A stretch of 64,000 nt of DNA from Methanoculleus sediminis (GTDB lineage: Archaea > Halobacteriota > Methanomicrobia > Methanomicrobiales > Methanoculleaceae), in the NCBI RefSeq assembly GCF_001017125.1, contig NZ_JXOJ01000002.1, positions 435,017-499,016 on the forward strand. Reading direction: 5' to 3'. How positions within the stretch are numbered: position 1 is the first letter of the stretch; every line of letters begins with the position of its first letter. The notes under the pieces were generated by a model. The model was not told the DNA's origin and ran no database searches. It worked only from the letters and a program-made list of their open reading frames with translations. A program made the position numbers and the translations under genes. Below are positions 1 to 64,000 of this stretch, one piece after another.

Positions 1-118
1 GAGCACCGTCAGGTGAGAAGTGCGATGTTCCGTCAGGAACAGAGCTCGAGCACCGTCAGGTGAGAAGTGCGATGTTCCGTCAGGAACAGAGCTCGAGCAC
101 CGCAAGGTGCGAAGCCCA
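1..118. repeat. Tandem 47-bp hairpin repeat (2 full units plus a partial third)
   Basis: Two identical 47-bp units (1-47 and 48-94) are followed by a diverged partial unit. Each unit holds two small stem-loops, CACC-GTCA-GGTG and GTTCC-GTCA-GGAAC, enclosed by GAGC/GCTC ends, so a transcript could fold as a three-way junction. The third unit has a GCAA loop instead of GTCA, so the stem is kept while the loop varies. The array lies about 100 bp beyond the polC stop codon. Related mini-hairpin clusters occur near 52.3-52.5 kb and 63.6-63.7 kb. The repeat may continue to the left of the window. Confidence 0.85.
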
Positions 119-213
119 GTGTCCAGGTGGTGCTAACTCCGTTTTAAGTCGTCACACGAGGCTGCATTGCTCAATACCGGATGTCAAAATCAGTGAAGTG
201 GTGCAACCCGCTC

Positions 214-3200
214 TCACATAAAATCCGCGAGCCCGAGCTGCTTCTCCGGGGGCTCGCCGAAGGTCGACTCGATCTGCATGAAGAGCACCTCCACCCGCTG
301 CTTCGTGTACTCGGTTATCGCGTAGGTCCCGCAGATGTTGCGCGACATCTCCAGGTACTTCTTCACCGAGCCCTCGTGAACGGTCGGGATGACGTTGCCG
401 CCGCAGCGGGTGCACTTCCCCGCAAGCGGCATCCGCCGGTACTTCGCGTTGCACTTCATGCACCGGACCTTTTGCTTCGAGAACGCGTTGAGGTTCCCCT
501 GGAGGTCGCGGATGAAGTGGGTGTTCAGGACCCGCTCGGCGACGTCGTCCTCGTCCACGGCACGGATCCTCTTCGCGAGGTCGAGCTCCGCCTCGAGTTT
601 GTCGAGCATCGACCCGAGTTTCGTGTAGGTGGATTCGAGCGGCCCTGCCGAGATGTTCGAGGTCGGGTGAGTGAAGGAGAACCCCTCGCACTGCGCCGGG
701 GTCCCGAGCCGCCGCTCCACCCGGTCGACGTACTCGTCGAGGTCTTTCGGGTGGGCGTAGGCGAGGCAGCCGTTGTAGACCTCCAGCGGATAGCGGTCGC
801 AGACGTCGACGTTGTGGCTCTCCTTGTCGACTTCCGACGGATCGATCCGGGTCGTCAGGACGAGCGGCGCGTCCATCGTCCCGCCCCGGGTCTCGGGGAG
901 ATAAGCGCGGGAGAAGTTGATCAGCCCGTCCAGGAGGAGCATCACGCAGTCCTCGTCGCCGTCGCACTGCCCGCAGAAGACGCCGTTTGCGACCAGGGTG
1001 TGGTTGTCGGCGACCGTCAGGCAGTAGACCCGGTCGTCGAGCGCCTGCACCGTCTCGCGGGAGACGACCTCGTCCGCCACGACGAGCCCGCCCTCCTCCA
1101 CCGGGACGCGGTCGCCGACCGCGACCTCGAGGGCCTTGATCTTGCGGAGATAGTCCGTGTCCCAGACGAGCATCGCGTGGTCGGGCGTCACCGTAAGGAC
1201 TTTCCCCCGCCTCGTCGCGAACCGGACGAGGTGCGCCGGGGCGCGGTGGACGGAGACGGACGTCACCTTCTTCAGGGCGGTCTTCCCCTGCGGATCGATG
1301 CTCCGGACGTAGAACGGCTGGCGGGGATCGGAGTAGAACGTTCCCACGTGGTCGATCCCCGGTTTCGAGAGATCGAAGTTCTCCGTCACGAACTGCCGGA
1401 TGGGGACGGTCGTCCACTGCCGTCCGTCGGAGACGGTGATCTCCGTGTCGCCTGCAAAGCAGTTCCGCCGTTTCGCCGCGTGGAAGAACGGGTGGCCGTA
1501 GCCGACCGGCGCCTTCGAGAACCCGATAAGCCGGGCGAGAACCCCGGCGCTCGTGTGCGGGGCAAGCCCCATCAGGAGGTGGCCGACGAGGTCGAGAGGT
1601 TTCTCCGCCCGGTAGAACGGCTCGAGCCCGTAGATCCGCACCAGGAGATCGTCGACGAACTTCGCCACCCGGACGAGCCACTCGCCGCAGTCCTGCGAGA
1701 CCAGGATGTCCTGGTGGCGGAGTTCCAGCACCTGGTCGTCCGAGACGAGTTCCCGGCCGTAGGTGTCGTGGGTGTAGCCGAGTTCACGGAGCCGTTCGAT
1801 GGGGACGCCGACCTCGTCCGGCCGGAAATGGGTCAGGGGAAGGTCGATCATATCGTAGCGGACGGTGCCGTCCTTGAAGACATAAAGGTTCTGCAACGCC
1901 CGGAGGATCCCCTTCTCGATCGGCTCCACCGGCCGCTCGCGCGAGATCAGGCCCTTCACGCCCTTTAAAAGCGCGACCGAGGACTCGCGCACCCCGAGGC
2001 TCTCCATCGCCGCCAGGTACTCCGCTTTCACGTTGATCGTGACCTTCTGGAGACAGACCGTCGGCACGTTGCACCGGGGGCAGACATCCTGGCCGACGTC
2101 CTTGTTGCACTTCGGGCACCGGAAGACCGGGTTCGTGTGCGCCCCGCACTCGCAGAGGTTCTTGTAGGTGAAGGCACCGCAGGCGGGGCACTGCCGCTCC
2201 CCGACCTCCGCCTCGATCACCCCGCCGTCGGTGTTCGACCGGGGTTTCGAGGAGCAGGCCGCCTGGAACGACCGGCGGGCGCCGCCGTCGTCGCCGATCG
2301 GAAAGAGGGAGTGGGGCGGCGGGCGCATCTCCCGCGGCTTCGACTTCCCCGGCCGCCCCATCCGGCCGCCGATCCGGGTTCCCGCCCGCGAGCGCACCGA
2401 AAAGCCCGAAAGGTGCATCACGAGGTCGAGCGGGTTCTCCATCGGCGCGTCCTGCCACGCCGGCCGCTTCGTGAGTTGCAGCGTCAGCCCGAGACAGGCG
2501 AGGAGCACCAGGTGCTCGCCGATCGCCAGCCGGTCCCCCGAGAGGTGATGGGGAACCAGGATCTCCTCGAGGATCGCCTTCGTCTCCGGGGTGTTTCGGA
2601 TCATCAGCATCCCGTCCTCGATCGTCCCGTCGGCGCTGACCGCCTCCGCGAGGCGGGCGATATCGGCCGGGGCAATGTCGTCCCACATGTAGGTGTAGTC
2701 GGGGTGGAGCGGAGCCCCATCGAGCGCGAACTCGATCGCTTCGAGCTCGTTTTCAGGGTGGCGGGGGCCCCCCTCGAGCATCCACCACTCCTCGCAGTAG
2801 GCCGGGGGCATCAGCGGGTGGTTGTTCTCCATGAACTCCCCGAAACTGACCAGCATCTCGCCGACGTCCAGGATCTCGTCCACCTGCCCCGCGAGCCGCC
2901 GGGCCTCCGCCGCGTCGTCCACCCGGCGCACCTCCCCGCTCCGGAGTTTGACCGTCGGCCCCTGGATCGAGTCCACCGGCACGACCCCCGCCGCCTTCCC
3001 CGGCCGCTCGACCTTCATCTGCGTCCCGACCGCGAGGAAGTCGCCGAGGATGTGCAGCGTCGCCGGGTTGAAACCCGCGGCCGCAAACCCGGTGTTCCGC
3101 GCCCGGCCGAGGCGCAGCCGGAACCCGCCCTTCCGCATCGGGTACGAGAAGACCGGCCGGCCGCCGATCAGGTCGCGGATGTACTTGTCTTTCGGCTTGA

Positions 3201-4077
3201 TCGCGGAGCTCGCATCGTCGTCGTCGCTCTTCGCCGAGGCGCCGCCGCCGATCAAGTCCTCGAGCCAGTCCCAGCCCTGTATCTTCATCTTCCGGACGTT
3301 CTTCTGGACCTTCGGGGCCTTCAGCGCCAGCCCTTCCGCGACGACGAGCGCCATCCCGCCCCGGACGGTGTTCGTCTCCACCCGCTCCAGATTCCGGTAG
3401 CCGCTCACCTCCTGCTGCTCCGTCGGCTCGCCGTCGATGCAGACCGGACAGTTCTCGATGATCATCCGGAGTTCCTTCTCGCTCGGGAGATACTGGAGAC
3501 TCATGATGTTGTTGTACTGCCGGATCTCCTCGATGTAGCGCTCCACCTCCTCGGGGCGGGGGATGTAGCGGTTGATCCCGAGCGTCTGGCGCACGTAGTC
3601 GCCCACCAGCACCGAGAGCGCCTGCGCCGTCCCGCCGGCGCTCCGGATGGGGCCCGCGTAGTAGATCTTCAGGTATTCCGTCCCGTCGTCGTTCTTTCCG
3701 AGACTGACCTTTCCAATCCCCTCCGTCGGGGCGGCCACCACGCCCTCCGTCAGGAGCGCCATCGCCGCGCGGATGGCGTGGTCGAGGATCTCCTCCGGCG
3801 TGGTCTCGCCGAACTTTCGTGCCGCAAAATCGTCGCCGATGCGGAGCGCCGCCTCTTCGCGGGACATCTCCTGCTCGAGCTCCCGTATCCGGGCCGCGAT
3901 CCCCTTGTAACCGAGGAGCGCCTCCACGCGGTCGGCGAGGTCGCTTGCCACCGGGATCTCGACCTCCGTCCTCGGATCGAGTCCCCGGGCCCGTGCGGCG
4001 GCGGCGAGCCGCATCGCGGACTCAAGCCCGGACATCAGTTCCTCGAAGTACCGGGCGGTAGCAGGCGAGACCTCCAT
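214..4077 (-). CDS. polC: DNA polymerase II (PolD) large catalytic subunit DP2, intein-containing
   Basis: This is the catalytic subunit of the archaeal replicative family D polymerase, which pairs with the exonuclease subunit DP1 (not in the window). The 1287-residue precursor starts [20 protein letters not shown]. It carries the [17 protein letters not shown] region, zinc-ribbon cysteines around residues 629-690 (CPACG, CECG, CPKC, CPRC) and a C-terminal CMKC/CTRCGG zinc site. The active-site motif [15 protein letters not shown] is interrupted after its Asn by a 165-residue intein at residues 873-1037; the spliced protein would be 1122 residues, a usual DP2 length. The next gene on this strand starts beyond it, so it is probably transcribed alone. 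The mini-hairpin array lies just downstream. Identification is certain from the motifs; the start is the only ATG giving the full conserved N-terminus. Confidence 0.97.
967..1461 (-). other. Mini-intein inside polC (class 1, no homing endonuclease)
   Basis: The 165-residue insert begins at Cys in [10 protein letters not shown] (block A) and ends VFCGQ followed by extein Cys of CDGDED. A block-B-like region [11 protein letters not shown] supplies the splicing His, and [16 protein letters not shown] forms the C-terminal blocks. The last residue is Gln rather than the usual Asn, a variation known for archaeal PolII inteins. At 165 residues there is no room for a LAGLIDADG endonuclease, so it cannot home by itself. 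The insertion lies within the polymerase catalytic DGDED motif, so splicing is needed for activity. Boundaries come from the uninterrupted RRNCDGDED sequence expected in intein-free DP2 proteins. Confidence 0.95.
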
Positions 4078-4165
4078 GCATGAAGTATGGGCCCTTCACG
4101 CATTTAGAGCAGTCGTTTACGTCCGCGGACCCCGGTTCCGGCAGGCTGTAAAAGAGGGTTGAGCG

Positions 4166-4759
4166 TCAGAGAATCCCGGCGAAACGGATGATATTCTCGC
4201 GGATCCCTTCCGGCGGGAGCATCTGGTCCACCCGCCCGGTCGCGAACGCGGCGCGGGGCATGTAGTGGATGGCGCATGTCCGGAGAGCCTGTGCGAAGGT
4301 GGTCCCCCCGATGGATTTGATGTGGGAGATCCCTTCGGCGCCGTCGCTCCCCATCCCCGAGAGGATCACCCCGGCGAACCGGTCGCTGCCGCGCCGCTCG
4401 AGCGACATCATGGCGACGTCGATCGAGGGCCTGACGTACTGCACCTTCTCGTCGTTGAAGAGGCAGATCTTCCGGTTTTCGACGAGTTTTAAGTGGACGT
4501 CACTCGGGGCCACGTAGATCTTGCCGTGCTCGATCTCTTCGCCGTCCTCCGGAACCCGGACATCCATGAACGAGATCTCTTCGATATGCCGGCAAAGCGC
4601 GCTGTTCATAGAGTGCGGCATGTGCTGGACGAGGATGACGGCGGCATCGACAAGCGGGAACTGGGAAAAGACGACCTCGAGCGTTCGCGCCCCGCCGGTC
4701 GACGAACCGATGACGACGATCGTCCGTCTGTCGCGGGGAAAGGATAAGGAATACTCCAT
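4166..4759 (-). CDS. Stand-alone CheB-type protein-glutamate methylesterase
   Basis: The 197-residue protein is a CheB catalytic domain without the usual N-terminal receiver. The catalytic Ser lies in GSSTGGARTL, the His in VQHMPHSMNS and the Asp in GMGSDGAEGI, so all three catalytic residues are present. CheB removes methyl groups from (and deamidates) chemoreceptor glutamates. The gene begins 12 bp after a single-domain receiver gene, and a histidine kinase gene precedes that, so receiver and esterase functions appear split over two genes. No chemoreceptor, CheR or CheA is in the window, so it may serve a signalling branch other than classical chemotaxis. The ATG start agrees with the domain beginning. 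Confidence 0.9.
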   Translation of the reverse strand: MEYSLSFPRDRRTIVVIGSSTGGARTLEVVFSQFPLVDAAVILVQHMPHSMNSALCRHIEEISFMDVRVPEDGEEIEHGKIYVAPSDVHLKLVENRKICLFNDEKVQYVRPSIDVAMMSLERRGSDRFAGVILSGMGSDGAEGISHIKSIGGTTFAQALRTCAIHYMPRAAFATGRVDQMLPPEGIRENIIRFAGIL

Positions 4760-4771
4760 GCAATCTCCCCC

Positions 4772-5158
4772 TTACGGAAGGTAATTGAGGTACCCCTTCA
4801 CGAGGGCCACGATCTCGTCCGGCTCGAACGGTTTCGTGATGTAATCGATGACCTGCTCCTTGAGACATTCCAGTTCCGCGTCCGGGACGTCTTTTGCCGT
4901 GAGCATCACGATGACGTTCCCTCCCATGAGATCGCGGTCGATCATCTCCTGGATCGTCTCCCATCCGTCCTTATGGGGCATCATGATATCCATCAGGATG
5001 ACCCCCCGAAACCCGCCTGTAAGTTCCGCGATACAGGCATCGCCGCTCTCTGCGGCAACGACCCCGATCCCCTCCGGTTCAAGAAGTTCCTCCATCACCT
5101 CGAGGATGAAGACGTCGTCGTCGACGACCATAATCCGCCGGCTCGATTCCTCCGCCAT
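4772..5158 (-). CDS. Single-domain response regulator (receiver)
   Basis: The 128-residue protein is a lone CheY-like receiver. VVDDDVFILE gives the acidic pocket, the phosphoacceptor Asp lies in ILMDIMMPHKDG, Thr in VIVMLTAKD and Lys in YITKPFEPDE. There is no output domain. It lies between the sensor kinase gene (upstream, 76-bp gap) and the CheB esterase gene (12-bp gap) on the same strand. The simplest reading is that the kinase phosphorylates this receiver, which may replace the receiver missing from the neighbouring CheB. That link is an inference from gene order. Confidence 0.93.
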   Translation of the reverse strand: MAEESSRRIMVVDDDVFILEVMEELLEPEGIGVVAAESGDACIAELTGGFRGVILMDIMMPHKDGWETIQEMIDRDLMGGNVIVMLTAKDVPDAELECLKEQVIDYITKPFEPDEIVALVKGYLNYLP

Positions 5159-5234
5159 CTGCTCCCTCCCCGGGACCCGCCGGGTTGTTCAGTAAATTCT
5201 CTCGCCCGGAACAGTATATAACCCTGCGGATTCT

Positions 5235-7100
5235 TTACAGCGTTTCTACCGCCTCGATGGTGAATATGATGGTCGAACCCCTCCCCTCTCCGGCGCTCTC
5301 GGCCCATATCCGCCCTCCGTGCCGTTCCACGATCCGCCGGCAGATCGTGAGGCCGAGGCCCGGCGAGTCGAGGTTGTGCCGGGAGGCGTCGGCCTTGTAG
5401 AACTCGGCAAACGCCTTGTCGAGCTGCTCGCGGGTCATGCCGATCCCGGTATCCCTGACCGAGACGACCACGGCTTCCCGCTCGCGGGCGGCGTCGATGG
5501 TGATCGTCCCCTTCTCGTCCTCCATGTACTTGACGGCGTTGGCGATCAGGTTGTTGAAGACCTCCCCGAGGAGAACCCGGTCGGCCCTGACGGTGATCCC
5601 GGCCGGGATGTTGTTGTTGAGGGCGATGGCCTTCGTCTTGAAGAGGACGGCGTAGTTCCGGAGCGTGTTGTCGAGTTCCGTCTTCAGGTCGAGGGGTTCG
5701 AGATCGAGTTCGACGTAAAGGGAGTTCATCCGGGCGAGCTGCAGGGTCTTCTGGACCAGGTCCTTCATGTAAGTGACGTTGTGGCCGGCGATCTCGAGGA
5801 GGCGCCGGAGATCCGGGTCCTGCTCCCGCGCGACGATCCTCGGCATGAGCGCGACCAGCGGCGTCAGGGGCGTCTTCAGGTCGTGACCGAGCTGCGATAT
5901 GAACTCGTCCTTCTGGGCGAGGAGTTTCTCCACGTCGGCGGTCCGCTCCCGGACCATCGCGTCGAGTTCCTGGTTGACGACGGAGAGCTGGCTCCGCAAC
6001 AACTCCAGTTCCCGGTTCTTCGCCTGGAGGTTCCCGGCAAACCCTTTGAGCGCCTCTTCCGCCTGCACCCGCTGGGTGATGTCGATCCCGAGCTGCAGCA
6101 TCAGGGGCGACCCGTCCGTATCGGTGAACGGGTAGGCGTGAACCTCGTAAGTCTTCCCGTTCGTATGATCCCACTCCCAGTGCTGCGGGCTCCGGAGGGT
6201 GAAGACCATCGCCCCCTTGCAGGGTTTGCAGGGCCTTCGGGAGCCGCGCTGCACCTCGTAGCAGAGCCCGCCCTCCGGATCGCCGAAGGTCTCCCGGAAC
6301 GCCCTGTTGGCGAACCGGACGGTGTGATCCTCCCCCTGCAGGGTGACGTAAGCGGGAAGGGTGTCCAGGATCGAGAAGAGACGGCGGCGTTCGGCGTTCA
6401 GGGCCGCTTCCGCCTCCTTGTACCGGGTGATCTCCGAGACGCGGCAGGTGACGACGACACCGTCGAGGCAGCGCCCCCAGAGAACGAGCCAGCATGTTCT
6501 GCCGTCCCGGCCGAGGAACTGCGTCTCGACGACCGCGTTGCCTGCGCCCGGTTGTGCCTGCGCAAAGAATCGCTCGCGGTCGTCGGCGTATGGCCATATC
6601 TTCGATACCGGGAGGTTCTCCAGGTCTCCTCTTGCATACCCGAGGAGTTCCGCGAAGTCGTGGTTCACGTCCGCTACCGTTTCGTCCTCCCGCCGGATAA
6701 GAAACGCGCCGCCTGGAGCCCGTTCCATGGCCTCCCTGTAGTGGATCTGCTCCCGGGCCGAGTAGCCGACGGTCGAGGCGAGCGACGCAAGAGCAACCAT
6801 GGCGACGAAGGGGAGAAATATGCTCGGGTTCGGGGGATAGGCGCGCCCTGCCGTGGCGCCGAGATAGGCGAGCCCGAGCACGGTGGCGGCAACGATTCCC
6901 TTCTCGCGGTAGAGGTAGCCGACCGCCGCGGCCGGGACGAAGAGAAGGGCCCAGAGAACGAGGTTGGTGCCGGGCGGCTCCACGAGAAGGGCGGCCAGTA
7001 TCGCCGTGCCCGAAGCGCCGGCTACCAGAACCTTCCCGGGTTCACGGAGGTCGCCTTCCTGCAGGAGCCGGAGGGGACCCCCCGTCGTACGAGATGCCAT
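5235..7100 (-). CDS. Membrane-bound PAS-PAS sensor histidine kinase
   Basis: The 621-residue protein has about four hydrophobic helices in residues 23-115, then two PAS domains (about 125-235 and 245-350), a coiled stretch, a HisKA domain with the phosphoacceptor in QLGHDLKTPLTPL, and an HATPase domain with NNLIANAVKY, DTGIGM and GLGLTICRRIVERHGG. The second PAS has closely spaced cysteines (LCYEV and CKPCKGA), which might bind metal or sense redox state. It is the first gene of a same-strand set with a receiver and a CheB esterase. The signal sensed cannot be told from the sequence. Confidence 0.93.
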   Translation of the reverse strand: MASRTTGGPLRLLQEGDLREPGKVLVAGASGTAILAALLVEPPGTNLVLWALLFVPAAAVGYLYREKGIVAATVLGLAYLGATAGRAYPPNPSIFLPFVAMVALASLASTVGYSAREQIHYREAMERAPGGAFLIRREDETVADVNHDFAELLGYARGDLENLPVSKIWPYADDRERFFAQAQPGAGNAVVETQFLGRDGRTCWLVLWGRCLDGVVVTCRVSEITRYKEAEAALNAERRRLFSILDTLPAYVTLQGEDHTVRFANRAFRETFGDPEGGLCYEVQRGSRRPCKPCKGAMVFTLRSPQHWEWDHTNGKTYEVHAYPFTDTDGSPLMLQLGIDITQRVQAEEALKGFAGNLQAKNRELELLRSQLSVVNQELDAMVRERTADVEKLLAQKDEFISQLGHDLKTPLTPLVALMPRIVAREQDPDLRRLLEIAGHNVTYMKDLVQKTLQLARMNSLYVELDLEPLDLKTELDNTLRNYAVLFKTKAIALNNNIPAGITVRADRVLLGEVFNNLIANAVKYMEDEKGTITIDAAREREAVVVSVRDTGIGMTREQLDKAFAEFYKADASRHNLDSPGLGLTICRRIVERHGGRIWAESAGEGRGSTIIFTIEAVETL

Positions 7101-7129
7101 CAGACCTTAAAGATCTGAAGGCGTCTCGA

Positions 7130-7657
7130 TCATTTATTGTTCGCGGATCGGCTTCCCGTCTCCAGCGCCTCGGTGAGCGGCCCGGCGCCCGCCTCTCCCA
7201 TCTTCCAGAGGAGGAGGGCGGCGCGTTCCTGTGTCTTCGGGTCGGGGTTCTGCATCAGGCGGAGGAGCGGTTCGACCGCCGGATCCCCGATCCGGCAGAG
7301 GGCCATCGCGGCGAACGGCTGGAGATCGGCATCGGCGTTCTCGACGACGGCGACGAGGGGTTCGACGGCGGCGGCGCCGATCCCCGCGAGAGCCGCCGTG
7401 GCGTACCGCCGGAAGTCGCGGTCGTCCGCGGCGCGCATCGCCGCGAGGAGGGGATCGATCGCCGGCTCCCCGATCCGCACCAGCGCACGGGCGGCGTACC
7501 ACCGGACGTCGTTGTTGCCGGCCTGCATCGTGGCGATGAGCGGCTCCACGGCCGCTTTTCCGCTCTCACCGAGCTCGGCGGTCGCCGCCCGGCGCGCCGC
7601 GAGAGGGCCGTCCCGGAGATCGGTAATCAGTTCCTCGATCCGGGTTCTGTCAGTCAT
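7130..7657 (-). CDS. HEAT-repeat (PBS-lyase type) protein
   Basis: The 175-residue protein, starting MTDRTRIEELITDLRDG, is built of about five HEAT units, each with a core such as RWYAARALVRIGEPAIDPLL. HEAT proteins are helical scaffolds for protein or cofactor binding; no enzyme motif is visible. The ATG at 7657 was preferred over a longer in-frame extension because that extension overlaps the upstream gene and reads as non-protein-like sequence. It lies 26 bp downstream of a second HEAT gene on the same strand, so the two are probably co-transcribed. Its partner is unknown. Confidence 0.85.
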   Translation of the reverse strand: MTDRTRIEELITDLRDGPLAARRAATAELGESGKAAVEPLIATMQAGNNDVRWYAARALVRIGEPAIDPLLAAMRAADDRDFRRYATAALAGIGAAAVEPLVAVVENADADLQPFAAMALCRIGDPAVEPLLRLMQNPDPKTQERAALLLWKMGEAGAGPLTEALETGSRSANNK

Positions 7658-7683
7658 AGCGTTCAGGTGCACCCTTGCTGTTG

Positions 7684-8883
7684 TTATGTCTTCCTGATGC
7701 TGCCGAGCGCCTCCCGGGCGGCCTCGCGCACCTCCTCCCGTTCGTCTTCGAGCGCCCCGATCAGGAGATCCGCCGATCCGCGATCCCCGATCTCCCCGAG
7801 GGCCCGCGCGGCTCCCGCGCGAACGCGCCGGTCGTCGCCGTGCCGGAGCGCCATGGCGAGCGCGGGGACGGCGGGCTTCCCGACAAGGCCGAGGGCGGCG
7901 ATCGCCCCCCGCCGGAGGAGTTCGTTCTCCGTCCCGAGCGCCTCGATGAGGGGCTGGACGGCGGGCTCGCCGATATCCCCGAGCGCAGCGCAGGCACGCT
8001 GCCGCACCTCCCCGTCCGGGTCGCGGAGCGCTTCGATGAGGGCCGCAATACCGCTCTCCCCCCCGATGCTCCCGAGCGCGATCGCCGCCCCCCACCTGAC
8101 GCGCCCGTTCCCGTCGGAGAGGCCGGCGATAGCCTCCTCCCGGGCCGGCTCGCCGATAGCGCCTATGGCCAGGGCAGCCCTGCTCCGGACGTAGGTGTCT
8201 TCATCGTCGAGCGCGCCCATCAGCGCCGGGATCGCCGAGGGGTCGCCGATATCCCCGAGAGCGACCGCGGCCATCCAGCGGACGTCGACGTTCTCGCTCC
8301 TGAGGCTCTCCGTGAGCGGCCCGACGGCCGGAGGACCCAGTCTTCCGAGCGCCTCCGTCGCCTTCCACCGGACGCCGACCTCCGGGTCCGCGAGGAGGGC
8401 GGCGAGCGGTTCGACCGCGGCAGGATCGCCCGCGTCGCCCAGGCACCCGGCCGCCCGGTAGCGGGTATCGGGGTCGCGGCTCGATAGCCGGGCGATCAGC
8501 CTTCTCGTGTCCCGGTCGCACGCGGCTTCGCCGGAAGGCTCGCCTATACGAAAGTGGAGACCGCCGGCACGCCTGCCCGCGGCCTCGAAGAGGTAGCCGA
8601 GGAGGTATGCGGCGGCGACGAAGGCGGCCGCACTCACGAGGATGCCGGCGCCCGGGGCGCCGTAGAGGAGGGAATAGACGGTGATGTGGACCATGGCGAG
8701 CAGAACCCCGACGGCAGCCGCACGTCTCCGGTACCAGAACGCGGCGAGGATGAGCACCAGGTAGAAGAGATGGGTGTACGCGACCGTGCCGAAGGCGAGA
8801 TCCAGGAGCACGGCGAGGATCGTGATGAGGACGATGACTGCGGGTCTGCCCCATGCCTCTCCCGACAGACCTGCAGGACTCAT
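7684..8883 (-). CDS. Membrane-anchored HEAT-repeat protein
   Basis: This 399-residue protein has about four hydrophobic helices in residues 15-100 (for example VIVLITILAVLLDLAFGTV), followed by a cytoplasmic-type region of roughly nine HEAT units with recurring RWKATEALGRLGPPAVGPL-like cores. The design suggests a membrane-tethered scaffold. It is followed at 26 bp by a smaller soluble HEAT gene. No catalytic residues are visible and the binding partner is unknown. The repeats are conserved with one another, so recent unit duplication is possible. Confidence 0.85.
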   Translation of the reverse strand: MSPAGLSGEAWGRPAVIVLITILAVLLDLAFGTVAYTHLFYLVLILAAFWYRRRAAAVGVLLAMVHITVYSLLYGAPGAGILVSAAAFVAAAYLLGYLFEAAGRRAGGLHFRIGEPSGEAACDRDTRRLIARLSSRDPDTRYRAAGCLGDAGDPAAVEPLAALLADPEVGVRWKATEALGRLGPPAVGPLTESLRSENVDVRWMAAVALGDIGDPSAIPALMGALDDEDTYVRSRAALAIGAIGEPAREEAIAGLSDGNGRVRWGAAIALGSIGGESGIAALIEALRDPDGEVRQRACAALGDIGEPAVQPLIEALGTENELLRRGAIAALGLVGKPAVPALAMALRHGDDRRVRAGAARALGEIGDRGSADLLIGALEDEREEVREAAREALGSIRKT

Positions 8884-8940
8884 CCTGAAGAGGAGGTGCG
8901 GGCCGCACCCATAAAGAGTTTATGCGGTGCGGCTCCCCTC

Positions 8941-9495
8941 TCACCGCCGCCCTGCAGCCGCAGGACGGGCTTCTCGTCCGGCGGCTTCTTCGAGTTTCGC
9001 GAGCGACGCCTCGATGAACGCGGGGATGTCGTCCGGCTGCCTGCTCGAGACGATGTTGCCGTCGACGACCACCTCCCGGTCGACGTACTCCGCACCGGCG
9101 TTCCTGATGTCCTGCGCGACAGACTTCCATCCGGCGACCCTCCGGCCCTTGAGCACCTGCGCGGTGATCATGAGCTGGGGTGCGTGGCATATGGAGAGAA
9201 CCGGTTTGCCGCTCTCGACGAAGCGGCGCACGAACTCGACGGGCGCATCGTGTGCCCGGAGTTTGTCGGGCGAGTAGCCGCCCGGTATGAAGAGCGCGTC
9301 GAAGTCGTCCGGCGAGAGATCCGATACGCTCCGGTCGATCGTGACCGGTGTCCGGTCCGCCTTCCCGTGCACGGTCTCCCCCGCGGAGAGGCCGACGTGG
9401 ACGAGATCGTGGCCGGCCTCCCGGAACGCCCCGGCGGGCTTCGTGTACCCGACATCCTCGAACATATCCGTGATCAGGACTGCTATTCTGCTCAT
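8941..9495 (-). CDS. DJ-1/PfpI family protein
   Basis: The 184-residue protein has the class I glutamine amidotransferase-like fold: IAVLITDMFEDVGYTKP at the N-terminus, LFIPGGYSPDKLR, and the nucleophile elbow SICHAPQLMITA with Cys followed by His. That Cys-His arrangement is typical of PfpI-type proteases and deglycases/chaperones of this superfamily. The C-terminus ends in an Ala/Arg-rich tail (REARPAAAGRR) that is probably disordered. It is transcribed divergently from the P-type ATPase gene and may stand alone. Whether the activity is peptidase, deglycase or hydratase cannot be decided here. Confidence 0.9.
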   Translation of the reverse strand: MSRIAVLITDMFEDVGYTKPAGAFREAGHDLVHVGLSAGETVHGKADRTPVTIDRSVSDLSPDDFDALFIPGGYSPDKLRAHDAPVEFVRRFVESGKPVLSICHAPQLMITAQVLKGRRVAGWKSVAQDIRNAGAEYVDREVVVDGNIVSSRQPDDIPAFIEASLAKLEEAAGREARPAAAGRR

Positions 9496-9635
9496 CGTCG
9501 TTCCTCCCCGGACCGGTCGCCCGGCCCGGCACCGGATCGGTTCGGCCGAAGGATATAATCCTGCCGGAGGGGCGGCGGAGCCGGGGCAATCCGGCCGCTG
9601 CTGCGCCGGTTCCGCGGCAGGACGAGCGATCTCTA

Positions 9636-9670
9636 TACCTTTTTATAGCCCGGCGCAGAACCGGGAACAT
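9636..9670 (+). promoter_or_regulatory. TATA promoter of the P-type ATPase gene
   Basis: A TATA-like element CTTTTTATAG lies about 30 bp before the ATG of the ATPase gene. With the usual archaeal spacing, transcription would begin at or a few bases before the start codon, so the message is probably leaderless or nearly so. Confidence 0.55.
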
Positions 9671-12391
<2,721 letters not shown>

Positions 12392-12606
12392 ACCCGGCGC
12401 GGCAGATCGCCGCCGCCCCGTTTCTCGAGTGCAGGAGGCTGCACCGGCATTATCCCCATAGCAGTGCTGACCGGCATGGTTATGGGAGGAACGCGCATAT
12501 CTGAATCCTGCAGTTCATTCTTCCCGGAGAGTTCCATGGCATATCGTCAATCTCTCGTTGCATACCCCGCCGTCCGCAGCCCCAACCCTCGCCGGGGTGG
12601 GAACGC

Positions 12607-13887
12607 GTGATCGGCCCGGCACTGATCGCCGTCGCGGTCTTCCTCTTCACCTACGCGCTCATCATCGACGAGCGGATCCATCGTGCGGTGGCGGCGATGT
12701 TCGGTGCTTCCGTCATCGTCTTCCTCCACATCGTCCCGTGGGAGAAGATCCCGGAGTACATCGACCTCGGCACTATCTTCCTCCTGATGGGGATGATGAT
12801 CATCGTCAACACCGCCCGCGGCAGCGGCCTCTTCGAGTTCATCGCCATCAAGACGGCGAAACTCGCGAACGGGAGCCCGATGCGGGTGCTGCTCCTCTTC
12901 TCGCTCGTGACGGCCGTGACGAGCGCGTTCCTCGACAACGTCACCACCGTCCTCCTCCTCACCCCGATGCTGCTCTACATCGCAAGCGTGATGCGGATAA
13001 CCCCCCTGCCCTTCCTCATCGCCGAGATCTTCTCCTCCAACATCGGCGGGGCGGCGACGCTCATCGGCGACCCCCCGAACATCATGATCGGGTCGGCCGC
13101 CGGCCTGACGTTCAACGAGTTCATCATCAACCTCGGCCCGATCATGGCCGTCGACCTCGTCGTCGTCATGGGGATGCTCGCCCTCATCTACAGAAAAGTC
13201 CTCCACGTCTCGCCCGACGAGCGGGCGGGGATCGAGAAGACGTTTGCGGATCTAAACGAGCGGGAAGCGATCCGTGACGCCTCGCTCTTCAAAAAGTCGG
13301 TCGCCGTCATCGCGCTCGTCATCGGAATGTTCTTCGTCCACGATCTTCTCGGGCTGGAACCCGCCCTCGTCGCCCTGATCGGCGCATCGATCCTCCTCTT
13401 CTGGAGCAGGCAGAATCCGGAGGAGATCTTCGAGAAGATCGAGTGGCCGGCGCTCTTCTTCTTCGGCGGGCTCTTTGTCGTCGTCGGTGCCCTCGTCGAG
13501 ACCGGGACGATCGCGGCCGTCGCGGGGTTCGTCGTCGAGAACGTCCACTCGGAGGGAGAGGCCATCATGATCATCGCCTGGTTCGCGGCGATCGCCTCGG
13601 CCGTCGTGGACAACATCCCCCTCACCGCCACCCTGATCCCCCTGATCCAGGACATGGGCGTCTCGATGGACACTTACCCGCTCTGGTGGGCGCTCTCGCT
13701 CGGCGCGTGTCTCGGCGGGAACGGCACGGCCATCGGGGCGTCGGCAAACGTCGTCGTCATCGGGATCGCGGCACGGAACAACCTCTCCATCTCATTCGTG
13801 GAGTTCCTGAAGGTGGGAATGCTCGTGCTCTTCGTCACGGTCGGGATCGGCAGCGCCATCCTCTGGCTCAACTTCGCCGTCCTGTAG
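12607..13887 (+). CDS. ArsB/NhaD-family ion transporter
   Basis: The 426-residue protein is almost wholly hydrophobic with 10-12 helices. Two inverted halves carry related motifs, FLDNVTTVLLLTPMLLY with IGGAATLIGDPPNIMIG in the first and AVVDNIPLTATLIPL with LGGNGTAIGASANVVVIG in the second; these are typical of the ion transporter superfamily including ArsB, NhaD and CitM. The ion is uncertain: Na+/H+ exchange, arsenite, or a carboxylate are possible, and no ars genes lie nearby. It starts with GTG preceded by a G-rich site. It follows the ATPase gene on the same strand with a 215-bp gap, so a shared function in ion balance is possible. Confidence 0.85.
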   Translation: MIGPALIAVAVFLFTYALIIDERIHRAVAAMFGASVIVFLHIVPWEKIPEYIDLGTIFLLMGMMIIVNTARGSGLFEFIAIKTAKLANGSPMRVLLLFSLVTAVTSAFLDNVTTVLLLTPMLLYIASVMRITPLPFLIAEIFSSNIGGAATLIGDPPNIMIGSAAGLTFNEFIINLGPIMAVDLVVVMGMLALIYRKVLHVSPDERAGIEKTFADLNEREAIRDASLFKKSVAVIALVIGMFFVHDLLGLEPALVALIGASILLFWSRQNPEEIFEKIEWPALFFFGGLFVVVGALVETGTIAAVAGFVVENVHSEGEAIMIIAWFAAIASAVVDNIPLTATLIPLIQDMGVSMDTYPLWWALSLGACLGGNGTAIGASANVVVIGIAARNNLSISFVEFLKVGMLVLFVTVGIGSAILWLNFAVL

Positions 13888-13894
13888 GCCGGTG

Positions 13895-14149
13895 CTACCG
13901 GGCCGCCTCGATCTCCTGGAGGCGGCCGACCACCCACTTATACGCGGTCGCGGCCGCCTCCCTGACCGAGGCGCTCGGATCCTCACTCTTCACCCTTGCG
14001 AGCGGCTCCTTCGCCCTCGGGTCGGCGAGCGTCCCGAGAGAGAGGGCTGCCTGCGACCGGACGAACTCGTCCTCGTCGTCCAGTGCCCGGATCAGTCCGT
14101 CGACGTCCCGGGCATCACGCATGGTATCGACCTCATCGATTGTCGCCAT
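13895..14149 (-). CDS. Small HEAT-repeat protein
   Basis: This 84-residue protein starts MATIDEVDTMRDARDVDGLI and contains two HEAT units (RSQAALSLGTLADPRAKEPL and an imperfect second). Its N-terminus, xDTMRxxRDxDGLIxAL, is clearly shared with the next gene on the same strand, so the two are paralogs from a tandem duplication. It ends tail-to-tail with the transporter gene, with only a few bases between stops. No catalytic feature is visible. Confidence 0.8.
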   Translation of the reverse strand: MATIDEVDTMRDARDVDGLIRALDDEDEFVRSQAALSLGTLADPRAKEPLARVKSEDPSASVREAAATAYKWVVGRLQEIEAAR

Positions 14150-14212
14150 GGCAATCTCCCTGATCGTGTCGCGTAGACGTTCCGGGGATATATATGCCTT
14201 ACCGGGTGCGGG

Positions 14213-14485
14213 CTACGATTCGCGGGGTATCCCCTCCGCCGCCTTCCGGTCCGCGAGCCTCCGCATCACCTGGGCGTGCGCGACCGACGCGGCCCGCCGG
14301 ACGCCCGCATCGGGGTCCGAGAACTTCAACCGCTGCAGCGGCTCGAGCGCCCGTTCGTCGCCGGCGGTGCCGAGGGCTTCGGTTGCGGTCAGCCGCACGA
14401 TCTCGGCCGGGTCCGAAAGAGCCGTGATCAGCCCGTCGATATCCCGGCGCCTTCGCATGGTGTCGATATCCTTTCTCTGCGTCAT
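14213..14485 (-). CDS. Small HEAT-repeat protein, paralog of its neighbour
   Basis: The 90-residue protein, starting MTQRKDIDTMRRRRDIDGLI, has two HEAT units (RLTATEALGTAGDERALEPL and one more) and is followed 63 bp later by its paralog. The ATG at 14485 was chosen over one ten codons upstream because its N-terminus lines up with that of the paralog and a GGGT purine-rich site lies just before it. Function unknown; probably a small binding scaffold. Confidence 0.8.
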   Translation of the reverse strand: MTQRKDIDTMRRRRDIDGLITALSDPAEIVRLTATEALGTAGDERALEPLQRLKFSDPDAGVRRAASVAHAQVMRRLADRKAAEGIPRES

Positions 14486-14636
14486 GTGTCTACCCTGTTC
14501 GACCGATAAGCGCATCTATGCGTTTTTGGGGATATGAACGTTCCTGCGGCGGCCGGATTTGCGTGAGCGATAGCGGCGGAATGAGGATACGGCGTTACAC
14601 AGGTTTTCGGGGAGGTGCCGGGTGCTCCCGCCGCAT

Positions 14637-14646
14637 AAGAAAAAAG
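14637..14646 (-). terminator. T-rich terminator after glnA
   Basis: On the minus strand a CTTTTTTCTT tract follows the glnA stop codon within a few bases, the usual archaeal poly-T termination signal. Confidence 0.5.
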
Positions 14647-14649
14647 AGT

Positions 14650-15978
14650 TCAGTAGGTCGCCAGGTACCGGTCGATCTCCCAGGGGTGAACCGTCGTCCG
14701 GTAGGCGTCCCACTCGGCTTCGGCAACGCTCGTGAGCGCCTCGACGACGTGGGGGCCGAGCGCGTTGCAGATGAGGTCGTCGGCGAGCAGCGCCCGGTGG
14801 GCCTCGTGGAGGTCTCCGGGAAGCGTCTCGATCCCGTTCTGGCCCCGCTCGGCGGACGTCATGTGGAAGATGTTCTTGTGAACGTCCACCGGCGGCTCGA
14901 TCTCGCTCCGGACACCGTCCATCCCTGCCGCGAGCATCGCCGTGAAGGCGAGGTAGGGGTTGCAGGTCGGATCGGGGCTGCGGAACTCAACCCGGGTGCT
15001 GTTGCCGCGGGGCGCCGGGACCCGGACGAGGGCCGAGCGGTTGCTTGCGCTCCAGCTGATGTAGCAGGGCGCCTCGTAACCGGGGACGAGCCGCTTGTAG
15101 GAGTTGACCGTCGGGTTCGCGACCCGGGTGATCGCCGGCGCGTGTTTGAGCAGCCCGCCGATGAAGTGCATGCAGGTCTTCGAGAGCTGGAGGGGGGCGT
15201 CCGGGTCATAGAACGCGTTCTTCCCGTCTTTCGCGAGCGAACAGTTGGTGTGCATCCCGCTCCCGTTGATACCGTGGATCGGCTTCGCCATGAAGGACGC
15301 GTGCAGGCCGCGCATCAGCGCCATCGTCTTGACCGCGAACTTGAACGTGATGACGTTGTCGGCCGTATGCAGCGCGTCGCTATACTTGAAGTCGATCTCG
15401 TGCTGGCTCTCGGCGACCTCGTGATGCGACGCCTCGATATCGAACCCCATCTCGGTGAGTGCGAGAATCGCCTCGCGCCGGAGGTCCTCCGCGAGATCGG
15501 TCGGCGCGAGGTCGAAGTAGCCCCCGGCGTCCTGGAACTGCGTGGTCGGCCGCCCGTCGAGCATCTTGAAGAGGAAGAACTCCAGTTCCGGGCCGGTGTT
15601 GAAGACGTAGCCGTCCTTCGCCGCATCCTCCATCGCCCGCCGGAGCACGGCGCGCGGATCGCCTTCGAACGGTTTGCCGTCCGGTTTGCAGACGTCGCAG
15701 ATGAACCGGGCGACACTCTTCTCCCGGGGCCGCCAGGGCAGGAGGTTGTAGGTCGAGAGGTCGGGTTTGAGCACCATATCAGACTCCTCGATCCGGACGA
15801 ACCCCTGGATGGACGACCCGTCGAACCCGATGCCGTCGGTCAGCGCCTTCCCGACCTGATTCGCCGGGATGGAGACATTCTTGGGCATGCCCAGGAGATC
15901 GGTGAACTGCAGCCGGAGGAACCGGACGTTGTCCTGTTCGATGCGCTCGAGCATCGCTGAGATGTTGTCGGCACTCAT
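14650..15978 (-). CDS. glnA: Glutamine synthetase type I
   Basis: The 442-residue protein condenses ammonium and glutamate with ATP. Recognisable motifs are DGSSIQGFVRIEESDM, FNTGPELEFFLF, GINGSGMHTNCSLAKDGKN, the ATP-site NPTVNSYKRLVPGYEAP and the substrate-site RVEFRSPDPTCNPYLAF. Length and motifs fit archaeal GlnA. It is divergent from the two-gene glutamate synthase, with which it forms the GS-GOGAT route. Two overlapping GGAA-N6-TTCC sites lie directly before the start codon, and a TATA box lies just upstream of them, so repression by NrpR under nitrogen sufficiency is likely. Confidence 0.97.
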   Translation of the reverse strand: MSADNISAMLERIEQDNVRFLRLQFTDLLGMPKNVSIPANQVGKALTDGIGFDGSSIQGFVRIEESDMVLKPDLSTYNLLPWRPREKSVARFICDVCKPDGKPFEGDPRAVLRRAMEDAAKDGYVFNTGPELEFFLFKMLDGRPTTQFQDAGGYFDLAPTDLAEDLRREAILALTEMGFDIEASHHEVAESQHEIDFKYSDALHTADNVITFKFAVKTMALMRGLHASFMAKPIHGINGSGMHTNCSLAKDGKNAFYDPDAPLQLSKTCMHFIGGLLKHAPAITRVANPTVNSYKRLVPGYEAPCYISWSASNRSALVRVPAPRGNSTRVEFRSPDPTCNPYLAFTAMLAAGMDGVRSEIEPPVDVHKNIFHMTSAERGQNGIETLPGDLHEAHRALLADDLICNALGPHVVEALTSVAEAEWDAYRTTVHPWEIDRYLATY

Positions 15979-15980
15979 AT

Positions 15981-15998
15981 GGAAGGAAACTTCCTTCC
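15981..15998. promoter_or_regulatory. Double NrpR-type operator (GGAAGGAAACTTCCTTCC)
   Basis: The 18-bp near-palindrome contains two overlapping copies of GGAA-N6-TTCC, the consensus known for the methanogen nitrogen repressor NrpR. It sits between the glnA TATA box and the glnA start, overlapping the expected transcription start, where a bound repressor would block initiation. It also lies upstream of the divergent glutamate synthase genes and may control both. Confidence 0.85.
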
Positions 15999-16003
15999 AA
16001 TAT

Positions 16004-16011
16004 TATTTATA
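16004..16011 (-). promoter_or_regulatory. glnA TATA box
   Basis: TATAAATA on the minus strand lies about 25 bp upstream of the predicted glnA transcription start, placing the NrpR-type site immediately downstream. Read on the plus strand the same AT-rich stretch could serve the divergent glutamate synthase genes. A perfect GATCTAGATC palindrome follows at 16019-16028. Confidence 0.65.
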
Positions 16012-16086
16012 CTTGACGGATCTAGATCTATCGGAGCGTTCCCCGACCACCCGGAGGTGGAGGGGGGCGGGTCGACCGTGATGGTT

Positions 16087-17142
16087 ATGTGCGGCATAAT
16101 TGGCGTAATGGACAGATCTCGCCGGACGATGGATGGTTCCGGCATCCGACAGGCTCTCTCCATGATGAACGAGCGCGGCAGCGGCGAGGGGGCGGGGTAC
16201 GCAGCCTACGGCATCTACCCCGACTACCGGGACTGCTACGCCCTCCATGTCTTCTTCGACAACGTCCGCGAGAACAAGCCGCTCCTCGAATCGACGCTCG
16301 CGCAGTGGGGGACGGTCGAGCACGACGAGGCGATCCCGACCTATGGGCAGCCGAATCTCCGGGCGGTTCATACCCCCTGGCGCTACTTCTTCAAGCCCGA
16401 CGCATCCCTCGCGCCGCCGGGAAGCGCGACGCCGGAGGACGATATCGTCAGCGCCCTCGTGATGCAGGTCAACGCCGCCCGCCGCGGCGCGCTCATCTTC
16501 TCCTCCGGCAAGGACCTCGGGGTCTTCAAGGCCGGCGGGTGGCCCGAGGACGTCGCGGACTTCTACCGGATCGAGGACTACGAGGGCTACATCTGGCTCG
16601 CGCACAACCGCTACCCGACGAACACCCCCGGGTGGTGGGGCGGCGCGCACCCGTTCAACCTCCTCGGCTGGAGCGTCGTGCACAACGGCGAGATCACCTC
16701 CTACGGGACGAACCGGCGCTACATCGAGAGTCTCGGCTACACCTGCACGATGTATACCGACACGGAGGTCGTCGCCTATCTGGTCGACCTTCTGGTGCGG
16801 CGGCACGGCCTTGACGTCGATATCGCGGTTCGGGCGCTCGCCCCGCCCTTCTGGGAGGAGATCGACCGGATGCCCGCGGCCGAGCGGGAGTGGAACTCCG
16901 CCCTCCGGCTTGCCTACGCATCCGCCATGATGAACGGGCCGTTCGCCATCGTGGCCGCGAACCGCGACATGATGGTCGGGTTCACCGACCGGACGAAACT
17001 CCGGCCGATGATCGTCGGCGAGTGCGGCGACCGGCTCTACATCTCGAGCGAAGAGGCGGCAATCCGGGCGATGGAACCGCGGGTCGAGTCGATCCGGATG
17101 CCGGCTGCGGGCGAGCCGGTGATCGGGAGGGTTGTCGCATGA
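16087..17142 (+). CDS. Glutamate synthase, class II glutamine amidotransferase subunit
   Basis: After removal of the first Met the protein begins Cys-Gly-Ile-Ile-Gly, the N-terminal nucleophile of class II amidotransferases, which fixes the ATG at 16087. Further motifs are LAHNRYPTNTPGWWGGAHPF and VVHNGEITSYGTNRRYIE. At 351 residues it is the glutaminase domain of archaeal split glutamate synthase, releasing ammonia from glutamine for the synthase subunit encoded next, with which it overlaps by ATGA. It is divergent from glnA and shares the NrpR-type operator region. Confidence 0.92.
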   Translation: MCGIIGVMDRSRRTMDGSGIRQALSMMNERGSGEGAGYAAYGIYPDYRDCYALHVFFDNVRENKPLLESTLAQWGTVEHDEAIPTYGQPNLRAVHTPWRYFFKPDASLAPPGSATPEDDIVSALVMQVNAARRGALIFSSGKDLGVFKAGGWPEDVADFYRIEDYEGYIWLAHNRYPTNTPGWWGGAHPFNLLGWSVVHNGEITSYGTNRRYIESLGYTCTMYTDTEVVAYLVDLLVRRHGLDVDIAVRALAPPFWEEIDRMPAAEREWNSALRLAYASAMMNGPFAIVAANRDMMVGFTDRTKLRPMIVGECGDRLYISSEEAAIRAMEPRVESIRMPAAGEPVIGRVVA

Positions 17143-18647
17143 TCGGGAGCCTCCCTTCCCGCTACCGGATCAGCATCGACCCCGTCCGGTGCATGGAGTG
17201 CGGACGGTGCATCGAGAACTGCTCCTACGGCGTCTTTTCCCGGGACGGCGACCGGATCCAGGTCAACTCCCGGAACTGCACCGCCTGCCACCGCTGCATC
17301 GCCTGCTGCCCCCGGGACGCCATCGGCATCGAGGAGCACCCCTGCGACTACCGGAGCCACCCGCTCTGGACGCGGGAGGCGCGGGAGTCGATCTACAACC
17401 AGGCCCGGACCGGCAAGATCATCCTCGCCGGGATGGGCAACGCCCTCGACTACCCGGTCATCTTCGACCGCCTGGTGCTGGACGCCTGCCAGGTCACGAA
17501 CCCGAGCCTCGACCCGCTCCGCGAGCCGATCGAACTCGTGACCCACCTCGGAAAGAGGCCGGCGCGGCTCGATCTCCTGCGGCGGGAGGGCGGCGACGTC
17601 GAACTCAAGACCCGCCTCACCCCGAACCTGCGGATCGAGACGCCGGTGATGATCGGGCACATGAGTTACGGGGCGATCAGCCTCAACGCCCAGGTAGCCA
17701 TGGCCCGGGCGGCAAAAGAGACCGGGACCTATATGGGCACCGGGGAAGGCGGGCTGCACGCCGCCCTCCACCCCTACCAGGACCGGATGATCGTCCAGGT
17801 CGCGTCCGGGCGGTTCGGCGTGAACATCGACTACCTGGAGCGGGGCGCCGCCGTCGAGATCAAGATCGGCCAGGGCGCGAAGCCCGGCATCGGCGGGCAC
17901 CTCCCGGGGGAGAAGGTCTGTGCGGAGATCTCCAGAACGAGGATGATCCCGGAGGGGAGCGACGCGATCAGCCCCGCGCCGCACCACGACATCTACAGCA
18001 TCGAAGACCTCGCCCAGCTCGTCCGCGGCCTCAAGGAGGCTACGGAGTGGAAGAAACCGGTCTTCGTGAAGATCGCCGCCGTCCACAACGTCGCCGCCAT
18101 CGCCGCCGGGATCGCGCGCTCGCCGGCCGATGCGGTCGTCATCGACGGGTTCCGCGGCGGCACCGGGGCGGCGCCGACGGTCTTTCGCGACCACGTAGGG
18201 ATCCCGATCGAGGCGGCGGTCGCGAGCGTGGACAAAAAACTCCGCGACCAGGGGATCAGAAACGAGATATCCGTCATCGCGAGCGGGGGTATCCGGGGGA
18301 GCGCCGACGTCGCGAAGGCGATCGCCCTCGGGGCGGACGCGGTCTACATCGGCACCGCGGCGCTCGCGGCGATGGGCTGCCGGGTCTGCGGGAACTGCTA
18401 CCGCGGCCTCTGCCCCTGGGGGATCGCCACCCAGCGGCCCGACCTCGTGGCGCGGCTGAATCCCAACGAGGCGTCGGAACAGGTGGCAAACCTGATCCGG
18501 GCGTGGACGCTCGAACTCGCCGAACTCCTGGGTGCGGCCGGTATCAACAGCATCGAGAGCCTGCGGGGCAACCGCGACCGGCTCCGGGGCTACATGCTCG
18601 ACGAGAGCCTGATGGAGGTGCTCGACGTCAGAGGAGTGGGGGCGTGA
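17139..18647 (+). CDS. Glutamate synthase, FMN/ferredoxin synthase subunit
   Basis: The 502-residue protein has two N-terminal ferredoxin [4Fe-4S] motifs (CMECGRCIENCSYG and CTACHRCIACCP) followed by the FMN-binding GltB2 barrel: MSYGAISLNAQVAMARAA, GTGEGGLH, GQGAKPGIGGHLPGEKV, VIDGFRGGTGAAPT and a cysteine cluster CRVCGNCYRGLCPWG. It reductively combines 2-oxoglutarate with ammonia, here probably using reduced ferredoxin. Its start overlaps the stop of the amidotransferase gene (ATGA), indicating translational coupling. The GXGXG third domain (GltB3) that usually completes the archaeal enzyme is not encoded next to it. Confidence 0.93.
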   Translation: MIGSLPSRYRISIDPVRCMECGRCIENCSYGVFSRDGDRIQVNSRNCTACHRCIACCPRDAIGIEEHPCDYRSHPLWTREARESIYNQARTGKIILAGMGNALDYPVIFDRLVLDACQVTNPSLDPLREPIELVTHLGKRPARLDLLRREGGDVELKTRLTPNLRIETPVMIGHMSYGAISLNAQVAMARAAKETGTYMGTGEGGLHAALHPYQDRMIVQVASGRFGVNIDYLERGAAVEIKIGQGAKPGIGGHLPGEKVCAEISRTRMIPEGSDAISPAPHHDIYSIEDLAQLVRGLKEATEWKKPVFVKIAAVHNVAAIAAGIARSPADAVVIDGFRGGTGAAPTVFRDHVGIPIEAAVASVDKKLRDQGIRNEISVIASGGIRGSADVAKAIALGADAVYIGTAALAAMGCRVCGNCYRGLCPWGIATQRPDLVARLNPNEASEQVANLIRAWTLELAELLGAAGINSIESLRGNRDRLRGYMLDESLMEVLDVRGVGA

Positions 18648-18679
18648 ATTGGCCCGTTCGGACAACGGTAGATTCCGGG

Positions 18680-18846
18680 TGAAGCCGCGAAGGAAGCCGC
18701 CTGCACACGTATGCCGAACTTCGCGTCCTTCGCGGCTTCGCGCGAGCTAACAGGTTATAAGCGATGATACGGCCTCACGCGAAGAGAGCGAAGCCGCGAA
18801 AGGGAGTTACAAGTAACTATACCGAACTTTGCGCCTTCGCGTGCGA
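18680..18846. repeat. Palindromic CGCGAAG-module repeat element, copy A
   Basis: Clusters of CTTCGCG modules and the inverse CGCGAAG modules flank a central ATAAGCGATGATACGGC core, so the element could form a long hairpin. The core and arms match the copy near 54.7 kb closely. It fills most of the gap between the convergent glutamate synthase and phosphomevalonate dehydratase genes, where no gene is visible. Confidence 0.85.
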
Positions 18847-18910
18847 TATCGGTTGTTGATAGTGATTCACGGCTTCGGGTGAGGGAATTGGTGAGGATAA
18901 CGGCACGCCC

Positions 18911-20071
18911 TCACGACGTCGCGACCTCGACGCACTCTTTCCTCGTCCCGATCCGGGCGAGCGCCCCGCACATCCCGGGAACGTAGGCGAGGGCTTTGCC
19001 CGAGTCGACCATGATCGAAGCGAACTCGTCCATCCGGGGCGAGACGACCATGCAGGTGTCCGCGATCACCCGGGCGCCGCTCCGTTCGATGACGCTCACG
19101 AGGTCGGGGTTGTGCTTCGCGACCCCCTTTGCGGCAAAGATGTAGAAGGGTTTCGTCGTCGTCTTCCCCCGCAGGAGTTCCGCGAGTTCCCGGAGCTCGT
19201 CGGCGGAGCAGTGCGGGCACCCGACCGCGACTGCCTCGACCTCGGTCTCCGTAAAGAGGGCCTCGATCTCGTCCTGTGTTACCGTCACCCGGTCGAGGTC
19301 GCCGGTGTCGAACGTGAAAACCCGGGCTTCCGGGGTGATCTTCTCGACGTGGAAGAGGGCGACCGCCCCGGTCGCCGCCATCGCAGCCCCGAGGGCTTTG
19401 AGGTGATCGCGGTTCGGCCGGATACCCTCGAAGAGCGGGATCCGGTTCCCCACCTTCTTCCCGGCGACGTGGCCGATGGCGCCCCAGTGGCCGGCGTGCG
19501 GGCCGGTGCCGTTCTCGACCTCGACGACGACCTGCGGACGTCGGTTCTCGACGATGTGGAGACCGTAATAGGGGGTCTTTCCGATGATCGCCGCCGCAAG
19601 GGCGCTCGGCCCGCCTTCCCGGTTCGTCCGGGCACCGAGAACCGAGTTCGCGTAGGCGACCGCCGAAGACTCCGACCAGGCCAGGTGCTCCCCGTACTCC
19701 GTGATCCGCAGGTAATAGGGAGTGCAGGTGCACTCGACCCGGATCCCGAGCTTCCGGTAGGCCTCGACGACCTCCGCCTGGCGGCGGGCGAACTCCTCGT
19801 CGATCCCGAACTCCTGCCATCCCTCCCGCGGCATCCCGATGGGATTCAGAACCGCCGGGACCGCCGCCCGGGCGTTGAGGCTCTGCAGCCAGGCAAGCCC
19901 CCATCTTCCGATGGTCTTGTAGGACGCACCGCTCACCTGGGCGCTCGTGATCGGGACGAGTTTCTCCGCCCCGTAGACCTCCCCGAGCGCGACCAGGATC
20001 TCCATCATCTTCTGCCGGGTCTCGCCGAACTCGCCGGCGAGCACCCGCTCGTCATCGTTGTCTAGATACAT
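18911..20071 (-). CDS. Aconitase X large subunit; likely phosphomevalonate dehydratase
   Basis: The 386-residue protein belongs to the aconitase X catalytic family, which binds an iron-sulfur cluster. Telltale stretches are VPITSAQVSGASYKTIG, ECTCTPYY, GGPSALAAAIIGKTPYYG and VGCPHCSADEL. In archaea this family is known to dehydrate mevalonate 5-phosphate to trans-anhydromevalonate 5-phosphate. It directly abuts a UbiD-like decarboxylase gene, itself overlapping ubiX, which is exactly the pair needed for the next step, so the assignment is strong. The small subunit (DUF126 type) needed for activity is not in the window. Confidence 0.92.
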   Translation of the reverse strand: MYLDNDDERVLAGEFGETRQKMMEILVALGEVYGAEKLVPITSAQVSGASYKTIGRWGLAWLQSLNARAAVPAVLNPIGMPREGWQEFGIDEEFARRQAEVVEAYRKLGIRVECTCTPYYLRITEYGEHLAWSESSAVAYANSVLGARTNREGGPSALAAAIIGKTPYYGLHIVENRRPQVVVEVENGTGPHAGHWGAIGHVAGKKVGNRIPLFEGIRPNRDHLKALGAAMAATGAVALFHVEKITPEARVFTFDTGDLDRVTVTQDEIEALFTETEVEAVAVGCPHCSADELRELAELLRGKTTTKPFYIFAAKGVAKHNPDLVSVIERSGARVIADTCMVVSPRMDEFASIMVDSGKALAYVPGMCGALARIGTRKECVEVATS

Positions 20072-21313
20072 CTACACCCACTCCGCTCTCCTGAATTCGT
20101 CCTCTCTCCCCATGACCATCGTGGCATCGACACCGACCTTCACGTTCGTCCCGTCGGATAACCGTGTCGGGTCGAGCGACGAGCCACGGACGCCGGCGAC
20201 GATCATGATGTCGGTATCGCCCCGGACCCTCGTCGCGATAGCGTATTCGACGTCGTAAGGGTCGTGGAGATTGATATCCTCGTCCACCACCACGACGTGC
20301 TTGAGGGAGGTGTGGGCGGCAAACGCCGCCATGATGGCGTTCTTCGCGTCGCCCTGCGTATTTTTGCGGATCTTCACCACCGCGTGGAGGTAGCCGGCGC
20401 CGCCCTTCGTGAGGAGGACGTCACGCACCGTCGTCACCTCGCCCACTGCACGGTAGATCTTCGGCTCGTACGGCGCTCCCATCAGGAGTTTGTGCTCGTC
20501 GCCGGCCGGGAGGATGCCGTGGTAGATGGGGTCCTCCTTGCAGTACATCTTCGTGAACTCGATGACGTGCTGCTGGCGCACGGGGTCGTAGGTGCCGGTG
20601 ATGTCGACGAACGGCCCTTCAGCCGCCGTTTCAGCAGTGATGTAACCCTCGAGGACGAACTCGGCGTCGGGGACCCGGACGCCGTTCCCGCACTCCCGCA
20701 CGGCGAGTTCCCCGCCCATCAGTTCCGCGGCGTAGGCGAGCTCCTTACCCTCCGGGACGCGGGTGCAGGCGGCGAAGGTCACCAGCGGATGGGTGCCGAC
20801 GGTGACGGCGACCGGGAGTTTCTCCCCGCGGGCGAGCGCTGCTTTGAGGAGGGTATGGGTGTGCCTTCCTTCCACCAGGCGGGCGACGACCCTTCCGTCG
20901 TCGAGGACCATCATCCGGTGGATGGAGGCGTTCTCGACGCCGTCGTAGCGCGAGAAGACGATCCCGGAGGTGAGGTAGCGCCCGGCGTCGCCGGGGAAGT
21001 GCTTCATGACCGGGAGGGCGGAGAGGTCGGCAGGGATGCCACCTTCGAGCCGTCCGGCGTCCACGACGCGGCCGCTGTAGGTCATGCCCGCGAGGTGTCC
21101 GACGAGGTCCCGCTCCTCGACGCCGAGCGCCGCTGCAAGCGATCTCCGGTCGGAGAGGAGGTTCATCACCCCCCGGCGGCCGTCGAGGTCGTGGAAGAAG
21201 AGGATCTTATCCGTCCGGCTCGCCATACGGGGAGCCTCGTAGACGGTCGAGCAGGGGCTCTCGATCTCCTCGACCCTGCCCTGCTCCCGCATCAGTTCGA
21301 TAAAGTCACGCAT
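20072..21313 (-). CDS. UbiD-family decarboxylase; likely anhydromevalonate phosphate decarboxylase
   Basis: The 413-residue protein shows UbiD features: SIHRMMVLDDGRVVARLV, TVGTHPLVTFAACTRVPEGKELAYA, the catalytic Glu region ECGNGVRVPDAEFVLEGYI, EGPFVDITGTYD and VDEDINLHDPYDVEYAIATR. UbiD enzymes use prenylated FMN, and ubiX lies just upstream with an 8-bp overlap. In the archaeal mevalonate pathway a UbiD homolog decarboxylates trans-anhydromevalonate 5-phosphate to isopentenyl phosphate. Its stop codon is contiguous with the start of the dehydratase gene. A role in another decarboxylation is possible but the neighbourhood argues for the mevalonate role. Confidence 0.92.
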   Translation of the reverse strand: MRDFIELMREQGRVEEIESPCSTVYEAPRMASRTDKILFFHDLDGRRGVMNLLSDRRSLAAALGVEERDLVGHLAGMTYSGRVVDAGRLEGGIPADLSALPVMKHFPGDAGRYLTSGIVFSRYDGVENASIHRMMVLDDGRVVARLVEGRHTHTLLKAALARGEKLPVAVTVGTHPLVTFAACTRVPEGKELAYAAELMGGELAVRECGNGVRVPDAEFVLEGYITAETAAEGPFVDITGTYDPVRQQHVIEFTKMYCKEDPIYHGILPAGDEHKLLMGAPYEPKIYRAVGEVTTVRDVLLTKGGAGYLHAVVKIRKNTQGDAKNAIMAAFAAHTSLKHVVVVDEDINLHDPYDVEYAIATRVRGDTDIMIVAGVRGSSLDPTRLSDGTNVKVGVDATMVMGREDEFRRAEWV

Positions 21314-21860
21314 CGTATCCGCTCCATCGGGTTCCGAGGTCGTGTTCGACCCCCATGTGGTCGAGCACCCGGGCCACCACCATATCGACGAGGTCGTCGA
21401 TGGTCTGCGGGCGCTGGTAGAAGGGGGGGCTTGCGACCATCACGGTCGCGCCGGCATCGTCGGCCGCAAGCATATTCTTCAGGTGGATCCGGGAGAGCGG
21501 CATCTCCCGCAGCAGGAGGAGGAGGGGGCGCTTCTCCTTGAGGCAGACGTCCGCCGCCCGGGCGATCAGGTTGTCGGCGAACCCGTTGCTGACGGCGGCA
21601 AGCGTCTTCATGCTGCAGGGTACGATCGCCATCCCGTCGTAGCGGAACGAGCCGCTCGCGATATCGGCCGCAAGGTCGCTGTTCTCGGCGTATATGGCGC
21701 CGAACCCCTCGAGGTTCACGCCTTCGATCCCGGCGATCTGCCGGGCGGTATCGGAGATGACGATATGCACCGTTGCCCGTTCGCAGAGCACTTCGAGGAG
21801 GCGGCGGGCGTAGACGACCCCGCTTGCCCCGGTGACCCCGACGACGAATTCTTTCTTCAT
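21306..21860 (-). CDS. ubiX: UbiX flavin prenyltransferase
   Basis: The 184-residue protein begins with the Rossmann-like FMN-binding segment VVGVTGASGVVYARRLLEVL and has YDGMAIVPCSMKTLAAVSNGFADNLIA (shown here in part) and LLLLLREMPLSRIHLKNM, all typical of UbiX. It makes prenylated FMN from FMN and dimethylallyl phosphate, the cofactor of UbiD decarboxylases. The reading frame overlaps the start of the UbiD gene by 8 bp, so synthesis of enzyme and cofactor is coupled. Confidence 0.95.
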   Translation of the reverse strand: MKKEFVVGVTGASGVVYARRLLEVLCERATVHIVISDTARQIAGIEGVNLEGFGAIYAENSDLAADIASGSFRYDGMAIVPCSMKTLAAVSNGFADNLIARAADVCLKEKRPLLLLLREMPLSRIHLKNMLAADDAGATVMVASPPFYQRPQTIDDLVDMVVARVLDHMGVEHDLGTRWSGYDA

Positions 21861-21874
21861 GCGCTCTCCATATG

Positions 21875-23083
21875 TTATGTCACTACGAGTTTATCCTGTT
21901 TTGTCGCCCGCTTCACCCGGAGCACCTCCGTCGCCGCCTGCTCGACCGCGTTCCGGTGCTCCTCCACGGTGTAGACGCCGAGGCGCCACTGCTGCCGCCG
22001 GGTGTCGTTCAGGGTGTTGATGAGAGGGGAGACCTCCTCGATCTCGACCATCGCATGGCTGTTCCTGACCCGGACCTCCATCGAGAGCGCCCGGGGGAGC
22101 CGGGGGATGTCGACCAGGACGCAGTCCTCCGTGACCCCGGCGGTCTCGGCGATCTCGCGGGCGATCTCCCGCTCCCGGGCGGGGCCGGGTTCCTGGCGGA
22201 AGGCTGCGGCGTTCACCCGGTCTTCGCCGATGTACAGCGCCCGCTTGTAGAGGTCCCGGGCGTAGACCCGGCGGGCGAGGTCGCGGGTGATCGGGGAGGG
22301 GGAGTGCTTCAGCCGCTCCATGCAGGCGGCGTCGTCCATCCGCATCAGTTCGCGGGCGTCCGTGCCCGGGACGTTTCGCACCTCCTCGCGGAGGGCGTGG
22401 ACGAACATGCTCGTCGCGATCCGGCTCACGTGGTGGAAGTAGACCGCCGGGCGCATCAGCGTCCGGGCGATGAGGAGCGACTCGGCGGCGTTGATCCCGC
22501 CTTCGTGCAGGGCGATGCCCGACTCGGTGAAGATGGTGCTCCGGATCAGCCGGTGGGCGTCGACCGTCCCGTAGGGGACGCCGGTGTAGTGGGCGTCCCG
22601 CATCAGGTAGTCCATCCGGTCGACGTCCAGGCTGCCGTGGATGATGCTCGCGAGGCGGTGCTTCCCCGCGACGACGGCGCAGACCTCGGCGGGGTCGAGT
22701 CCTTCGCCTTCGAGGATACCCGCGGTCGTTCCCTCGCGGACGAGGCGGTCGATCTGGTGGTGGCTCCTCCCCGTGAACTCCTCCATCACCGGTTCGGTGA
22801 CGTGGGAGAAGGGGCCGTGGCCGATGTCGTGGAGGAGGGCGGCCGTGGTGACGAGTTTCGTCTCGCCGTCGTCGAGCCCGAGCTGGCCCGCCATGAGGGC
22901 CGCAAGATGCATCGTCCCGAGCGAGTGCTCGAACCGGGTATGGTTTGCCCCGGGGTAGACGAGGTTTGCAAACCCGAGCTGGGTGACGTGGCGGAGCCGC
23001 TGGACGACCTCCGAGTCGAGCAGCCGGAGCGCCGTCGCGTCCGCTTCGACGTAGCCGTGCACCGGATCTTTGATGATCTTCAT
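21875..23083 (-). CDS. HD-domain phosphohydrolase (dGTPase/SAMHD1-like)
   Basis: The 402-residue protein starts IKDPVHGYVE and has the metal-binding HD set: TRFEHSLGTMHLAALMAG, LLHDIGHGPFSH and, further on, SLDVDRMDYLMRDAHYTG. This arrangement is typical of the YdhJ/SAMHD1-like phosphohydrolases, whose substrates are often deoxynucleotides. It is the first gene of a same-strand set followed at 14 bp by ubiX, and may simply share a promoter with the mevalonate genes. The substrate is not predictable from sequence. Confidence 0.9.
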   Translation of the reverse strand: MKIIKDPVHGYVEADATALRLLDSEVVQRLRHVTQLGFANLVYPGANHTRFEHSLGTMHLAALMAGQLGLDDGETKLVTTAALLHDIGHGPFSHVTEPVMEEFTGRSHHQIDRLVREGTTAGILEGEGLDPAEVCAVVAGKHRLASIIHGSLDVDRMDYLMRDAHYTGVPYGTVDAHRLIRSTIFTESGIALHEGGINAAESLLIARTLMRPAVYFHHVSRIATSMFVHALREEVRNVPGTDARELMRMDDAACMERLKHSPSPITRDLARRVYARDLYKRALYIGEDRVNAAAFRQEPGPAREREIAREIAETAGVTEDCVLVDIPRLPRALSMEVRVRNSHAMVEIEEVSPLINTLNDTRRQQWRLGVYTVEEHRNAVEQAATEVLRVKRATKQDKLVVT

Positions 23084-23491
23084 CGGTTCTGTTAAGATTC
23101 TTGGGAGATGAAAGATAAAGGTATTTGAAGGCGCGCGGGGTGCGGGGGGGTTTTCTTTTGGGGGGAGCGGGGTGTGGGTGCGGGGGTGTAGGCATCAAAT
23201 GGCTGTCCGGGGTGCCCTGGTAGCAAAAGACCGGGCAGATCATTTTCTAGATAAAACGATTGTGCGCTACTCATCATCGCAAAGAACCAAGAGAGGCTCA
23301 ATGCTAAAGTTAAAGGCGAAGTGTCCAAAAAATCTCAATAATTTTTCCCCACTAATGCTACTTCTCAATTTCCTACCACAGTTAGACATAGACTGGCAGT
23401 TCTACAACGAAGCCTCTCCGTATACTTGATTGATTAGACATAAAGCGATTTTAGAAAAACTTTTATTCGAAATCTATGATCATATAGATCT
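23084..23491. other. Gene-free left edge of AT-rich island, with G-rich tract
   Basis: From about 23131 to 23192 the plus strand is dominated by G runs of four to seven interrupted by a TTTTCTTTT, a composition able to form a G-quadruplex. It is followed by an abrupt change to AT-rich DNA. The stretch 23262-23429 has an open frame ending LDIDWQFYNEASPYT that looks protein-like but has no recognisable family or clear start; it might be a remnant of a lost gene. A TTTTAT-like promoter element lies around 23456 before the TcmP-family gene. Confidence 0.5.
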
Positions 23492-24463
23492 ATGGATTAC
23501 GATAGAGATAAAGACGGGTATATATATGATCGAGTTAAGTGGCATACCCGGAAAAAGCACTTTTTTATCGAATCTTATCTTCAAATCTGGGTTGATAAAG
23601 TAAAAAGGAATCAGCCGACGTTAGATATTTTTGATCTATTTGCTGCCACAGGGTTATGCTATTGTGAAGATATTGCAGAGCCCAATTCACGGTGGGAAGG
23701 ATCGGCTTGTTTAGCTGCGAGATGTTTAGAGGGCTATCCCCGAGGAAGATATCTTTTCCTAAATACATATCATCCTGACGAGGAAATGTTTGCTGCACAA
23801 AAGGCTAACTTAACTCGTAAAATATCGGAAATCCGAAAAAGCAAACCTGGATATACAGAAATAGTTTCGAAGGAAATCGATCAGGCAGTTGAGGATGCAA
23901 TTGCATTTGCTGAGAGTAAGAATCTGCTACAATACCCCACCATCTGGGTACTCGATCCATGTGCAGCCTCAACCTTACCATGGTCTGTAGTCGAGCGAAT
24001 AGGAAAATTAAGACGCACATACTATTCTCCAAAAAGTGGTGAACGGGTCAGAAAACCGGAACTCATCATCAACTTGATGACATCCGATCTTCAGAGGAAT
24101 ATTAAGACCAATCCCCACGTGATAAGTATTGCATTAGGTCTTGATGAGGGGGTCTGGAGGCCGGAGATTGACGATCTAATGCAAACTAAGGGATATAACA
24201 CCCGAGAGGCATTGATTGAACTTTATGCCCGTAGGTTGTCGGAACTATATGACAAAGCGCCCATAATCTCTGAAATCAATACTACAAATGAGTCTGCAAT
24301 TGTGTATTGTCTCTTTTTATGTACCGATAACAATGCAGGTCATTATATGGGGAAACTTCAGGGTTTGAAGGATTACAATACGCGACTATATGATTGGAGA
24401 CATGAAGCGCGAAGGGTGGTAGCGGAGAAAAAACTACCTCCTGATCAAACAAAGCTGTTTTAA
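23492..24463 (+). CDS. tcmP: Three-Cys-motif partner (TcmP) family protein
   Basis: The 323-residue protein resembles the TcmP family: an N-terminal KWHTRKKHFFIESYLQIWVD segment, then IFDLFAATGLCYCED, similar to a class I methyltransferase motif I, and LDPCAASTLPWSVV. TcmP genes are known for pairing with a protein carrying a three-cysteine radical SAM-like motif, and the gene ending here tail-to-tail (4-bp overlap) has exactly such a motif. Base composition is visibly AT-richer than the surroundings, with codons such as ATA, TTA and AGA, suggesting horizontal transfer. Its reaction is unknown; a methyltransferase-like fold is inference. Confidence 0.75.
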   Translation: MDYDRDKDGYIYDRVKWHTRKKHFFIESYLQIWVDKVKRNQPTLDIFDLFAATGLCYCEDIAEPNSRWEGSACLAARCLEGYPRGRYLFLNTYHPDEEMFAAQKANLTRKISEIRKSKPGYTEIVSKEIDQAVEDAIAFAESKNLLQYPTIWVLDPCAASTLPWSVVERIGKLRRTYYSPKSGERVRKPELIINLMTSDLQRNIKTNPHVISIALGLDEGVWRPEIDDLMQTKGYNTREALIELYARRLSELYDKAPIISEINTTNESAIVYCLFLCTDNNAGHYMGKLQGLKDYNTRLYDWRHEARRVVAEKKLPPDQTKLF

Positions 24464-25191
24464 TATTTCTTCAAATCATCTTTTATATAGTATTTAGAGT
24501 TATACTCGTTCAGTTTGCGAATGACTCCGGCTTTAAATGCCTTCCAATCGACCTTGTGTTGCTGTTTGTTGTAATTCAGTTTTCCAACTTTGAAGAGGTC
24601 TACAAACTCATGGGTCAAGTCGATAAGTTGTAACGTCTGTTCAGGGAACCATACTGGCTCTAATGATACATAGGTGAAGATGCCGAGGCCGTAGGCTTTC
24701 TTCAGCGATTCTATCCTTTCCACCGTCGGAGCTGCCCTGGGTTCGATTTTTTCTCTCCACGCTTCATCGGTAAACACCAGGGTCGTGCCATACTCGCTCA
24801 GCTCCGGATGTTCCGATAGCAGATCAAAATCTCGCTCAGACCTCCTGCCGCCTTTCGTCAAGATGGATACTTTGAGCTTATTCTGATGCAGAATTTTGAT
24901 TGCCTTCCGTGTAAGTTGCGTCTCCACATCGAGGGGCTGATACGGATCGGTTGTGAAGGATAGCAGTATCGGACGTGTCTCTCCTTTATCCCGCAGTTCG
25001 ATTGCATCTTTTTCGAACTTGTACATCACACCATCCCGAACCCGGGGCTGGCAAAAATCATCTCTACTCGTTCGGATTGCAAGGGGAGCGTAACAGTACG
25101 TACAGCCGTGACCACATCCACGGTACAAGTTCGCCGCTAACTCACAGTATTCTCGGGCTCTACCTTTCGTCTCATATATGATCGTGGTCAC
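24460..25191 (-). CDS. SPL-like radical SAM protein, presumed TcmP partner
   Basis: The 243-residue protein contains the radical SAM motif CGHGCTYCYAP (Cys-x3-Cys-x2-Cys, residues about 26-36), a further FCQPRVR cysteine, and LLSFTTDPYQPLD and VSILTKGG, as in the COG1533/spore photoproduct lyase-like group. Such enzymes cleave S-adenosylmethionine to start radical chemistry, often on nucleic acids or proteins. It begins with GTG overlapping the stop of the AbrB-like gene (GTGA), with a strong GGAGGGAGG site before it. Its end overlaps that of the TcmP gene. Composition is AT-rich, as for the rest of the island. Confidence 0.85.
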   Translation of the reverse strand: MTTIIYETKGRAREYCELAANLYRGCGHGCTYCYAPLAIRTSRDDFCQPRVRDGVMYKFEKDAIELRDKGETRPILLSFTTDPYQPLDVETQLTRKAIKILHQNKLKVSILTKGGRRSERDFDLLSEHPELSEYGTTLVFTDEAWREKIEPRAAPTVERIESLKKAYGLGIFTYVSLEPVWFPEQTLQLIDLTHEFVDLFKVGKLNYNKQQHKVDWKAFKAGVIRKLNEYNSKYYIKDDLKKY

Positions 25192-25376
25192 TTTCCTCCC
25201 TCCTGTTTGATTATTTCAATAACAAGCCGATCTCTATTGATACTCCATCTCAGGCGGTCTCCTTTTTCCAATTCGAATTGGTCTTTGATGAAGGCAGGTA
25301 TGGTTGCCCTTAAGGAGTTGCTATTCGAAGCCGCCACGGTGATAGTTGTTTCATTCGCCCGGGGATTTCTTGCCAT
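25188..25376 (-). CDS. AbrB/MazE-type DNA-binding protein
   Basis: The 62-residue protein contains a SpoVT-AbrB swapped-hairpin domain: SLRATIPAFIKDQFELEKGD and RLRWSINRDRLVIEI. These proteins are small dimeric DNA binders, often antitoxins or autoregulators. The gene is translationally coupled to the radical SAM gene (GTGA overlap) and has a perfect 7-bp inverted repeat just upstream, a probable operator. It may regulate the island or be the antitoxin-like part of the system. Confidence 0.85.
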   Translation of the reverse strand: MARNPRANETTITVAASNSNSLRATIPAFIKDQFELEKGDRLRWSINRDRLVIEIIKQEGGK

Positions 25377-25383
25377 GCTGCTA

Positions 25384-25404
25384 CAGAGTTACTATGCAAC
25401 TCTG
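25384..25404. promoter_or_regulatory. Inverted repeat operator before the AbrB-like gene
   Basis: CAGAGTT and AACTCTG form a perfect 7-bp inverted repeat with a 7-bp spacer, ending 8 bp before the AbrB start codon. An AT-rich TATA-like stretch lies directly upstream on the minus strand (about 25405-25415), so a protein bound here would overlap the transcription start. Autoregulation by the AbrB-like protein is the obvious guess. Confidence 0.6.
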
Positions 25405-25652
25405 ATATTAAAATTAATTGTCTATTAAATTACAATACTAATTGCCCCTATAATTGTCATAATAATTACCTATAGAGTTATGAGAAAAGGTATGCATCGG
25501 TGCCTTCTGCCGGGTCGAGGGCTTCTGGTAACACGCTAGGAACCCGGAGAGCGAGATCAACACTCAACCTCCGCCCCACCCCCACCTCCCTCCCCACCAC
25601 ACCAACTGAAACCGTTAACCCCCCTGACACCCCACATAAATGACATTCAGCC
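25405..25652. other. Right edge of AT-rich island, with C-rich tract
   Basis: The AT-rich stretch ends near 25480. About 25567-25633 of the plus strand is a C-rich tract with runs of three to six C, the complementary composition to the G-rich tract at the left edge of the island. A CATAAATG element near 25634 may be the TATA box for the first cofD gene. No gene is recognised here. Confidence 0.5.
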
Positions 25653-26555
25653 ATGATCACCTTCCTCTCCGGCGGAGCCGGGACGCCTGCGCTCGTCCGG
25701 GGCGTCCGGCAGATCCTCTACGACAGCGAGATCGCCGTGGTCGCGAATACCGCCGAGGATCTCCGGGTATCGGGGGGCCACTGTGCGCCCGACATCGACA
25801 CCGCCGTCTTCCTCTTTGCCGGCATCCTCGACACCGGCCGGTGGTGGGGGATCAAGGGCGACACTTACGCCACCCATAACTACCTCCCGAAGGTGGCGGG
25901 CGGCGAGCCCTTCCCGGTCGGCGACCGTGCCCGGGCGGTCCAGATCGCCCGGGCGGCGCTGCTCCGGGAGGGAAAAACCCTGACCGAGGCGGTCCGGGCG
26001 CAGTGCCGGTCGCTCAACATCGGGGCGACCGTCCTCCCGATGACCGACGGCGACGCCGCCCTCTTCGTCGATACCGGCACCGGACGCCTCCCGCTCCTCG
26101 AGTACCGGATGGCCGCCGATCCCGGGACGGAGGTCCGGGAACTCGTCGGGCCAGAACCCCCGGCGGTCACGGACGAGGTGCGGGCGGCGATCGAGGAAAG
26201 CGACGCCGTGGTGATCGGGCCCGCCAACCCGGCGGCGAGCATCCTCCCCATCCTCGACTGCGCCGGGATGCGGGACCTCCTCCTTGAGAAATTCGTCGTC
26301 GCGGTCTCGCCGTTTTCGGGCGGCGTCGCGCCGGACTCGAAAGACGCCGCCCTCATGTACGCCGTCGGCGAAACCCCCACGTCACCGGCGGTCTCCCGGC
26401 TGTACGGGGATATCGTCGACGTCTTCGTCCAGGACATCCACGACCCCGACGACGTCCCCGGCTCGCTCCGCCTCGAGACGCGCCTGATGCACGATCGGCA
26501 GGCCGAATCGCTCGCGTGGGACATCATGGCGGTCATCCGCCACGCCGTTTCGTGA
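25653..26555 (+). CDS. CofD-family protein (divergent paralog of 2-phospho-L-lactate transferase)
   Basis: The 300-residue protein begins [20 protein letters not shown] and keeps the general CofD layout ([64 protein letters not shown]). CofD attaches a lactyl phosphate-type group to Fo in F420 synthesis. Compared with its neighbour, the SGN-x3-SPD segment has become SGGHCAPD and the NAPVSGPA-type segment near residue 225 has become SGGVAPDSKDA. It may therefore accept another substrate or act as a non-standard paralog. It follows the AT-rich island and is probably transcribed separately from the second copy. Confidence 0.85.
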   Translation: MITFLSGGAGTPALVRGVRQILYDSEIAVVANTAEDLRVSGGHCAPDIDTAVFLFAGILDTGRWWGIKGDTYATHNYLPKVAGGEPFPVGDRARAVQIARAALLREGKTLTEAVRAQCRSLNIGATVLPMTDGDAALFVDTGTGRLPLLEYRMAADPGTEVRELVGPEPPAVTDEVRAAIEESDAVVIGPANPAASILPILDCAGMRDLLLEKFVVAVSPFSGGVAPDSKDAALMYAVGETPTSPAVSRLYGDIVDVFVQDIHDPDDVPGSLRLETRLMHDRQAESLAWDIMAVIRHAVS

Positions 26556-26617
26556 AAAACAGTCCTGTAGGAGATCGGGTTCTATACCCCTCGCCGTTAC
26601 CCGCCCCCCCTCTGTAT

Positions 26618-26698
26618 CTCACGCGAAGGCGCGAAGGCGCGAAGTCTGTGTGGTTGTTGGCAACCTTCCTTCGCGTTCTTCGCGTCTTCGCGCGAGGC
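26618..26698. repeat. Palindromic CGCGAAG-module repeat, copy C
   Basis: Modules CTCACGCGAAGGCGCGAAGG and, after a loop containing GGTTGTTGGCAACC, CTTCGCGTTCTTCGCGTCTT plus CGCGCGAG form the two arms of a long hairpin. It lies in the 310-bp gap between the two cofD genes, which otherwise holds no visible gene. Confidence 0.8.
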
Positions 26699-26865
26699 CA
26701 TGCGGCTTGCGACACATCACTGATTCACGCGAAACCGCATCGTCGTCCGGGCGAGCAGGAGTGTCATGCGTGGCAATTCTCTGGAACCCGAAAAATCCGC
26801 CCCGAATCGTCCCGCCCGATTTGGGAAAATTCATATACGCATGCGCTTGATACGCTAATTATCCA

Positions 26866-27768
26866 ATGATAACCTTCCTCTCGGGCGGGACCGGAACCCC
26901 GAAACTCCTCCGCGGGGTGCGGGAACTGCTGGACGAGCGGGACATCGCGGTCGTCGTCAACACGGCCGAGGACACCTGGCTCTCCGGCAACCACCTCTCG
27001 CCCGACATCGACACGGTCATGTACCTCTTTGCGGGCATCCTCGACACCAACCGGTGGTGGGGGATCAAGAACGACTCCTACATCACCCACGACCTCCTCG
27101 CACGGCTCGGCATAGACGAGTACATCGCCGTCGGCGACCAGGACCGGGCGGTTCACGCAGCACGGGGAGAGATGCTCCGGAGCGGCAAGCGGCTGACGGA
27201 GATCACCAGGGCGCTCTGCCGCACGCTGGACGTCCGGGCGACCGTTCTCCCGATGACCGACTCCGTCGTGACGACCTACGTCCGGACGCTCCGGGGCGAG
27301 ATACACTTCCAGGAGTACTGGGTGAAGCACCGGGGCGACGTCGCGATCGACGGCGTCGTCCGGAAGTTCGATGAGCCGCCGGCCGCGAGCGACGAAGTCA
27401 TCGAGGCGATCGAGGAAAGCGACGCCGTGGTGATCGGGCCGAGCAACCCGGTCACGAGCATATCCCCGATCCTCGAGTGCGACGGGGTGCGGGAGGTGCT
27501 CCGCCGGCAGCACGTCATCGCGGTCAGCCCCTTCATCGGCGATGCCCCGGTCAGCGGCCCGGCGGCGGCGCTGATGCGGGCGTTCGGAAAAGAGCCCTCG
27601 TCCGCCGGAACCTACGGTCTCTACGAGGACTTCGTGGACGTCTTCATCCAGGACATCCGCGACCCGGTCGAACTCGAAGGGGCGCTGCGCCAGGACACCC
27701 TCATGGTCAACCGGGGCAAGAGTCTCGACCTCGCGAAGAGCATCCTGACCCTGATCTACGGGTGCTGA
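26866..27768 (+). CDS. cofD: 2-phospho-L-lactate transferase, canonical copy
   Basis: The 300-residue protein transfers the phospholactyl-type group from its GDP/GTP-activated donor to Fo, making F420-0. It keeps the full family signature: [81 protein letters not shown] and [17 protein letters not shown]. It is probably the functional F420 enzyme, fitting the F420 hydrogenase elsewhere in the window. A TTCATATACG promoter element about 35 bp upstream gives it its own promoter, apart from the divergent copy. Confidence 0.95.
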
Positions 27769-27777
27769 TAAGCCCCC

Positions 27778-28176
27778 TCACCCATTCTTCTGTTTCTCCC
27801 GGTAATCCTGTATCGCCGCGTGGAGCGCGTCGGCCGCCAGGTTCGAGCAGTGCATCTTCCTGGGCGGCAGCCCCTCGAGTTCGGTCGCGACGTCGTCGCG
27901 GGTGATCTTCATCGCCTCCTCAAGCGTCTTCCCCTTGGCGAGATCGGTCACCATACTGCTCGTCGCGATCGCCGAACCGCACCCGAACGTCCGGAACCTG
28001 ATATCCTCGATGACGTCGTCTTTGACCCGGATGAAGATCTCCATGATGTCGCCGCAGACGGGGTTGCCGACCTTGCCGTAGCCGTCCGGGTTCTCGATCA
28101 CCCCGACGTTGTGCGGGTTCATGAAGTGCTCCATCACCTTCTGGCTGTATCCGATCTGGTCTGCCAAATCCTTCAC
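27778..28176 (-). CDS. IscU/NifU-type iron-sulfur cluster scaffold
   Basis: The 132-residue protein is an IscU-like scaffold with the three cluster-ligand cysteines in NPVCGDIM, FGCGSAIA and MHCSNLAADAL. It begins with GTG (KDLADQIGYSQKVMEHFMNP). Cysteine desulfurase (IscS) is not adjacent, but two TusA-like sulfur-carrier genes follow on the same strand side of the locus, suggesting a sulfur-handling cluster. It ends close to the cofD stop, convergently. Confidence 0.93.
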   Translation of the reverse strand: MKDLADQIGYSQKVMEHFMNPHNVGVIENPDGYGKVGNPVCGDIMEIFIRVKDDVIEDIRFRTFGCGSAIATSSMVTDLAKGKTLEEAMKITRDDVATELEGLPPRKMHCSNLAADALHAAIQDYREKQKNG

Positions 28177-28291
28177 CTACAGCGGTGTAATAGTCCGCAG
28201 GCGTTTAACTGTTTCTTCGACCGCTCCGGGGCACCCGGGCGTCGCGGCCGTCGATCCGGGAGAAGGGGAAACCCGCACGGCCGGTGGCCGG

Positions 28292-28540
28292 TCACGACGC
28301 TTCTGCCGCCGGTGCCGCCCCCTTGCGCACGATGAGGGTCGTCACGCCGCTCGCAACGTGCTCTTCCTCGATCTTATGCCCGTTTTCATCGGCCCAGGAT
28401 CTGACCGCCTCGACAAGGTCGTGCCTGTCGGCCGTCACCTGCATGACCTGCCCTCTCTCGAGCACCTCCATCTCCTCCTCGATCAGGAGCATGGGCGACT
28501 GGCAGCTGCCGACACAATTTACCGTCCTATCCGCGTACAT
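28292..28540 (-). CDS. TusA-like sulfur-carrier family protein
   Basis: The 82-residue protein, MYADRTVNCVGSCQSPMLLI, has the general TusA/SirA layout with Cys in the usual CPxP place but written SCQSPM, so the Cys-Pro is altered to Cys-Gln-Ser-Pro. The rest (GQVMQVTADRHDLVEAVRSW) matches the TusA beta-alpha fold. The ATG at 28540 follows a good GAGGTGAG ribosome site. TusA proteins relay persulfide sulfur in tRNA thiolation or cofactor synthesis. A second, damaged TusA-like gene lies directly upstream. Confidence 0.75.
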   Translation of the reverse strand: MYADRTVNCVGSCQSPMLLIEEEMEVLERGQVMQVTADRHDLVEAVRSWADENGHKIEEEHVASGVTTLIVRKGAAPAAEAS

Positions 28541-28555
28541 CCATCTCACCTCACT

Positions 28556-28726
28556 TCATCTTCCGGGTGGAGAGCCGCATCTCGTGCTCCACCGGTCCGC
28601 CCGGCGCCGGATACCCTCCTCCGCGGCAGGGTCGGCCGGGAGCGCCTCTTTCGTCATCGCGATCGGCACGGGGCAGTAGAGCCCGATGCAGTCCACGACC
28701 GTCACGGGTTCTTTCTCCGGTTCCAT
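28556..28726 (-). pseudogene. TusA-like gene, probably shortened and frameshifted
   Basis: The frame starts well (MEPEKEPVTVVDCIGLYCPV, with the canonical CPVPIAMTKEA) after a GGAG site, but then runs PADPAAEEGIRRRADRWSTR and stops at 56 residues, short of the usual 75-80. A neighbouring frame contains HEMRLSTRKMK, which resembles the missing TusA C-terminus after RRA. The central stretch expected between KEAL and DPAAEE is also absent. An internal deletion plus a frameshift would explain this; a sequencing error or a genuine short variant are alternatives. Confidence 0.55.
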
Positions 28727-28962
28727 CTCCGTACCTTCCGTTGCGGGACGCGCGTGGGAACCCGGGTCCCGTGACCGTCCGCGGCACACTCCCCGGGAGC
28801 ACCGGATGCTGCCCCATCCCATATAAGCGTTCCTTTGAGGGTGCCGGCGGTAGAGAACGGCAAAGGGAGGTTCCCGTGCCTCCGGGAGAAGATCAGAAAG
28901 ATTATACTCCATCTCCCGCCACCTACCATCATCGGAGAAGATTGATCATCCGGAGGATGCCG

Positions 28963-30135
28963 ATGGGACTATGGAACCGGCTCGGACGCAGGAAGGGGGA
29001 GGAAACGGACGCATCGATCGATGCGGAGGAGGATGCCCGGATAGCGGGGATCGCCGAATCACTTGAGAGCGAGGATATCGTGACCAGGTGGAGGGCGGTT
29101 CGGGCGCTCGGGGAGATCGGCGAAGCGGCGGTGCTCCCGCTGATGAAGGGGCTCGGGGATGAGGACTGGTGTGTCCGGCGGGAAGCGGCGGTCGCCCTCG
29201 GCCGGATGGGGCCGGCGGCAATCCCGCACCTCATCGGGACGTTCTCGCACGCCGACGACACCATGCGGCAGGACGCCGTCCGGGCGCTCCGGTCGCTCGG
29301 GAGCCCGGCGGCGGATGCCCTGAAGGAGGCGGCGCACTACGGGGACGCGGCAGTCCGCCGCGGGGCGCTGGAGGCGCTCGGGGGGTTCCCGGCCGGGGAC
29401 ACCTTCCTGGAGGCGCTCGCCGACGAAGACCCCGGGGTGCGGCGGTGCGCGATCGCCGGGGTGAGAAGTTCCCGTGACGAGCGCGGCATAAAGGGGGTTG
29501 TCGCTCTCCTTCGCGACCCGGACGAGCAGGTCAGGGCTCTCGCCGCCGACGCGCTCGCCGCCTTCGGCGAGACTGCGGTCCCGTCGTGCATCGAAGCGCT
29601 CGGCGACGATGAGGAGGACTTCCGGCGGCGGAGCGCAGCGGTTCTCGCCCGTATCGGCGTTCCCGCGGTCAGCCCCCTCTCGGCCGCTCTCGGAGACGAA
29701 CGGCCGCCCGTCCGCCGGTGGGCTGCCCGGGTGCTCGGGGAGATCCGGGCCGGCGAGGCGATCGCACCGCTCATCGAGGCGCTTGCCGACCCCGACCGTG
29801 AGGTGCGGTGGCACGCCGGCGGTGCGCTCGCGAGTATCGGCGCGCCGGTCGTCGCCCCGCTCATCGAGACTCTCGGGAACGGCGACGAGGCCGCCCGGCA
29901 CCGGGCAATGGAGGCGCTCTGGCGGGTCGGAGGGGTGGCGGCACCGGCCCTGATCGATCTTACCGGCGGCGGCGATGCCGAATCCCGCCGCAGGTCGGCC
30001 ATCGTTCTCGGGGAGATCGGTGCTCCCGGCGCGACCGAAGCGTTGCAGGCCCTTCTCCAGGACGCCGACAGGGATGTCCGGCGGGAGGCGTTCGAGGCGC
30101 TGGAGGCGATCAAGGCGCGGGGAAACCTCGCCTGA
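28963..30135 (+). CDS. Multi-unit HEAT-repeat protein
   Basis: This 390-residue protein starts MGLWNRLGRRKGEETDASID and then has about eleven HEAT units with cores such as RWRAVRALGEIGEAAVLPL and RRWAARVLGEIRAGEAIAPL, typical of PBS-lyase-type repeats. The unit near residues 100-130 is the least regular. The ATG at 28963 follows GGAGG with good spacing. No catalytic motif is visible. It is the largest soluble HEAT protein of at least five HEAT genes in this window. A T8 tract about 150 bp downstream may terminate it. Confidence 0.85.
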   Translation: MGLWNRLGRRKGEETDASIDAEEDARIAGIAESLESEDIVTRWRAVRALGEIGEAAVLPLMKGLGDEDWCVRREAAVALGRMGPAAIPHLIGTFSHADDTMRQDAVRALRSLGSPAADALKEAAHYGDAAVRRGALEALGGFPAGDTFLEALADEDPGVRRCAIAGVRSSRDERGIKGVVALLRDPDEQVRALAADALAAFGETAVPSCIEALGDDEEDFRRRSAAVLARIGVPAVSPLSAALGDERPPVRRWAARVLGEIRAGEAIAPLIEALADPDREVRWHAGGALASIGAPVVAPLIETLGNGDEAARHRAMEALWRVGGVAAPALIDLTGGGDAESRRRSAIVLGEIGAPGATEALQALLQDADRDVRREAFEALEAIKARGNLA

Positions 30136-30286
30136 CGGATGCGCCCCTCATTGCCCCCGGCAGATCCGCGGGGGTTTCCCGGGATGCCGGCGAATATGAC
30201 GGCAATCCCGGTACCGGCCGGCCTCAGGGACGGATCGACGGGTTTCGGCGTAGCCGCAGTCACACCGGGGCATACGAACCACCCGC

Positions 30287-30294
30287 TTTTTTTT
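30287..30294 (+). terminator. Poly-T terminator downstream of the HEAT gene
   Basis: A run of eight T follows a GC-rich stretch in the 287-bp gap between the HEAT gene and the arginine decarboxylase gene. AT-rich DNA with an AAAATATTAAAAAA promoter-like element follows and probably drives the downstream gene. No gene is seen in the gap. Confidence 0.45.
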
Positions 30295-30422
30295 GGCTGA
30301 TTTCTGGTTTGCCGGCACTTCATTGACCTAATGCCAAAATGGGCGGAAATTTCACTCCATTTTCGATTTGTGACTGTTATAACCGAAAATATTAAAAAAT
30401 TCAAGCGATAAGAAGATCCCTA

Positions 30423-30965
30423 ATGTTCGTTCCGACCAAGTGTTTCTTTACGAAGGGTGTGGGCATCCACAAAGACAAACTGGCATCGTTTGAACTGGCT
30501 CTCAGGCAGGCGGGCATCGAGAAGTACAATCTTGTCTACGTCTCGAGTATCTTCCCCCCGAACTGCCAGCTGGTCTCGAAGGAGGACGGCCTGAAGGAGC
30601 TCTCACCGGGCAGCATCGTCTACGTCGTCATGGCCCGGAACGAGACCAACGAACCGAGCCGGCTTGCTTCCGCCGCCATCGGCCACGCGATGCCCAGGGA
30701 GAGCAACGCCTACGGCTACCTCTCCGAGCACCACGCCTTCGGGGAGACGGAGGAGATCTCGGGCGAATACGCTGAAGACCTTGCGGCAACCATGCTCGCG
30801 ACGACGCTCGGGATCGAGTTCGACCCCGACAAAGCGTGGCAGGAGCGGGAACAGATCTACAAGGCGAGCGGCCGGATCATCAGCACGACCCAAATCTGCC
30901 AGGCGGCGGAAGGGGTCATGGACGGCCGCTGGACGACGGTCATTGCCGCAGCGGTCTTCCTCTAA
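30423..30965 (+). CDS. pdaD: Pyruvoyl-dependent arginine decarboxylase
   Basis: The 180-residue proenzyme self-cleaves within [14 protein letters not shown], the second Ser becoming the pyruvoyl cofactor. It converts arginine to agmatine, the first step of archaeal polyamine synthesis. Further conserved parts are [26 protein letters not shown] (start of protein, given in part) and [20 protein letters not shown]. Length is as expected. An AdoMet decarboxylase-like gene near 53 kb could provide a later polyamine step. The AT-rich upstream region contains a TATA-like element. Confidence 0.95.
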
Positions 30966-31088
30966 CACCCGCATCTCCAGGGCGGCCGCTCCCTTTCTTT
31001 CTTACGGCTGCCCTGCCGAAGTTTTCTCCCGGACCGGAGCGCAAAACAAAATACCTCCCGGGGCCCACACTGTATCCAGGTTTTTCAC

Positions 31089-32378
31089 ATGCGTCAACCA
31101 ATACGCGCCGTAACCCCGGAAACGGAATCTGCCGAGATCGTCGGCTGGGTGCACGAGGTTCGCGATCTCGGAGGACTTTCGTTCTTCCTGATCCGCGACC
31201 GGACCGGCATCATCCAGGTGACCATCCCGAAGAAGAAAGTCCCGGCAGAGATCCTCGACACCGCCCGGAGCGTCTCGAGAGAGTCCGTGGTCAGGGTTCA
31301 GGGCACAGTCAAAGCAATCGAGAAAGCGCCCGGCGGGCGCGAGATCGTCCCCGAAGAACTCGAGATCATCAGCACCGCAGAGAGCCCGCTCCCCCTCGAC
31401 GTCGCCGAGAAGGTTTCCGCCGAGATGGACACCCGGCTCGACTCCCGGTTCCTGGACGCGAGAAAACCGCGTGTCCGCGCCATCTTCTTCATCAGGTCCG
31501 CCGCGACCTGCGCCGCGACCGCGTTCCTCGCCTCCCGGGGCTGCATCAACATCACCACCCCGAAGATCGTCGCGGCGGCGACAGAGGGCGGCACCGAACT
31601 CTTCCCGATCGCCTACTTCGAGAAAGAGGCGTTCCTGAACCAGAGCCCGCAGCTCTATAAACAGATGATGATGGCTGCCGGGTTCGAGGCGGTCTTCGAA
31701 CTCGGCCCCATCTTCCGCGCCGAGGAGCACAACACCGTCCGGCACCTCAACGAGGCGACGAGCCTCGACGTCGAGGTCTCGTTTGCCGACCACAACGATG
31801 TCATGGAACTCCTCGAGGACCTGATCGTCCACGTCTACGAAACGGTCGCGAAGGACTGCGCCGACGCGCTCGAGGAACTCGGGGTCGACCTCAACGTCCC
31901 GGCAAAACCGTTCCCCCGGATCCCGTATGCCGAGGCGATCGAGATCGCGAACAGGACCATCGAGGAGAAACTCGCCTTCGGCGACGACCTCTCTCCGGCG
32001 GCCGAGCGGGCGATCGGGGATACCGTCGGGCAGCACTACTTCATCGTCGACTGGCCGACCGATATCAGGCCCTACTACGCGATGCCGTATCCCGACCGCC
32101 CCGAGTTCTGCAAGGCGTTCGACCTGATGCATCCCCGGATGGAACTTTCCTCCGGCGCCCAGCGTATCCACGATCACGACCTCCTCGTGGAGCGGATTCG
32201 CGCGAAGGGACTCTCTCCCGAGAGTTTCGAGTTCTACTTAAAGACGTTCCGCTACGGCATGCCCCCGCACGCCGGGTGGGGGCTCGGCATCGAGCGGCTG
32301 GTGATGACGATGCTCGACCTCGCTAACATCCGCGAGGCGGTGCTCTTCCCGCGTGACCGGCACAGACTGACGCCATGA
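31089..32378 (+). CDS. aspS: Aspartyl-tRNA synthetase (archaeal type)
   Basis: The 429-residue class II synthetase has an N-terminal OB anticodon-binding domain (EIVGWVHEVRDLGGLSFFLI, IRDRTGIIQVT) and motifs 2 and 3, FELGPIFRAEEHNTVRHLNE and GWGLGIERLVMTMLDLANIREA (in part). The length is that of archaeal AspRS. Many archaea lacking AsnRS use a non-discriminating form that charges both tRNA-Asp and tRNA-Asn; which type this is cannot be settled by eye. The ATG follows an AT-rich element closely, suggesting a short leader. Confidence 0.96.
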   Translation: MRQPIRAVTPETESAEIVGWVHEVRDLGGLSFFLIRDRTGIIQVTIPKKKVPAEILDTARSVSRESVVRVQGTVKAIEKAPGGREIVPEELEIISTAESPLPLDVAEKVSAEMDTRLDSRFLDARKPRVRAIFFIRSAATCAATAFLASRGCINITTPKIVAAATEGGTELFPIAYFEKEAFLNQSPQLYKQMMMAAGFEAVFELGPIFRAEEHNTVRHLNEATSLDVEVSFADHNDVMELLEDLIVHVYETVAKDCADALEELGVDLNVPAKPFPRIPYAEAIEIANRTIEEKLAFGDDLSPAAERAIGDTVGQHYFIVDWPTDIRPYYAMPYPDRPEFCKAFDLMHPRMELSSGAQRIHDHDLLVERIRAKGLSPESFEFYLKTFRYGMPPHAGWGLGIERLVMTMLDLANIREAVLFPRDRHRLTP

Positions 32379-32439
32379 CTTTAATTACCCGGGCGACCTA
32401 CGGATCGATGTGCTTGCGTAGCGGGCAGAGGATGTTCTC

Positions 32440-33342
32440 ATGACCCTGACAAGCGTGCGCCTCCCGACCACCGTGGTCGGGAGTTACCCGGTGGTGAAAG
32501 GCTCGGGGGTTCGCGCCCTCATGGATCCGCTGAAACATGCGGTGGAGATAGCGGTCGCCGATCAGATCGGCGCCGGGATCGACATCATCTCCGACGGCCA
32601 GGTCCGGGGCGACATGATCAGGGCCTTCACCTCCCATCTCCCCGGGATCCGCGGGTCGTCGGTCGTCGGGAAGGTCCAGCCTGCCGCACGGCCCATCACC
32701 CTTGCGGACACGAAGTACGCCCTCTCCCGGCACCCGAAGGTGAAAGGCATCCTCACCGGCCCGAGCACGCTCGCGCACGGCCTCTCGATCGAGACGCCGT
32801 TCTACCGGAACAAAGACGAACTGGTCCTCGATATTGCGCAGGCGCTCGCCGTCGAGGCGAACTACCTCCAGGACGCCGGCGTTGCGCTCATCCAGGTAGA
32901 CGAGCCCATCTTCTCGACGGGGGCGGCGAACCTCGCCGTCGGCCGCGAGGCGGTGAACGCGATCGCCGGCATGCTCCGGGTGCCGGTATGCCTCCACGTC
33001 TGCGGGAACCTCGGGAACGTCATCGACGACGTCCTCAAAATAAACGTCGCCGTCTTCGATTTTGAGTTCGCGAACAACCCCCAAAACCTCGAGGTGCTCT
33101 CGGAAAAAGACCTGCGCGGCCGGATGATCGGCTACGGCTGCGTGGACTCGGCCGATCCGGGCATCGAGAGCATCGAGACGATCAAAAAGAGGATAGAGGC
33201 CGGGATCGGCGTCTTCTCCCCCGACGCCATGCTCCTCGACCCCGACTGCGGTCTCCGGATGCAGACGCGCGACGCGGCGCTCGGAAAACTGAAGAATATG
33301 GTTGTTGCGGCTGGCGAAGCCCGGGCCGAGTATACCGGCTAG
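32440..33342 (+). CDS. Archaeal MetE-core methionine synthase family protein
   Basis: The 300-residue protein corresponds to the C-terminal catalytic half of cobalamin-independent methionine synthase: VRLPTTVVGSYPVVKGSG, ISDGQVRGDMIRAF, ILTGPSTLAHGLS, QVDEPIFSTGAA, and zinc ligands in LHVCGN and LLDPDCGLRMQ. Archaeal core enzymes of this type transfer a methyl group to homocysteine using a corrinoid-protein donor rather than folates. It follows aspS by about 60 bp on the same strand and may be co-transcribed. The exact methyl donor is unknown. Confidence 0.88.
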   Translation: MTLTSVRLPTTVVGSYPVVKGSGVRALMDPLKHAVEIAVADQIGAGIDIISDGQVRGDMIRAFTSHLPGIRGSSVVGKVQPAARPITLADTKYALSRHPKVKGILTGPSTLAHGLSIETPFYRNKDELVLDIAQALAVEANYLQDAGVALIQVDEPIFSTGAANLAVGREAVNAIAGMLRVPVCLHVCGNLGNVIDDVLKINVAVFDFEFANNPQNLEVLSEKDLRGRMIGYGCVDSADPGIESIETIKKRIEAGIGVFSPDAMLLDPDCGLRMQTRDAALGKLKNMVVAAGEARAEYTG

Positions 33343-33376
33343 ACCGTTGGTTTCACGCAAATACGAAGGGGCCGGC

Positions 33377-33961
33377 CTAGACCACCCTGCTCGTCGTCGA
33401 GAGCTCGAGCCCCACCGCCATGATGTTGTAGGGGATCACGCGCTGCGGCACGTCCGAACCTGTGAACTTCTCGACGGCGAGCACCCGCTCGAACTCGTTG
33501 CCGTGAACCTGCTGCATGAGAGAGATGTAGATGTCGGCCGCCCGCATGATCCGCGCCTCCTCGGCGGGGCTGTGGATTCCCGTGTAGAGGAGGTAGACGA
33601 TGTTGGCACCCCCCTCGATGACAGGGCGGGTGTCTTCGAGGATAAACCTGGCGGCCGTATCGATCCCCCAGGCGGCGACCAGCGTGGAGAGCGAGTCCAC
33701 GATGATCTTCTTGCCCTCCATCGCCGCCGCCATCGCCGCGGGGTCCATGCCTCGTGCGTCGAGCATATTCTCTCCCGGCGCGGTATCGAGCATCAGGTAG
33801 GATCCCGCCCCCTCTCCTTCCTTCCAGAATTGCTGTGCCAGGAGTTCAAGGCCGCTCAGCGGAGATCCGGAGATGACGATACGGGTACCCGGAGCGAATC
33901 CTCCGTCAAGCGCCAGGTCCAGGCCTGCGATTCCTGTCGAACGTCTGGTGGTGTCTGCCAC
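33377..33961 (-). CDS. KaiC/RAD55-like RecA-fold protein with degenerate P-loop
   Basis: The 194-residue protein has the RecA/KaiC fold: STGIAGLDLALDGGFAPGTR and the Walker B-like KKIIVDSLSTLVAAWGID, but the P-loop reads GSPLSGLELL, with no Lys at the GKT/S position. ATP binding is therefore probably lost or altered. The GTG start at 33961 has a GAGGT site before it; a TTG nine codons upstream is less likely. It lies between the MetE-like gene (convergent) and the acyl-CoA synthetase gene. Related degenerate RAD55-like proteins may regulate signalling or DNA processes; its role is unknown. Confidence 0.8.
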   Translation of the reverse strand: MADTTRRSTGIAGLDLALDGGFAPGTRIVISGSPLSGLELLAQQFWKEGEGAGSYLMLDTAPGENMLDARGMDPAAMAAAMEGKKIIVDSLSTLVAAWGIDTAARFILEDTRPVIEGGANIVYLLYTGIHSPAEEARIMRAADIYISLMQQVHGNEFERVLAVEKFTGSDVPQRVIPYNIMAVGLELSTTSRVV

Positions 33962-34039
33962 GTCTGTACCTCGAATATGTTTCCTCAAGCAGGATCTTTG
34001 CCGCTCTACCCTAATAACTGCTCTGTCGCATGCAATTCG

Positions 34040-35581
34040 TCACTCGCCGCCGGCACCGCAGTACTCTTCCCGGAGGCGCTTGCGCAGGAGCTTCCACCCG
34101 TTCACCCGGGGTATCTCGCCGGCGATGATGACCCGGCGGGGGACCTTGTAGCCCGCGAGGCGTTCGCGGGCGAAGGCGACGATATCCTCGGGCGAGATGC
34201 CGTTACCTGCAGGAACCACCACGGCCACCGGGACCTCGCCCCGGTGCTCGTCGGTGCACCCGAAGACCGCTGCGTCGCGGACGCCCGGGTGCTGGACGAG
34301 GACGTCCTCGACCTCGGTCGGGTAGACCTTCCAGCCCGACATCACGATCATGTCCTTCTTTCTGTCGGTGATGTAGAGCATCCCGTCTCTGTCCAGGTGC
34401 CCGACGTCGCCGGTCAGGAACCAGCCGTCGGGGAGGAAGACGGCGGCGGTCTCCTCGGGCATCTGCCAGTAGCCGAGCGCCACCCCCGGCCCCCGGAGCG
34501 CGATCTCGCCGTCCTCGCCGGGCCCGAGCTCCTGCGCGGGATCGTTCGCATCGACGATCTTCACCTCCGAGAACCCGACCGGGGTGCCGACGCTCTTAAA
34601 CTCGTCGGCGGTCGCGTAGTGCTCGGGGCGGATGGCGGTTCCGGTGCCGACGACGACCGTCTCGGAGAGGCCGTAGGCGTTGACGACGGGAATGCGGAAC
34701 CGCTCGTGGAAGGGTTTCCAGACGCCGGGCGTCAGGGGGCCGCCGCCGCTGATCATCGCCCGGGCGGTGGCGAGCGCCGCCTCGGTCCCCGGCGGGGTCT
34801 GGACGAGGGAGTGGATCACCGGCGGCATCCCGGCGACGATCGTCGCCCGGTAGTCGCGGGCCAGCTCGAGGTAGCGGTCGAGCTCGAACCGCTCCATGAC
34901 GACGTAGGTTCCGCCGGCCCGGAGCGCCGCGATCCCCCAGCTGAGACCGACGTGGCCCATCGGGTAGATCCCGAGGTAGACGTCCGCATCGGTGATCCGG
35001 AGGACGTCCCGCTCGGCGTCCATCGCGGCGATCCAGTTCCCGTGAGTGAGCATGGCGCCCTTCGGCTTGCCGGTGGTGCCGGAGGTGTACTGGATCTGGC
35101 AGAGGTCGTCGAACCGGCAGTGGACGGCACGGCAGTCCGGCGGCGCCCGGAGGAGGGCCGCCCACGGCGTTGCGCCGGCCGCCTCCCCGCCGGCGGCGAC
35201 GACATGCCGGAGCGACGGCGCCTGGTCCCGGATGCGCCCGACGAGCGCCGCACCCTCCGCGTCGGTGATGACGGCGACGGCACCTGCGTCGCGGACGGCG
35301 TAGAGAACCTCGCTCTCCCGGTAGACCCGGTTCGTCGGGACGGCGACGGCGCCGATGCGCCAGAGGGCGAAGTAACTGACGAGGTACTCCGTCGAACTGT
35401 CGAGGTAGATGCAGACGCGGTCCCCGCGCCCGACCCCGAGGTCGAGGAGGCCGCGCCCGATCCGGCAGACCCGGTCGAGGAGTTCGGCGCGGGTGTAGGA
35501 CTCTCCGGTGGAGGGGACGACGAGAGCGGTCTTTTCGGGGTTACAGGCGTTGGCGTCGAGAAACGTGGTGCAGTTCGGCAT
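34040..35581 (-). CDS. AMP-forming acyl-CoA synthetase/ligase
   Basis: The 513-residue protein is an ANL-superfamily adenylating enzyme: the P-loop-like YTSGTTGKPKGAMLTH, VVNAYGLSETVVVGTGTA, DGWFLTGDVGHLDRDGMLYI, the hinge DRKKDMIVMSGWKVYP, and the C-terminal catalytic Lys in PRVNGWKLLRKRL (NGWKxLRK in place of GKxxRxxL). It activates a carboxylic acid to an acyl-AMP and then to a CoA thioester. The substrate could be a short- or medium-chain acid. The ATG at 35581 follows GGAG and gives MPNCTTFLDANAC. It is divergent from the GNAT gene. Confidence 0.92.
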   Translation of the reverse strand: MPNCTTFLDANACNPEKTALVVPSTGESYTRAELLDRVCRIGRGLLDLGVGRGDRVCIYLDSSTEYLVSYFALWRIGAVAVPTNRVYRESEVLYAVRDAGAVAVITDAEGAALVGRIRDQAPSLRHVVAAGGEAAGATPWAALLRAPPDCRAVHCRFDDLCQIQYTSGTTGKPKGAMLTHGNWIAAMDAERDVLRITDADVYLGIYPMGHVGLSWGIAALRAGGTYVVMERFELDRYLELARDYRATIVAGMPPVIHSLVQTPPGTEAALATARAMISGGGPLTPGVWKPFHERFRIPVVNAYGLSETVVVGTGTAIRPEHYATADEFKSVGTPVGFSEVKIVDANDPAQELGPGEDGEIALRGPGVALGYWQMPEETAAVFLPDGWFLTGDVGHLDRDGMLYITDRKKDMIVMSGWKVYPTEVEDVLVQHPGVRDAAVFGCTDEHRGEVPVAVVVPAGNGISPEDIVAFARERLAGYKVPRRVIIAGEIPRVNGWKLLRKRLREEYCGAGGE

Positions 35582-35724
35582 GGATCGGCTCCGGGCGGCA
35601 GGTATGCGCTTTGATGTATATGCTTGTTCATGGGGCGGTAAATAGGTTGCCCCGGGAGGCCGTACCATGGGCGATCTCCGCTCCGGAGCCAAAAGCAGAT
35701 TACTAAAGAGGCAGATCGGGATAT

Positions 35725-36195
35725 ATGCAGAGCCAGACGCCACTCGTCCGGGAGGCCGTCGAGGAAGACCTCGACGCCGTTCTCTTCCTCTATACGCATA
35801 TGCACGACGCCGACGAAAAGGCCGACAATCGTGCGCTCCGGACGGCCTGGCGGGAGATTCTCGCCGACCCCCGGACCCGTCTCTTCCTCCTCGAACACAA
35901 AGGCGTGCCGGTCTCGTCCTGCGTCCTGCACATCCTCCCGAACCTCACCCGGGGCGCACGACCCTACGGGCTCGTCGAGAACGTCGTGACCCGGCGGGAG
36001 TTCAGGAACCGGGGGTTCGGCACGGCCCTCCTCAACCATGCGCTCGAGTGCGCGTGGAAAGAGAGTTGCTACAAAGTGATCTTGCTCACCGGCCGTCGCG
36101 AACAAAACGTCTTCCGGCTCTACGAGAAGGCGGGGTTCGCGAGAGGCGTCAAGGAAGGGCTCATCGCGTATCCGCCGGAGCCGGGCGGCCTGTAA
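35725..36195 (+). CDS. GNAT-family N-acetyltransferase
   Basis: The 156-residue protein has a GNAT fold with the acetyl-CoA pyrophosphate-binding motif RRREFRNRGFGTALLNHAL-type (VVTRREFRNRGFGTALLNHA) and the late LLTGRREQNVFRLYEKAGF. It would acetylate an amine substrate that cannot be named from the sequence. It is divergent from the acyl-CoA synthetase gene and its short leader follows a CGGGATATAT element. Confidence 0.9.
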   Translation: MQSQTPLVREAVEEDLDAVLFLYTHMHDADEKADNRALRTAWREILADPRTRLFLLEHKGVPVSSCVLHILPNLTRGARPYGLVENVVTRREFRNRGFGTALLNHALECAWKESCYKVILLTGRREQNVFRLYEKAGFARGVKEGLIAYPPEPGGL

Positions 36196-36316
36196 TCCCC
36201 ACAATTCCGCTGTTGAGCACTTCCTCCACCTGACAGCCGCCCTTTTCCCGTGAGCGGGCACACCGGGCGGGAACGAAACCTGCAGGTATATTACCCCGCA
36301 CGTGAGAGGGAGACTC

Positions 36317-37207
36317 ATGACATCCTCCGCTGTCGGGCACCCTTACGACCCCCGCTCTCCGTCGACGGCACGACGGGAAGTGATCGTATTTCTGGTGCTT
36401 GCGTTTGCCCTGAGCAGTATCGGCTGGTTCTTTACGACCGGGAGCACGGCGGCGGAGGCGCTCCTCCTCTCCACCGTCTTCACGATGTGGTGCCCGGGCA
36501 TCGCCGCCGTCGTAACGCGGCTCTACTGCCAGCGAAACCTGAGGGGATTCGGGTTCCGGGTGGGAGAAGCCCGGTGGCAGATGATCGCGATCTTCCTCCC
36601 CATCCTCGTCGGCCTCCTGATCTTCGGGTCGGTCTGGATGACCGGGATCGGGCCGTTTAACCTCGAGGGGGCTGCAATAGTCTTCAGTATCGGGTTCGTC
36701 CCGGTCTTTCTCGTCTCGATCGTCTTCAACCTCTTCGCTGCTGCAGGAGAGGAGATCGGGTGGCGCGGGCTCCTCGTTCCGGAGATGGCGAAGTTCATGG
36801 GGTTTACGAAGCTCGCTCTCCTCTCCAGCGCCATCTGGGCCGCATGGCACTTCCCCCCGATCGTCTTCTCCACCTACCACGGGGAAGGCCCGCTCTGGTA
36901 CTCGCTCGCGGTCTTCGTCCCGTCGGTCATGGGCGCGGGGATCATCCTTGCCTGGCTCCGTCTCCGGTCGGGGAGCGTCATTGCGGCCGTTCTCTTCCAC
37001 GGGTTCTGGAACTACTTCATCCAGCAGTTCTACCCGCTCCTCACGGTTCAGACCCCGGAGTCGGCGATGATCACCGGGGAGTTCGGGTGGGCGGCCGCGG
37101 CGGTCTACATCCTCCTTGCTCTGGTCTGCTGGCACTTCCGGGGGGCTGTCGAGTCCGGAGGGCCGCGTTCACCTCCCGAACACGCAGAGCACGTGCAGCA
37201 GTCCTGA
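36317..37207 (+). CDS. CPBP-family (CAAX-like) intramembrane metalloprotease
   Basis: The 296-residue membrane protein has about eight helices and the Abi/CPBP motifs: FAAAGEEIGWRGLLVPEM (paired Glu), WAAWHFPPIVF (His) and VLFHGFWNYF (His/Asn). These residues form the active site of Rce1-like intramembrane proteases. The ATG at 36317 is preferred to a GTG five codons earlier because of a GAGGGAG site close before it. The protein substrate is unknown; some family members work in peptide maturation or immunity. Confidence 0.92.
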   Translation: MTSSAVGHPYDPRSPSTARREVIVFLVLAFALSSIGWFFTTGSTAAEALLLSTVFTMWCPGIAAVVTRLYCQRNLRGFGFRVGEARWQMIAIFLPILVGLLIFGSVWMTGIGPFNLEGAAIVFSIGFVPVFLVSIVFNLFAAAGEEIGWRGLLVPEMAKFMGFTKLALLSSAIWAAWHFPPIVFSTYHGEGPLWYSLAVFVPSVMGAGIILAWLRLRSGSVIAAVLFHGFWNYFIQQFYPLLTVQTPESAMITGEFGWAAAAVYILLALVCWHFRGAVESGGPRSPPEHAEHVQQS

Positions 37208-37348
37208 TTGTATAAAACCTCCAACGAGGCAGGGAATGGAAGCGCGGGGCGCTCCGCCGTTCCGACGCCGGAAGCGGCAGCGACCTGCCGGAGAGGAACT
37301 GCTCTCTTGCCAAAAAAGTTCCCCCGGGGAATGTCCCCGGAGATCCGC

Positions 37349-39766
37349 TCACTGGTATTCCGGGGGCTGGATCTCTTTCGGCAGTCCGCCCTTGAAGTGC
37401 TGCTGCACCTTCCCGTAGTACTGCCGCAGCCGCTCGTTCATCGTCGCGTGCACCTTCTCCCGTGCCTGCTCGAGGTGCGACGGCTTCACGACGGCGGCAC
37501 CCTCCCGCATGGCGAGCATGGCCGCCTCCCGGGCGAGCGCCTCGAGGTCCGAGCCGACGAACCCCTCGGTGTCGGTCGCCACCTTCTTGACGAGTTGATC
37601 CCTCGCCGGATCGGCGACGGTCACCTTCTGCTGTGCGAGGAGGTCGACGAGTTTCTTCCGGCGGACATGGCTTGCGAGCCCTTCGTCGTCGCTCGCCTCA
37701 ATCGCGGCGCGGTGCTCTCTCACTTCTTCGACGCTCACGTGATGGTTGGCTCCCACGGCGAGAACCAGATCTTCGAGATCGTTCTCCGTGAGCCCTTCCG
37801 TCATCGCCACCAGGTCTTCCATCGTCGAGCCCTCGATCGGCATGTAGCGGGTGTGGATGGAGAAGATCTTCTCCCGGTCGTCCCGTCCGGGCTCGCCGAT
37901 GTAGACGAGCCGGTCGAACCGCCCGGGCCGGAGCAGCGCCGGGTCGACCATGTCCGGCCGGTTGGTCGCGCCCATCACCACCACGCCCCGGAGCTCCTCG
38001 AGGCCGTCGATCTCGGTGAGGATCTGGTTCAAGACGCTCTCGATGACGTGCGACTCGGTGCCGCCGCCCCGGGCCGGGGCAAGGGCGTCGAGCTCGTCGA
38101 AGAAGATGATCGACGGCGCCACCTGACGGGCTTTCTTGAAGATCTCGCGGACAGCCCGCTCGCTCTCGCCGACCCACTTCGAGAGGAGCTGGGGGCCTTT
38201 GACCGGGACGAAGTTCGCCCCGCTCTCGCTCGCGACCGCCTTCGCGATGAGGGTCTTTCCGGTCCCCGGCGGGCCGTAGAGGAGGACGCCCTTCGGCGGC
38301 TCGATACCGAGGTTCTCGAACCGCTCGCGCTCGGTGAGCGGATACTCCACCGCCTCGCGGATATCCTGCTTCGCGTCTTCGAGCCCTCCGACATCCCCCC
38401 AGGCGGTATGGGGCACCTCGAGGAGAACCTCGCGCATGGCGCTCGGGCCCACGTCGCGGAGAGCGTCGCGGAAGTCCCTGGCCTGCACCTCCATCTTCTC
38501 GAGGATCTCCGGCGGGATCTCGTCGGCTTCGAGATCGATCTCGGGGAGGTAGCGCCGCAGCGCCTTGATCGCCGCCTCGCGGGCGAGTGCGGCGAGATCC
38601 GCCCCGACGAACCCGTGGGTCTGCTGGGCGACGTCGCCGATCGTCACGTCGTCCGCGAGCGGCATGCCGCGGGTATGGATCTGGAGCACCTGGATCCGGT
38701 CGTCCTCCGAGGGAACGCCTATCTCGATCTCCCGGTCGAACCGTCCCGGACGGCGGAGGGCAGGATCGATGGCGTCGAGCCGGTTCGTGGCTCCGATCAC
38801 CACGACCTGCCCCCGCTCCTCGAGCCCGTCCATCATCGTCAGGAGCTGGGCGACCACGCGCCGCTCGACCTCTCCGGTCACCTCTTCGCGCCGGGGAGCG
38901 ATCGAGTCGAGCTCGTCGATGAAGATGATGGCGGGAGCATGCTGCCGTGCATCCTCAAAGACCTCCCGGAGCCGCTGCTCGCTCTCGCCGTAGTACTTCG
39001 AGATCACCTCCGGCCCCGCGATCGAGATGAAGTGGGCTCCGCTCTCGCTCGCGACGGCCTTCGCGATGAGGGTCTTGCCCGTTCCCGGCGGGCCGTAGAG
39101 GAGGACGCCCTTCGGCGGCTCGATCCCGAGCTTTCTAAAGATCTCGGGATGCCGCATGGGCAGTTCGATCGTCTCGCGGACACGCTGCAGTTCGCCCTTC
39201 AGGCCGCCGATATCCTCGTAGCTGATCCTCTTCACGCCCTCGAACCCGGCCGCAGGCTTCTCGGAGAACTCGATCTTCGTGTTCTTGGTGATGATCACGG
39301 CGTTCTCCGGCTCGACCACCACGGCCTTGAACGCGACGAGCTGGGGCTGCATGAACGGGAGCCCCGCCTGGATCGGCACCGAGTCGTTCTTCACGACCGG
39401 GAAGTCGATCAGTTTGTTGACGACGCTGCCGTAGTTGATGGGGAGCTGTTTGGGGAGGTCTTCGGGAGGCGCAAGCACGACCCGTTTCGCCTCGGCCTCC
39501 TCGTCGAGCGTCCGTATCTTGACCCTGTCGCCGATGCTCGCACCGGTATTGAGCCGGGTAAAATTATCGATCCGGACCTTGCCCTGGTGCCAGTCGTTCA
39601 CCATGGCGCGCCAGACCTTGGCTACGGTGCGACGCTTTCCTTCGATAGCGACGAGGTCTCCCGGGTTGAGCCTGAGCTGCAACATGGTATCGGGGTCAAG
39701 CCGTGCCTTGCCTGCCCCCTGATCCTCCGGATAAGCGCTATCTACCTTCAAGTATATCTCGGGCAT
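37349..39766 (-). CDS. Cdc48/VCP-type AAA+ ATPase
   Basis: The 805-residue protein has an N-terminal double-psi barrel/Cdc48 domain ([20 protein letters not shown]) and two AAA+ modules. Each has Walker A GPPGTGKT, with Walker [15 protein letters not shown] in D1 and [16 protein letters not shown] in D2, sensor [14 protein letters not shown] / [14 protein letters not shown] and GRFD arginine fingers. As a hexameric unfoldase it extracts and unfolds proteins, probably feeding the archaeal proteasome. It is divergent from larC with only 46 bp between starts, each side carrying its own TATA-like element. Confidence 0.96.
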
Positions 39767-39773
39767 TACCTCT

Positions 39774-39801
39774 AGTTCTTATATTTCGGGGATTTATAAG
39801 T
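39774..39801. promoter_or_regulatory. Divergent promoter between cdc48-like and larC genes
   Basis: On the minus strand an AAATATAAG element precedes the AAA+ ATPase gene, and on the plus strand GATTTATAAG precedes larC by about 12-20 bp. Both promoters are packed in 46 bp. The plus-strand spacing implies a leaderless or nearly leaderless larC message, although GGAG precedes its ATG. Confidence 0.55.
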
Positions 39802-39812
39802 ACTGGAGACGC

Positions 39813-41006
39813 ATGAACGTACTTCTCTTCGATCCGTTCAACGGAGCCGCAGGCGACATGATCATCGGAACTCTTCTCGATCTGGGGGCCGATGAAGGGC
39901 TCGTCCGGGCAGCCATGCGTTCCGTCGTCGGCGAACCGACAATAGAACGGGTAGACCGCTCCGGCATCCGGGCCGTCCAGGTGAGAGCGCATGCCCCGGT
40001 CGAGCACCGCACCCTCGACGAGGTGCTCGACCGGGTGGCCAAGAGCGACGCCCCCGCTCCCGCACGGGAGACGGCACGGCGGGTCTTCCTCCGCATACAC
40101 CGGGCCGAGGAGAGTATTCACGGAGAGGGGGCGCACTTCCACGAGGTGGGTGCGGACGACGCGATCGCCGACGTGGTGGGAGCATGCACCGCCCTTCATT
40201 CCCTCGGCGTCGACAGGGTCGCCGTCCGCCCGGTCGCCCTCGGCCGGGGATTTGCGGTCGGCGCCCACGGCACCTTCCCCGTCCCGGCTCCCGCGACCGT
40301 GGCAATCCTCACCGGATCGGAACTCCAGACGGTTCCCGGGGACGAGGAGCGGGAACTCTGCACTCCGACCGGAGCCGCGCTCCTCGCCGAGTTCTCGACG
40401 GTCCGGCCGGAGGAACTCGGCCCGGCGGAGATCAGGGCGGTCGGCTACGGGGCCGGGAGCAGGAACCCGCCGGGGAGACCGAACGTTCTCCGCTCGATGC
40501 TCCTCTCTACGAAAGAGGCTTCTGGAGGCGACCGGGTCGACATCCTCGAGACGAACGTGGACGACGTCACCGGCGAAGCCCTCGCCTACACGATCGGCCG
40601 CCTGATGGAGGAAGGGGCACGGGACGCAAGCGCCGTTCCCGTGGTGATGAAGAAGGGGCGGAGCGGTCACCTCGTCCGGGTGATCTGTTCTCCCGATGCG
40701 ACCGACCGCCTCACGGGAGTGATGGCGCGGGAACTCGGGACGCTCGGGATACGGTGCCTCCCGATGATCCACCGCTCGGTCGCCGAACGGACGGTCGAGC
40801 CGGTCACCGTGACCGTCCGGGGGAAGGAACGGACGATCGACGTCAAATGCGGCTGGTCGGGAGGAAAAATAACCTCCTTCAAGGCGGAGTACGAACAGGC
40901 GGCGGCGTGCGCACGGGAGACCGGACTCCCGTTCCGTGAGGTCGCCGGGACCGTCGAGGCGGCCGCACGCCGTCTCTTCGTCGAGCGGGGTGTGCTCGAA
41001 CCATGA
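39813..41006 (+). CDS. larC: LarC-type nickel insertion protein
   Basis: The 397-residue protein matches LarC, which inserts nickel into the pyridinium dithiocarboxylate cofactor of lactate racemase-type enzymes: LFDPFNGAAGDMIIGTLLDL, HFHEVGADDAIADVVGA, CTPTGAALLAEF, ETNVDDVTGEALAYTIGRL and KKGRSGHLVRVICSPD. Both halves (LarC1 and LarC2) are in one unbroken frame, whereas in some bacteria they are joined by programmed frameshifting. It overlaps the start of radB by ATGA, and the two are probably co-translated. LarA, LarB and LarE are not in the window. Confidence 0.92.
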   Translation: MNVLLFDPFNGAAGDMIIGTLLDLGADEGLVRAAMRSVVGEPTIERVDRSGIRAVQVRAHAPVEHRTLDEVLDRVAKSDAPAPARETARRVFLRIHRAEESIHGEGAHFHEVGADDAIADVVGACTALHSLGVDRVAVRPVALGRGFAVGAHGTFPVPAPATVAILTGSELQTVPGDEERELCTPTGAALLAEFSTVRPEELGPAEIRAVGYGAGSRNPPGRPNVLRSMLLSTKEASGGDRVDILETNVDDVTGEALAYTIGRLMEEGARDASAVPVVMKKGRSGHLVRVICSPDATDRLTGVMARELGTLGIRCLPMIHRSVAERTVEPVTVTVRGKERTIDVKCGWSGGKITSFKAEYEQAAACARETGLPFREVAGTVEAAARRLFVERGVLEP

Positions 41007-41680
41007 AGACCGACCGGGTCGGCACGGGAAGCCAGGCCCTCGACGACCTGCTCGGCGGCGGGCTCGAGCGGCGGGCGATCACCCAGATCTACGGCGAGCC
41101 CGCGAGCGGCAAGAGCACCCTCTGCCTGATGGCGGCGGTGGCCTCTCTCCGGGCCGGGAACTCGGTCGTCTTCATCGACACCGAAGGGTTCTCGGTGGAG
41201 CGCTTTGCTCAAATCGCCGGGGAGGACGCCGGGGCGCTCGCCGACCGGCTCTACCTCTTCGAGCCGCTCGATTTCGCCCAGCAGGGGACGATGATCGCCG
41301 ACTCCGAAGGGTTGCTCAAGAGGAACGGCCACGCACCCGTGGGGCTGCTGGTGATGGACTCGGCCACCGCCCTCTACCGGACGGAACTCGATCTCGGGCG
41401 GGAGGCGATACGGAAACTCTCGCACCACATGATCAGACTCCTCGGGCTCGCAAAGAAGTACGACATCCCCGTCCTGATCACGAACCAGATCTACATGGAC
41501 GTGGAACGGGACCGTGTGGCGGGGCTCGGGGGGACGGCGCTCGAACATCTCTCGAAGGCCATCATACGGCTCGAAAAGAAGGATGGCGTCCGGCGGGCGA
41601 TGCTCCGGAAGCACCGGTCCCGGCCGGAAGGGCTCTCGTTCGACTTCGTGATCACCGAAGACGGAATCAGAACGGTATAA
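41003..41680 (+). CDS. radB: DNA repair and recombination protein RadB
   Basis: The 225-residue RecA-family protein has Walker A GEPASGKSTLCLMAA, Walker B LLVMDSATALYRTELDL and ILITNQIYMDVERD-type sequence (VLITNQIYMD), without the N-terminal HhH domain of RadA. RadB is the archaeal Rad51 paralog that modulates RadA-mediated recombination. Its ATG overlaps the larC stop, and its 3' end overlaps the convergent dapF gene by 14 bp. Confidence 0.95.
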   Translation: MKTDRVGTGSQALDDLLGGGLERRAITQIYGEPASGKSTLCLMAAVASLRAGNSVVFIDTEGFSVERFAQIAGEDAGALADRLYLFEPLDFAQQGTMIADSEGLLKRNGHAPVGLLVMDSATALYRTELDLGREAIRKLSHHMIRLLGLAKKYDIPVLITNQIYMDVERDRVAGLGGTALEHLSKAIIRLEKKDGVRRAMLRKHRSRPEGLSFDFVITEDGIRTV

Positions 41681-42485
41681 CGCCCGTAAAGACCGTCTCG
41701 GCGGGGCCTTCCATCGTGACGGCCTCCCCGAAGCGGATGACGAGCGGGCCGCCTTTTGTCTCGACCCTGACCGTGTCGCCGACTTTGCCAAGGTGATGGG
41801 CGACCGCGGCGGACGCCGTGGCCCCGGTGCCGCAACTCTCGGTCTCGCCCTCGACACCGCGCTCGAACGTCCGGATCCGGATCGTGTCGTTGCCGGCCTC
41901 TTCGACGAAGTTGACGTTCGCGCCCTCGACGAAGGAGGGGTGGTTCCTGATGGCCGGGCCGACGGCGGCGATGTCGACGGCGCCGATCTCTTTGACGAAG
42001 ACGACCGCGTGGGGGACGCCGGTGTTCACGGCGTAGACAGTGAAGTTGCGGATCTCCTCTCTGTATTCGCCGTTCCCGACGGCCGGGATACCGCTTCGCT
42101 CGAACGCCGGTTTCGGCATGGCGATCGTCGCGGTGAACTCGTCGTCGGCGTAGCCTGCCGAGACCCCGACGATCCCCGCCCCGGTCTCGACCGAGCAGGA
42201 CTCTTTGACGTAGCCGGCGTCGTAGGCATACTTCGCGAGGCACCGAATACCGTTCCCGCACATCGCAGCCTCGCTCTCGTCGGGCTGGAAGAGCCGCATC
42301 CGGATCTCGGCGGCATCGGATGCCTGGAGGAAGAGGATGCCGTCGGCACCGATGCCGAACCTGCGGTCGCAGAAGAGCGCCGCAAACGCTCCCTTCATAT
42401 CCTCGGGAATGACCTCGCCGTCGTGCTCATCGATCAGGACGAAGTCGTTGCCGTTTCCCTGCAGTTTGGTAAACGCGATCTCCAT
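41667..42485 (-). CDS. dapF: Diaminopimelate epimerase
   Basis: The 272-residue protein interconverts LL- and meso-diaminopimelate in lysine synthesis. The two catalytic cysteines lie in AAMCGNGIRCLA and TESCGTGATASA, and the start MEIAFTKLQGNGNDFVLIDE is typical. Length is as usual for the family. It overlaps the 3' end of radB convergently; no other lysine gene is adjacent. Confidence 0.96.
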   Translation of the reverse strand: MEIAFTKLQGNGNDFVLIDEHDGEVIPEDMKGAFAALFCDRRFGIGADGILFLQASDAAEIRMRLFQPDESEAAMCGNGIRCLAKYAYDAGYVKESCSVETGAGIVGVSAGYADDEFTATIAMPKPAFERSGIPAVGNGEYREEIRNFTVYAVNTGVPHAVVFVKEIGAVDIAAVGPAIRNHPSFVEGANVNFVEEAGNDTIRIRTFERGVEGETESCGTGATASAAVAHHLGKVGDTVRVETKGGPLVIRFGEAVTMEGPAETVFTGVIPF

Positions 42486-42569
42486 GGTGTAGCCTCTCCT
42501 GTAGGTATGGGAGCGGCGGGTGATAAACCGTGGGGGTTCGCGGGGGACGCGGGACCGGGGATTATGACC

Positions 42570-43505
42570 TCACCCACCACATAGTCTCATCCACCCTGAC
42601 GAATCCACTTGAGGACCAAGAACCGGATCCGGCGGGGAGATGAAGACCGTGAACCTCACCGGGATGCTCTCGATTCCCATCTCCCGTGCCCGCGTATCAA
42701 GCATCGCATACACCGCGTCTATCGAGGAGACGTTCTCCGGCGGAGGCGGGCCGTTCCAGATGCCCACCCGGAGATACCCGTCGATGTCGTAGCCGAACCC
42801 GATGAGAGACCCGTTGGGGTAGAGGTAGTGTTCCCGTATCAGACCCTCTGTGGCGGCGGTGAAGGCTGAGAGCGCTATCCCTTTTCCGCCTTTCGAGAAG
42901 GGGAGCCCTCCGAGCGTGAGGGTGACGGGATCCCGCGTGTTCAGGGCGGCTTTGAGGTATTCGACCCCCGGTCCGGTGAAGAGTCGGGATGGCTGGAGGT
43001 TCGCGGCAGACGCTGCCGGCCCCGGATCCCGGAGGCCTCCGGAGGGGCACAGGATTGTTTTAGCGGCCCCCGGATTGGAAAGGGCGACGGCCGCATCCGG
43101 TTGAGAACCGGGTTGTGTATGCGGAATGCCAATATATCCGGGTCCCGAAGCCCGGTCTTCCATCGGGAGATCTATCCCGCCGTGCATCGAATAGTTCAGT
43201 TCATCCCTTGCCTGCTGCAAAAGGGGCGATACCCGCCTGTCGTCCGCCTCCGTCCATCCGCCAAGGTATGAAACTCGCGGCAGGCTACGGATCGCCTCGG
43301 CAATCCCTTCTTCGGAGCACCCCTCACTTCGAAGTTCGCTGATGAACGAGGGAGATCGTTCCCGGAGTGTTGCAGCATCCACGATGTCCACCTGCTCAAT
43401 ATCAAGTGCCCCGGCATCCGCAGCCATCGCCGGCACCACTGTCACACTCGCCAGCAGCACGGCGAGGGAGACGGAGAATACCTGCATTCCAATTTTTACG
43501 CTCAC
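42570..43505 (-). CDS. Secreted protein of unknown function
   Basis: The 311-residue protein starts MSVKIGMQVFSVSLAVLLAS and continues into VTVVPAMAADAG, a clear signal peptide with AMA cleavage-like site. The mature part has no family I recognise; it includes HGGIDLPMEDRASGPGYIGI, a C-terminal-half region LYPNGSLIGFGYDIDGYLRV and an odd number of cysteines. It probably works outside the cell or at the cell surface. It is downstream of nothing on its strand, preceded by a 286-bp gap without a visible gene on the rpoL side. A TTG/other start is not needed; ATG is used. Confidence 0.7.
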   Translation of the reverse strand: MSVKIGMQVFSVSLAVLLASVTVVPAMAADAGALDIEQVDIVDAATLRERSPSFISELRSEGCSEEGIAEAIRSLPRVSYLGGWTEADDRRVSPLLQQARDELNYSMHGGIDLPMEDRASGPGYIGIPHTQPGSQPDAAVALSNPGAAKTILCPSGGLRDPGPAASAANLQPSRLFTGPGVEYLKAALNTRDPVTLTLGGLPFSKGGKGIALSAFTAATEGLIREHYLYPNGSLIGFGYDIDGYLRVGIWNGPPPPENVSSIDAVYAMLDTRAREMGIESIPVRFTVFISPPDPVLGPQVDSSGWMRLCGG

Positions 43506-43791
43506 CTTACACCCCTTCAGGGAGCTCGCGGAGGCAGAGGAGGCATGCCGTCAAGTGCAGGAAGAGCATGTGCTCCCATCGTCTGCGAAACCCATGGTTG
43601 GGAACTCAACGTTCGTCTATATCCCTTTTCTGTCACCATCATCTACACACCGAGGCATTTCGATCGAAAAGCATGCCGCAACCGACCGGAGGCCACGACC
43701 GGTCGATACGGGGACCGGCACGGCAGGAAGAACCGGCGCCGTGCCCCACCCATACGTATATACCACTCCCGGAACCAAAACATAGGTGCGT
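43506..43791. other. Gap between secreted-protein gene and rpoL
   Basis: No convincing gene is visible. The open frames here have unusual composition and no homolog-like motifs. The right end contains the rpoL promoter: CATACGTATATACC around 43750-43763 is a TATA box about 30 bp before the rpoL start. Confidence 0.5.
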
Positions 43792-44076
43792 ATGGCCATG
43801 AAACTCAAACTTCTGGAGCTGACTGACGACAAAGCCCGGATCCTCTTTGAAGGCGAAGGCAACACCTACATCGACGCGCTCGCCGCCGAACTCATCCGCG
43901 ATCCGCAGGTGGACGTGGCGCAGCGCAAGCAGGCATTCCGGTTCACGGACCCCGAACTGGTCGTCACCACGGTCGGCGGTCGGTCACCTCTTCTTGCAGT
44001 TACGGACGCGGCAAAGCGACTCTCCGGCTACGCCGGCGAACTCCTCTGCCAGATGGAAGCGCTCGAAACAGCGTAG
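43792..44076 (+). CDS. rpoL: DNA-directed RNA polymerase subunit L (Rpo11)
   Basis: The roughly 94-residue protein is the Rpb11/AC19-like assembly subunit that pairs with RpoD. Motifs are LKLLELTDDKARILFEGEGN, the region corresponding to the HT/NAL motif of Rpb11 (NTYIDALAAELIRDP) and the C-terminal helix of the family. The ATG at 43792 has AGGTG just before it; an ATG two codons later is possible. The methyltransferase gene begins 7 bp after its stop. Confidence 0.9.
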   Translation: MAMKLKLLELTDDKARILFEGEGNTYIDALAAELIRDPQVDVAQRKQAFRFTDPELVVTTVGGRSPLLAVTDAAKRLSGYAGELLCQMEALETA

Positions 44077-44083
44077 GCGTCCC

Positions 44084-44716
44084 ATGACGAAGAGCGCCGA
44101 AGGCTTCGCCCGGGTTGCCCGGGAAGTCTTTGCTCCTATCTACCCCGTCATCGCGGAGCAGGCGCTCGCGTGGTCGGGGATACGGGACGGGATCGCGCTC
44201 GATATAGGGAGCGGGCCCGGCCTCCTCTCCGTCGCGCTCGCGGAAAGAAGCAATCTCTCCGTCATCGCGCTCGACGCCGACCCGGCGATGTCCCGGATTG
44301 CCCGAACGAGCGCCGCCGGGTGCGCTGGCCGGGTGATCCCGGTCACCGGCGACGTCCATTGCATGCCCGTTCGGGACGATACCGTCTCGATCGCCGTCAG
44401 CCGCGGCTCGATCTACTTCTGGGAAGATCGGGCGCGGGCGTTTTCAGAGATCGAGCGCATACTCCGGCCCGGCGGCGTCGCGTACGTCGGCGGCAGCTTC
44501 GGAACGCCCGAACTCCGGGAAGCGATCTTTACAGAGATGCGGCGGCGAAACCCGAACTGGGATCAGGACGTCGCCCGGCGGAGCGGGCGGGCGACCCCCG
44601 ATACCCTCCGCCGCGAAGTTGCAGAGAGCGGTGTCCTCCATGCCCGCATCCGGGAAGAGGAAGAGGGGATGTGGGTGGAGATCAGAAAAGGCGCGATCAG
44701 TCCACGCGCTCGGTGA
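44084..44716 (+). CDS. SAM-dependent methyltransferase, class I
   Basis: The 210-residue protein has the Rossmann methyltransferase motif [21 protein letters not shown], then [35 protein letters not shown] and [15 protein letters not shown]. The last resembles UbiE/COQ5-type post-motif III sequence. The substrate is unknown. It follows rpoL closely, so may be co-transcribed, and its last codons overlap the convergent aIF2-beta gene. Confidence 0.9.
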
Positions 44717-45314
44717 AGATGATCGTCCCGGCGATCCGGGTAATTTTTATCTTCACGGTCTGGCCAGGTTTTGCATTTGCGACGTACATCGTGTAGCGAT
44801 CGAGCTTCACCACGCCGTCGCCGCGTTTCGAGAGGAACTGCGGGGTGACGTCCATGATGGCGCCCTCGGTCGGTTTCGACGCTGCAGAGGGATCGACCGT
44901 CGCTTTCCGCTTCCGCACCGGCCGGTGACCGCCGCAGGCGTCGCACCGGAGCGTCAGAACCCGCTCGGTCTTGACCAGGCGGGTATCGGGCTTTCCGCAT
45001 TCCGAGCAGATGACGTAGTCATCGACGTAGCCCTTGATGATCGTGTTGATCTGCTCCTGCTCGAACTTCCCGGAGAAGACCGCACGGGTTCCCTCCACCT
45101 TGCCGGCGGTACCGAGCTCGCCGAGGAGGTGCTTCATCAGGTGATCCTGGTCGCGCCGGAGGGTATCCGCGATCTCGGCGAAGTTCTCGAGAACCGTGGT
45201 CTTCCCCTCGATAAAGACGCGGGCGGTCGGAACCGTGAACCGGTCCTCGAACTCCGTCGGTTCCGTGATATTGGTATACGCCTTCTTCAGAAGGTCTTCG
45301 TATGACGGGCTCAT
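44697..45314 (-). CDS. eif2b: Translation initiation factor aIF2 beta with C-terminal TRAM domain
   Basis: The 205-residue protein has the IF2-beta core ([39 protein letters not shown]) and the zinc finger [12 protein letters not shown] ... LRCDACGG. Residues from about 150 form a TRAM domain ([37 protein letters not shown]), an RNA-binding module. It helps aIF2 deliver initiator Met-tRNA. The TRAM extension occurs in some euryarchaeal aIF2-beta proteins. Confidence 0.94.
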
Positions 45315-45426
45315 ACCTCACTATTGATCGCGCGACGTCAAAAAGTGGTTACCTCCCGCCGGGACTCGCGCGCACGTATGCAGGTGGGCGGCCAAACAGG
45401 TTCACAGCATGCTGCCGTGCGGTGCG

Positions 45427-45921
45427 TTACCGGACGACCATCTCTTTTCGCGATTGCCGGACGAGATCGACCAGCGGCTTCACCGCCTCCGGTTTCTTCG
45501 CGTCACGTGCGGTGAGCGGGACCGCACCGCGGACGTCGGCACCCCGGCCGGCAAGCATCGCCTTCAACGTGTCGAGCGTCTTCCGCGGCGACCCGCCCGA
45601 GGTACAGAAGACGACCGTGGGTTTTCCCTCGATGTTCCGGAGGGCGGCGACGGCCGCGTTGACCGCGGGGGTAGGGCTCCCCGCCCATACGGGGGTTCCG
45701 ACGACGACGATGTCGTAGCCGGAGACGTCGATGGTGGCGGGTTCGATAGAGGCAAGATCCTTCCTCATGGCCCGGCGAGCGCCCTTCAGGTACATCCCCA
45801 CCTTCGAGTAGTTCGCAAGGTCCCTTACCGCGACGAGATCGCCGCCGGTCGCAGCAGCGAGCTGTTCGGCCACGGCCCGGGTGTTGCCGGTCTCCGAGTG
45901 ATAGATGATGCAGACGGACAT
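45427..45921 (-). CDS. Flavodoxin-like protein
   Basis: The 164-residue protein binds FMN by YHSETGNTRAVAEQLA, the phosphate loop; GYDIVVVGTPVWAGSPTPAV and VVFCTSGGSPRKTLDTLK are the other flavin-contacting loops. It is probably an electron carrier or FMN-dependent reductase subunit. The ATG start directly precedes the family's first strand. The region upstream (to ilvC) holds palindromic repeats and no gene. Confidence 0.92.
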   Translation of the reverse strand: MSVCIIYHSETGNTRAVAEQLAAATGGDLVAVRDLANYSKVGMYLKGARRAMRKDLASIEPATIDVSGYDIVVVGTPVWAGSPTPAVNAAVAALRNIEGKPTVVFCTSGGSPRKTLDTLKAMLAGRGADVRGAVPLTARDAKKPEAVKPLVDLVRQSRKEMVVR

Positions 45922-46024
45922 ACCGGAGGGTATGCCAGACGTGTATAAACGGGTATCGGGTGAGGCCGCGTGGAGCGATGCTCACCGCCCTCACGTGAAC
46001 TCCGGCGCAGGTACCGGCGACATC

Positions 46025-46085
46025 CCTTCGCGTGAAACTATATCGCTGTCCTTGCACCGGTAACCTCACGCGAAGGCGCGAAGAA
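46025..46085. repeat. Palindromic CGCGAAG-module repeat, copy D
   Basis: CTTCGCGTGA and, 29 bp later, CTCACGCGAAGGCGCGAAG form inverted arms, a shorter form of the elements at 18.7, 26.6 and 54.7 kb. It lies between ilvC and the flavodoxin gene. A polyA run on the plus strand (46088-46094), T-rich on the ilvC coding strand, follows the ilvC stop and may terminate ilvC. Confidence 0.7.
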
Positions 46086-46104
46086 CAGAAAAAAGGGGAA
46101 ATCT

Positions 46105-47094
46105 TTACTTTCTGAACTGCGGCATGAACGAGCGGATCTCCGCGCCGACCTGCTCGATCAGGTGCTCCTCGTCCGCCCTTGTAAGCGCGTTAAAGACCGG
46201 GCGGTTCACCATGTTCTCGAGCATCCACTCCTTCGCGAACTCGCCGTTCTGGATCTCCTCGAGGATCTCCTGCATCGCCACGTAGGTCTCGGGCCCGATG
46301 ACGCGGGGGCCGCGGGTCAGGTCGCCGTACTGGGCGGTGTTGCTGATCGAGTCGCGCATCTTCGTGAACCCGCCCTCGTAGATCAGGTCGACGATGAGTT
46401 TCGTCTCGTGCAGGACCTCGAGGTAGGCCATCTCGGGCGCATACCCGGCATCCACCAGGGTCTCGAACCCGGCCTTGATGAGCGAGGTGATCCCGCCGCA
46501 GAGAACCGCCTGCTCACCGAAAAGGTCGGTCTCGGTCTCTTCGGCAAACGTCGTCTCGAACACGACCGCGCGGGTCGCGCCGATCCCGCGGGCGTAAGCG
46601 AGCGCGATGGCCCGTGCCCCTCCCGTGGCGTCCTGGTGGACGGCGATGAGGGCAGGCACGCCCTTCCCCTCCTCGTAGGTCCGCCTGACCATGTGGCCGG
46701 GGCCTTTCGGGGCGACCATGATCACGTCGACGGTGGGCGGGGGAACGATCTGGCCGTAATGGATGTTGAACCCGTGCGAGAACATCAGGCAGGCGTTCTC
46801 CCTGAGATTGGCGCTGATCTCGGCGCGGTAGACGGCCGCCTGGTTCTCGTCGGGGAGGAGGATCTGGACGACGTCGGCGCGCTTGACCGCTTCGGCCACG
46901 GAATACACTTCGAACCCGTCTTCGGATGCTCTCTGCCAGCTGCCGCCCGGACGCAGGCCGATGACGACCCGGCACCCGGAATCACGCAGGTTCAGCGCCT
47001 GTCCGCGCCCCTGGGATCCATAGCCGACGACGGCGATGGTCTTGCCCTCCAGGGTGCGAGGGTCCGCATCGGACTCATAGTATTTTTGCACCAT
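46105..47094 (-). CDS. ilvC: Ketol-acid reductoisomerase
   Basis: The 329-residue protein is class [24 protein letters not shown] is the NAD(P)H-binding loop (GxGxxG), with [33 protein letters not shown] (metal ligands) and SNTAQYGDL. It converts acetolactate or acetohydroxybutyrate to the dihydroxy acids of valine and isoleucine synthesis. It is divergent from mptA; a perfect inverted repeat lies between them. No other ilv or leu genes are adjacent. Confidence 0.96.
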
Positions 47095-47146
47095 AGGTTC
47101 TCACTCCCGGTTGGGCAGCAAACCTGATAAATATTATATCGGAAAA

Positions 47147-47165
47147 CCTCAGTGGTGCACTGAGG
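47147..47165. promoter_or_regulatory. Inverted repeat between ilvC and mptA
   Basis: CCTCAGTG and CACTGAGG form a perfect 8-bp inverted repeat with a 3-bp spacer. It stands next to a TATAATATTT-type AT-rich block (about 47126-47141) that may serve as the TATA box of ilvC on one strand and of mptA on the other. A regulator bound here could control either gene. Confidence 0.6.
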
Positions 47166-47223
47166 GTCATTTTAAGGTTGATGAAGAGAAACCTTACTCT
47201 CAATACGCTATTGAGGATTTGTA

Positions 47224-48165
47224 ATGGAACTGCCAGATGTCCAGTCCAGCCTGCCGGAAGTCCGGATCAACCTGACCAGGGTGGGTGTGAAGAACGTCCA
47301 AAAACTCGTTGAAGTCGCCCGGCCCGGTAAGCGGCCGGTCATCTTCATCTCCAACTTCGACGTCTTCGTCGATCTCCCCGGAAGCCTCAAAGGGGCGAAC
47401 CTCTCCCGGAATTTCGAGGTGATCGACGACGTGCTGCAGCAGGCCATCGACGGCGACGTGAACGAGATCGAGGAACTCTGCAGCGCGGTGGCGAGGAAAC
47501 TCCTCGACCGGCACGAATACGCGGAACGGACCGAGGTCCGGATGCGGAGCAAGTTCATGGTCCGGCGGGAGACGCCCGTCAGCGAGACGAGCTGCCATGA
47601 GGTCGTGAACGTCCACGCGAAAGCAATAGCCCAGAGAAACGAAGGGAACCCGATCATCAGAAAGAGCATCGGTGCCGAAGTGACCGGGATGACCGCCTGC
47701 CCCTGCGCCCAGAACATCATGAAGGACCACGCCCTGCACGTCCTCGAGAACCTCGGTGTGGAGGAGGATAAGATTGCGGCGTTCCTGGACGAGGTGCCGA
47801 TGGCCACGCACAATCAGCGTGGGCGCGGTTTCCTCTGCATCGAGATCGACGACGACCAGCATATCAGCCTCGAGAAGATCATCAAGATCCTGAAGGACTC
47901 CATGAGTGCACGTATCTACGAGCTCCTCAAGCGGGGCGACGAGAGTTACGTGGTGATGGAAGCTCACAAGAATCCCCGGTTCGTTGAAGACTGCGTACGC
48001 GAGATGGCCCGCAAGGTGATCGCGCAGTTCCACGATCTGCCCGGAGACTCCGTAGTCACCATAAAGCAGACGAACGAGGAGAGCATCCACCAGCATAATG
48101 CATACGCAGAGCGAAAGGCAACGATAGCCGAACTCGTCTCGGAGATGGACAAAGGCACACTGTAA
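47224..48165 (+). CDS. mptA: GTP cyclohydrolase MptA (archaeal, tetrahydromethanopterin pathway)
   Basis: The 313-residue protein matches the Fe(II)-dependent archaeal GTP cyclohydrolase I family (GCYH-IB type): LPDVQSSLPEVRINLTRVGV, SCHEVVNVHAKA, VTGMTACPCAQNIM (metal-binding cysteines), ATHNQRGRGFLCIE and NEESIHQHNAYAER. It starts tetrahydromethanopterin synthesis from GTP. It is divergent from ilvC and precedes the frh operon; a CATTTTTATACGG stretch separates them. Confidence 0.93.
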   Translation: MELPDVQSSLPEVRINLTRVGVKNVQKLVEVARPGKRPVIFISNFDVFVDLPGSLKGANLSRNFEVIDDVLQQAIDGDVNEIEELCSAVARKLLDRHEYAERTEVRMRSKFMVRRETPVSETSCHEVVNVHAKAIAQRNEGNPIIRKSIGAEVTGMTACPCAQNIMKDHALHVLENLGVEEDKIAAFLDEVPMATHNQRGRGFLCIEIDDDQHISLEKIIKILKDSMSARIYELLKRGDESYVVMEAHKNPRFVEDCVREMARKVIAQFHDLPGDSVVTIKQTNEESIHQHNAYAERKATIAELVSEMDKGTL

Positions 48166-48261
48166 ATCCGACATAATTTCACATTTTTATACGGGATCCT
48201 CGTATTCTGATATTAAGTAATACCATTTTACAATATCGTAATATTAGGGAGTGTCCTGAAG

Positions 48262-48276
48262 CGAAAGATATAAACT
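48262..48276 (+). promoter_or_regulatory. frh operon BRE/TATA promoter
   Basis: GCGAAAGATATAAAC fits BRE plus TATA (AAAGATATAAA), so transcription would begin near 48297. This gives a leader of about 90 bases before the frhA start, longer than most leaders here, and rich in small inverted repeats. Confidence 0.65.
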
Positions 48277-48300
48277 CTGTTTTCTTCATAATCCTTGTTG

Positions 48301-48363
48301 ACGTACTCGCGTACGTTTTCAGTACAGAATTGTGTGGTAACACCAGTATAGTGTTCAGAACAC
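48301..48363 (+). promoter_or_regulatory. Structured 5' leader of the frh operon
   Basis: The predicted leader contains three perfect short inverted repeats in a row: ACGTAC-TCGC-GTACGT (48301-48316), TGGT-AAC-ACCA (near 48335-48345) and GTGTTC-A-GAACAC (48351-48363). Such regular hairpins could act in mRNA stability or regulation, or the last could be a DNA operator. The last ends about 27 bases before the TTG start. Confidence 0.5.
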
Positions 48364-48389
48364 CAGAATATCGGAATGAGGCGATATAT

Positions 48390-49757
48390 TTGTCGAAAGT
48401 TGTAGAGATTTCCCCAACTACGAGACATGAAGGCCATTCTAAGCTCGTTCTGAAAGTCAATGATGACGGCATCATCGAGCGTGGAGACTGGCTTAGCATC
48501 ACCCCGGTGAGGGGTGTCGAGAAACTCGCCATAGGCAAGACGATGGAGCAGGTTCCAAAGATCGCATCGCGCGTCTGCGGTATCTGTCCCATTGCGCACA
48601 CCCTGGCGGGCATTGAGGCGATGGAGGCATCCATCGGGTGCGAGATCCCCGAGGACGCAAAACTGCTGCGTTACATCCTGCAGTGTGCCAACAGGATGCA
48701 CAGCCACGCCATCCACAACATCCTGTCCCTCCCGGACATGTACATCCCCGGAACCGACGTAAAGATCAACCCGTTCACCAAGGAAGAACCGGTCAGGAGC
48801 GTTGCTCTCCGGATCCAGCGGCTCCGTGAGATCGGCCAGACCATCGGCGAGATCGTCGGCGGCGAGGCAATCCACCCGAGCAACCCCCGTGTCGGCGGTA
48901 TGTACAAGAACATCACCCCGCGGGCGAAGGCGAAGATCTACGATCTCGCGAAGGAATCCCGGGTCCTTGCCCAGGAACAGATGGAGTTCATGATCGCGGT
49001 CTTCCGGAACTACCAGAACCGCGACTGGTCCGAAGTCGGCGGCGTCGAAGTCCCGATCACGAAGGACCTCGGCTACCACAACCAGGGCTACATGGCCACC
49101 GCGCCGGTCTACGGCAGCTCGAGCCTCGACGAGACCCCGATGTGGTTCCCCGACCGGTTCACCGAAGTCCGCCCCTGGGACTGGTACATGGGCGAGGTTG
49201 AGATCAGCGAGGCCGACCCGAACTACCCGATCGGCGGCACGACCCCCGTAGGGAACAAGGCCTGGCCCCAGATGGAAGCCTGCACCGGCGTCCCGCTCTA
49301 CGACGGCCAGCCCGTCGAGGTCGGACCGCGTGCACGCCTGGTCCAGTTCAAGAACTACGACGAGAAGGGCGCCATGGGCCTGCAGATCGCACGCCAGATG
49401 GAGTTCCCCGAGACCGCCTACGGCATCATCGACGCGCTCGACGCGCTCGACCCCTCCGGATCGGTGCTTGCGGACGAGATCCCGCAGGGTGACGGATCCT
49501 TCGGATGGGCCGCAAACGAGGCTCCCCGTGGAACCGACGTCCACATGGCCAAGGTCAAGGACGGCCGGGTGGAATACTTCGGGATGCTCGTTCCGACCAC
49601 CTGGAACTTCCCCACCTGCAGCCGTGCACTGACCGGTGCACCCTGGCGGCTTGCGGAAGTCATCATGCGTGCATACGACCCCTGTGTCTCCTGTGCGACG
49701 CACATGCTGGTGATTGACGAAGACAAGAGACTGGTGGCCCAGAAACTCATTCAGTGA
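48390..49757 (+). CDS. frhA: Coenzyme F420-reducing hydrogenase, alpha subunit (NiFe)
   Basis: The 455-residue large subunit carries the Ni-Fe centre: N-terminal RVCGICPIAHT and C-terminal DPCVSCATHMLVIDEDKRLV cysteines. A TTG start at 48390 gives the usual N-terminus SKVVEISPTTRHEGH and follows a GAGG site by eight bases; longer upstream frames are unlike FrhA. The C-terminal tail after ATH is expected to be removed by FrhD. FrhA oxidises H2 and passes electrons via FrhG to FrhB, which reduces F420. Confidence 0.96.
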   Translation: MSKVVEISPTTRHEGHSKLVLKVNDDGIIERGDWLSITPVRGVEKLAIGKTMEQVPKIASRVCGICPIAHTLAGIEAMEASIGCEIPEDAKLLRYILQCANRMHSHAIHNILSLPDMYIPGTDVKINPFTKEEPVRSVALRIQRLREIGQTIGEIVGGEAIHPSNPRVGGMYKNITPRAKAKIYDLAKESRVLAQEQMEFMIAVFRNYQNRDWSEVGGVEVPITKDLGYHNQGYMATAPVYGSSSLDETPMWFPDRFTEVRPWDWYMGEVEISEADPNYPIGGTTPVGNKAWPQMEACTGVPLYDGQPVEVGPRARLVQFKNYDEKGAMGLQIARQMEFPETAYGIIDALDALDPSGSVLADEIPQGDGSFGWAANEAPRGTDVHMAKVKDGRVEYFGMLVPTTWNFPTCSRALTGAPWRLAEVIMRAYDPCVSCATHMLVIDEDKRLVAQKLIQ

Positions 49758-49767
49758 GCGTACACGC

Positions 49768-50328
49768 ATGCTATTCCGTGAGATCGTGATCGCAGGATGC
49801 GGCAACCCCCTCTACGGAGACGACGGGTTCGGTCCTGCAGTCGTCGAGGAACTCCAGAAACTACAACTGCCCGACAACGTCAAGGTGATCGATGCCGGCC
49901 TTGGCGCCCCTCACTTCCTCTTTACATTGATGGAAGATGCGGAGGTGCCGGTGAAGAAGCTCGTCATCATCGATATCGCCGATTTCGGCGCTAACCCAGG
50001 TGATGTGACGAAGCTCCGGCCCGAAGACCTGCCGCCGGGCACCTACCGGGACGCCCATTCATGGGATCTCTCAGAACCGCTACAGCGATTGAAAGACGTC
50101 ATTGATATCACGATCATCGGGTGCCAGCCCAAGCGTGTCGCGAGCCATGAGTTTGAACTGGGGCTCACTGAGGAGGTTGAGGGTGCCATTCCCAAAACAG
50201 TGCGTATCGTGCTGGAAGAAATTGGGGTAGAATATGGGGCTACTATCAACCATCAAGGAACGCATCTTTGGGCGTCGCCGGGAGAAACCGCCGGAGATAC
50301 CGGGAAGAAACCCGGAGAGAACGCCTGA
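49768..50328 (+). CDS. frhD: Hydrogenase maturation endopeptidase FrhD
   Basis: The 186-residue protein has the maturation-protease fold: IVIAGCGNPLYGDDGFGPAV and DAGLGAPHFLF, with HSWDLSEPLQRL and IIGCQPKR downstream. These enzymes cut the C-terminal tail of the large subunit after nickel insertion. The ATG is 11 bp after the frhA stop. The C-terminal 30 residues overlap the longest possible frhG frame, which is discussed under frhG. Confidence 0.94.
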   Translation: MLFREIVIAGCGNPLYGDDGFGPAVVEELQKLQLPDNVKVIDAGLGAPHFLFTLMEDAEVPVKKLVIIDIADFGANPGDVTKLRPEDLPPGTYRDAHSWDLSEPLQRLKDVIDITIIGCQPKRVASHEFELGLTEEVEGAIPKTVRIVLEEIGVEYGATINHQGTHLWASPGETAGDTGKKPGENA

Positions 50329-51193
50329 GGCGAAGCCGGCGGCAATCCAGCCGCAGGCGAAGCCCGCGGTGAAGCCCTCTGATGTGATTGTAAAAGAAAA
50401 GGTGGAAGTTGTACAAAAGGAGGAAAAGCCTGTGGCAGAAAAGATTACGATAGGTGAATTACACCTGAGCGGATGTACGGGATGCCTCGTTACGCTTGCG
50501 GATAACTACGAGGGTCTCTTCAAGCTGCTCGATGATTACGCGGACCTGGTCTACGCGTTGACCCTGGTCGACGTGCGCCATGTCCCCGAGATGGACGTGT
50601 GCCTGGTCGAGGGTTCGTGCTGTCTGAACGACAAGATCTCGGTAGAAGAACTGAAGGAAGCAAGGGAGAAGTCGAAGGTGCTCGTCGCCTACGGCGGCTG
50701 CGCGGCCTACGGCAACATCACCCGGTTCGCCCGTGGTGGCCAGTGGAACCAGCCCGGTCACGAGGCGTACGTGCCGATCAGCGAGGTCGTCGATGTCGAT
50801 CTCTACATCCCGTCGTGTCCCCCGTGCCCGCAGCAGGTCAGGAACGTCGCCGTCATGGCATACCTGCTCCTGAAGGGCAACGACGAACAGAAGAACCTCG
50901 CGACCGCCTACCTGACGCCGCTGATGCAGCTTGCACAGCGCGGCAACGAGGCATGCGGCTGCGACCTGATGTACGATGTCATCAACCAGGGTCTCTGCAT
51001 GGGATGCGGGACCTGCGCCGGCACCTGCCCGGTCCGTGCCGTCACCATGGAGTACGGCAAGCCGAACGTGAACCGCGACCTCTGCATCAAGTGCGGTGCC
51101 TGCTACTCGCAGTGCCCCAGGAGCTGGTTCAACTTCGACGTCATGAACAACTACGAGGGCATCATGGATGCCATCAAGGGAGCCATGCAGTGA
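50234..51193 (+). CDS. frhG: Coenzyme F420-reducing hydrogenase, gamma subunit (iron-sulfur)
   Basis: The gamma subunit binds three Fe-S clusters and connects the Ni-Fe site to FrhB: SGCTGCLVTLADN, YGGCAAYGN, IPSCPPCPQQV, and two ferredoxin motifs CMGCGTCAGTCP and CIKCGACYSQCP. The full frame (319 residues) has a Pro/Lys-rich N-terminal extension overlapping frhD by 95 bp. An in-frame GTG at 50432 has a strong AGGAGG site eight bases before it and would give the usual start AEKITIGELHLSGCTG (253 residues). Either start is possible; the longer one is reported because the extension looks protein-like. Confidence 0.9.
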   Translation: MGLLSTIKERIFGRRREKPPEIPGRNPERTPEAKPAAIQPQAKPAVKPSDVIVKEKVEVVQKEEKPVAEKITIGELHLSGCTGCLVTLADNYEGLFKLLDDYADLVYALTLVDVRHVPEMDVCLVEGSCCLNDKISVEELKEAREKSKVLVAYGGCAAYGNITRFARGGQWNQPGHEAYVPISEVVDVDLYIPSCPPCPQQVRNVAVMAYLLLKGNDEQKNLATAYLTPLMQLAQRGNEACGCDLMYDVINQGLCMGCGTCAGTCPVRAVTMEYGKPNVNRDLCIKCGACYSQCPRSWFNFDVMNNYEGIMDAIKGAMQ

Positions 51194-51203
51194 GGTGAGA
51201 AAG

Positions 51204-52091
51204 ATGGACGTACTCGGTAACTACAAGTCCGTAATCTCGGCACGCTCGACCGACAAGGACATCACGAAGCAGTCCCAGGACGGCGGCATCATCACGACGC
51301 TCTTCGCGTACGCACTCGAAGAGGGTATCATCGACGGTGCCATCGTCGCAGGGCCGAGCGAAGAGCCCTGGAAGCCGGAGCCCGTGGTCGCGACCACGAA
51401 GGCCGAACTCCTGGCCGCTGCCGGAACGCGCTACACCATCAGCCCGAACCTCTATCTGATCAAGGAGGCGACCCGCAGCTACGGTCTCGACCGCGTCGGT
51501 ATCGTCGGCACGCCCTGCCAGATGCAGGCTGTTCGGAAGGCTCAGCTCTACCCGATCGGCATGCGCGACGTCGACGACAAGATCGCCCTCGCGCTCGGCA
51601 TCTTCTGCATGGAGAACCTCTCCTACCAGGCGCTCGAGGCAATCGTCGAGGACCACTGCAACCAGAAGATGGAGTCCGTCAAGAAGATGGACATCGGCAA
51701 GGGCAAGTTCACGGTCTACACCGAGCGCGGTGCAGTCAGCCAGATGCCCCTGAAGCTGATCCACAAGTACGTGCAGCCCGGCTGCAACGTCTGCCTGGAC
51801 TACGTCGCGAACCTCGCCGACATCTCCAGCGGCTCCGTGGGCAGCCCCGACGGCTGGAGCACGGTCTTCGTGCGGAGCATGAAGGGTAACGCGGTCTGGG
51901 ACGGCGCGATCGCCGCCGGCTGCTTCGAGACGAAGCCGATGGACCAGGTCAAGCCCGGCCTCGACCTCGTGACGAAGCTCGCCACGGAGAAGATCACGAA
52001 GAACCAGAAGAATGTGGATGCTCGTAAGACGTTCGGCCTCAAGGCGGACGGAACCCCCAAGGGTCTCCGGAACCCCTACGAGACTCCCTGA
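51204..52091 (+). CDS. frhB: Coenzyme F420-reducing hydrogenase, beta subunit (F420-binding)
   Basis: The 295-residue subunit binds FAD, an Fe-S cluster and F420. Signature parts are MDVLGNYKSVISARSTDKDI, KQSQDGGIITTLFAYALEEG, RYTISPNLYLIKE, GIVGTPCQMQAVRKA and PGCNVCLDYVANLADISSG. The ATG follows GAGGTGAG. It is the last gene of the frhADGB operon; a T-rich CTCTTTTTTTCGG lies just beyond its stop. Confidence 0.96.
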   Translation: MDVLGNYKSVISARSTDKDITKQSQDGGIITTLFAYALEEGIIDGAIVAGPSEEPWKPEPVVATTKAELLAAAGTRYTISPNLYLIKEATRSYGLDRVGIVGTPCQMQAVRKAQLYPIGMRDVDDKIALALGIFCMENLSYQALEAIVEDHCNQKMESVKKMDIGKGKFTVYTERGAVSQMPLKLIHKYVQPGCNVCLDYVANLADISSGSVGSPDGWSTVFVRSMKGNAVWDGAIAAGCFETKPMDQVKPGLDLVTKLATEKITKNQKNVDARKTFGLKADGTPKGLRNPYETP

Positions 52092-52098
52092 AACACTC

Positions 52099-52106
52099 TT
52101 TTTTTC
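52099..52106 (+). terminator. Poly-T terminator of the frh operon
   Basis: TTTTTTT follows the frhB stop within about ten bases, the common archaeal form of intrinsic terminator. Confidence 0.65.
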
Positions 52107-52259
52107 GGTCGCTTCGGCATCTCTTTGAAAGCCTCCCGGAACCCTCTTCCAGAGAGGCATCTCTGAAAGCCCGAGAGGAGTTCACGGGGTGACGGGTCGC
52201 AGGGCCGGACATTAGTCGCAACTGGTGCATGTTGCAGCAAGCAAAACAGCGAAATAAGG

Positions 52260-52500
52260 GAAATGTCCCGGTACAGTGGACCGTGGGGATATCGCCTTGG
52301 GGAACGACGCTCCGGTGAACGACTGTCCGTAGGATGCGATGGCCCGCTGGGCCGGAGCTTGAGAAACCCAAAGGGTTTCAGACAGGCGTTTGAGAAGACC
52401 GGAGGTCTTCGAGGAGTGGAGTTCGAGCACCGAAGGTGCGAGGCGCGAACGTAGTGAGCGTGAGCACCGTTAGGTGCGAGGAGGGGCTGACGGGGAGGGC
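52260..52500. repeat. Cluster of mini-hairpins downstream of frhB
   Basis: Within about 240 bp there are at least five perfect small stem-loops: GGCCC-GCT-GGGCC (52341-52353), GAAACCC-AAA-GGGTTTC (52363-52379), GAAGACC-GGA-GGTCTTC (52394-52410), GCACC-GAA-GGTGC (52427-52439) and GCACC-GTTA-GGTGC (52464-52477). Loops are three or four bases. They share GAGCACC...GGTGCGAG with the array at the start of the window. The whole 706-bp gap between convergent frhB and the AdoMet decarboxylase-like gene has no convincing gene. Confidence 0.8.
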
Positions 52501-52797
52501 GAGCTCCGGGCGTTCCGCCCATCGCACTTTGAAGACTCTCGAACACTCAAACCCCTGATAGCCGCCCGTCCTTCAATGACAATCTCCACGACCAGAAGAG
52601 GGTTTCCAACAGAGCCGATTGTTCGCCGCTATCCGGCCAGACGTCCTTACCGGAGGTAGGGGCCATCTTCTCCAAGAAAAATCGAGGGTGGGGGCCGCCC
52701 CCCGCCGCAGTCCCGGTTACGCGCACGGAGGATGGCAGCGGCTCTCTGCCGTCGTATCGTTACCGTTGAAGTGTTTTTCCGGGTATTGTGTTCGTAT

Positions 52798-53244
52798 TCA
52801 GTCCCTGAACAGTACCTGGTAGGTTACCGAATCTGCTCCAAAAAAGTCCCTGCAAAACTCCGCTGCTTTGGCGGGCTCGTATTCCTTGCAGCTGAAGATG
52901 TCGAGGTAGGCTGCGTTGGTCTCGTTCGCGAAGTGACCGGAGACGAGCGATGTCTCGATGAGCTGGGTCATGGAAAACCCTGCGACCCTCTCACAGGGGC
53001 CGAAGTGAATGATCTGCGGTTCGCCGAACCTCTTCATGTCGATGAGGTCGCACAGTTCGACGATGAACCGGTGGATCTTCTCTGCGTCCCTGATCGATGC
53101 CGGGTCGCACCCTTTCAGGTCCACGCTCGTGTACAGGCCCCAACACCCGCGCTGTTTGAACTGTGCAACGATCTCTGCGTCGCTTACGGTCTCTGCCATA
53201 ACGTTGCCTGCAGCAACGTTGTTTGCCATTACTTTACTAGCCAT
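52798..53244 (-). CDS. S-adenosylmethionine decarboxylase-like proenzyme
   Basis: The 148-residue protein, from ATG 53244 after GGTGA, resembles SpeH/SpeD: HFGPCERVAGFSMTQLIETS, LVSGHFANETNAAYLDIFSC and DFFGADSVTYQVLFRD. In known AdoMet decarboxylases the cleavage sequence is of the form ES-H-x-x-x-H; here it is TSLVSGH, keeping Ser and the later His and Cys but changing the Glu before and His after. It may be an altered pyruvoyl decarboxylase or an evolved relative with another substrate. Polyamine synthesis is likely, given pdaD elsewhere. It may start 25 codons earlier at 53319. Confidence 0.7.
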   Translation of the reverse strand: MASKVMANNVAAGNVMAETVSDAEIVAQFKQRGCWGLYTSVDLKGCDPASIRDAEKIHRFIVELCDLIDMKRFGEPQIIHFGPCERVAGFSMTQLIETSLVSGHFANETNAAYLDIFSCKEYEPAKAAEFCRDFFGADSVTYQVLFRD

Positions 53245-53328
53245 GATCTCACCTTCGAGACAAACTCTGATCGATTGATCTCTGTAGATTTTGATAGTTC
53301 TGATTTTAAACTTATCCATATTACTAAT

Positions 53329-53349
53329 GGGAAATAGCCCTTATTTCCC
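53329..53349. promoter_or_regulatory. Inverted repeat upstream of the decarboxylase-like gene
   Basis: GGGAAATA and TATTTCCC form a perfect 8-bp inverted repeat with a 5-base spacer, about 80 bp upstream of the gene start and upstream of a GTTTAAAATC TATA-like element. The gap 53245-53800 otherwise shows no gene apart from AT-rich promoter-like sequence. Confidence 0.45.
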
Positions 53350-53800
53350 GGTTAGGCGTGAGCAATTCCGAGGTATCCAAAATTATAAGGCATATTTTTG
53401 ACCGATTTTCAAATTGGTGACTTTACTCGGCCTATTCACCTTTTAGTAGCCAAAAACCCGTAGAAAAATCATACCAAGTATGAATAACTCCTGACGGGAA
53501 ATTTTTTCCGCGGGCCCTGCTCCGGGGGTTTTCCGGCAGAAGGGGCCTTAAAAGACAGGTCTTTTTTTGGCACGGCTTCCCGATATCTTTCCGGATTTGA
53601 AAAACCAATAAGTCGGAGATAGGAAATATCCGCTCCCGCACCGGTCTCGATCCCGACCGAAAAGCAGCCGGGCAACGACTACGGAACCCCTCTTCCGGCA
53701 CCTGAAATCAGGGCATCTTTGCCGGACAACGCGCACCCCCGGCCTCCCGTCACCCGCCCTGCCGGGGTCTCGGGACACGACCTGCCGCAGGCAGAGCCCT

Positions 53801-53953
53801 TCACCGGACCTCCGGGGGGCACCGGTGCGTGCGCCGGACGTGCGCATGAAGGTCTTCAAGCGTGGGATATCGCCTGCCGCAGACCGGGCAGATGAACTCG
53901 CCCATCTCCAGAGGGATATCGCGAGGCCTCCTCCGCGGCGGCTCGCCCGTCAT
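53801..53953 (-). CDS. Small C2H2 zinc-finger protein
   Basis: A 50-residue frame, MTGEPPRRRPRDIPLEMGEF then FICPVCGRRYPTLEDLHAHV and RRTH, holds one zinc finger with Cys-x2-Cys and two His. Its ATG overlaps the stop of the phosphoesterase gene (ATGA), with a GGAGG site before it, so the two are translationally coupled. Small C2H2 proteins in archaea often bind nucleic acid or proteins; its association with a DNA-end phosphoesterase suggests a DNA repair role, which is inference. Confidence 0.75.
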   Translation of the reverse strand: MTGEPPRRRPRDIPLEMGEFICPVCGRRYPTLEDLHAHVRRTHRCPPEVR

Positions 53954-54543
53954 TCATCCCTCCCCGCCCCGATCTCCTCGAGCGTTCGCCCGGAGACGAC
54001 CGAACGGGGCTCCGTCGCGACCGGGTTTCTGCCGGGGTCGGCCTCGGCATCGTCCATCTTCACGAGGAGCCAGGCCTCGCCTTTCCCGGTCCTGAAACGG
54101 GTGAGGGCGTACCCGCCCCGGATCTTCTCCCCCTCGAGCCGGAACGATACGTGGCCCCGCCGGAGAGCCTCGGCGACCCCGATCCTCTCCCCCTCCCTCT
54201 CCGTGAGGTTCTGGTAGGTTCCCCGGTCCCAGACGAGGACCGTCCCGGCCCCGTAACTCCCTTCCGGGATGACACCCTCGAAGTCGGCGTAGTCGAGCGG
54301 ATGATCCTCCGTCGGCACGGCGAGGCGCTTCTCCTTCGGGCTCATTGACGGCCCTTTCGGAACCGCCCAGGACTTCAGCACACCGTCGACCTCCAGGCGG
54401 AAGTCGTAATGGAGCGCGGTCGCTGCGTGCTTCTGGATGACGAAGATGGGACGGGAGGCTGCCTGCCGTTCCCCCGGCGGCTCCGGCGTCCGGGAGAAAT
54501 CCCTCTTCTCGCGATACTCATCAAGCGCATCAGGGCCGGCCAT
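53950..54543 (-). CDS. LigD-type DNA 3'-phosphoesterase, stand-alone
   Basis: The 197-residue protein matches the phosphoesterase domain of bacterial LigD: FVIQKHAATALHYDFRLEVD, VLKSWAVPKGPSMSP, DHPLDYADFEGVIPEGSYGA and VLVWDRGTYQNL. Such enzymes trim 3'-phosphate or ribonucleotide ends to leave 3'-OH. In some archaea these end-joining functions are separate proteins. Ku, the ligase and the polymerase are not adjacent here. A 50-residue zinc-finger gene is coupled to its 3' end. Confidence 0.92.
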   Translation of the reverse strand: MAGPDALDEYREKRDFSRTPEPPGERQAASRPIFVIQKHAATALHYDFRLEVDGVLKSWAVPKGPSMSPKEKRLAVPTEDHPLDYADFEGVIPEGSYGAGTVLVWDRGTYQNLTEREGERIGVAEALRRGHVSFRLEGEKIRGGYALTRFRTGKGEAWLLVKMDDAEADPGRNPVATEPRSVVSGRTLEEIGAGRDE

Positions 54544-54676
54544 ACCAGAACTCCGGCGCTACCGGGAGATAAGAGTTTTCCCGGTCCCGGTGCTTCGCTG
54601 GAGCCTCCGAGGAAAAACCCGGAGGTCAAACCAGCGACCCCCCTCGCACGAAGCGGGGCAACTCGTAACCAAACAG

Positions 54677-54812
54677 GTCTTCGCGTTCTTCGCGGCTTCG
54701 CGTGAGTTAACGGTTTATAAGCGATGATATGGCCTCACGCGAAGAACGCGAAGCCGCGAAGGGAGTTACAGATAACCCTCTACCGTCCCTCGCGGCTCGC
54801 ACTTCGCGAGAG
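54677..54812. repeat. Palindromic CGCGAAG-module repeat element, copy B
   Basis: TTCGCGTTCTTCGCGGCTTC and its inverse modules CTCACGCGAAGAACGCGAAG surround the core TTTATAAGCGATGATATGGC, matching copy A closely across arms and core. It fills the gap between the phosphoesterase and HerA-like genes together with other low-complexity sequence; no gene is seen there. Confidence 0.85.
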
Positions 54813-54865
54813 ATGACAATCCTCCCCGCGCATTGGGAATCACCGGAGCAACGTGCACTGCTTCA

Positions 54866-57202
54866 CTAATGGTTCCGCTCGGACGCGGGGACGATTCTGA
54901 CGTTCATCTTCTCCGAACCGATGATCAGGATCCCCTCTCCCGGCTGGAAGTTGAGAAGATCCTTCTCGCTCACCTCGAAGAACTTGGCGTTCTCCTGGGC
55001 CTGCTTCTTGTTCTCGGAGCGCATACAGAACTTCACGGCGATGTTTGCGAGGATCTCCTCGTTGAAGTGGGCGATCAGCTGCGACGCGAGGATCAGCGAG
55101 ACCCCGAACTTCCGCATCTCGGTGGCGTACTTGTTCAGGACCGCCTTGATCGCCGTCTTCGATCCGCTCTTCTGGCTCACCAGGAGTTTCGCCTCGTCGA
55201 CGATCACAAAGAGCCGGAACTTCGCCCGCTCGTCTTCCGTTCCGCGCGGGATCTCTCCCATCGCCTGGAGGGTGTAGTAGATGCGCCGCAGAAAGAGATC
55301 CGCAAAGAGGTAGCGCAGGTTCTCCGGGAGGGCGTTTAAGTTGATATGGGTGATTCCGCCGGAGAGGATCGTTGGGATCGAGATCTTCTCCTCCCCCGAG
55401 AAGAGCTTGTAGTCGAAGATGTCTTCGAGGTAGGCCGGGATCGCCTCGTCCTCGCAGTTCATGATCTCGCCCTCGATGGCATCGAAATCGAGCACCCGCG
55501 ACCACGTCTCGGTATTCCCCGTGATCCCGGACATCCGGTAGCAGTCCTTGATGATATTCTTGATCTTCCGGCGCTGCTGGATGCCGAGCGTCGGGAAGTT
55601 GATCGAGATGGCGTCGACGAAGTCCGAGGTCGCCCGGAGCGGGGTGATCTCGTCGATATCGGGATCGAGTTCCAGCGGGTTGAAGTAGTACTGCCCGCCC
55701 TCGCGGATCTTGTAGGACCGGATATCCCCGTTGCTCGCGGCCATGTCGCCGTGGAAATCGATCAGGACGACCGGCATCGCCTGTGCCGCGAGCTCCGAGG
55801 CGACGCACCGGATTGTCTCGGTCTTGCCGGCACCCGAACCGCCGAGGATGATCATGTGGCCGTTGTTGAGCTGGCCGGGCGACCAGTCAACCCGCTGCCC
55901 GTCCTGCGCATGCCCGAGGAAGATGTCGAACCCCCCGGACCGCGGAACGGTCGCGGGGACGCGGGGCGGTCCGTCGAAACGACGTTCCGGAAGAGCGGGG
56001 GTTGCGGGGGCCGGCCTGGGCCGGGCGGCACGCCGGGGTGCGGGCGGCGGCGTGATCGGGAGCAGTTCCTCCGTCTCTTCCTCTTCGTCGGGGAAGACGA
56101 ACTCTTCCCACTCGTCCTCATCAGCCGCGGGTACGGGCGTCAGGACCGGGATCTCTTCCGCAGCGGGAGACGGCTCCTCGCGGATGGGGGAGGAAGGCTC
56201 CGCTGCCGGGGCGGACCGATCGATGACGATCTTCTCGGCGGCCTCGGCCATCAGCGCCCGCCCGAGATCGCGCAGACGCATATCGTAGAGGGTCCGGTCC
56301 TTGACGATGAACCGGGCGAGGTCGACCCCGTCCTCCTCGTGCACCCCTTCGAGGACGTAGATCGCGTCGTCGAGTTCCGAGAGCACCCTCGAGAGTTCGC
56401 GGCGGTGGGCAGGCGATGCGCGGATGCGGTCGTAGTCCTCGCCGCAGGCAAGGTAGCGCAGAACGGTGAACGTCGAGTAGAACGACTCGAGGAGCATGTC
56501 GTAGTGCTCCCTGATCGCCGGATCGATCCGTTCGAGCACCCCCTTGAGGATGTACGCGAACTCCGGCGGGAAGGTGTAGACGACGCCGTCGGCCCGTGCG
56601 CCGTCGAGATCGTAGGCGTAGGCAAGGACCGCGCACCCGGCGGCCCTGAGCCGGGAGGCGAACCGCTCGCACTCGAGAAAGAGGCCCGGACTGTTGTTGA
56701 GGAGGAAACTGATGAACGTCTCCTCGGTGCGGGGGAGCGTGGACGGGAAGGTCTTGTTGACGAACGACCCCTTCACGGTCCCCGCGAGAAGGGCCGGGAC
56801 GACCTCGTGGATCTCGCGGGCGAGGCTCTCGATGTCCAGTGCCCGGAGCCGTGCCTCCATCAACGGCCGGGCTATCGCCTCGCCGGTGGAAGTCGCCGTC
56901 AACACCGTCGTGCCGTGGTAGGAGGCGGACTCGATGAGGCCGACCTGCCTGAGCGCAAAGAGCGGCCCGGACGTGTAGGCATAACAGCTCTGTTCGACCA
57001 CGCCCGCCCCTTCTCCCCGGGACGACGCGCTGTTCTGGGCGATGTAGATGTAGAGGAGCGTCTCGACGATGTCGCGAACCTCCTGCAGCCGGAAGTCCCG
57101 CAGGTACTCGGTGACGGCAGGAGGGAACGATTCCATCAGGGCCGGAATCTCGACATCTGCATAGCCTGTGGCTTTGAGTGCTTTGGCAAGGTCTGTTGAC
57201 AC
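54866..57202 (-). CDS. HerA/VirB4-like ATPase with long N-terminal domain
   Basis: The 778-residue protein starts with GTG (STDLAKALKATGYADVEIP) after a GGTGA site. Its C-terminal half is a HerA/FtsK-VirB4-type ATPase: Walker A LGGSGAGKTETIRC, Walker B LFVIVDEAKLLVSQKSG, and a sensor segment LILASQLIAHF. The N-terminal 400 residues are helical with a charged Pro/Glu-rich linker around residue 400-460, and no family I recognise. Such ATPases move DNA or couple to nucleases; here no NurA-like partner is adjacent. It is preceded by a region with a perfect 18-bp palindrome. Confidence 0.85.
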   Translation of the reverse strand: MSTDLAKALKATGYADVEIPALMESFPPAVTEYLRDFRLQEVRDIVETLLYIYIAQNSASSRGEGAGVVEQSCYAYTSGPLFALRQVGLIESASYHGTTVLTATSTGEAIARPLMEARLRALDIESLAREIHEVVPALLAGTVKGSFVNKTFPSTLPRTEETFISFLLNNSPGLFLECERFASRLRAAGCAVLAYAYDLDGARADGVVYTFPPEFAYILKGVLERIDPAIREHYDMLLESFYSTFTVLRYLACGEDYDRIRASPAHRRELSRVLSELDDAIYVLEGVHEEDGVDLARFIVKDRTLYDMRLRDLGRALMAEAAEKIVIDRSAPAAEPSSPIREEPSPAAEEIPVLTPVPAADEDEWEEFVFPDEEEETEELLPITPPPAPRRAARPRPAPATPALPERRFDGPPRVPATVPRSGGFDIFLGHAQDGQRVDWSPGQLNNGHMIILGGSGAGKTETIRCVASELAAQAMPVVLIDFHGDMAASNGDIRSYKIREGGQYYFNPLELDPDIDEITPLRATSDFVDAISINFPTLGIQQRRKIKNIIKDCYRMSGITGNTETWSRVLDFDAIEGEIMNCEDEAIPAYLEDIFDYKLFSGEEKISIPTILSGGITHINLNALPENLRYLFADLFLRRIYYTLQAMGEIPRGTEDERAKFRLFVIVDEAKLLVSQKSGSKTAIKAVLNKYATEMRKFGVSLILASQLIAHFNEEILANIAVKFCMRSENKKQAQENAKFFEVSEKDLLNFQPGEGILIIGSEKMNVRIVPASERNH

Positions 57203-57594
57203 GGATTCACCAGCGGGTGCGTTCTTCTCGTGATGCCGGGCAGTGACGGCACGGTGCGCTGCACGATACCGCGTCACGTGACGCGGCCCTGCAGGCAACC
57301 GCATCGGTGAAGCGGGTAGTTGGAATAGTTTCGCTCTACGACCTATTAAACATAGGCAGTTTGAAGAAAACCGGCCGGATGCGGCAGAATGCTCCCTTAC
57401 CGCGGAAGCGCTCCGTTGCCCCTCTCCGGGAGACGCGGCGGCCACAACCCGGCAGATCTCCTATTTCCGATCTCGTCAAAAATCGCCCAACAAACCCCGA
57501 TTTCCGAAAAATCGTCGGAATCCCGCGGCATTGCCAATACTCACAATTATATATTATTGCAATTATATATTCATCCAGCCGAGGTGGGTACCCC
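57203..57594. promoter_or_regulatory. Divergent intergenic region with 18-bp palindrome and direct repeats
   Basis: CCGCGTCACGTGACGCGG at 57269-57286 is a perfect 18-bp palindrome about 70 bp before the HerA-like gene. At 57543-57571, CAATTATATATT occurs twice separated by four bases, giving two possible TATA boxes for the sensor kinase gene. No gene is seen in these 392 bp. Confidence 0.55.
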
Positions 57595-59034
57595 GTGACT
57601 ACCCTTACCGAATACCAGCGAGTGGCCGTCGTCCTGGCGCTCCTCGCAATATCGGTCTTCCTGACCTACTACTTCCACGCCATCCTGATGCTCGGGACCG
57701 TCTTTTCGCACTTCTTCTACATCCCGATCATCCTGACCGCGCTCTGGTGGGAGAAGCGAAGCATACTGGTCGCGATCTTTCTCGGCGGGCTCGTCGTCAT
57801 CAGCAGTTTCCTTTATCGGCCCGATCTCCTGTCCCTGAACGACTACGGACGGGCGCTGATGTTCGTCGTCATCGCCTTCGTCGTCGCGTCCCTCTCCGAG
57901 CAGCTCAAAGGACGGGAGCAGGAGGTGAAGAGACAGAGGGATCTCGTACAGCGTTACCTGGACGTGGCAGGCGTCCTCTTCGTCGTCATCGGCACCGACC
58001 ATACCATCCGGCTCGTCAACCGTCACGGATGCGAGTTGCTCGGTTACCGGGAAGAGGAACTGCTCGGGAAAGACTGGTTCGATACGGTTGTTCCCGAAGG
58101 AGTCCGGGGGACGCGGCGGCAGGTCTTTAATGAAGCGATTGCCCGGAAAACCGCCCTTCCAGGGCAGCGGGAGCACCCTGCCGTCACGCGGAGCGGCGAC
58201 GAACTGATCCTCGCGTGGCAGGACACCGTGCTTACCGGCGACGACGGTCGGCCGATCGGGGTGATCGGGTCGGGAGCCGACATCACCGATCGTATCCGGG
58301 CCGAAGAGGAGATGCGGGAGGCCCACGATGAGGCGAACCTCTACCTCGACATCATGACGCACGATATCAACAACGCGAACGCCGTCGCTCTCGGATATGC
58401 CGACCTGCTGGAAGCGACGCTCCACGGAGGGGAGCAGGAGATGATCAGAAAGCTCAGGGCCGGCGTCAGCCGGAGCATCGAGATCATCCAGAACGTCACG
58501 ACGATCAGACGGCTGCACTCCCGTGAGACGGCGACGAAACCCATCGACCTCGACGCTGTCGTCAGGGCCGAGATCGCCCACCATCCCGGTGCCCGGATCA
58601 CCTACGGGGGAACGGCGGCCGGAGTCATGGCCGACGACCTTCTCTCCGAGGTCTTTGCAAATCTCATCGGCAACAGCATCAAGTTCGGAGATCCGGGAGT
58701 CGAGATCACCGTCAGGGTCGAGGACCAGGACGGCGAAGTACTGGTCTCGGTCGAGGATACCGGGCCGGGAGTATCCGCTGTGGTCAAGCCGATCCTCTTC
58801 ACCCGCTTTGCGCGGGGGACGAGCAGCAGGAGCGGGAAAGGGCTCGGCCTCTACATCGCCCGCACCCTGATCGAACGCTACGGCGGCCGGGTATGGGTCG
58901 ACGACCGGGTTCCGGGGTGTCCCGAATGCGGCGCGGCGTTCCGGTTCACCCTCCCCCGGTCGAGCCGGACACGGGAGCCGCCGGCCTCTTCCGCACCGCC
59001 GGCTGCCTGCCGGATAGTCACTGCCAGACCTTGA
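57595..59034 (+). CDS. Membrane-bound PAS sensor histidine kinase
   Basis: The 479-residue protein starts at GTG (TTLTEYQRVAVVLALLAISV) after GAGGTGG. It has four or five helices in residues 8-105, a PAS domain (about 120-240; GCELLGYREEELLGKDWFDT), and a kinase core with DIMTHDINNANAVALGYADL (phosphoacceptor His), NLIGNSIKFG, SVEDTGPGV and GKGLGLYIARTLIERYGGRV. The HisKA box is of the diverged HDINN type common in methanogen kinases. No receiver gene is adjacent. The C-terminus PPASSAPPAACRIVTARP is a low-complexity tail overlapping the next convergent gene. Confidence 0.92.
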   Translation: MTTLTEYQRVAVVLALLAISVFLTYYFHAILMLGTVFSHFFYIPIILTALWWEKRSILVAIFLGGLVVISSFLYRPDLLSLNDYGRALMFVVIAFVVASLSEQLKGREQEVKRQRDLVQRYLDVAGVLFVVIGTDHTIRLVNRHGCELLGYREEELLGKDWFDTVVPEGVRGTRRQVFNEAIARKTALPGQREHPAVTRSGDELILAWQDTVLTGDDGRPIGVIGSGADITDRIRAEEEMREAHDEANLYLDIMTHDINNANAVALGYADLLEATLHGGEQEMIRKLRAGVSRSIEIIQNVTTIRRLHSRETATKPIDLDAVVRAEIAHHPGARITYGGTAAGVMADDLLSEVFANLIGNSIKFGDPGVEITVRVEDQDGEVLVSVEDTGPGVSAVVKPILFTRFARGTSSRSGKGLGLYIARTLIERYGGRVWVDDRVPGCPECGAAFRFTLPRSSRTREPPASSAPPAACRIVTARP

Positions 59035-59500
59035 CCGGATCGATGGCTGCGTCGATGATCAGGTCGAAGTCGAACGTATCGAGCCAGCCCATCTTCTGAA
59101 ACATCCGCATGAAACAGATGCCCACCACCTTCGCCCCGGGATGGGCCGCGACGGCCGCCTGCACCGCTTCTTTCTCGACCGGGACGCCCGGCATCGAGAG
59201 CCCGCCCATCAGGACGATCACCTTCGGGTCGAGGCTGACCGCGTCGCCGGAGACCTGCATCCCGACACCCTCGACGGGGCGAACCGCCTTCGCCGCCGCC
59301 TCGTTCACGTACGGCACGTAGACCTGCTCGAGAGGGAGATCCCGGACCGCGAATCCCAGGAGTTCGATGAAGGGGGTGCAGGTGCCGGGGCAGCCGTAGT
59401 AGACGACCTGATCGCCCGCTTCGAGCCCGGCCTCGCGGAGGTATGCCTTGAACGGCCGGAGCATCCCCGGAACGCCGGAAAGTTGCTCTTTTAATTCCAT
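59018..59500 (-). CDS. Conserved archaeal protein (DUF2124-like)
   Basis: The 160-residue protein, from ELKEQLSGVPGMLRPFKAYL, contains VVYYGCPGTCTPFIELLGFA, SLDPKVIVLMGGLSMPGVPV, and GICFMRMFQKMGWLDTFDFD, which fit the DUF2124 family of methanogens as I recall it. The start at 59500 is chosen for its conserved N-terminus; an upstream ATG at 59548 is possible. Function unknown; a Rossmann-like enzyme with a Cys pair is likely. It ends convergently with the sensor kinase gene. Confidence 0.75.
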   Translation of the reverse strand: MELKEQLSGVPGMLRPFKAYLREAGLEAGDQVVYYGCPGTCTPFIELLGFAVRDLPLEQVYVPYVNEAAAKAVRPVEGVGMQVSGDAVSLDPKVIVLMGGLSMPGVPVEKEAVQAAVAAHPGAKVVGICFMRMFQKMGWLDTFDFDLIIDAAIDPVKVWQ

Positions 59501-59551
59501 AAGGGTCTGGTTGTCGCCGGGGCATATACCGTTTCCGGATGCGGCCAATAC

Positions 59552-59899
59552 CTAAAGCATCCCGCACCCGGAGAGGTGGTAGAGCCGTTCGACCCTCCCG
59601 GCCGCCTCCTCCGATACAGCCTCCCGGATACGGACGAGAACGGTCTCGATATCCTCCTCGGGCATGCACCCGAGGTCTTCCCGGCCGGAGAGGATCTGGT
59701 CGGCGAGATATCTCCAGTCCTCGTCCGAGAGCCGGGCGACCCGCTCCGCGAAATCTTCCTCGTCCGCTGCGATGTGGTTGGAGACCGGCGGGAGGATCGA
59801 GTGGAACTCGTGCCCCGATTCCGGGCAGAGAATACCGCTGTACTCGGGCGCCAGCTTCCGCAGGATGGCAAAGTCCTTCTCGTCAAGTTCGCGTGCCAT
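59552..59899 (-). CDS. Conserved hypothetical protein
   Basis: The 115-residue protein MARELDEKDFAILRKLAPEY has helical heptad-like composition and a late LSGCGML C-terminus. It includes HEFHSILPPVSNHIAADEED, rich in His and acidic residues, which could bind metal. No family is recognised. It follows the tautomerase-like gene downstream on the same strand and is close to the DUF2124-like gene, so the three may form a small operon. Confidence 0.6.
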   Translation of the reverse strand: MARELDEKDFAILRKLAPEYSGILCPESGHEFHSILPPVSNHIAADEEDFAERVARLSDEDWRYLADQILSGREDLGCMPEEDIETVLVRIREAVSEEAAGRVERLYHLSGCGML

Positions 59900-59957
59900 G
59901 ATTCCGTCCGTTCACGGGAGGAGTCTCCCGGCAAAAAAGTATTCGACGCTCCGGGGG

Positions 59958-60143
59958 CTACGACTCCGAGAGGAGTTTTCCTGCCCGGGCGATGCTCTCG
60001 GTCTTGAGTTCCTCGAAGAAGATGGTGACCACCTGCGGCTCGACGCCGAACGTCTTCGTGACCGCGGCGGTGATCTCGTCTGCGAGTATCCGTTTTTGTT
60101 CAAGTGTCCGTCCTTCGGCCATACGGATGGTTATTACCGGCAT
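59958..60143 (-). CDS. 4-oxalocrotonate tautomerase family protein
   Basis: The 61-residue protein starts Met-Pro-Val-Ile-Thr-Ile-Arg; after Met removal the N-terminal Pro is the catalytic base of this family, which fixes the ATG at 60143. Length and the rest (QKRILADEITAAVTKTFGVE) match the short tautomerases, which act as hexamers on keto-enol substrates. The physiological substrate is unknown. Confidence 0.88.
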   Translation of the reverse strand: MPVITIRMAEGRTLEQKRILADEITAAVTKTFGVEPQVVTIFFEELKTESIARAGKLLSES

Positions 60144-60218
60144 GATCTCTCTCACAGGAATATGGGGCGGGGCGGTATTTATCGTTGCGTAAGATCTCGA
60201 ACCGGGAACGGCGTGCCG

Positions 60219-61106
60219 TCAACCGGCAGGCACTTCTCCCGCCATCGTGAGCCCCACGATATCCCTGACCGCCTGCCCGAACGGTTCCCACCCTTCCGGG
60301 GGGACGCGCCGCCGTCCGGCATCCGCGATCCGGGCGGCCGCACCGCTCACCTCCCGCTCGAGAATCATTCCCAGCGTCTGCCGGGTTCCGTTACCCCCCG
60401 GGACGCACCGGAGGAGGAGCGCCTCCGACCCCGGCCGGGAGTCGCGGGCCCCCGCGCCGGGTGCGCGGAGATCCGCGATGTCGTCGGCGACCTGCATCGC
60501 CTTCCCGGCGGCGAGGCCGAACTCGCCGAACGCGGCGACGACCGTATCCTCCTTCCCCGTCGCCATGGCGCCCCAGGCGGCCGCGAGCGAGAAGAGGCAC
60601 CCCGTCTTTCTGGCGATGATCGCGTCGTAGAGTTCGGCCGCCGGGAGAACCGGTCCCCCGAGCATCTCCCAGGCCACGCCCCGGGCCATCTTCCGCTGGG
60701 CCGACGCAAGCATCGTCACGTACCCGGCACCGTAAGGAGCGGCGAGCGCGTAGGGGAGGGCGAGGATGCCGACGGCGTCGAGGACGGCCCGACCCTCCCC
60801 CCGGGTGAGGTGGAGGGAGGGGACGCCCCGCCGGGCGGTATCCCCGTCCAGCATGTCGTCGAGGATGAGGCTTGCGGCGTGGGCGAGCTCGACAGCGCAG
60901 GCGAGGTCGAGCGCCTGCCGGGTGGGCGCCGCCGTACGGGCGAGACCGGCGTGGATGTAGAGGAGGAGTCCTGCCCGCATCCGCTTCCCCTTCGAGAGAA
61001 GAGGGAGGACGGCGGAGTCGATCTCGCCCTCGCCTCCTGCCGTCTCCGCGATCCGGCGGTCGACGGCAGGCCGGATCTTCTCAAGAAACTCGCGAAACGG
61101 TATCAT
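60219..61106 (-). CDS. Polyprenyl diphosphate synthase
   Basis: The 295-residue trans-prenyltransferase has both Asp-rich motifs, LILDDMLDGD (first) and AMQVADDIADL (second), and the isopentenyl-binding GKRMRAGLLLY. It condenses isopentenyl diphosphate with allylic diphosphates to make longer prenyl chains, probably for lipid or quinone-like synthesis. It is shorter and more divergent than standard GGPP synthases, so the chain length is uncertain. Upstream it is divergent from the kinase-like gene. Confidence 0.88.
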   Translation of the reverse strand: MIPFREFLEKIRPAVDRRIAETAGGEGEIDSAVLPLLSKGKRMRAGLLLYIHAGLARTAAPTRQALDLACAVELAHAASLILDDMLDGDTARRGVPSLHLTRGEGRAVLDAVGILALPYALAAPYGAGYVTMLASAQRKMARGVAWEMLGGPVLPAAELYDAIIARKTGCLFSLAAAWGAMATGKEDTVVAAFGEFGLAAGKAMQVADDIADLRAPGAGARDSRPGSEALLLRCVPGGNGTRQTLGMILEREVSGAAARIADAGRRRVPPEGWEPFGQAVRDIVGLTMAGEVPAG

Positions 61107-61166
61107 GGCTCGTCACCCACGCCGATGCCGGTGCACCCGGTTAAGACGTCGGGACGGTAAAAAGGT

Positions 61167-62159
61167 GTGGGTCTGGTGCCGGGGGTACCTTCATTGCCCT
61201 GCAGAACCCCGGGACCCCCGGTGGTACGGCAGTTGATCACCAGGAAAGGATACCTGAAGGCCGACGATGCGTTCGGGAACTGGCTCGCGGAAGTCCTGGC
61301 CGACCGGTTGTCCGGGTGGAACGGTAAAACCCGGGTCTATCGGGTAGAGCCTGCATCGCATGTCGTCTGCCGGTACGAGTTTCCCGGAACGGGATTGAGC
61401 GTAGTCGGCAAATTCTTCGGCGCGCCGACCGGTGCGAGAACCCGCTACAACGCGGACACGGCGATGAAGAACGAGTTTTCGCGGCTCCGCCGTGTGTCCG
61501 GCTGGATCCGCGTCCCCCATGCCATCGCCACGAACAGCCGGTTTAACTCCGTCCTCGTGACCGAGTATGTTCCGGGCCCGACCCTGCGGGAACTCCTCGA
61601 TGCAGGGGCATCCCTGTACGACCCCCTGACCGGCGTTGCACACCTGCTCCGCCGGCTCCACGACGGAACGCGGGTCTCCTGCAAACGGGAGCGCGACTTC
61701 GCCTACTTTCACGCGATTCTCGACCAGAACAACCTCCCGGATTCCCGGAGAAAGCGGTTCGACCGCCTGCTCGGGGCGTGGTGGCACAGCACGCGGCTCA
61801 ACCGCGAGGGGTGCACGGTCCACGGCGATGCCACGCTCAGTAACTACCTCTTCGACGGCGGGATCTGTGCAATCGACTTCGAAGGGGCCCGGAACCACAC
61901 CCACCCCGTCCGCGACCTCGGTATCCTCGCCGCGGAGCTCAGAGCATCGGGCGGAAGCATCTCGACTGCCGAAGACTACATCGGCCACCTGCTCTGGCAC
62001 TACAGCCGTAGTGTTGAGGAGTTCCGGCGCCATACCGCTGTCCTCCCCTTCTTCATGGCGCTCGGGCACCTCAGAATCGCACGGCTGCCCTGGCGGGCGG
62101 CGGAACGCGACCGGCTTTTAGCGGAGGCGGAGGCATGTCTCGGCGCGATCCACCGGTAA
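61167..62159 (+). CDS. Aminoglycoside phosphotransferase/LPS kinase-like protein
   Basis: The 330-residue protein has a protein kinase-like fold with catalytic HGDATLSNYLFDGGI (Brenner-type HGDxxxxN) and DFEGARNHTHPVRDLG metal loop. Such kinases phosphorylate small molecules, lipids or proteins. The start is uncertain: GTG at 61167 (reported) or GTG at 61221. Its 3' end overlaps the HAD gene by 25 bp, so they are probably coupled as a kinase-phosphatase pair, which is inference. Confidence 0.75.
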   Translation: MGLVPGVPSLPCRTPGPPVVRQLITRKGYLKADDAFGNWLAEVLADRLSGWNGKTRVYRVEPASHVVCRYEFPGTGLSVVGKFFGAPTGARTRYNADTAMKNEFSRLRRVSGWIRVPHAIATNSRFNSVLVTEYVPGPTLRELLDAGASLYDPLTGVAHLLRRLHDGTRVSCKRERDFAYFHAILDQNNLPDSRRKRFDRLLGAWWHSTRLNREGCTVHGDATLSNYLFDGGICAIDFEGARNHTHPVRDLGILAAELRASGGSISTAEDYIGHLLWHYSRSVEEFRRHTAVLPFFMALGHLRIARLPWRAAERDRLLAEAEACLGAIHR

Positions 62160-62797
62160 CGGGAGTCCTCTTCGACTGCTACGGGACGCTCATCGACATC
62201 CTGACCGACGAGCGGGATATCGAGACCTACCGGTGCCTCTCGCGGTGGCTCATCTATCAGGGGGTCCGGATCGCTCCCGAGGACCTGCAGGGTCTCTACA
62301 CCTGCCGGGTCAGGGAAGCGATCGAGCGGACCGCAGAGCCTTACCCCGAAGTTCGGGTCGAGGAGGTCTTTGCCGGCATCTGCGTCGAACATGCCGTCTG
62401 GGAGATCGACCCGAAGCGGCTCGGCATCGAGTCCGCCCGGGCGTTCCGGGCCGCATCGCTCCGGCGTCTCGGCGTCATCGAAAAGAGCCGGAGGCTGCTC
62501 GACCTCTTCGGCGCAAAGAAGACGGGGGTCGTCTCGAACGGGCAGCGGGTATTCTCGGAACGCGAGATGCGGGCGCTCGGGCTCTACGACCGTCTCGGCT
62601 TCGCCGTCTTCTCCTCAGACCTCGGCTACCAGAAGCCGGATGCCCGGATATACGCGGCGGCGCTCGAGCGGATGGGAGTTTCCGCCCCTGAAGTTCTCTT
62701 CATCGGGGACAACGCCGAGAACGACGTCGATGCTCCACGGAGGTTCGGGATGCAGGCGCTGCACGTCGAGGAGGCGTGGGAGCGCTATGACATCTAG
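62135..62797 (+). CDS. HAD-family hydrolase
   Basis: The 220-residue protein has HAD motif I GVLFDCYGTLIDIL, motif II GVVSNGQRVFSE, motif III YQKPDARIYA and motif IV FIGDNAENDVDAPRRFGM. These catalyse phosphate hydrolysis or dehalogenation. It overlaps the kinase-like gene upstream by 25 bp. Substrate unknown. Confidence 0.9.
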   Translation: MSRRDPPVTGVLFDCYGTLIDILTDERDIETYRCLSRWLIYQGVRIAPEDLQGLYTCRVREAIERTAEPYPEVRVEEVFAGICVEHAVWEIDPKRLGIESARAFRAASLRRLGVIEKSRRLLDLFGAKKTGVVSNGQRVFSEREMRALGLYDRLGFAVFSSDLGYQKPDARIYAAALERMGVSAPEVLFIGDNAENDVDAPRRFGMQALHVEEAWERYDI

Positions 62798-62864
62798 CGG
62801 TAGCGGACCGCTTCACCGCATGGCCGCGGGTTTCATGAGATCCCGGGGTGCATAGGCCCGAGCA

Positions 62865-63605
62865 ATGGACGAACAACGGTGGCTGATCGGTTTGGGGACG
62901 GCCCTCATCCTCCTCTCGGTCGTGCTCTACGCCCTGCATTTCCTGATCTTTCGGGACATCTTTCACATCAGCATCTACACGCTCGGCGACATCGCGTTCC
63001 TCCCGCTCGAGATCCTCCTGGTAACGGTCGTCTTTCACCAGGTGCTGGCGTCCCGCGACCGGCGGCAGAGGATGGAGAAACTGAACATGGTCATCGGGAC
63101 GTTCTTCTCGGCGATCGGGACACAGCTCCTGACTTACGTCTCCGACAACGATCCCGATCTCGACGGGGTCCGGCCGCTGCTCCTGGTCGACGACACCTGG
63201 ACCGACGAGACGTTCCGGGAAGTAGAATCGCGGCTGAAGCAGCACCCGTGCCGTGTCGGGATGGAGAAGATCGACCTCCCCGCCGTCAAGCGGTTCCTCG
63301 GGTCGCGCGAGGATTTCCTCCTGCGGCTGCTGGAGAACCCCGTACTCCTCGAGCACGAGGCGTTCACCGAACTCCTCATGGCGGTCTTTCACTTCAACGA
63401 AGAACTGCAGCGCCGGCCCGGATTCTCCGATCTGCCGGAGACCGACACGGCGCATCTCGCAAGAGACCTCGAGCGAATCTACGGCCTCCTGATCCGCGAA
63501 TGGCTGGACTACATGCGCTACCTGCAGAAGAACTACCCGTATCTCTTCTCGCTCGCGATGCGGACAAACCCCTTCGACGAGAAGGCATCGGCAGTTGTTG
63601 AGTAA
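62865..63605 (+). CDS. Membrane protein of unknown function
   Basis: The 246-residue protein has two N-terminal helices (LIGLGTALILLSVVLYALHF and IAFLPLEILLVTVVFHQVLA), then a soluble helical region of about 180 residues rich in charged residues, including DDTWTDETFREVESRLKQHP. It looks like a conserved archaeal membrane-anchored helical protein but no family is recognised. It follows the HAD gene by about 70 bp on the same strand and ends convergently with the partial gene at the window edge. Confidence 0.7.
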   Translation: MDEQRWLIGLGTALILLSVVLYALHFLIFRDIFHISIYTLGDIAFLPLEILLVTVVFHQVLASRDRRQRMEKLNMVIGTFFSAIGTQLLTYVSDNDPDLDGVRPLLLVDDTWTDETFREVESRLKQHPCRVGMEKIDLPAVKRFLGSREDFLLRLLENPVLLEHEAFTELLMAVFHFNEELQRRPGFSDLPETDTAHLARDLERIYGLLIREWLDYMRYLQKNYPYLFSLAMRTNPFDEKASAVVE

Positions 63606-63740
63606 ACGACTTCCACTTTGCGCCGTCAGGTGCGAAGGGAAAGGAGTTCGAGAAGCGGTAAGGCTTCAAATGCGACGCGTGCCCCAGAGGGGCAGGCGGA
63701 GCAGGAGCACCAGAGAGTTTCGAATCCGGGAGCTCCCCCT
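63606..63740. repeat. Mini-hairpin cluster at a convergent 3' junction
   Basis: Between two convergent stop codons lie GCGCCGTCAGGTGCG-type and TGCCCC-AGA-GGGGCA stems and a GGAGCACCAGAGAG segment, resembling the arrays at 1-118 and 52.3-52.5 kb. There is no gene here. Confidence 0.65.
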
Positions 63741-64000
63741 CTACGCCATCTGCGCCCGGATGTGCTGCACCGTCTCGGGATACTGCTTCTCGAGCCGGTT
63801 CTTCTTGAGGTTCTCTCTCACGATCCACCGGATATCCTGATCGTCGAGGGTCGCAAGCTGCCGCAGGTACTCAAAGCCTATCGCGGGAAGGGCGACGACG
63901 ACCACGCTGAGCGTGTAGCCGAGCGCCTTCCGGAGCGTACGGAACGCCTCGGACTGCCTCTCTTTCGCGGTGTAGACGCGGATCAGGATCTTCCGGTGGA
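63741..64000 (-). CDS. Partial C-terminus of a helical-repeat-like membrane protein
   Basis: The last 86 codons are present: HRKILIRVYTAKERQSEAFR, a hydrophobic LSVVVVALPAIGFEYLRQLA, and DIRWIVRENLKKNRLEKQYP to the stop. The RWIVRENLKKNRL stretch resembles the final helix of HEAT/DNA alkylation-type repeats; the hydrophobic segment could be a buried helix of such a repeat or a membrane helix. The rest lies to the right of the window, so family and length are uncertain. Confidence 0.55.
   Translation of the reverse strand, partial: HRKILIRVYTAKERQSEAFRTLRKALGYTLSVVVVALPAIGFEYLRQLATLDDQDIRWIVRENLKKNRLEKQYPETVQHIRAQMA

Follow-up and report, generated by a model that had tools for sequence, protein, structure and literature searches.

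What does a small AT-rich island that joins a gene of the TcmP family to a radical SAM gene do in the chromosome of Methanoculleus sediminis? We addressed this question in a window of 64,000 nucleotides (contig NZ_JXOJ01000002.1, positions 435,017 to 499,016). From the DNA letters alone, an earlier note had described a compact mobile or defence-type unit here; our analysis turns a vague defence candidate into a specific prediction, namely that a methyltransferase-like protein and a radical enzyme jointly introduce a new modification of a base.

The island and its insertion site

The insert is about 2.3 kb long, AT-rich, and carries three genes: tcmP on the plus strand (23492..24463, ATG start, 323 aa), a radical SAM gene on the minus strand (24460..25191, GTG start, 243 aa) and a small AbrB/MazE-like gene, also on the minus strand (25188..25376, ATG start, 62 aa). 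They are packed as tightly as had been described. The first two meet tail-to-tail in a 4 bp overlap of their stops, TTAA (24460..24463), which recurs in loci of other genera, while the start codon of the radical SAM gene overlaps the stop of the AbrB-like gene in GTGA (25188-25191). On the left the island is bordered by an HD-domain phosphohydrolase-like gene (minus strand, 21875..23083) and on the right by a cofD-like gene (plus strand, 25653..26555). The blastn similarity to near relatives ends at ~23191 and resumes at 25535-25608; these limits, the empty junctions of congeners and the AT-richness place the unique part approximately at 23192..25534. The abrupt change of composition was evident in the GC content (0.39-0.49 within the island vs 0.62-0.72 outside) and in the GC3 of the three island genes (0.37, 0.53 and 0.48, vs 0.87-0.92 for the neighbours). 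Terminal repeats and an integrase were sought at the island and not found, and no defence genes lie within it other than its own putative module.

Comparison with congeners revealed that the junction between the HD-domain gene and cofD is a variable hotspot. The HD-domain gene is conserved and adjoins cofD in congeners, and cofD is present in 34 of 35. Eight congeners have an empty junction, with 45-47 bp between the flanking genes, and 14 others carry different inserts of 1.4-7.1 kb at the same place, some with restriction genes. The cargo of these inserts includes a Mrr-type restriction endonuclease, an N6/N4 DNA methyltransferase, SocA/Panacea and DUF4041/T5orf172. One insert of 6.26 kb is shared by two species at 99.7% identity, against 88.8% for their flanks. 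Moreover, the window's TcmP shares only 42% identity with the TcmP of a congener but 58% with one from another family, which argues for horizontal spread of the gene. With the site empty in eight congeners and GC3 at 0.37-0.53, the genes are neither fixed in close relatives nor chromosome-like in base composition and codon use. In line with the accessory, acquired island proposed before, the insert is most likely a horizontally exchanged module within this hotspot.

The AbrB/MazE-like gene

The AbrB-like protein scored 23.0 bits against MazE_antitoxin, just under the cut-off of 24.7. Among the 35 congeners its gene occurs in one, the window's own genome, and nine other loci have no AbrB-like ORF upstream of their radical SAM gene. 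For these reasons we rejected AbrB as a core component; the compact three-gene unit of the earlier note reduces to a pair with a local addition. Just upstream of this addition lies a candidate operator, the palindrome AGAGTT-N7-AACTCT (plus strand, 25385..25403), the single match in the window where shuffles gave an expectation of none; a further half-site, AGAGTTAT, is located at 25474-25481. AbrB may act as a local autoregulator. A toxin-antitoxin unit, one of the roles suggested earlier with AbrB/MazE as antitoxin, could draw on the overlap of this gene with the radical SAM start and on the palindrome as a possible AbrB operator, yet we consider it highly improbable given that AbrB is confined to this genome rather than conserved with the pair, and that neither TcmP nor the radical SAM protein falls in a known toxin family. 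For RNA repair, another suggested role, we found no specific support.

The TcmP protein

By curated score the window's TcmP is a member of TIGR04474 (TcmP, three-Cys-motif partner), with 82.8 bits for the whole protein vs a cut-off of 53. It represents a short form (~320 aa) that lacks the C-terminal extension of the longer TcmPs (365-395 aa). The predicted model, built on six sequences only (pLDDT 76, pTM 0.80), displays alternating beta/alpha elements and a terminal beta hairpin. Its best match among PDB structures was the 23S rRNA adenine methyltransferase RlmJ, and the match is weak (E 3e-3, TM 0.46/0.53). A motif I, DLFAATG (plus strand, 23633..23653), contains D48, A51 and G54, which are invariant in alignments A1 and A3, and a motif IV-like D155-P156 (LDP[FYC]; plus strand, 23954..23959) is invariant in alignments A1, A3 and A9; motif I and the D-P of motif IV are shared with RlmJ. 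Secondary structure and motifs I/IV therefore fit a class I SAM methyltransferase, with the weak structural match (E 3e-3) as the reservation, and the protein looks like a Rossmann methyltransferase-like protein closest to RlmJ. Whether it methylates is uncertain, because DP[FYC] replaces the usual [DN]PP[FYW] of motif IV. Sequence searches of the PDB, made with TcmP and with a profile for the radical SAM protein, returned chance matches only; an endoglucanase match at 5e-4 was short and partial and was regarded as one of these.

The likeness to RlmJ raises the idea of a ribosome- or tRNA-modifying pair that shields host translation from toxins or inhibitors, following an rRNA m6A-like or Cfr-like logic. 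RlmJ is the nearest fold to TcmP, and radical SAM enzymes such as Cfr, which modify rRNA (PMC3702613), provide a precedent. Nevertheless, we judge this idea unlikely: the RlmJ match is weak, no consistently linked translation gene was seen, and the viral relatives described below sit among DNA packaging and DNA-modification genes.

The radical SAM protein

The second protein passed PF04055 with 44.1 bits (cut-off 29.5), and its predicted model (pLDDT 94.8) resembles spore photoproduct lyase (SPL) strongly: SPL occupied ranks 1-3 of the PDB matches, with TM of 0.74-0.75, and the best of these had E 2.7e-8 and TM 0.75. The cluster motif CX3CX2C is intact (C26-GHG-C30-TY-C33; minus strand, 25093..25116), with C26, C30 and C33, as well as Y32 and Y34, invariant across the 17 sequences of alignment A4. 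The fold, this motif and the two catalytic tyrosines beside the last cluster cysteine are common to SPL (PF20903). However, the window's protein is shorter, does not match PF20903 and lacks the hydrogen-donor cysteine of SPL (C141 in Bs, C140 in Gt). An invariant F79 takes the position of C140, before T-S-D, a correspondence anchored on T-x-D rather than on a superposition of coordinates; the 4rh0 chain that was matched has C140 mutated to A. The 17 sequences of alignment A4 contain no fourth invariant cysteine. SPL-type lyase chemistry, that of the nearest solved relative, has thus probably been lost, as judged from these residues, and a strict SPL function was rejected for want of the donor cysteine.

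These observations bear on a DNA-repair unit in which the radical SAM protein would reverse a photoproduct or another lesion in the manner of SPL, with help from TcmP. Such a unit would account for SPL being the best solved match and for the retained catalytic tyrosines, but it is very unlikely: the essential cysteine is replaced by F79, other TcmPs have SPL-family partners in which this position is likewise not a cysteine, and a patchy presence in a hotspot with a fixed methyltransferase-like partner ill suits a housekeeping repair gene.

The closest sequence families were PA0069, the rSAM mobile pair B and Rv2578c. With 50 bits, far under the equivalog cut-off of 410, the window's protein is a distant relative of protein B of the radical SAM mobile pair (TIGR04470/TIGR04471), from which the locus also differs by having TcmP as the partner in place of a second radical SAM protein. 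The score against DUF5131 (PF07505) was 17.8 bits, below the cut-off of 28.9, and that identity was rejected. Viperins appeared among the structural matches at ranks 10, 17 and 18, which, together with the occurrence of radical SAM proteins of TcmP pairs beside defence genes, could suggest an antiviral pair of the viperin type, whose modified nucleotide would poison viral polymerases. We regard this as quite unlikely, since SPL matches far better (E 2.7e-8 vs 1.7e-5), the nearest sequence families are those just named, no adjacent nucleotide kinase was seen and pairing with a methyltransferase-like protein is not characteristic of viperins.

Linkage of TcmP and radical SAM genes

The earlier note had stated that TcmP pairs with radical SAM proteins, and this was confirmed: a radical SAM or DUF5131 gene adjoins TcmP in 29 of 30 Halobacteriota TcmP loci, compared with 6 of 400 control segments. 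Co-occurrence of the two elsewhere is therefore the rule, and the linkage is real and general. It survives every gene order, as the pairs are found on the same strand, convergent and divergent, and one case of a natural TcmP-radical SAM fusion protein was identified (locus L083). Together, the gene orders and the fusion indicate that the proteins work together and do not merely share a promoter. In archaea TcmP usually stands beside a true radical SAM protein, of which there are several kinds, whereas the catalogued partner is DUF5131. Queries with the window's TcmP found no relatives in plasmids; a Halocatena plasmid carrying an annotated tcmP was reached via the radical SAM query.

Defence context and proposed function

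Type I restriction-modification genes, HsdR with an OLD-like gene, a type IIG gene, Wadjet genes and a GajB-like helicase lie, between them, near five TcmP pairs. Such neighbours were confirmed at 5 of 23 TcmP loci; the control count pooled the genes instead of treating each locus separately. The pairing of TcmP with DUF5131 is already catalogued by PADLOC as the unpublished candidates PDC-M30/M41. These place TcmP next to a radical SAM-like protein of the three-cysteine type, in some cases with defence genes nearby. The window's TcmP matched the PDC-M41A model weakly (24.2 bits, E 6e-6; PADLOC cut-offs are not displayed), and its partner, a radical SAM protein that is SPL-like and has the canonical CX3CX2C motif, did not match the DUF5131 component (PDC-M30B, 13.5 bits, E 0.0095). 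What is new here is this exact partner and the likely virus counterpart. In Sinorhizobium meliloti, the bacterial TcmP SMa2243 adjoins hna, a proven phage-defence gene, according to an expression table (PMC12445080); the passage of that source holding the table reports no test of TcmP's role. In the literature searched we found no tested activity of any TcmP, and no tested function for TcmP, DUF5131 or their pairing. The hotspot cargo, the defence genes near several pairs and the PADLOC candidates suggest that the module is probably linked to defence, so that the defence-type unit proposed earlier stands in part, without AbrB.

We favour, with moderate confidence, a core made of TcmP and the SPL-like radical SAM protein, a horizontally exchanged two-enzyme module that modifies a nucleic-acid base. 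The two proteins would act as a complex, in which TcmP would bind the substrate and either methylate an exocyclic amine or hold it in position; a 5'-deoxyadenosyl radical generated by the radical SAM enzyme would functionalise a C-H bond on the same base. Because the conserved phenylalanine replaces the quenching cysteine of the lyase, the substrate radical would proceed to a new product with no restoration. The modification would most likely mark DNA or RNA in conflict with viruses. If this prediction holds, it would bring a new chemistry into that conflict and may account for uncharacterised radical SAM genes of phage genomes.

Relatives in viruses

Queries with the window's TcmP found no relatives in viral contigs. 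Viral relatives of the radical SAM protein share 42-55% identity with it, and several stand next to a protein of ~200 aa that has methyltransferase-like motifs; these pairs lie near ParB-like and terminase genes. Among cultured phages, Parabacteroides phage PDS1 has a relative of the radical SAM gene. By hhalign, the mini proteins reached 64% to canonical TcmP, a weak link, and ~1% to the close group. We tentatively propose, as a rather doubtful extension, that the cellular and viral pairs form one unrecognised class of two-enzyme radical base modification, with which cells would mark or attack nucleic acid and viruses would hypermodify DNA before packaging. The radical partner would be interchangeable (SPL-like, DUF5131, CX3CX3C and others) and the methyltransferase-like partner constant. 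As read from sequence, one viral relative adjoins a C5-DNA-methyltransferase-like gene and another is fused to a primase/helicase-like protein.

The island and its insertion site

As the earlier note described, the DNA of the island shifts abruptly towards AT. It lies between an HD-domain gene (21875-23083) and cofD (25653-26555); its GC is 0.39-0.49 against 0.62-0.72 around it, and its genes have a GC3 of 0.37-0.53 against about 0.9 outside. The ORF coordinates also agreed with the three genes and two overlaps described there. TcmP lies at 23492-24463 on the + strand (TIGR04474, 82.8 bits, cut-off 53), the radical SAM gene at 24460-25191 on the − strand (PF04055, 44.1 bits, cut-off 29.5) and a 62-aa AbrB/MazE-like gene at 25188-25376 on the − strand, with a MazE score slightly under the cut-off. 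The first two are convergent, with stops overlapping by 4 bp, and the AbrB stop is overlapped by the radical SAM start (GTGA). Comparison with relatives placed the unique part of the island at about 23192-25534; terminal repeats, an integrase and a transposase were looked for in the island and none was seen.

The island is not fixed at this site, in keeping with its description as accessory: in 8 other Methanoculleus genomes the HD-domain gene and cofD are separated by 45-47 bp. In 14 congeners the junction is filled by inserts of 1.4-7.1 kb which differ from that of the window and form 7 further groups by DNA similarity. The HD-cofD junction is thus a variable hotspot. Among the proteins encoded there are Mrr-type restriction proteins, an N6/N4 DNA methyltransferase next to an unassigned neighbor, a SocA/Panacea protein and a DUF4041/T5orf172 protein. 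A 6.26 kb insert carrying an Mrr-type protein, a DNA methyltransferase and Panacea is common to two species (L040 of G058 and L046 of G080) and is 99.7% identical between them, whereas the flanking genes are 88.8% identical; inserts therefore pass between species, and this one is, judging by its sequence, a very recent transfer. Recombination within the flanks is perhaps the route of exchange.

Other inserts at the hotspot include one of 1.4 kb without a long ORF, about 99% identical across three species (L036, L037, L043), which may be the remains of an element or may encode an RNA. The insert of L044 (G108) holds two overlapping genes (348 and 317 aa) without a Pfam match, a candidate pair of unassigned function, and that of L039 (G040) encodes a 1068-aa NTPase-like protein with TPR-like repeats, STAND-type in appearance by eye. 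In G045, from another family of the order, a TcmP-radical SAM pair (L055, 7847-14600) flanks the opposite side of this ubiD/ubiX/HD/cofD cluster, which is conserved there, and is no more than about 5 kb away from the site occupied in the window. Around that site, two tandem cofD-like paralogues (25653-26555 and 26866-27768, + strand), about 52% identical mutually, are retained in nearly all congeners, while AcnX (aconitase X)-like, UbiD-like decarboxylase and UbiX-like genes, named by resemblance, form a row at 18911-21860 (− strand), which we take to be the archaeal mevalonate-pathway set.

Linkage of TcmP to radical SAM partners

Within the order, 4 of 120 genomes have the close form of TcmP, the type found in the window, and in each the radical SAM gene adjoins it. 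The window protein is 42% identical to that of a congener (G010) and 58% to that of G021, from another family; TcmP kinship does not track species. Across the phylum TIGR04474 is present in 32 of 345 genomes, and a radical SAM or DUF5131 cysteine-motif ORF lies within 1.5 kb of TcmP in 29 of 30 fetched loci, the exception (L091) having a flank interrupted by the contig end. The same motif rule was positive in 6 of 400 random 3.75 kb segments, and the pairing put forward in the earlier note was thereby upheld. Conversely, the cellular genes that match the profile of the close radical SAM group strongly all adjoin TcmP or a diverged TcmP-like gene; weaker matches (200-280 bits) have no TcmP beside them.

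The partners are of the window type, an SPL (spore photoproduct lyase)-family type (PF20903, 'CPFNCAWCY'), a longer 'C[TSR]HGCKFCY' type, DUF5131 or a CX3CX3C type. The genes run on the same strand in 12 cases, convergently in 10 and divergently in 2, several overlapping by a few bases. In G352 both are fused into one 645-aa protein, TcmP plus a radical SAM domain with the unusual CX3CX3C motif (L083, 325-2262).

The AbrB-like gene, which the earlier note had counted as a component of the unit, did not share this linkage: it was found in the window's own genome only, and an AbrB-type ORF 5' of the radical SAM gene was absent from the nine other loci in which it was sought. A toxin-antitoxin system is accordingly a reading to which we give hardly any probability. 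A palindrome, AGAGTT-N7-AACTCT, not expected by chance, lies directly 5' of the AbrB gene (25385-25403), and this position suggests local autoregulation through a candidate operator.

Fold and residues of the two proteins

The radical SAM model (17 sequences, pLDDT 94.8) has spore photoproduct lyases as its best solved matches (TM 0.75, E 2.7e-8). In the B. subtilis lyase, Y97 and Y99 flank the last cluster cysteine and act in catalysis, and C141 returns the hydrogen atom (PMC3742179). The window protein has the fold and both tyrosines in common with the lyase (Y32 and Y34, invariant), but the hydrogen-donor cysteine is replaced. In the Geobacillus lyase C140 directly precedes T-S-D and reads A in the matched 4rh0 chain, a C140A mutation as follows from the entry's series; its counterpart in the window protein reads 'S-F79-T-T-D', where F79 is invariant. 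The 17-sequence alignment has no invariant cysteine beyond the three of the cluster, and the SPL-family partners of other TcmPs likewise have none at the C140 position. The enzyme is expected to carry out radical chemistry but to omit the step by which the lyase restores its substrate. Repair, the function of a lyase-like reading, seems very unlikely to us; a viperin-like nucleotide product is quite unlikely.

The TcmP model (6 sequences, pLDDT 76, pTM 0.80) is weaker than that of its partner. Its strands and helices are nevertheless arranged in the order of a class I methyltransferase, terminal hairpin included, and D48/G54 of motif I and D155-P156 of motif IV, all invariant, are consistent with that class. 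Among solved structures RlmJ matches it best (E 3e-3); ribosome or tRNA protection is an unlikely alternative reading of the pair. We give an even chance to the island core being a module of two enzymes that modify nucleic acid, passed from species to species and probably connected with defence. Insertion, hotspot, linkage and the radical SAM fold and residues are its observed steps; the two proteins would then form a complex with a base as substrate, the chemistry of the pair and its role in defence being equally putative.

Association with defence genes

PADLOC has models that recognize TcmP proteins (PDC-M30A/M41A) and DUF5131 proteins (PDC-M30B/M41B); the PDC systems are unpublished candidates (PMC11811056). 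The pairing as such was thus known before as a candidate system, to which the present analysis adds the SPL-like partner with its lost cysteine, partner swapping and fusion, viral counterparts and the hotspot. Among the neighborhoods of 23 TcmP pairs, PADLOC identified a type I R-M system (G377), HsdR with an OLD-like gene (G346), a type IIG system (G216), Wadjet (G010) and a GajB-like helicase (G321), and, as read from sequence, DUF262-like and RloB-like genes apparently lie near two more pairs. As to the defence enrichment that the earlier note proposed to test, five pairs lie near defence genes, and the pooled contrast, 232 PADLOC models matched against 35 in control regions of similar gene number, is overstated because one R-M gene matches many models. 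Matches in the control regions were mostly generic ATPases and helicases. A study of S. meliloti lists a TcmP gene adjoining the proven phage-defence gene hna (PMC12445080).

Viral and probable provirus relatives

Ten IMG/VR contigs encode radical SAM relatives 42-55% identical to the window protein, a family entered in PHROGs as unknown (phrog_13321). As read from sequence, at least four of them (L065, L067, L069, L073) encode nearby a mini protein of ~200 aa in which one stretch resembles motif I and another resembles 'D-x-D-x-[YWF]-[GS]-S-P', and several have ParB-like and terminase genes near the relative. In Dulem virus 36, genes for ParB, a 190-aa protein and the radical SAM protein are consecutive. 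The mini proteins are weakly linked to canonical TcmP (hhalign 64%, E 6.6e-5) and gave no signal with the close TcmP group profile. On contig C2 of G021 a radical SAM relative appears to follow a C5-DNA-methyltransferase-like gene, and in G381 a 1077-aa frame (L120, 2766-5999), on a contig that is probably a provirus, seems to join a primase/helicase-like protein to an SPL-like radical SAM domain.

Follow-up and report, generated by a model that had tools for sequence, protein, structure and literature searches.

A nest of short palindromic elements downstream of frhB in Methanoculleus sediminis, probably members of a genus-wide family that spreads as DNA

The organelle DNA of Volvox carteri contains hairpins of 11-77 nt with conserved loops of 3-5 nt, often TAAA or TTTA, and in the available part of that report these repeats sit inside other repeats in both orientations and spread in non-coding DNA (PMC2670323). 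The double-hairpin elements of Allomyces mtDNA and the repetitive hairpin-forming elements of sponges invade intergenic DNA, and according to the accessible text their numbers differ between close relatives (PMC2800124). Rickettsia palindromic elements are described, in the sections available, as inserted in protein-coding sequence with the activity of the protein retained (PMC6649704, PMC3733652). In Methanomicrobiaceae a recurrent potential G-quadruplex has been reported, whose copies are, in the accessible portion of the paper, all intergenic, about half of them tail-to-tail, and without strand preference (PMC8044849). For Methanoculleus marisnigri the part of the source at hand names two satellites, Fam_48_45_4 and Fam_102_51_3, whose repeats measure 45 and 51 nt (PMC6749651).

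Here, an array of mini-hairpins downstream of frhB in Methanoculleus sediminis is described. The array is probably made of palindromic elements, short and non-autonomous, that are nested in one another, belong to one Methanoculleus-wide family and spread as DNA. It shares with the Volvox repeats the short conserved loops, the variable stems and the occurrence of elements within elements. In contrast, the Volvox repeats reside in organelle DNA, with AT-rich mtDNA copies and another loop rule, and the available part of that study reports no unit made of two hairpins together with a tag and GA flanks (PMC2670323). The likeness is one of working and not of descent, as the present repeats reside in archaeal chromosomes, and within the order their pattern is frequent only in one genus and in one further genome from the same taxonomic family. 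The sponge and Allomyces elements are mitochondrial, and the accessible text describes neither a loop-targeted nesting series nor a GNA/GNNA plus GA signature (PMC2800124). Those of Rickettsia are, as far as the available sections go, CGTC-tagged bacterial palindromes, whereas the unit here is archaeal, has two hairpins and is mostly intergenic. Similar to REP/BIME sequences with their RAYT, which in the accessible pages of the source are short palindromes in high copy number that carry a tag on one side and in some cases lie within other palindromes (PMC3733652), the present repeats are short and numerous, but GTAG does not mark them and no Y1 transposase was found in the M. sediminis genome. 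The core of the host repeat beside the units (52480-52499) matches the published potential G-quadruplex with a CTGAC central loop; the available text describes this G-rich core and a C-rich partner and does not mention mini-hairpin units beside it (PMC8044849). The 45- and 51-nt satellites have lengths that tandem units could also show, a likeness by length alone, since no structure or nesting is described in the accessible part of that source (PMC6749651). In the open-licence PMC literature on Methanoculleus repeats or archaeal REP, as far as its texts were available, we found no description of the two-hairpin unit, of the loop and GA rule or of loop-nested growth, and the units are not described in the available parts of PMC8044849, PMC6749651, PMC3035220, PMC12306157 and PMC10969869. 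Already known from these partial texts are nested palindromes, hairpin elements, palindromes within genes, REP dimers in palindromes and the G-rich host core.

The window, i.e. the whole stretch of 64,000 nucleotides that was analysed, corresponds to C8:435017-499016 of the 2.49-Mb, 15-contig genome. Five perfect stems (at least 5 bp, loops of 3-4 nt) are located at 52341-52353, 52363-52379, 52394-52410, 52427-52439 and 52464-52477, thus within 137 bp (52341-52477), and a sixth lies at 52508-52520. Five non-overlapping hairpins per 140 bp is the highest value anywhere in the window. When the whole window was dinucleotide-shuffled 100 times, the maximum was three (64 shuffles) or four (36 shuffles), and none of 2000 shuffles of 52260-52500 exceeded three hairpins. 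At least five perfect stems in about 140 bp, as claimed in a preliminary description of this DNA, were indeed present. By a cruder density (stems of at least 6 bp per 200 bp) the locus lay within the ordinary range, and a signature was therefore used in its place: a signature hairpin has the form GA-stem-GNA/GNNA-stem-GA. The window holds six of them, whereas 100 shuffled windows averaged 0.23 and never had more than 2. All six fall within two clusters, 26-110 and 52394-52477. The stems at 52341-52353 (loop GCT) and 52363-52379 (loop AAA) fail the strict signature; their loops lack G..A, which counts against the loop rule. The preliminary description had also stated that three clusters in the window share parts. 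This holds for the window-start cluster, which carries the signature, but only in part for the one near 63.6-63.7 kb, which has the tags GGAGTTCGAG, TGCGACG and GGAGCAGGAGCACC in common and contains no intact signature hairpin.

The upstream neighbour of the array is frhB (51204-52091, plus strand, FrhB_FdhB domains) and the other neighbour is a convergent AdoMet decarboxylase gene (52798-53319, minus strand). The 63.6-kb cluster likewise lies between convergent genes, a plus-strand gene ending at 63605 and a minus-strand gene from 63741, in agreement with the convergent flanks described earlier for two of the clusters. For the cluster at the start of the window, the gene on the right (minus strand, 3' end at 214) is the only one visible. 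All gene calls are from a codon-usage caller made for this analysis and are not an annotation.

The repeating unit is about 45-49 bp long and consists of two hairpins in the fixed register NNCGA-hairpin A-(R)GAG-NNN-GA-hairpin B-GA. Its stem sequence varies freely with pairing kept, and GA stands on either side of each stem. The window array is a nest of such units, apparently inserted in the loops of older units in Russian-doll fashion. Features of the three clusters are:

1..116, plus strand: tandem 47-bp double-hairpin units, TGTTCC-GTCA-GGAACA plus a GCACC-type hairpin; hairpins at 26-41 and 73-88 (spacing 47) and at 97-110
52271..52296, plus strand: left end of a larger host repeat (GTACAGTGGACCGTGGGGATATCGCC), where units accumulate, assigned by sequence
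52302..52439, plus strand: level 0 unit; begins GAACGA; hairpin A arms CGCTCC (52308-52313) and GGAGTG (52413-52418) with one G-T pair; tag GGAGTTCGA (52418-52426); hairpin B GCACC-GAA-GGTGC (52427-52439)
52318..52412, plus strand: level 1 unit, within the level 0 loop; AACGA; hairpin A arms CTGTCC (52323-52328) and AGACAG (52380-52385) with one mismatch; decayed tag GGCGTTTGA (52385-52393); hairpin B GAAGACC-GGA-GGTCTTC (52394-52410), then GA
52335..52379, plus strand: level 2 unit, within the level 1 loop; TGCGA; hairpin A GGCCC-GCT-GGGCC (52341-52353); tag GGAGCTTGA (52354-52362); hairpin B GAAACCC-AAA-GGGTTTC (52363-52379)
52445..52479, plus strand: adjacent unit, among 62 exact copies (C8:487478); mini-hairpin A GCGA-AC-GTA-GT-GAGC (52445-52459), spacer GT, GA (52462-52463); hairpin B GCACC-GTTA-GGTGC (52464-52477), then GA
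52480..52499, plus strand: G-rich core of the host repeat, GGAGGGGCTGACGGGGAGGG
52500..52527, minus strand: partial unit in opposite orientation, GTGCGATGGGCGGAACGCCCGGAGCTCG; hairpin A GGGCG-GAA-CGCCC with flanks GTGCGA and GGAG; followed by hairpin B in other copies
63620..63735, plus strand: degenerate units GGAGTTCGAGAAGC..GCTTC and TGCGACGCGTGCCCC-AGA-GGGGCAGGCGGAGCAGGAGCACC

The outer hairpin of the nest is matched by six copies in the own-genome sample and in stretches of a relative, G052, with 3, 51, 99 or 144 nt inside. Un-nested copies with a 3-nt loop occur at C11:99340 and C11:97398 of the own genome and at G052:359895. The copy at C10:114143 of the own genome contains levels 0 and 1 only (51 nt between the outer arms), the window copy has 99 nt, and the copy at G052:1689532 has one level more than the window copy (144 nt). 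The nesting steps thus amount to 48, 48 and 45 nt, about one unit each. Nested cases (n = 23) were picked by hand, 21 of 45 candidate rows plus two from the comparison of host repeats. The other 24 rows were dropped by eye, mostly as tandem (complete hairpin first), composite, masked or repeated; at least one usable row (L108) was omitted. In these 23 cases, which are not fully independent since four share one composite, the insert measured 45-49 nt in 15, 87-94 nt in three, 132-141 nt in two, and 39, 59 or 74 nt in three, and it started 1-6 nt beyond the loop. A flanking duplication of 2-7 nt accompanied 21 of the 23 inserts and was missing from two, with duplications of at least 2 nt expected in about 7% of cases by a crude random-junction model; the reference for insert start and duplication is the inferred empty form of each nested hairpin. 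For the duplication count the empty loop was set to 3-4 nt ending in A, a chosen setting that suits the family, and allowing loops of 5 nt gave shorter duplications of 0-5 nt.

The loop and flank rules were derived from a set of loci from the genus (967 kb), in which repeats with identical 64-nt context were counted once. Hairpins flanked by GA on both sides numbered 256 with loops of 3 nt, 230 with 4 nt, 20 with 5 nt and 26 with 6 nt; TC (the other strand) aside, the next commonest identical flank pair reached 35-36. GNA was present in 189 of the 256 triloops and GNNA in 189 of the 230 tetraloops, so that G..A loops made up 378 of 486, with 40 distinct stems among the 378; as the loci were partly retrieved with a GCACC/GNNA pattern, the GCACC stem and the GNNA class are over-counted, while the N letters, other stems and triloops were unselected. 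The closing pair of the GNNA loops was C-G in 186/189, and their third position was T or C in 174/189 (25 of 34 distinct stem/loop combinations); in GNNA hairpins without GA flanks it was T or C in 32/100. The own-genome sample was concordant (G..A loops 85/116 and 99/150, third base T or C in 69/85). When the loops were tallied regardless of flanks, GNA occurred 124 times vs 42 in a Markov control and GNNA 49 vs 53: the loop signal depends on the GA flanks. The register was tested free of any pairing assumption by asking for a perfect hairpin at the exact next base after GGAG[CT]NNGA. Such a hairpin followed in 121/768 instances in the own sample and 237/1098 in the genus loci, and after scrambled tags in about 1% (11/1356 and 12/1297 in the own sample, 9/1373 and 13/1242 in the genus loci), a result that indicates a two-hairpin grammar with GGAG-NNN-GA spacing. 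In some units hairpin A has a stem of only two bases, GC-GNA-GC or AC-GNA-GT, with an example in the window at 52449-52455; the genus loci contain 40 and 21 of these, respectively. Mini-hairpins of the form AC-TTC-GT in a CGA..GA frame, which go against the GNA rule, were counted 17 times in the same loci.

GNRA loops of RNA require a purine at position 3. With T or C mostly in this position, the mini-hairpins are not RNA GNRA loops. For DNA, d(cGNNAg) is reportedly a stable tetraloop motif selected by Nakano et al. in 2002, d(GCGAAGC) is said to be an extraordinarily thermostable mini-hairpin, and the loops of stable DNA mini-hairpins generalise to GNA, with a sheared G-A pair as the structural picture. 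At the sequence level, the loop rule of stable DNA mini-hairpins d(cGNNAg)/d(GCGNAGC), closed by C-G, is mostly followed, and by their letters the unit loops resemble loops that stabilise DNA hairpins. Folding programs predicted significant structure of the three clusters both as DNA and as RNA (z -3.6 to -5.6), and the window array scored z -4.1 and -4.5 as RNA on its two strands. Since DNA and RNA both score well and both strands of the array fold (of the three clusters, the array was the one folded on both strands), these programs do not decide the chemistry; it is the loop and flank rules that suggest folding as DNA rather than as RNA.

The family is genome-wide and Methanoculleus-wide. 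GAGCACCGNNAGGTGCGA has 62 exact copies in the own genome, 32 and 30 on the two strands, compared to 0 for the reversed-pattern control. Its 15-mer version, CACCGNNAGGTGCGA, is present in 30 of the 35 genus genomes, with at least 12 copies in 23 of them and a maximum of 69; the five genus genomes that carry no copy (G064-G067 and G078) are 80-88% complete. Among the 232 genomes of the order that were searched, it was found beyond the genus in 24 of 197; the highest count there was 14, reached by a single genome from a different genus within the same family, and the others had at most two, while the reversed control hit 5 places in the 232 genomes and none within the genus. A scan of named genomes with a 20-base version yielded at least 111 stretches. 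Among those listed, 100 were labelled Methanoculleus or Euryarchaeota, Methanomicrobiales or Methanomicrobiaceae; the 11 from other organisms had a single copy each, with no GGAG-NNN tag ahead. The host repeat is represented by GTGGGGATATCGCC, with 5 exact copies in the own genome and 0 for the control. In 95 distinct host-repeat copies around the core GGGGCYGACGGGGAG, compared by eye, units are located, when present, at two exact points, and copies with and without units at these points were found. As to a possible MITE nature of this larger repeat, several copies appear by eye to have similar inverted ends; there was no clean empty site, and the window copy comprises the left end only. The core in the window has four G-runs, the first and last of them short, and a CTGAC central loop. 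A second host repeat, CTCACGCGAAG..CGCGAAG to CTTCGCG..CTTCGCGTGA, also encloses units (L003, L008 and L014, the own C1:81146, C1:507759 and C8:53188 regions).

Units have also entered a protein-coding gene. The TtuA-like gene (Pfam TtuA_LIM_N and ATP_bind_3; own copy C1:288759-289943, loci L232-L261) was assessed in 30 of the 35 genus genomes. In 8 of these it contains in-frame units, located in the linker that separates its C-terminal CxxC pairs, and in the other 22 it is empty; four of the empty genes were read separately. Three cassette types occupy one and the same boundary, which in the empty gene lies between ...GGGGAG and CC.... The insertion is also present in the single-contig genome G052 and hence does not stem from an assembly error in one genome. 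In a tree of two gene fragments from 23 genomes, read without support values, the insertion looks patchy, which proves no number of insertion events. In all, units are found in hairpin A loops of other units, at the two host-repeat points, in tandem rows and, in frame, in one protein gene.

The preliminary description had considered that the clusters may form terminators, mRNA-stabilising structures or a non-autonomous repeat family, and had placed them beyond the 3' ends of genes. A role as transcription terminators or as stabilisers of mRNA 3' ends would agree with the good folding of the array as RNA (z -4.1 and -4.5) and with the distribution of signature hairpins over intergenic gaps. The systematic own-genome sample (40 stretches and the window, 859 kb) contained 107 signature hairpins, of which 65 could be assigned to gaps bounded by two visible genes and 6 fell within called genes, some of these chance-like; the remaining 36 lacked a flanking gene because of a stretch end or a masked gap and are outside all context counts. 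Among gaps of at least 50 bp, signature hairpins occurred in 8/48 convergent, 12/237 tandem and 5/103 divergent ones (convergent vs the rest, 17/340, Fisher P 0.006), and the enrichment was stronger in the full sample, which is biased towards hits (20/61 convergent gaps). The 3'-end preference thus stands as far as convergent gaps are enriched, but not as a rule, since hairpins are present in divergent gaps and in coding sequence too. In tandem gaps of the systematic sample the hairpins lay on the same strand in 4, on the opposite strand in 4 and were mixed in 4 (7/4/9 in all samples), i.e. with no clear preference in these small numbers. The distribution published for the G-rich core follows the same trend (PMC8044849). 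Downstream of frhB, 30 genus loci were compared, among which 21 gaps were readable to the next gene (own included), 7 were open and 2 lacked an anchor. Signature hairpins were present in 10 and absent from 11 of the 21 gaps, whose length ranged from 212 to 875 bp. The strict signature overlooks diverged units: the gap in G051, one of the seven open ones, scores none, and has ten tandem 39-bp units with GAGCACCGGAGGTGG (L204:2464-2850) where the own genome has the nest. A TGAAA closely followed by a T-tract was found at 28 of 30 frhB loci by a search that itself required the T-tract, with two loci unmatched, and here this T-tract comes ahead of the array. In addition, copies lie in frame within a gene, most loops are not GNRA, and no Rfam family reaches its gathering score anywhere in the window. 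The absence of a clear strand preference together with the 11/21 empty frhB gaps makes both gene-end roles unlikely, and we regard them as highly improbable. An intrinsic terminator or structured 3' end would be fixed in orientation and conserved with its gene; the arrays, at the small strand counts and with 11/21 gaps lacking the signature, are neither, and this candidate was rejected. The preference for convergent gaps is probably due to the removal of harmful insertions and not to a role at gene ends.

What remains of the earlier alternatives is the non-autonomous repeat family, which is supported by genome- and genus-wide copies, by nested and in-gene copies and by presence or absence at orthologous sites. 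The main rival to its mobility is replication-based growth, in which no mobile unit exists and palindromes multiply by replication accidents (template switching between quasi-palindromes, tandem slippage, gene conversion), the loop and flank rules being what survives. The tandem 47-bp units of the window and the ten tandem 39-bp units after frhB in G051 fit such growth, as do the flanking duplications, which vary between 2 and 7 nt, unlike those of a standard transposase, and are missing in 2/23 cases, a finding that counts against mobile units. A search of the own genome for mobilising genes of the families Y1_Tnp (PF01797) and RVT_1 gave no match, which also favours replication accidents. 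Nevertheless, the units are located at unrelated points (a protein gene, two host-repeat points, hairpin loops), the insert sizes are mostly quantised near 46, and the fixed GGAG-NNN-GA register exceeds what slippage would keep; replication-based growth therefore has in our view a low but appreciable probability. REP-like repeats moved on single-stranded hairpins by an IS200/IS605-type (RAYT, Y1) transposase would likewise be short palindromes with a one-sided tag (here GGAG), and REP dimers within other palindromes are reported for some families in the available part of the literature (PMC3733652). The Y1_Tnp domain, absent from the own genome, was below the cut-off in 29 of the 35 genus genomes; of the six above it (G056, G062, G064, G067, G075 and G078), five had 0-1 copies of the pattern and the sixth had 30. 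Moreover, where GTAG takes the position of the tag, a hairpin follows in only 2/185 and 2/198 cases. With GGAG as tag (GTAG being the one alternative tested) and no Y1 gene in the own genome, membership in the REP/RAYT group is disfavoured, and movement by such a transposase appears quite improbable. Retrotransposition via an encoded reverse transcriptase was also rejected, as RVT_1, detected in 3 of the 35 genus genomes, is absent from the own genome.

For the reading that we prefer, a family of mobile non-autonomous palindromic elements, the following route may be envisaged. The units would spread in the form of DNA: while it is single-stranded during replication or repair, the G-loop strand may fold into mini-hairpins, with sheared G-A across the GNA/GNNA loops and GA/GA tandem mismatches at the stem bases, both of a kind expected to stabilise DNA. 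A new copy would be placed just 3' of GNA-G or GGAG, typically in such a loop, and each placement would leave a flanking repeat of 2-7 nt. Repeated rounds would then result in Russian-doll arrays. More tentatively, the family may be a selfish element conserved chiefly in three dimensions, in which a pair of ssDNA mini-hairpins, set by its sheared G-A loops (GNA/GNNA) and the tandem GA at its stem bases rather than by stem sequence, is copied into the loops of its own kind. In that possible case, which we put forward with reserve, the mover would not be a transposase recognisable as Y1/HUH, nor would it be a reverse transcriptase encoded in the genome.

Similar hairpins were encountered in AT-rich viral contigs. 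At 33 loci, chosen by eye from the 49 loci L285-L333, dispersed hairpins of the form GCGA-5bp-GNTA-5bp-GAGC are present, for instance in IMGVR_UViG_3300044644_001125 (L297, 327 kb). The viral loci (262 kb) contain 76 GA/GA tetraloop hairpins, 73 of them with GNTA loops, and no GGAG-NNN tag; 31 of the 76 have stems other than the GCACC used in the search. One viral contig weakly resembles large Pseudomonas phages at the DNA level. The viral hairpins seem to form a separate family that follows a comparable loop and GA rule. The occurrence of a like GA plus GN(T)A hairpin rule in unrelated viral contigs suggests, by analogy, that a general class of ssDNA-folded genetic elements may exist.

Small palindromic repeats are common, and what is conserved in them and by which route they spread can seldom be read from sequence. 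Here, one genome and a relative retain successive levels of insertion, which makes the unit, its target and the order of events directly readable. That copies lie in frame in the gene of an enzyme predicted to modify tRNA indicates that such elements can also supply new peptide segments to proteins.
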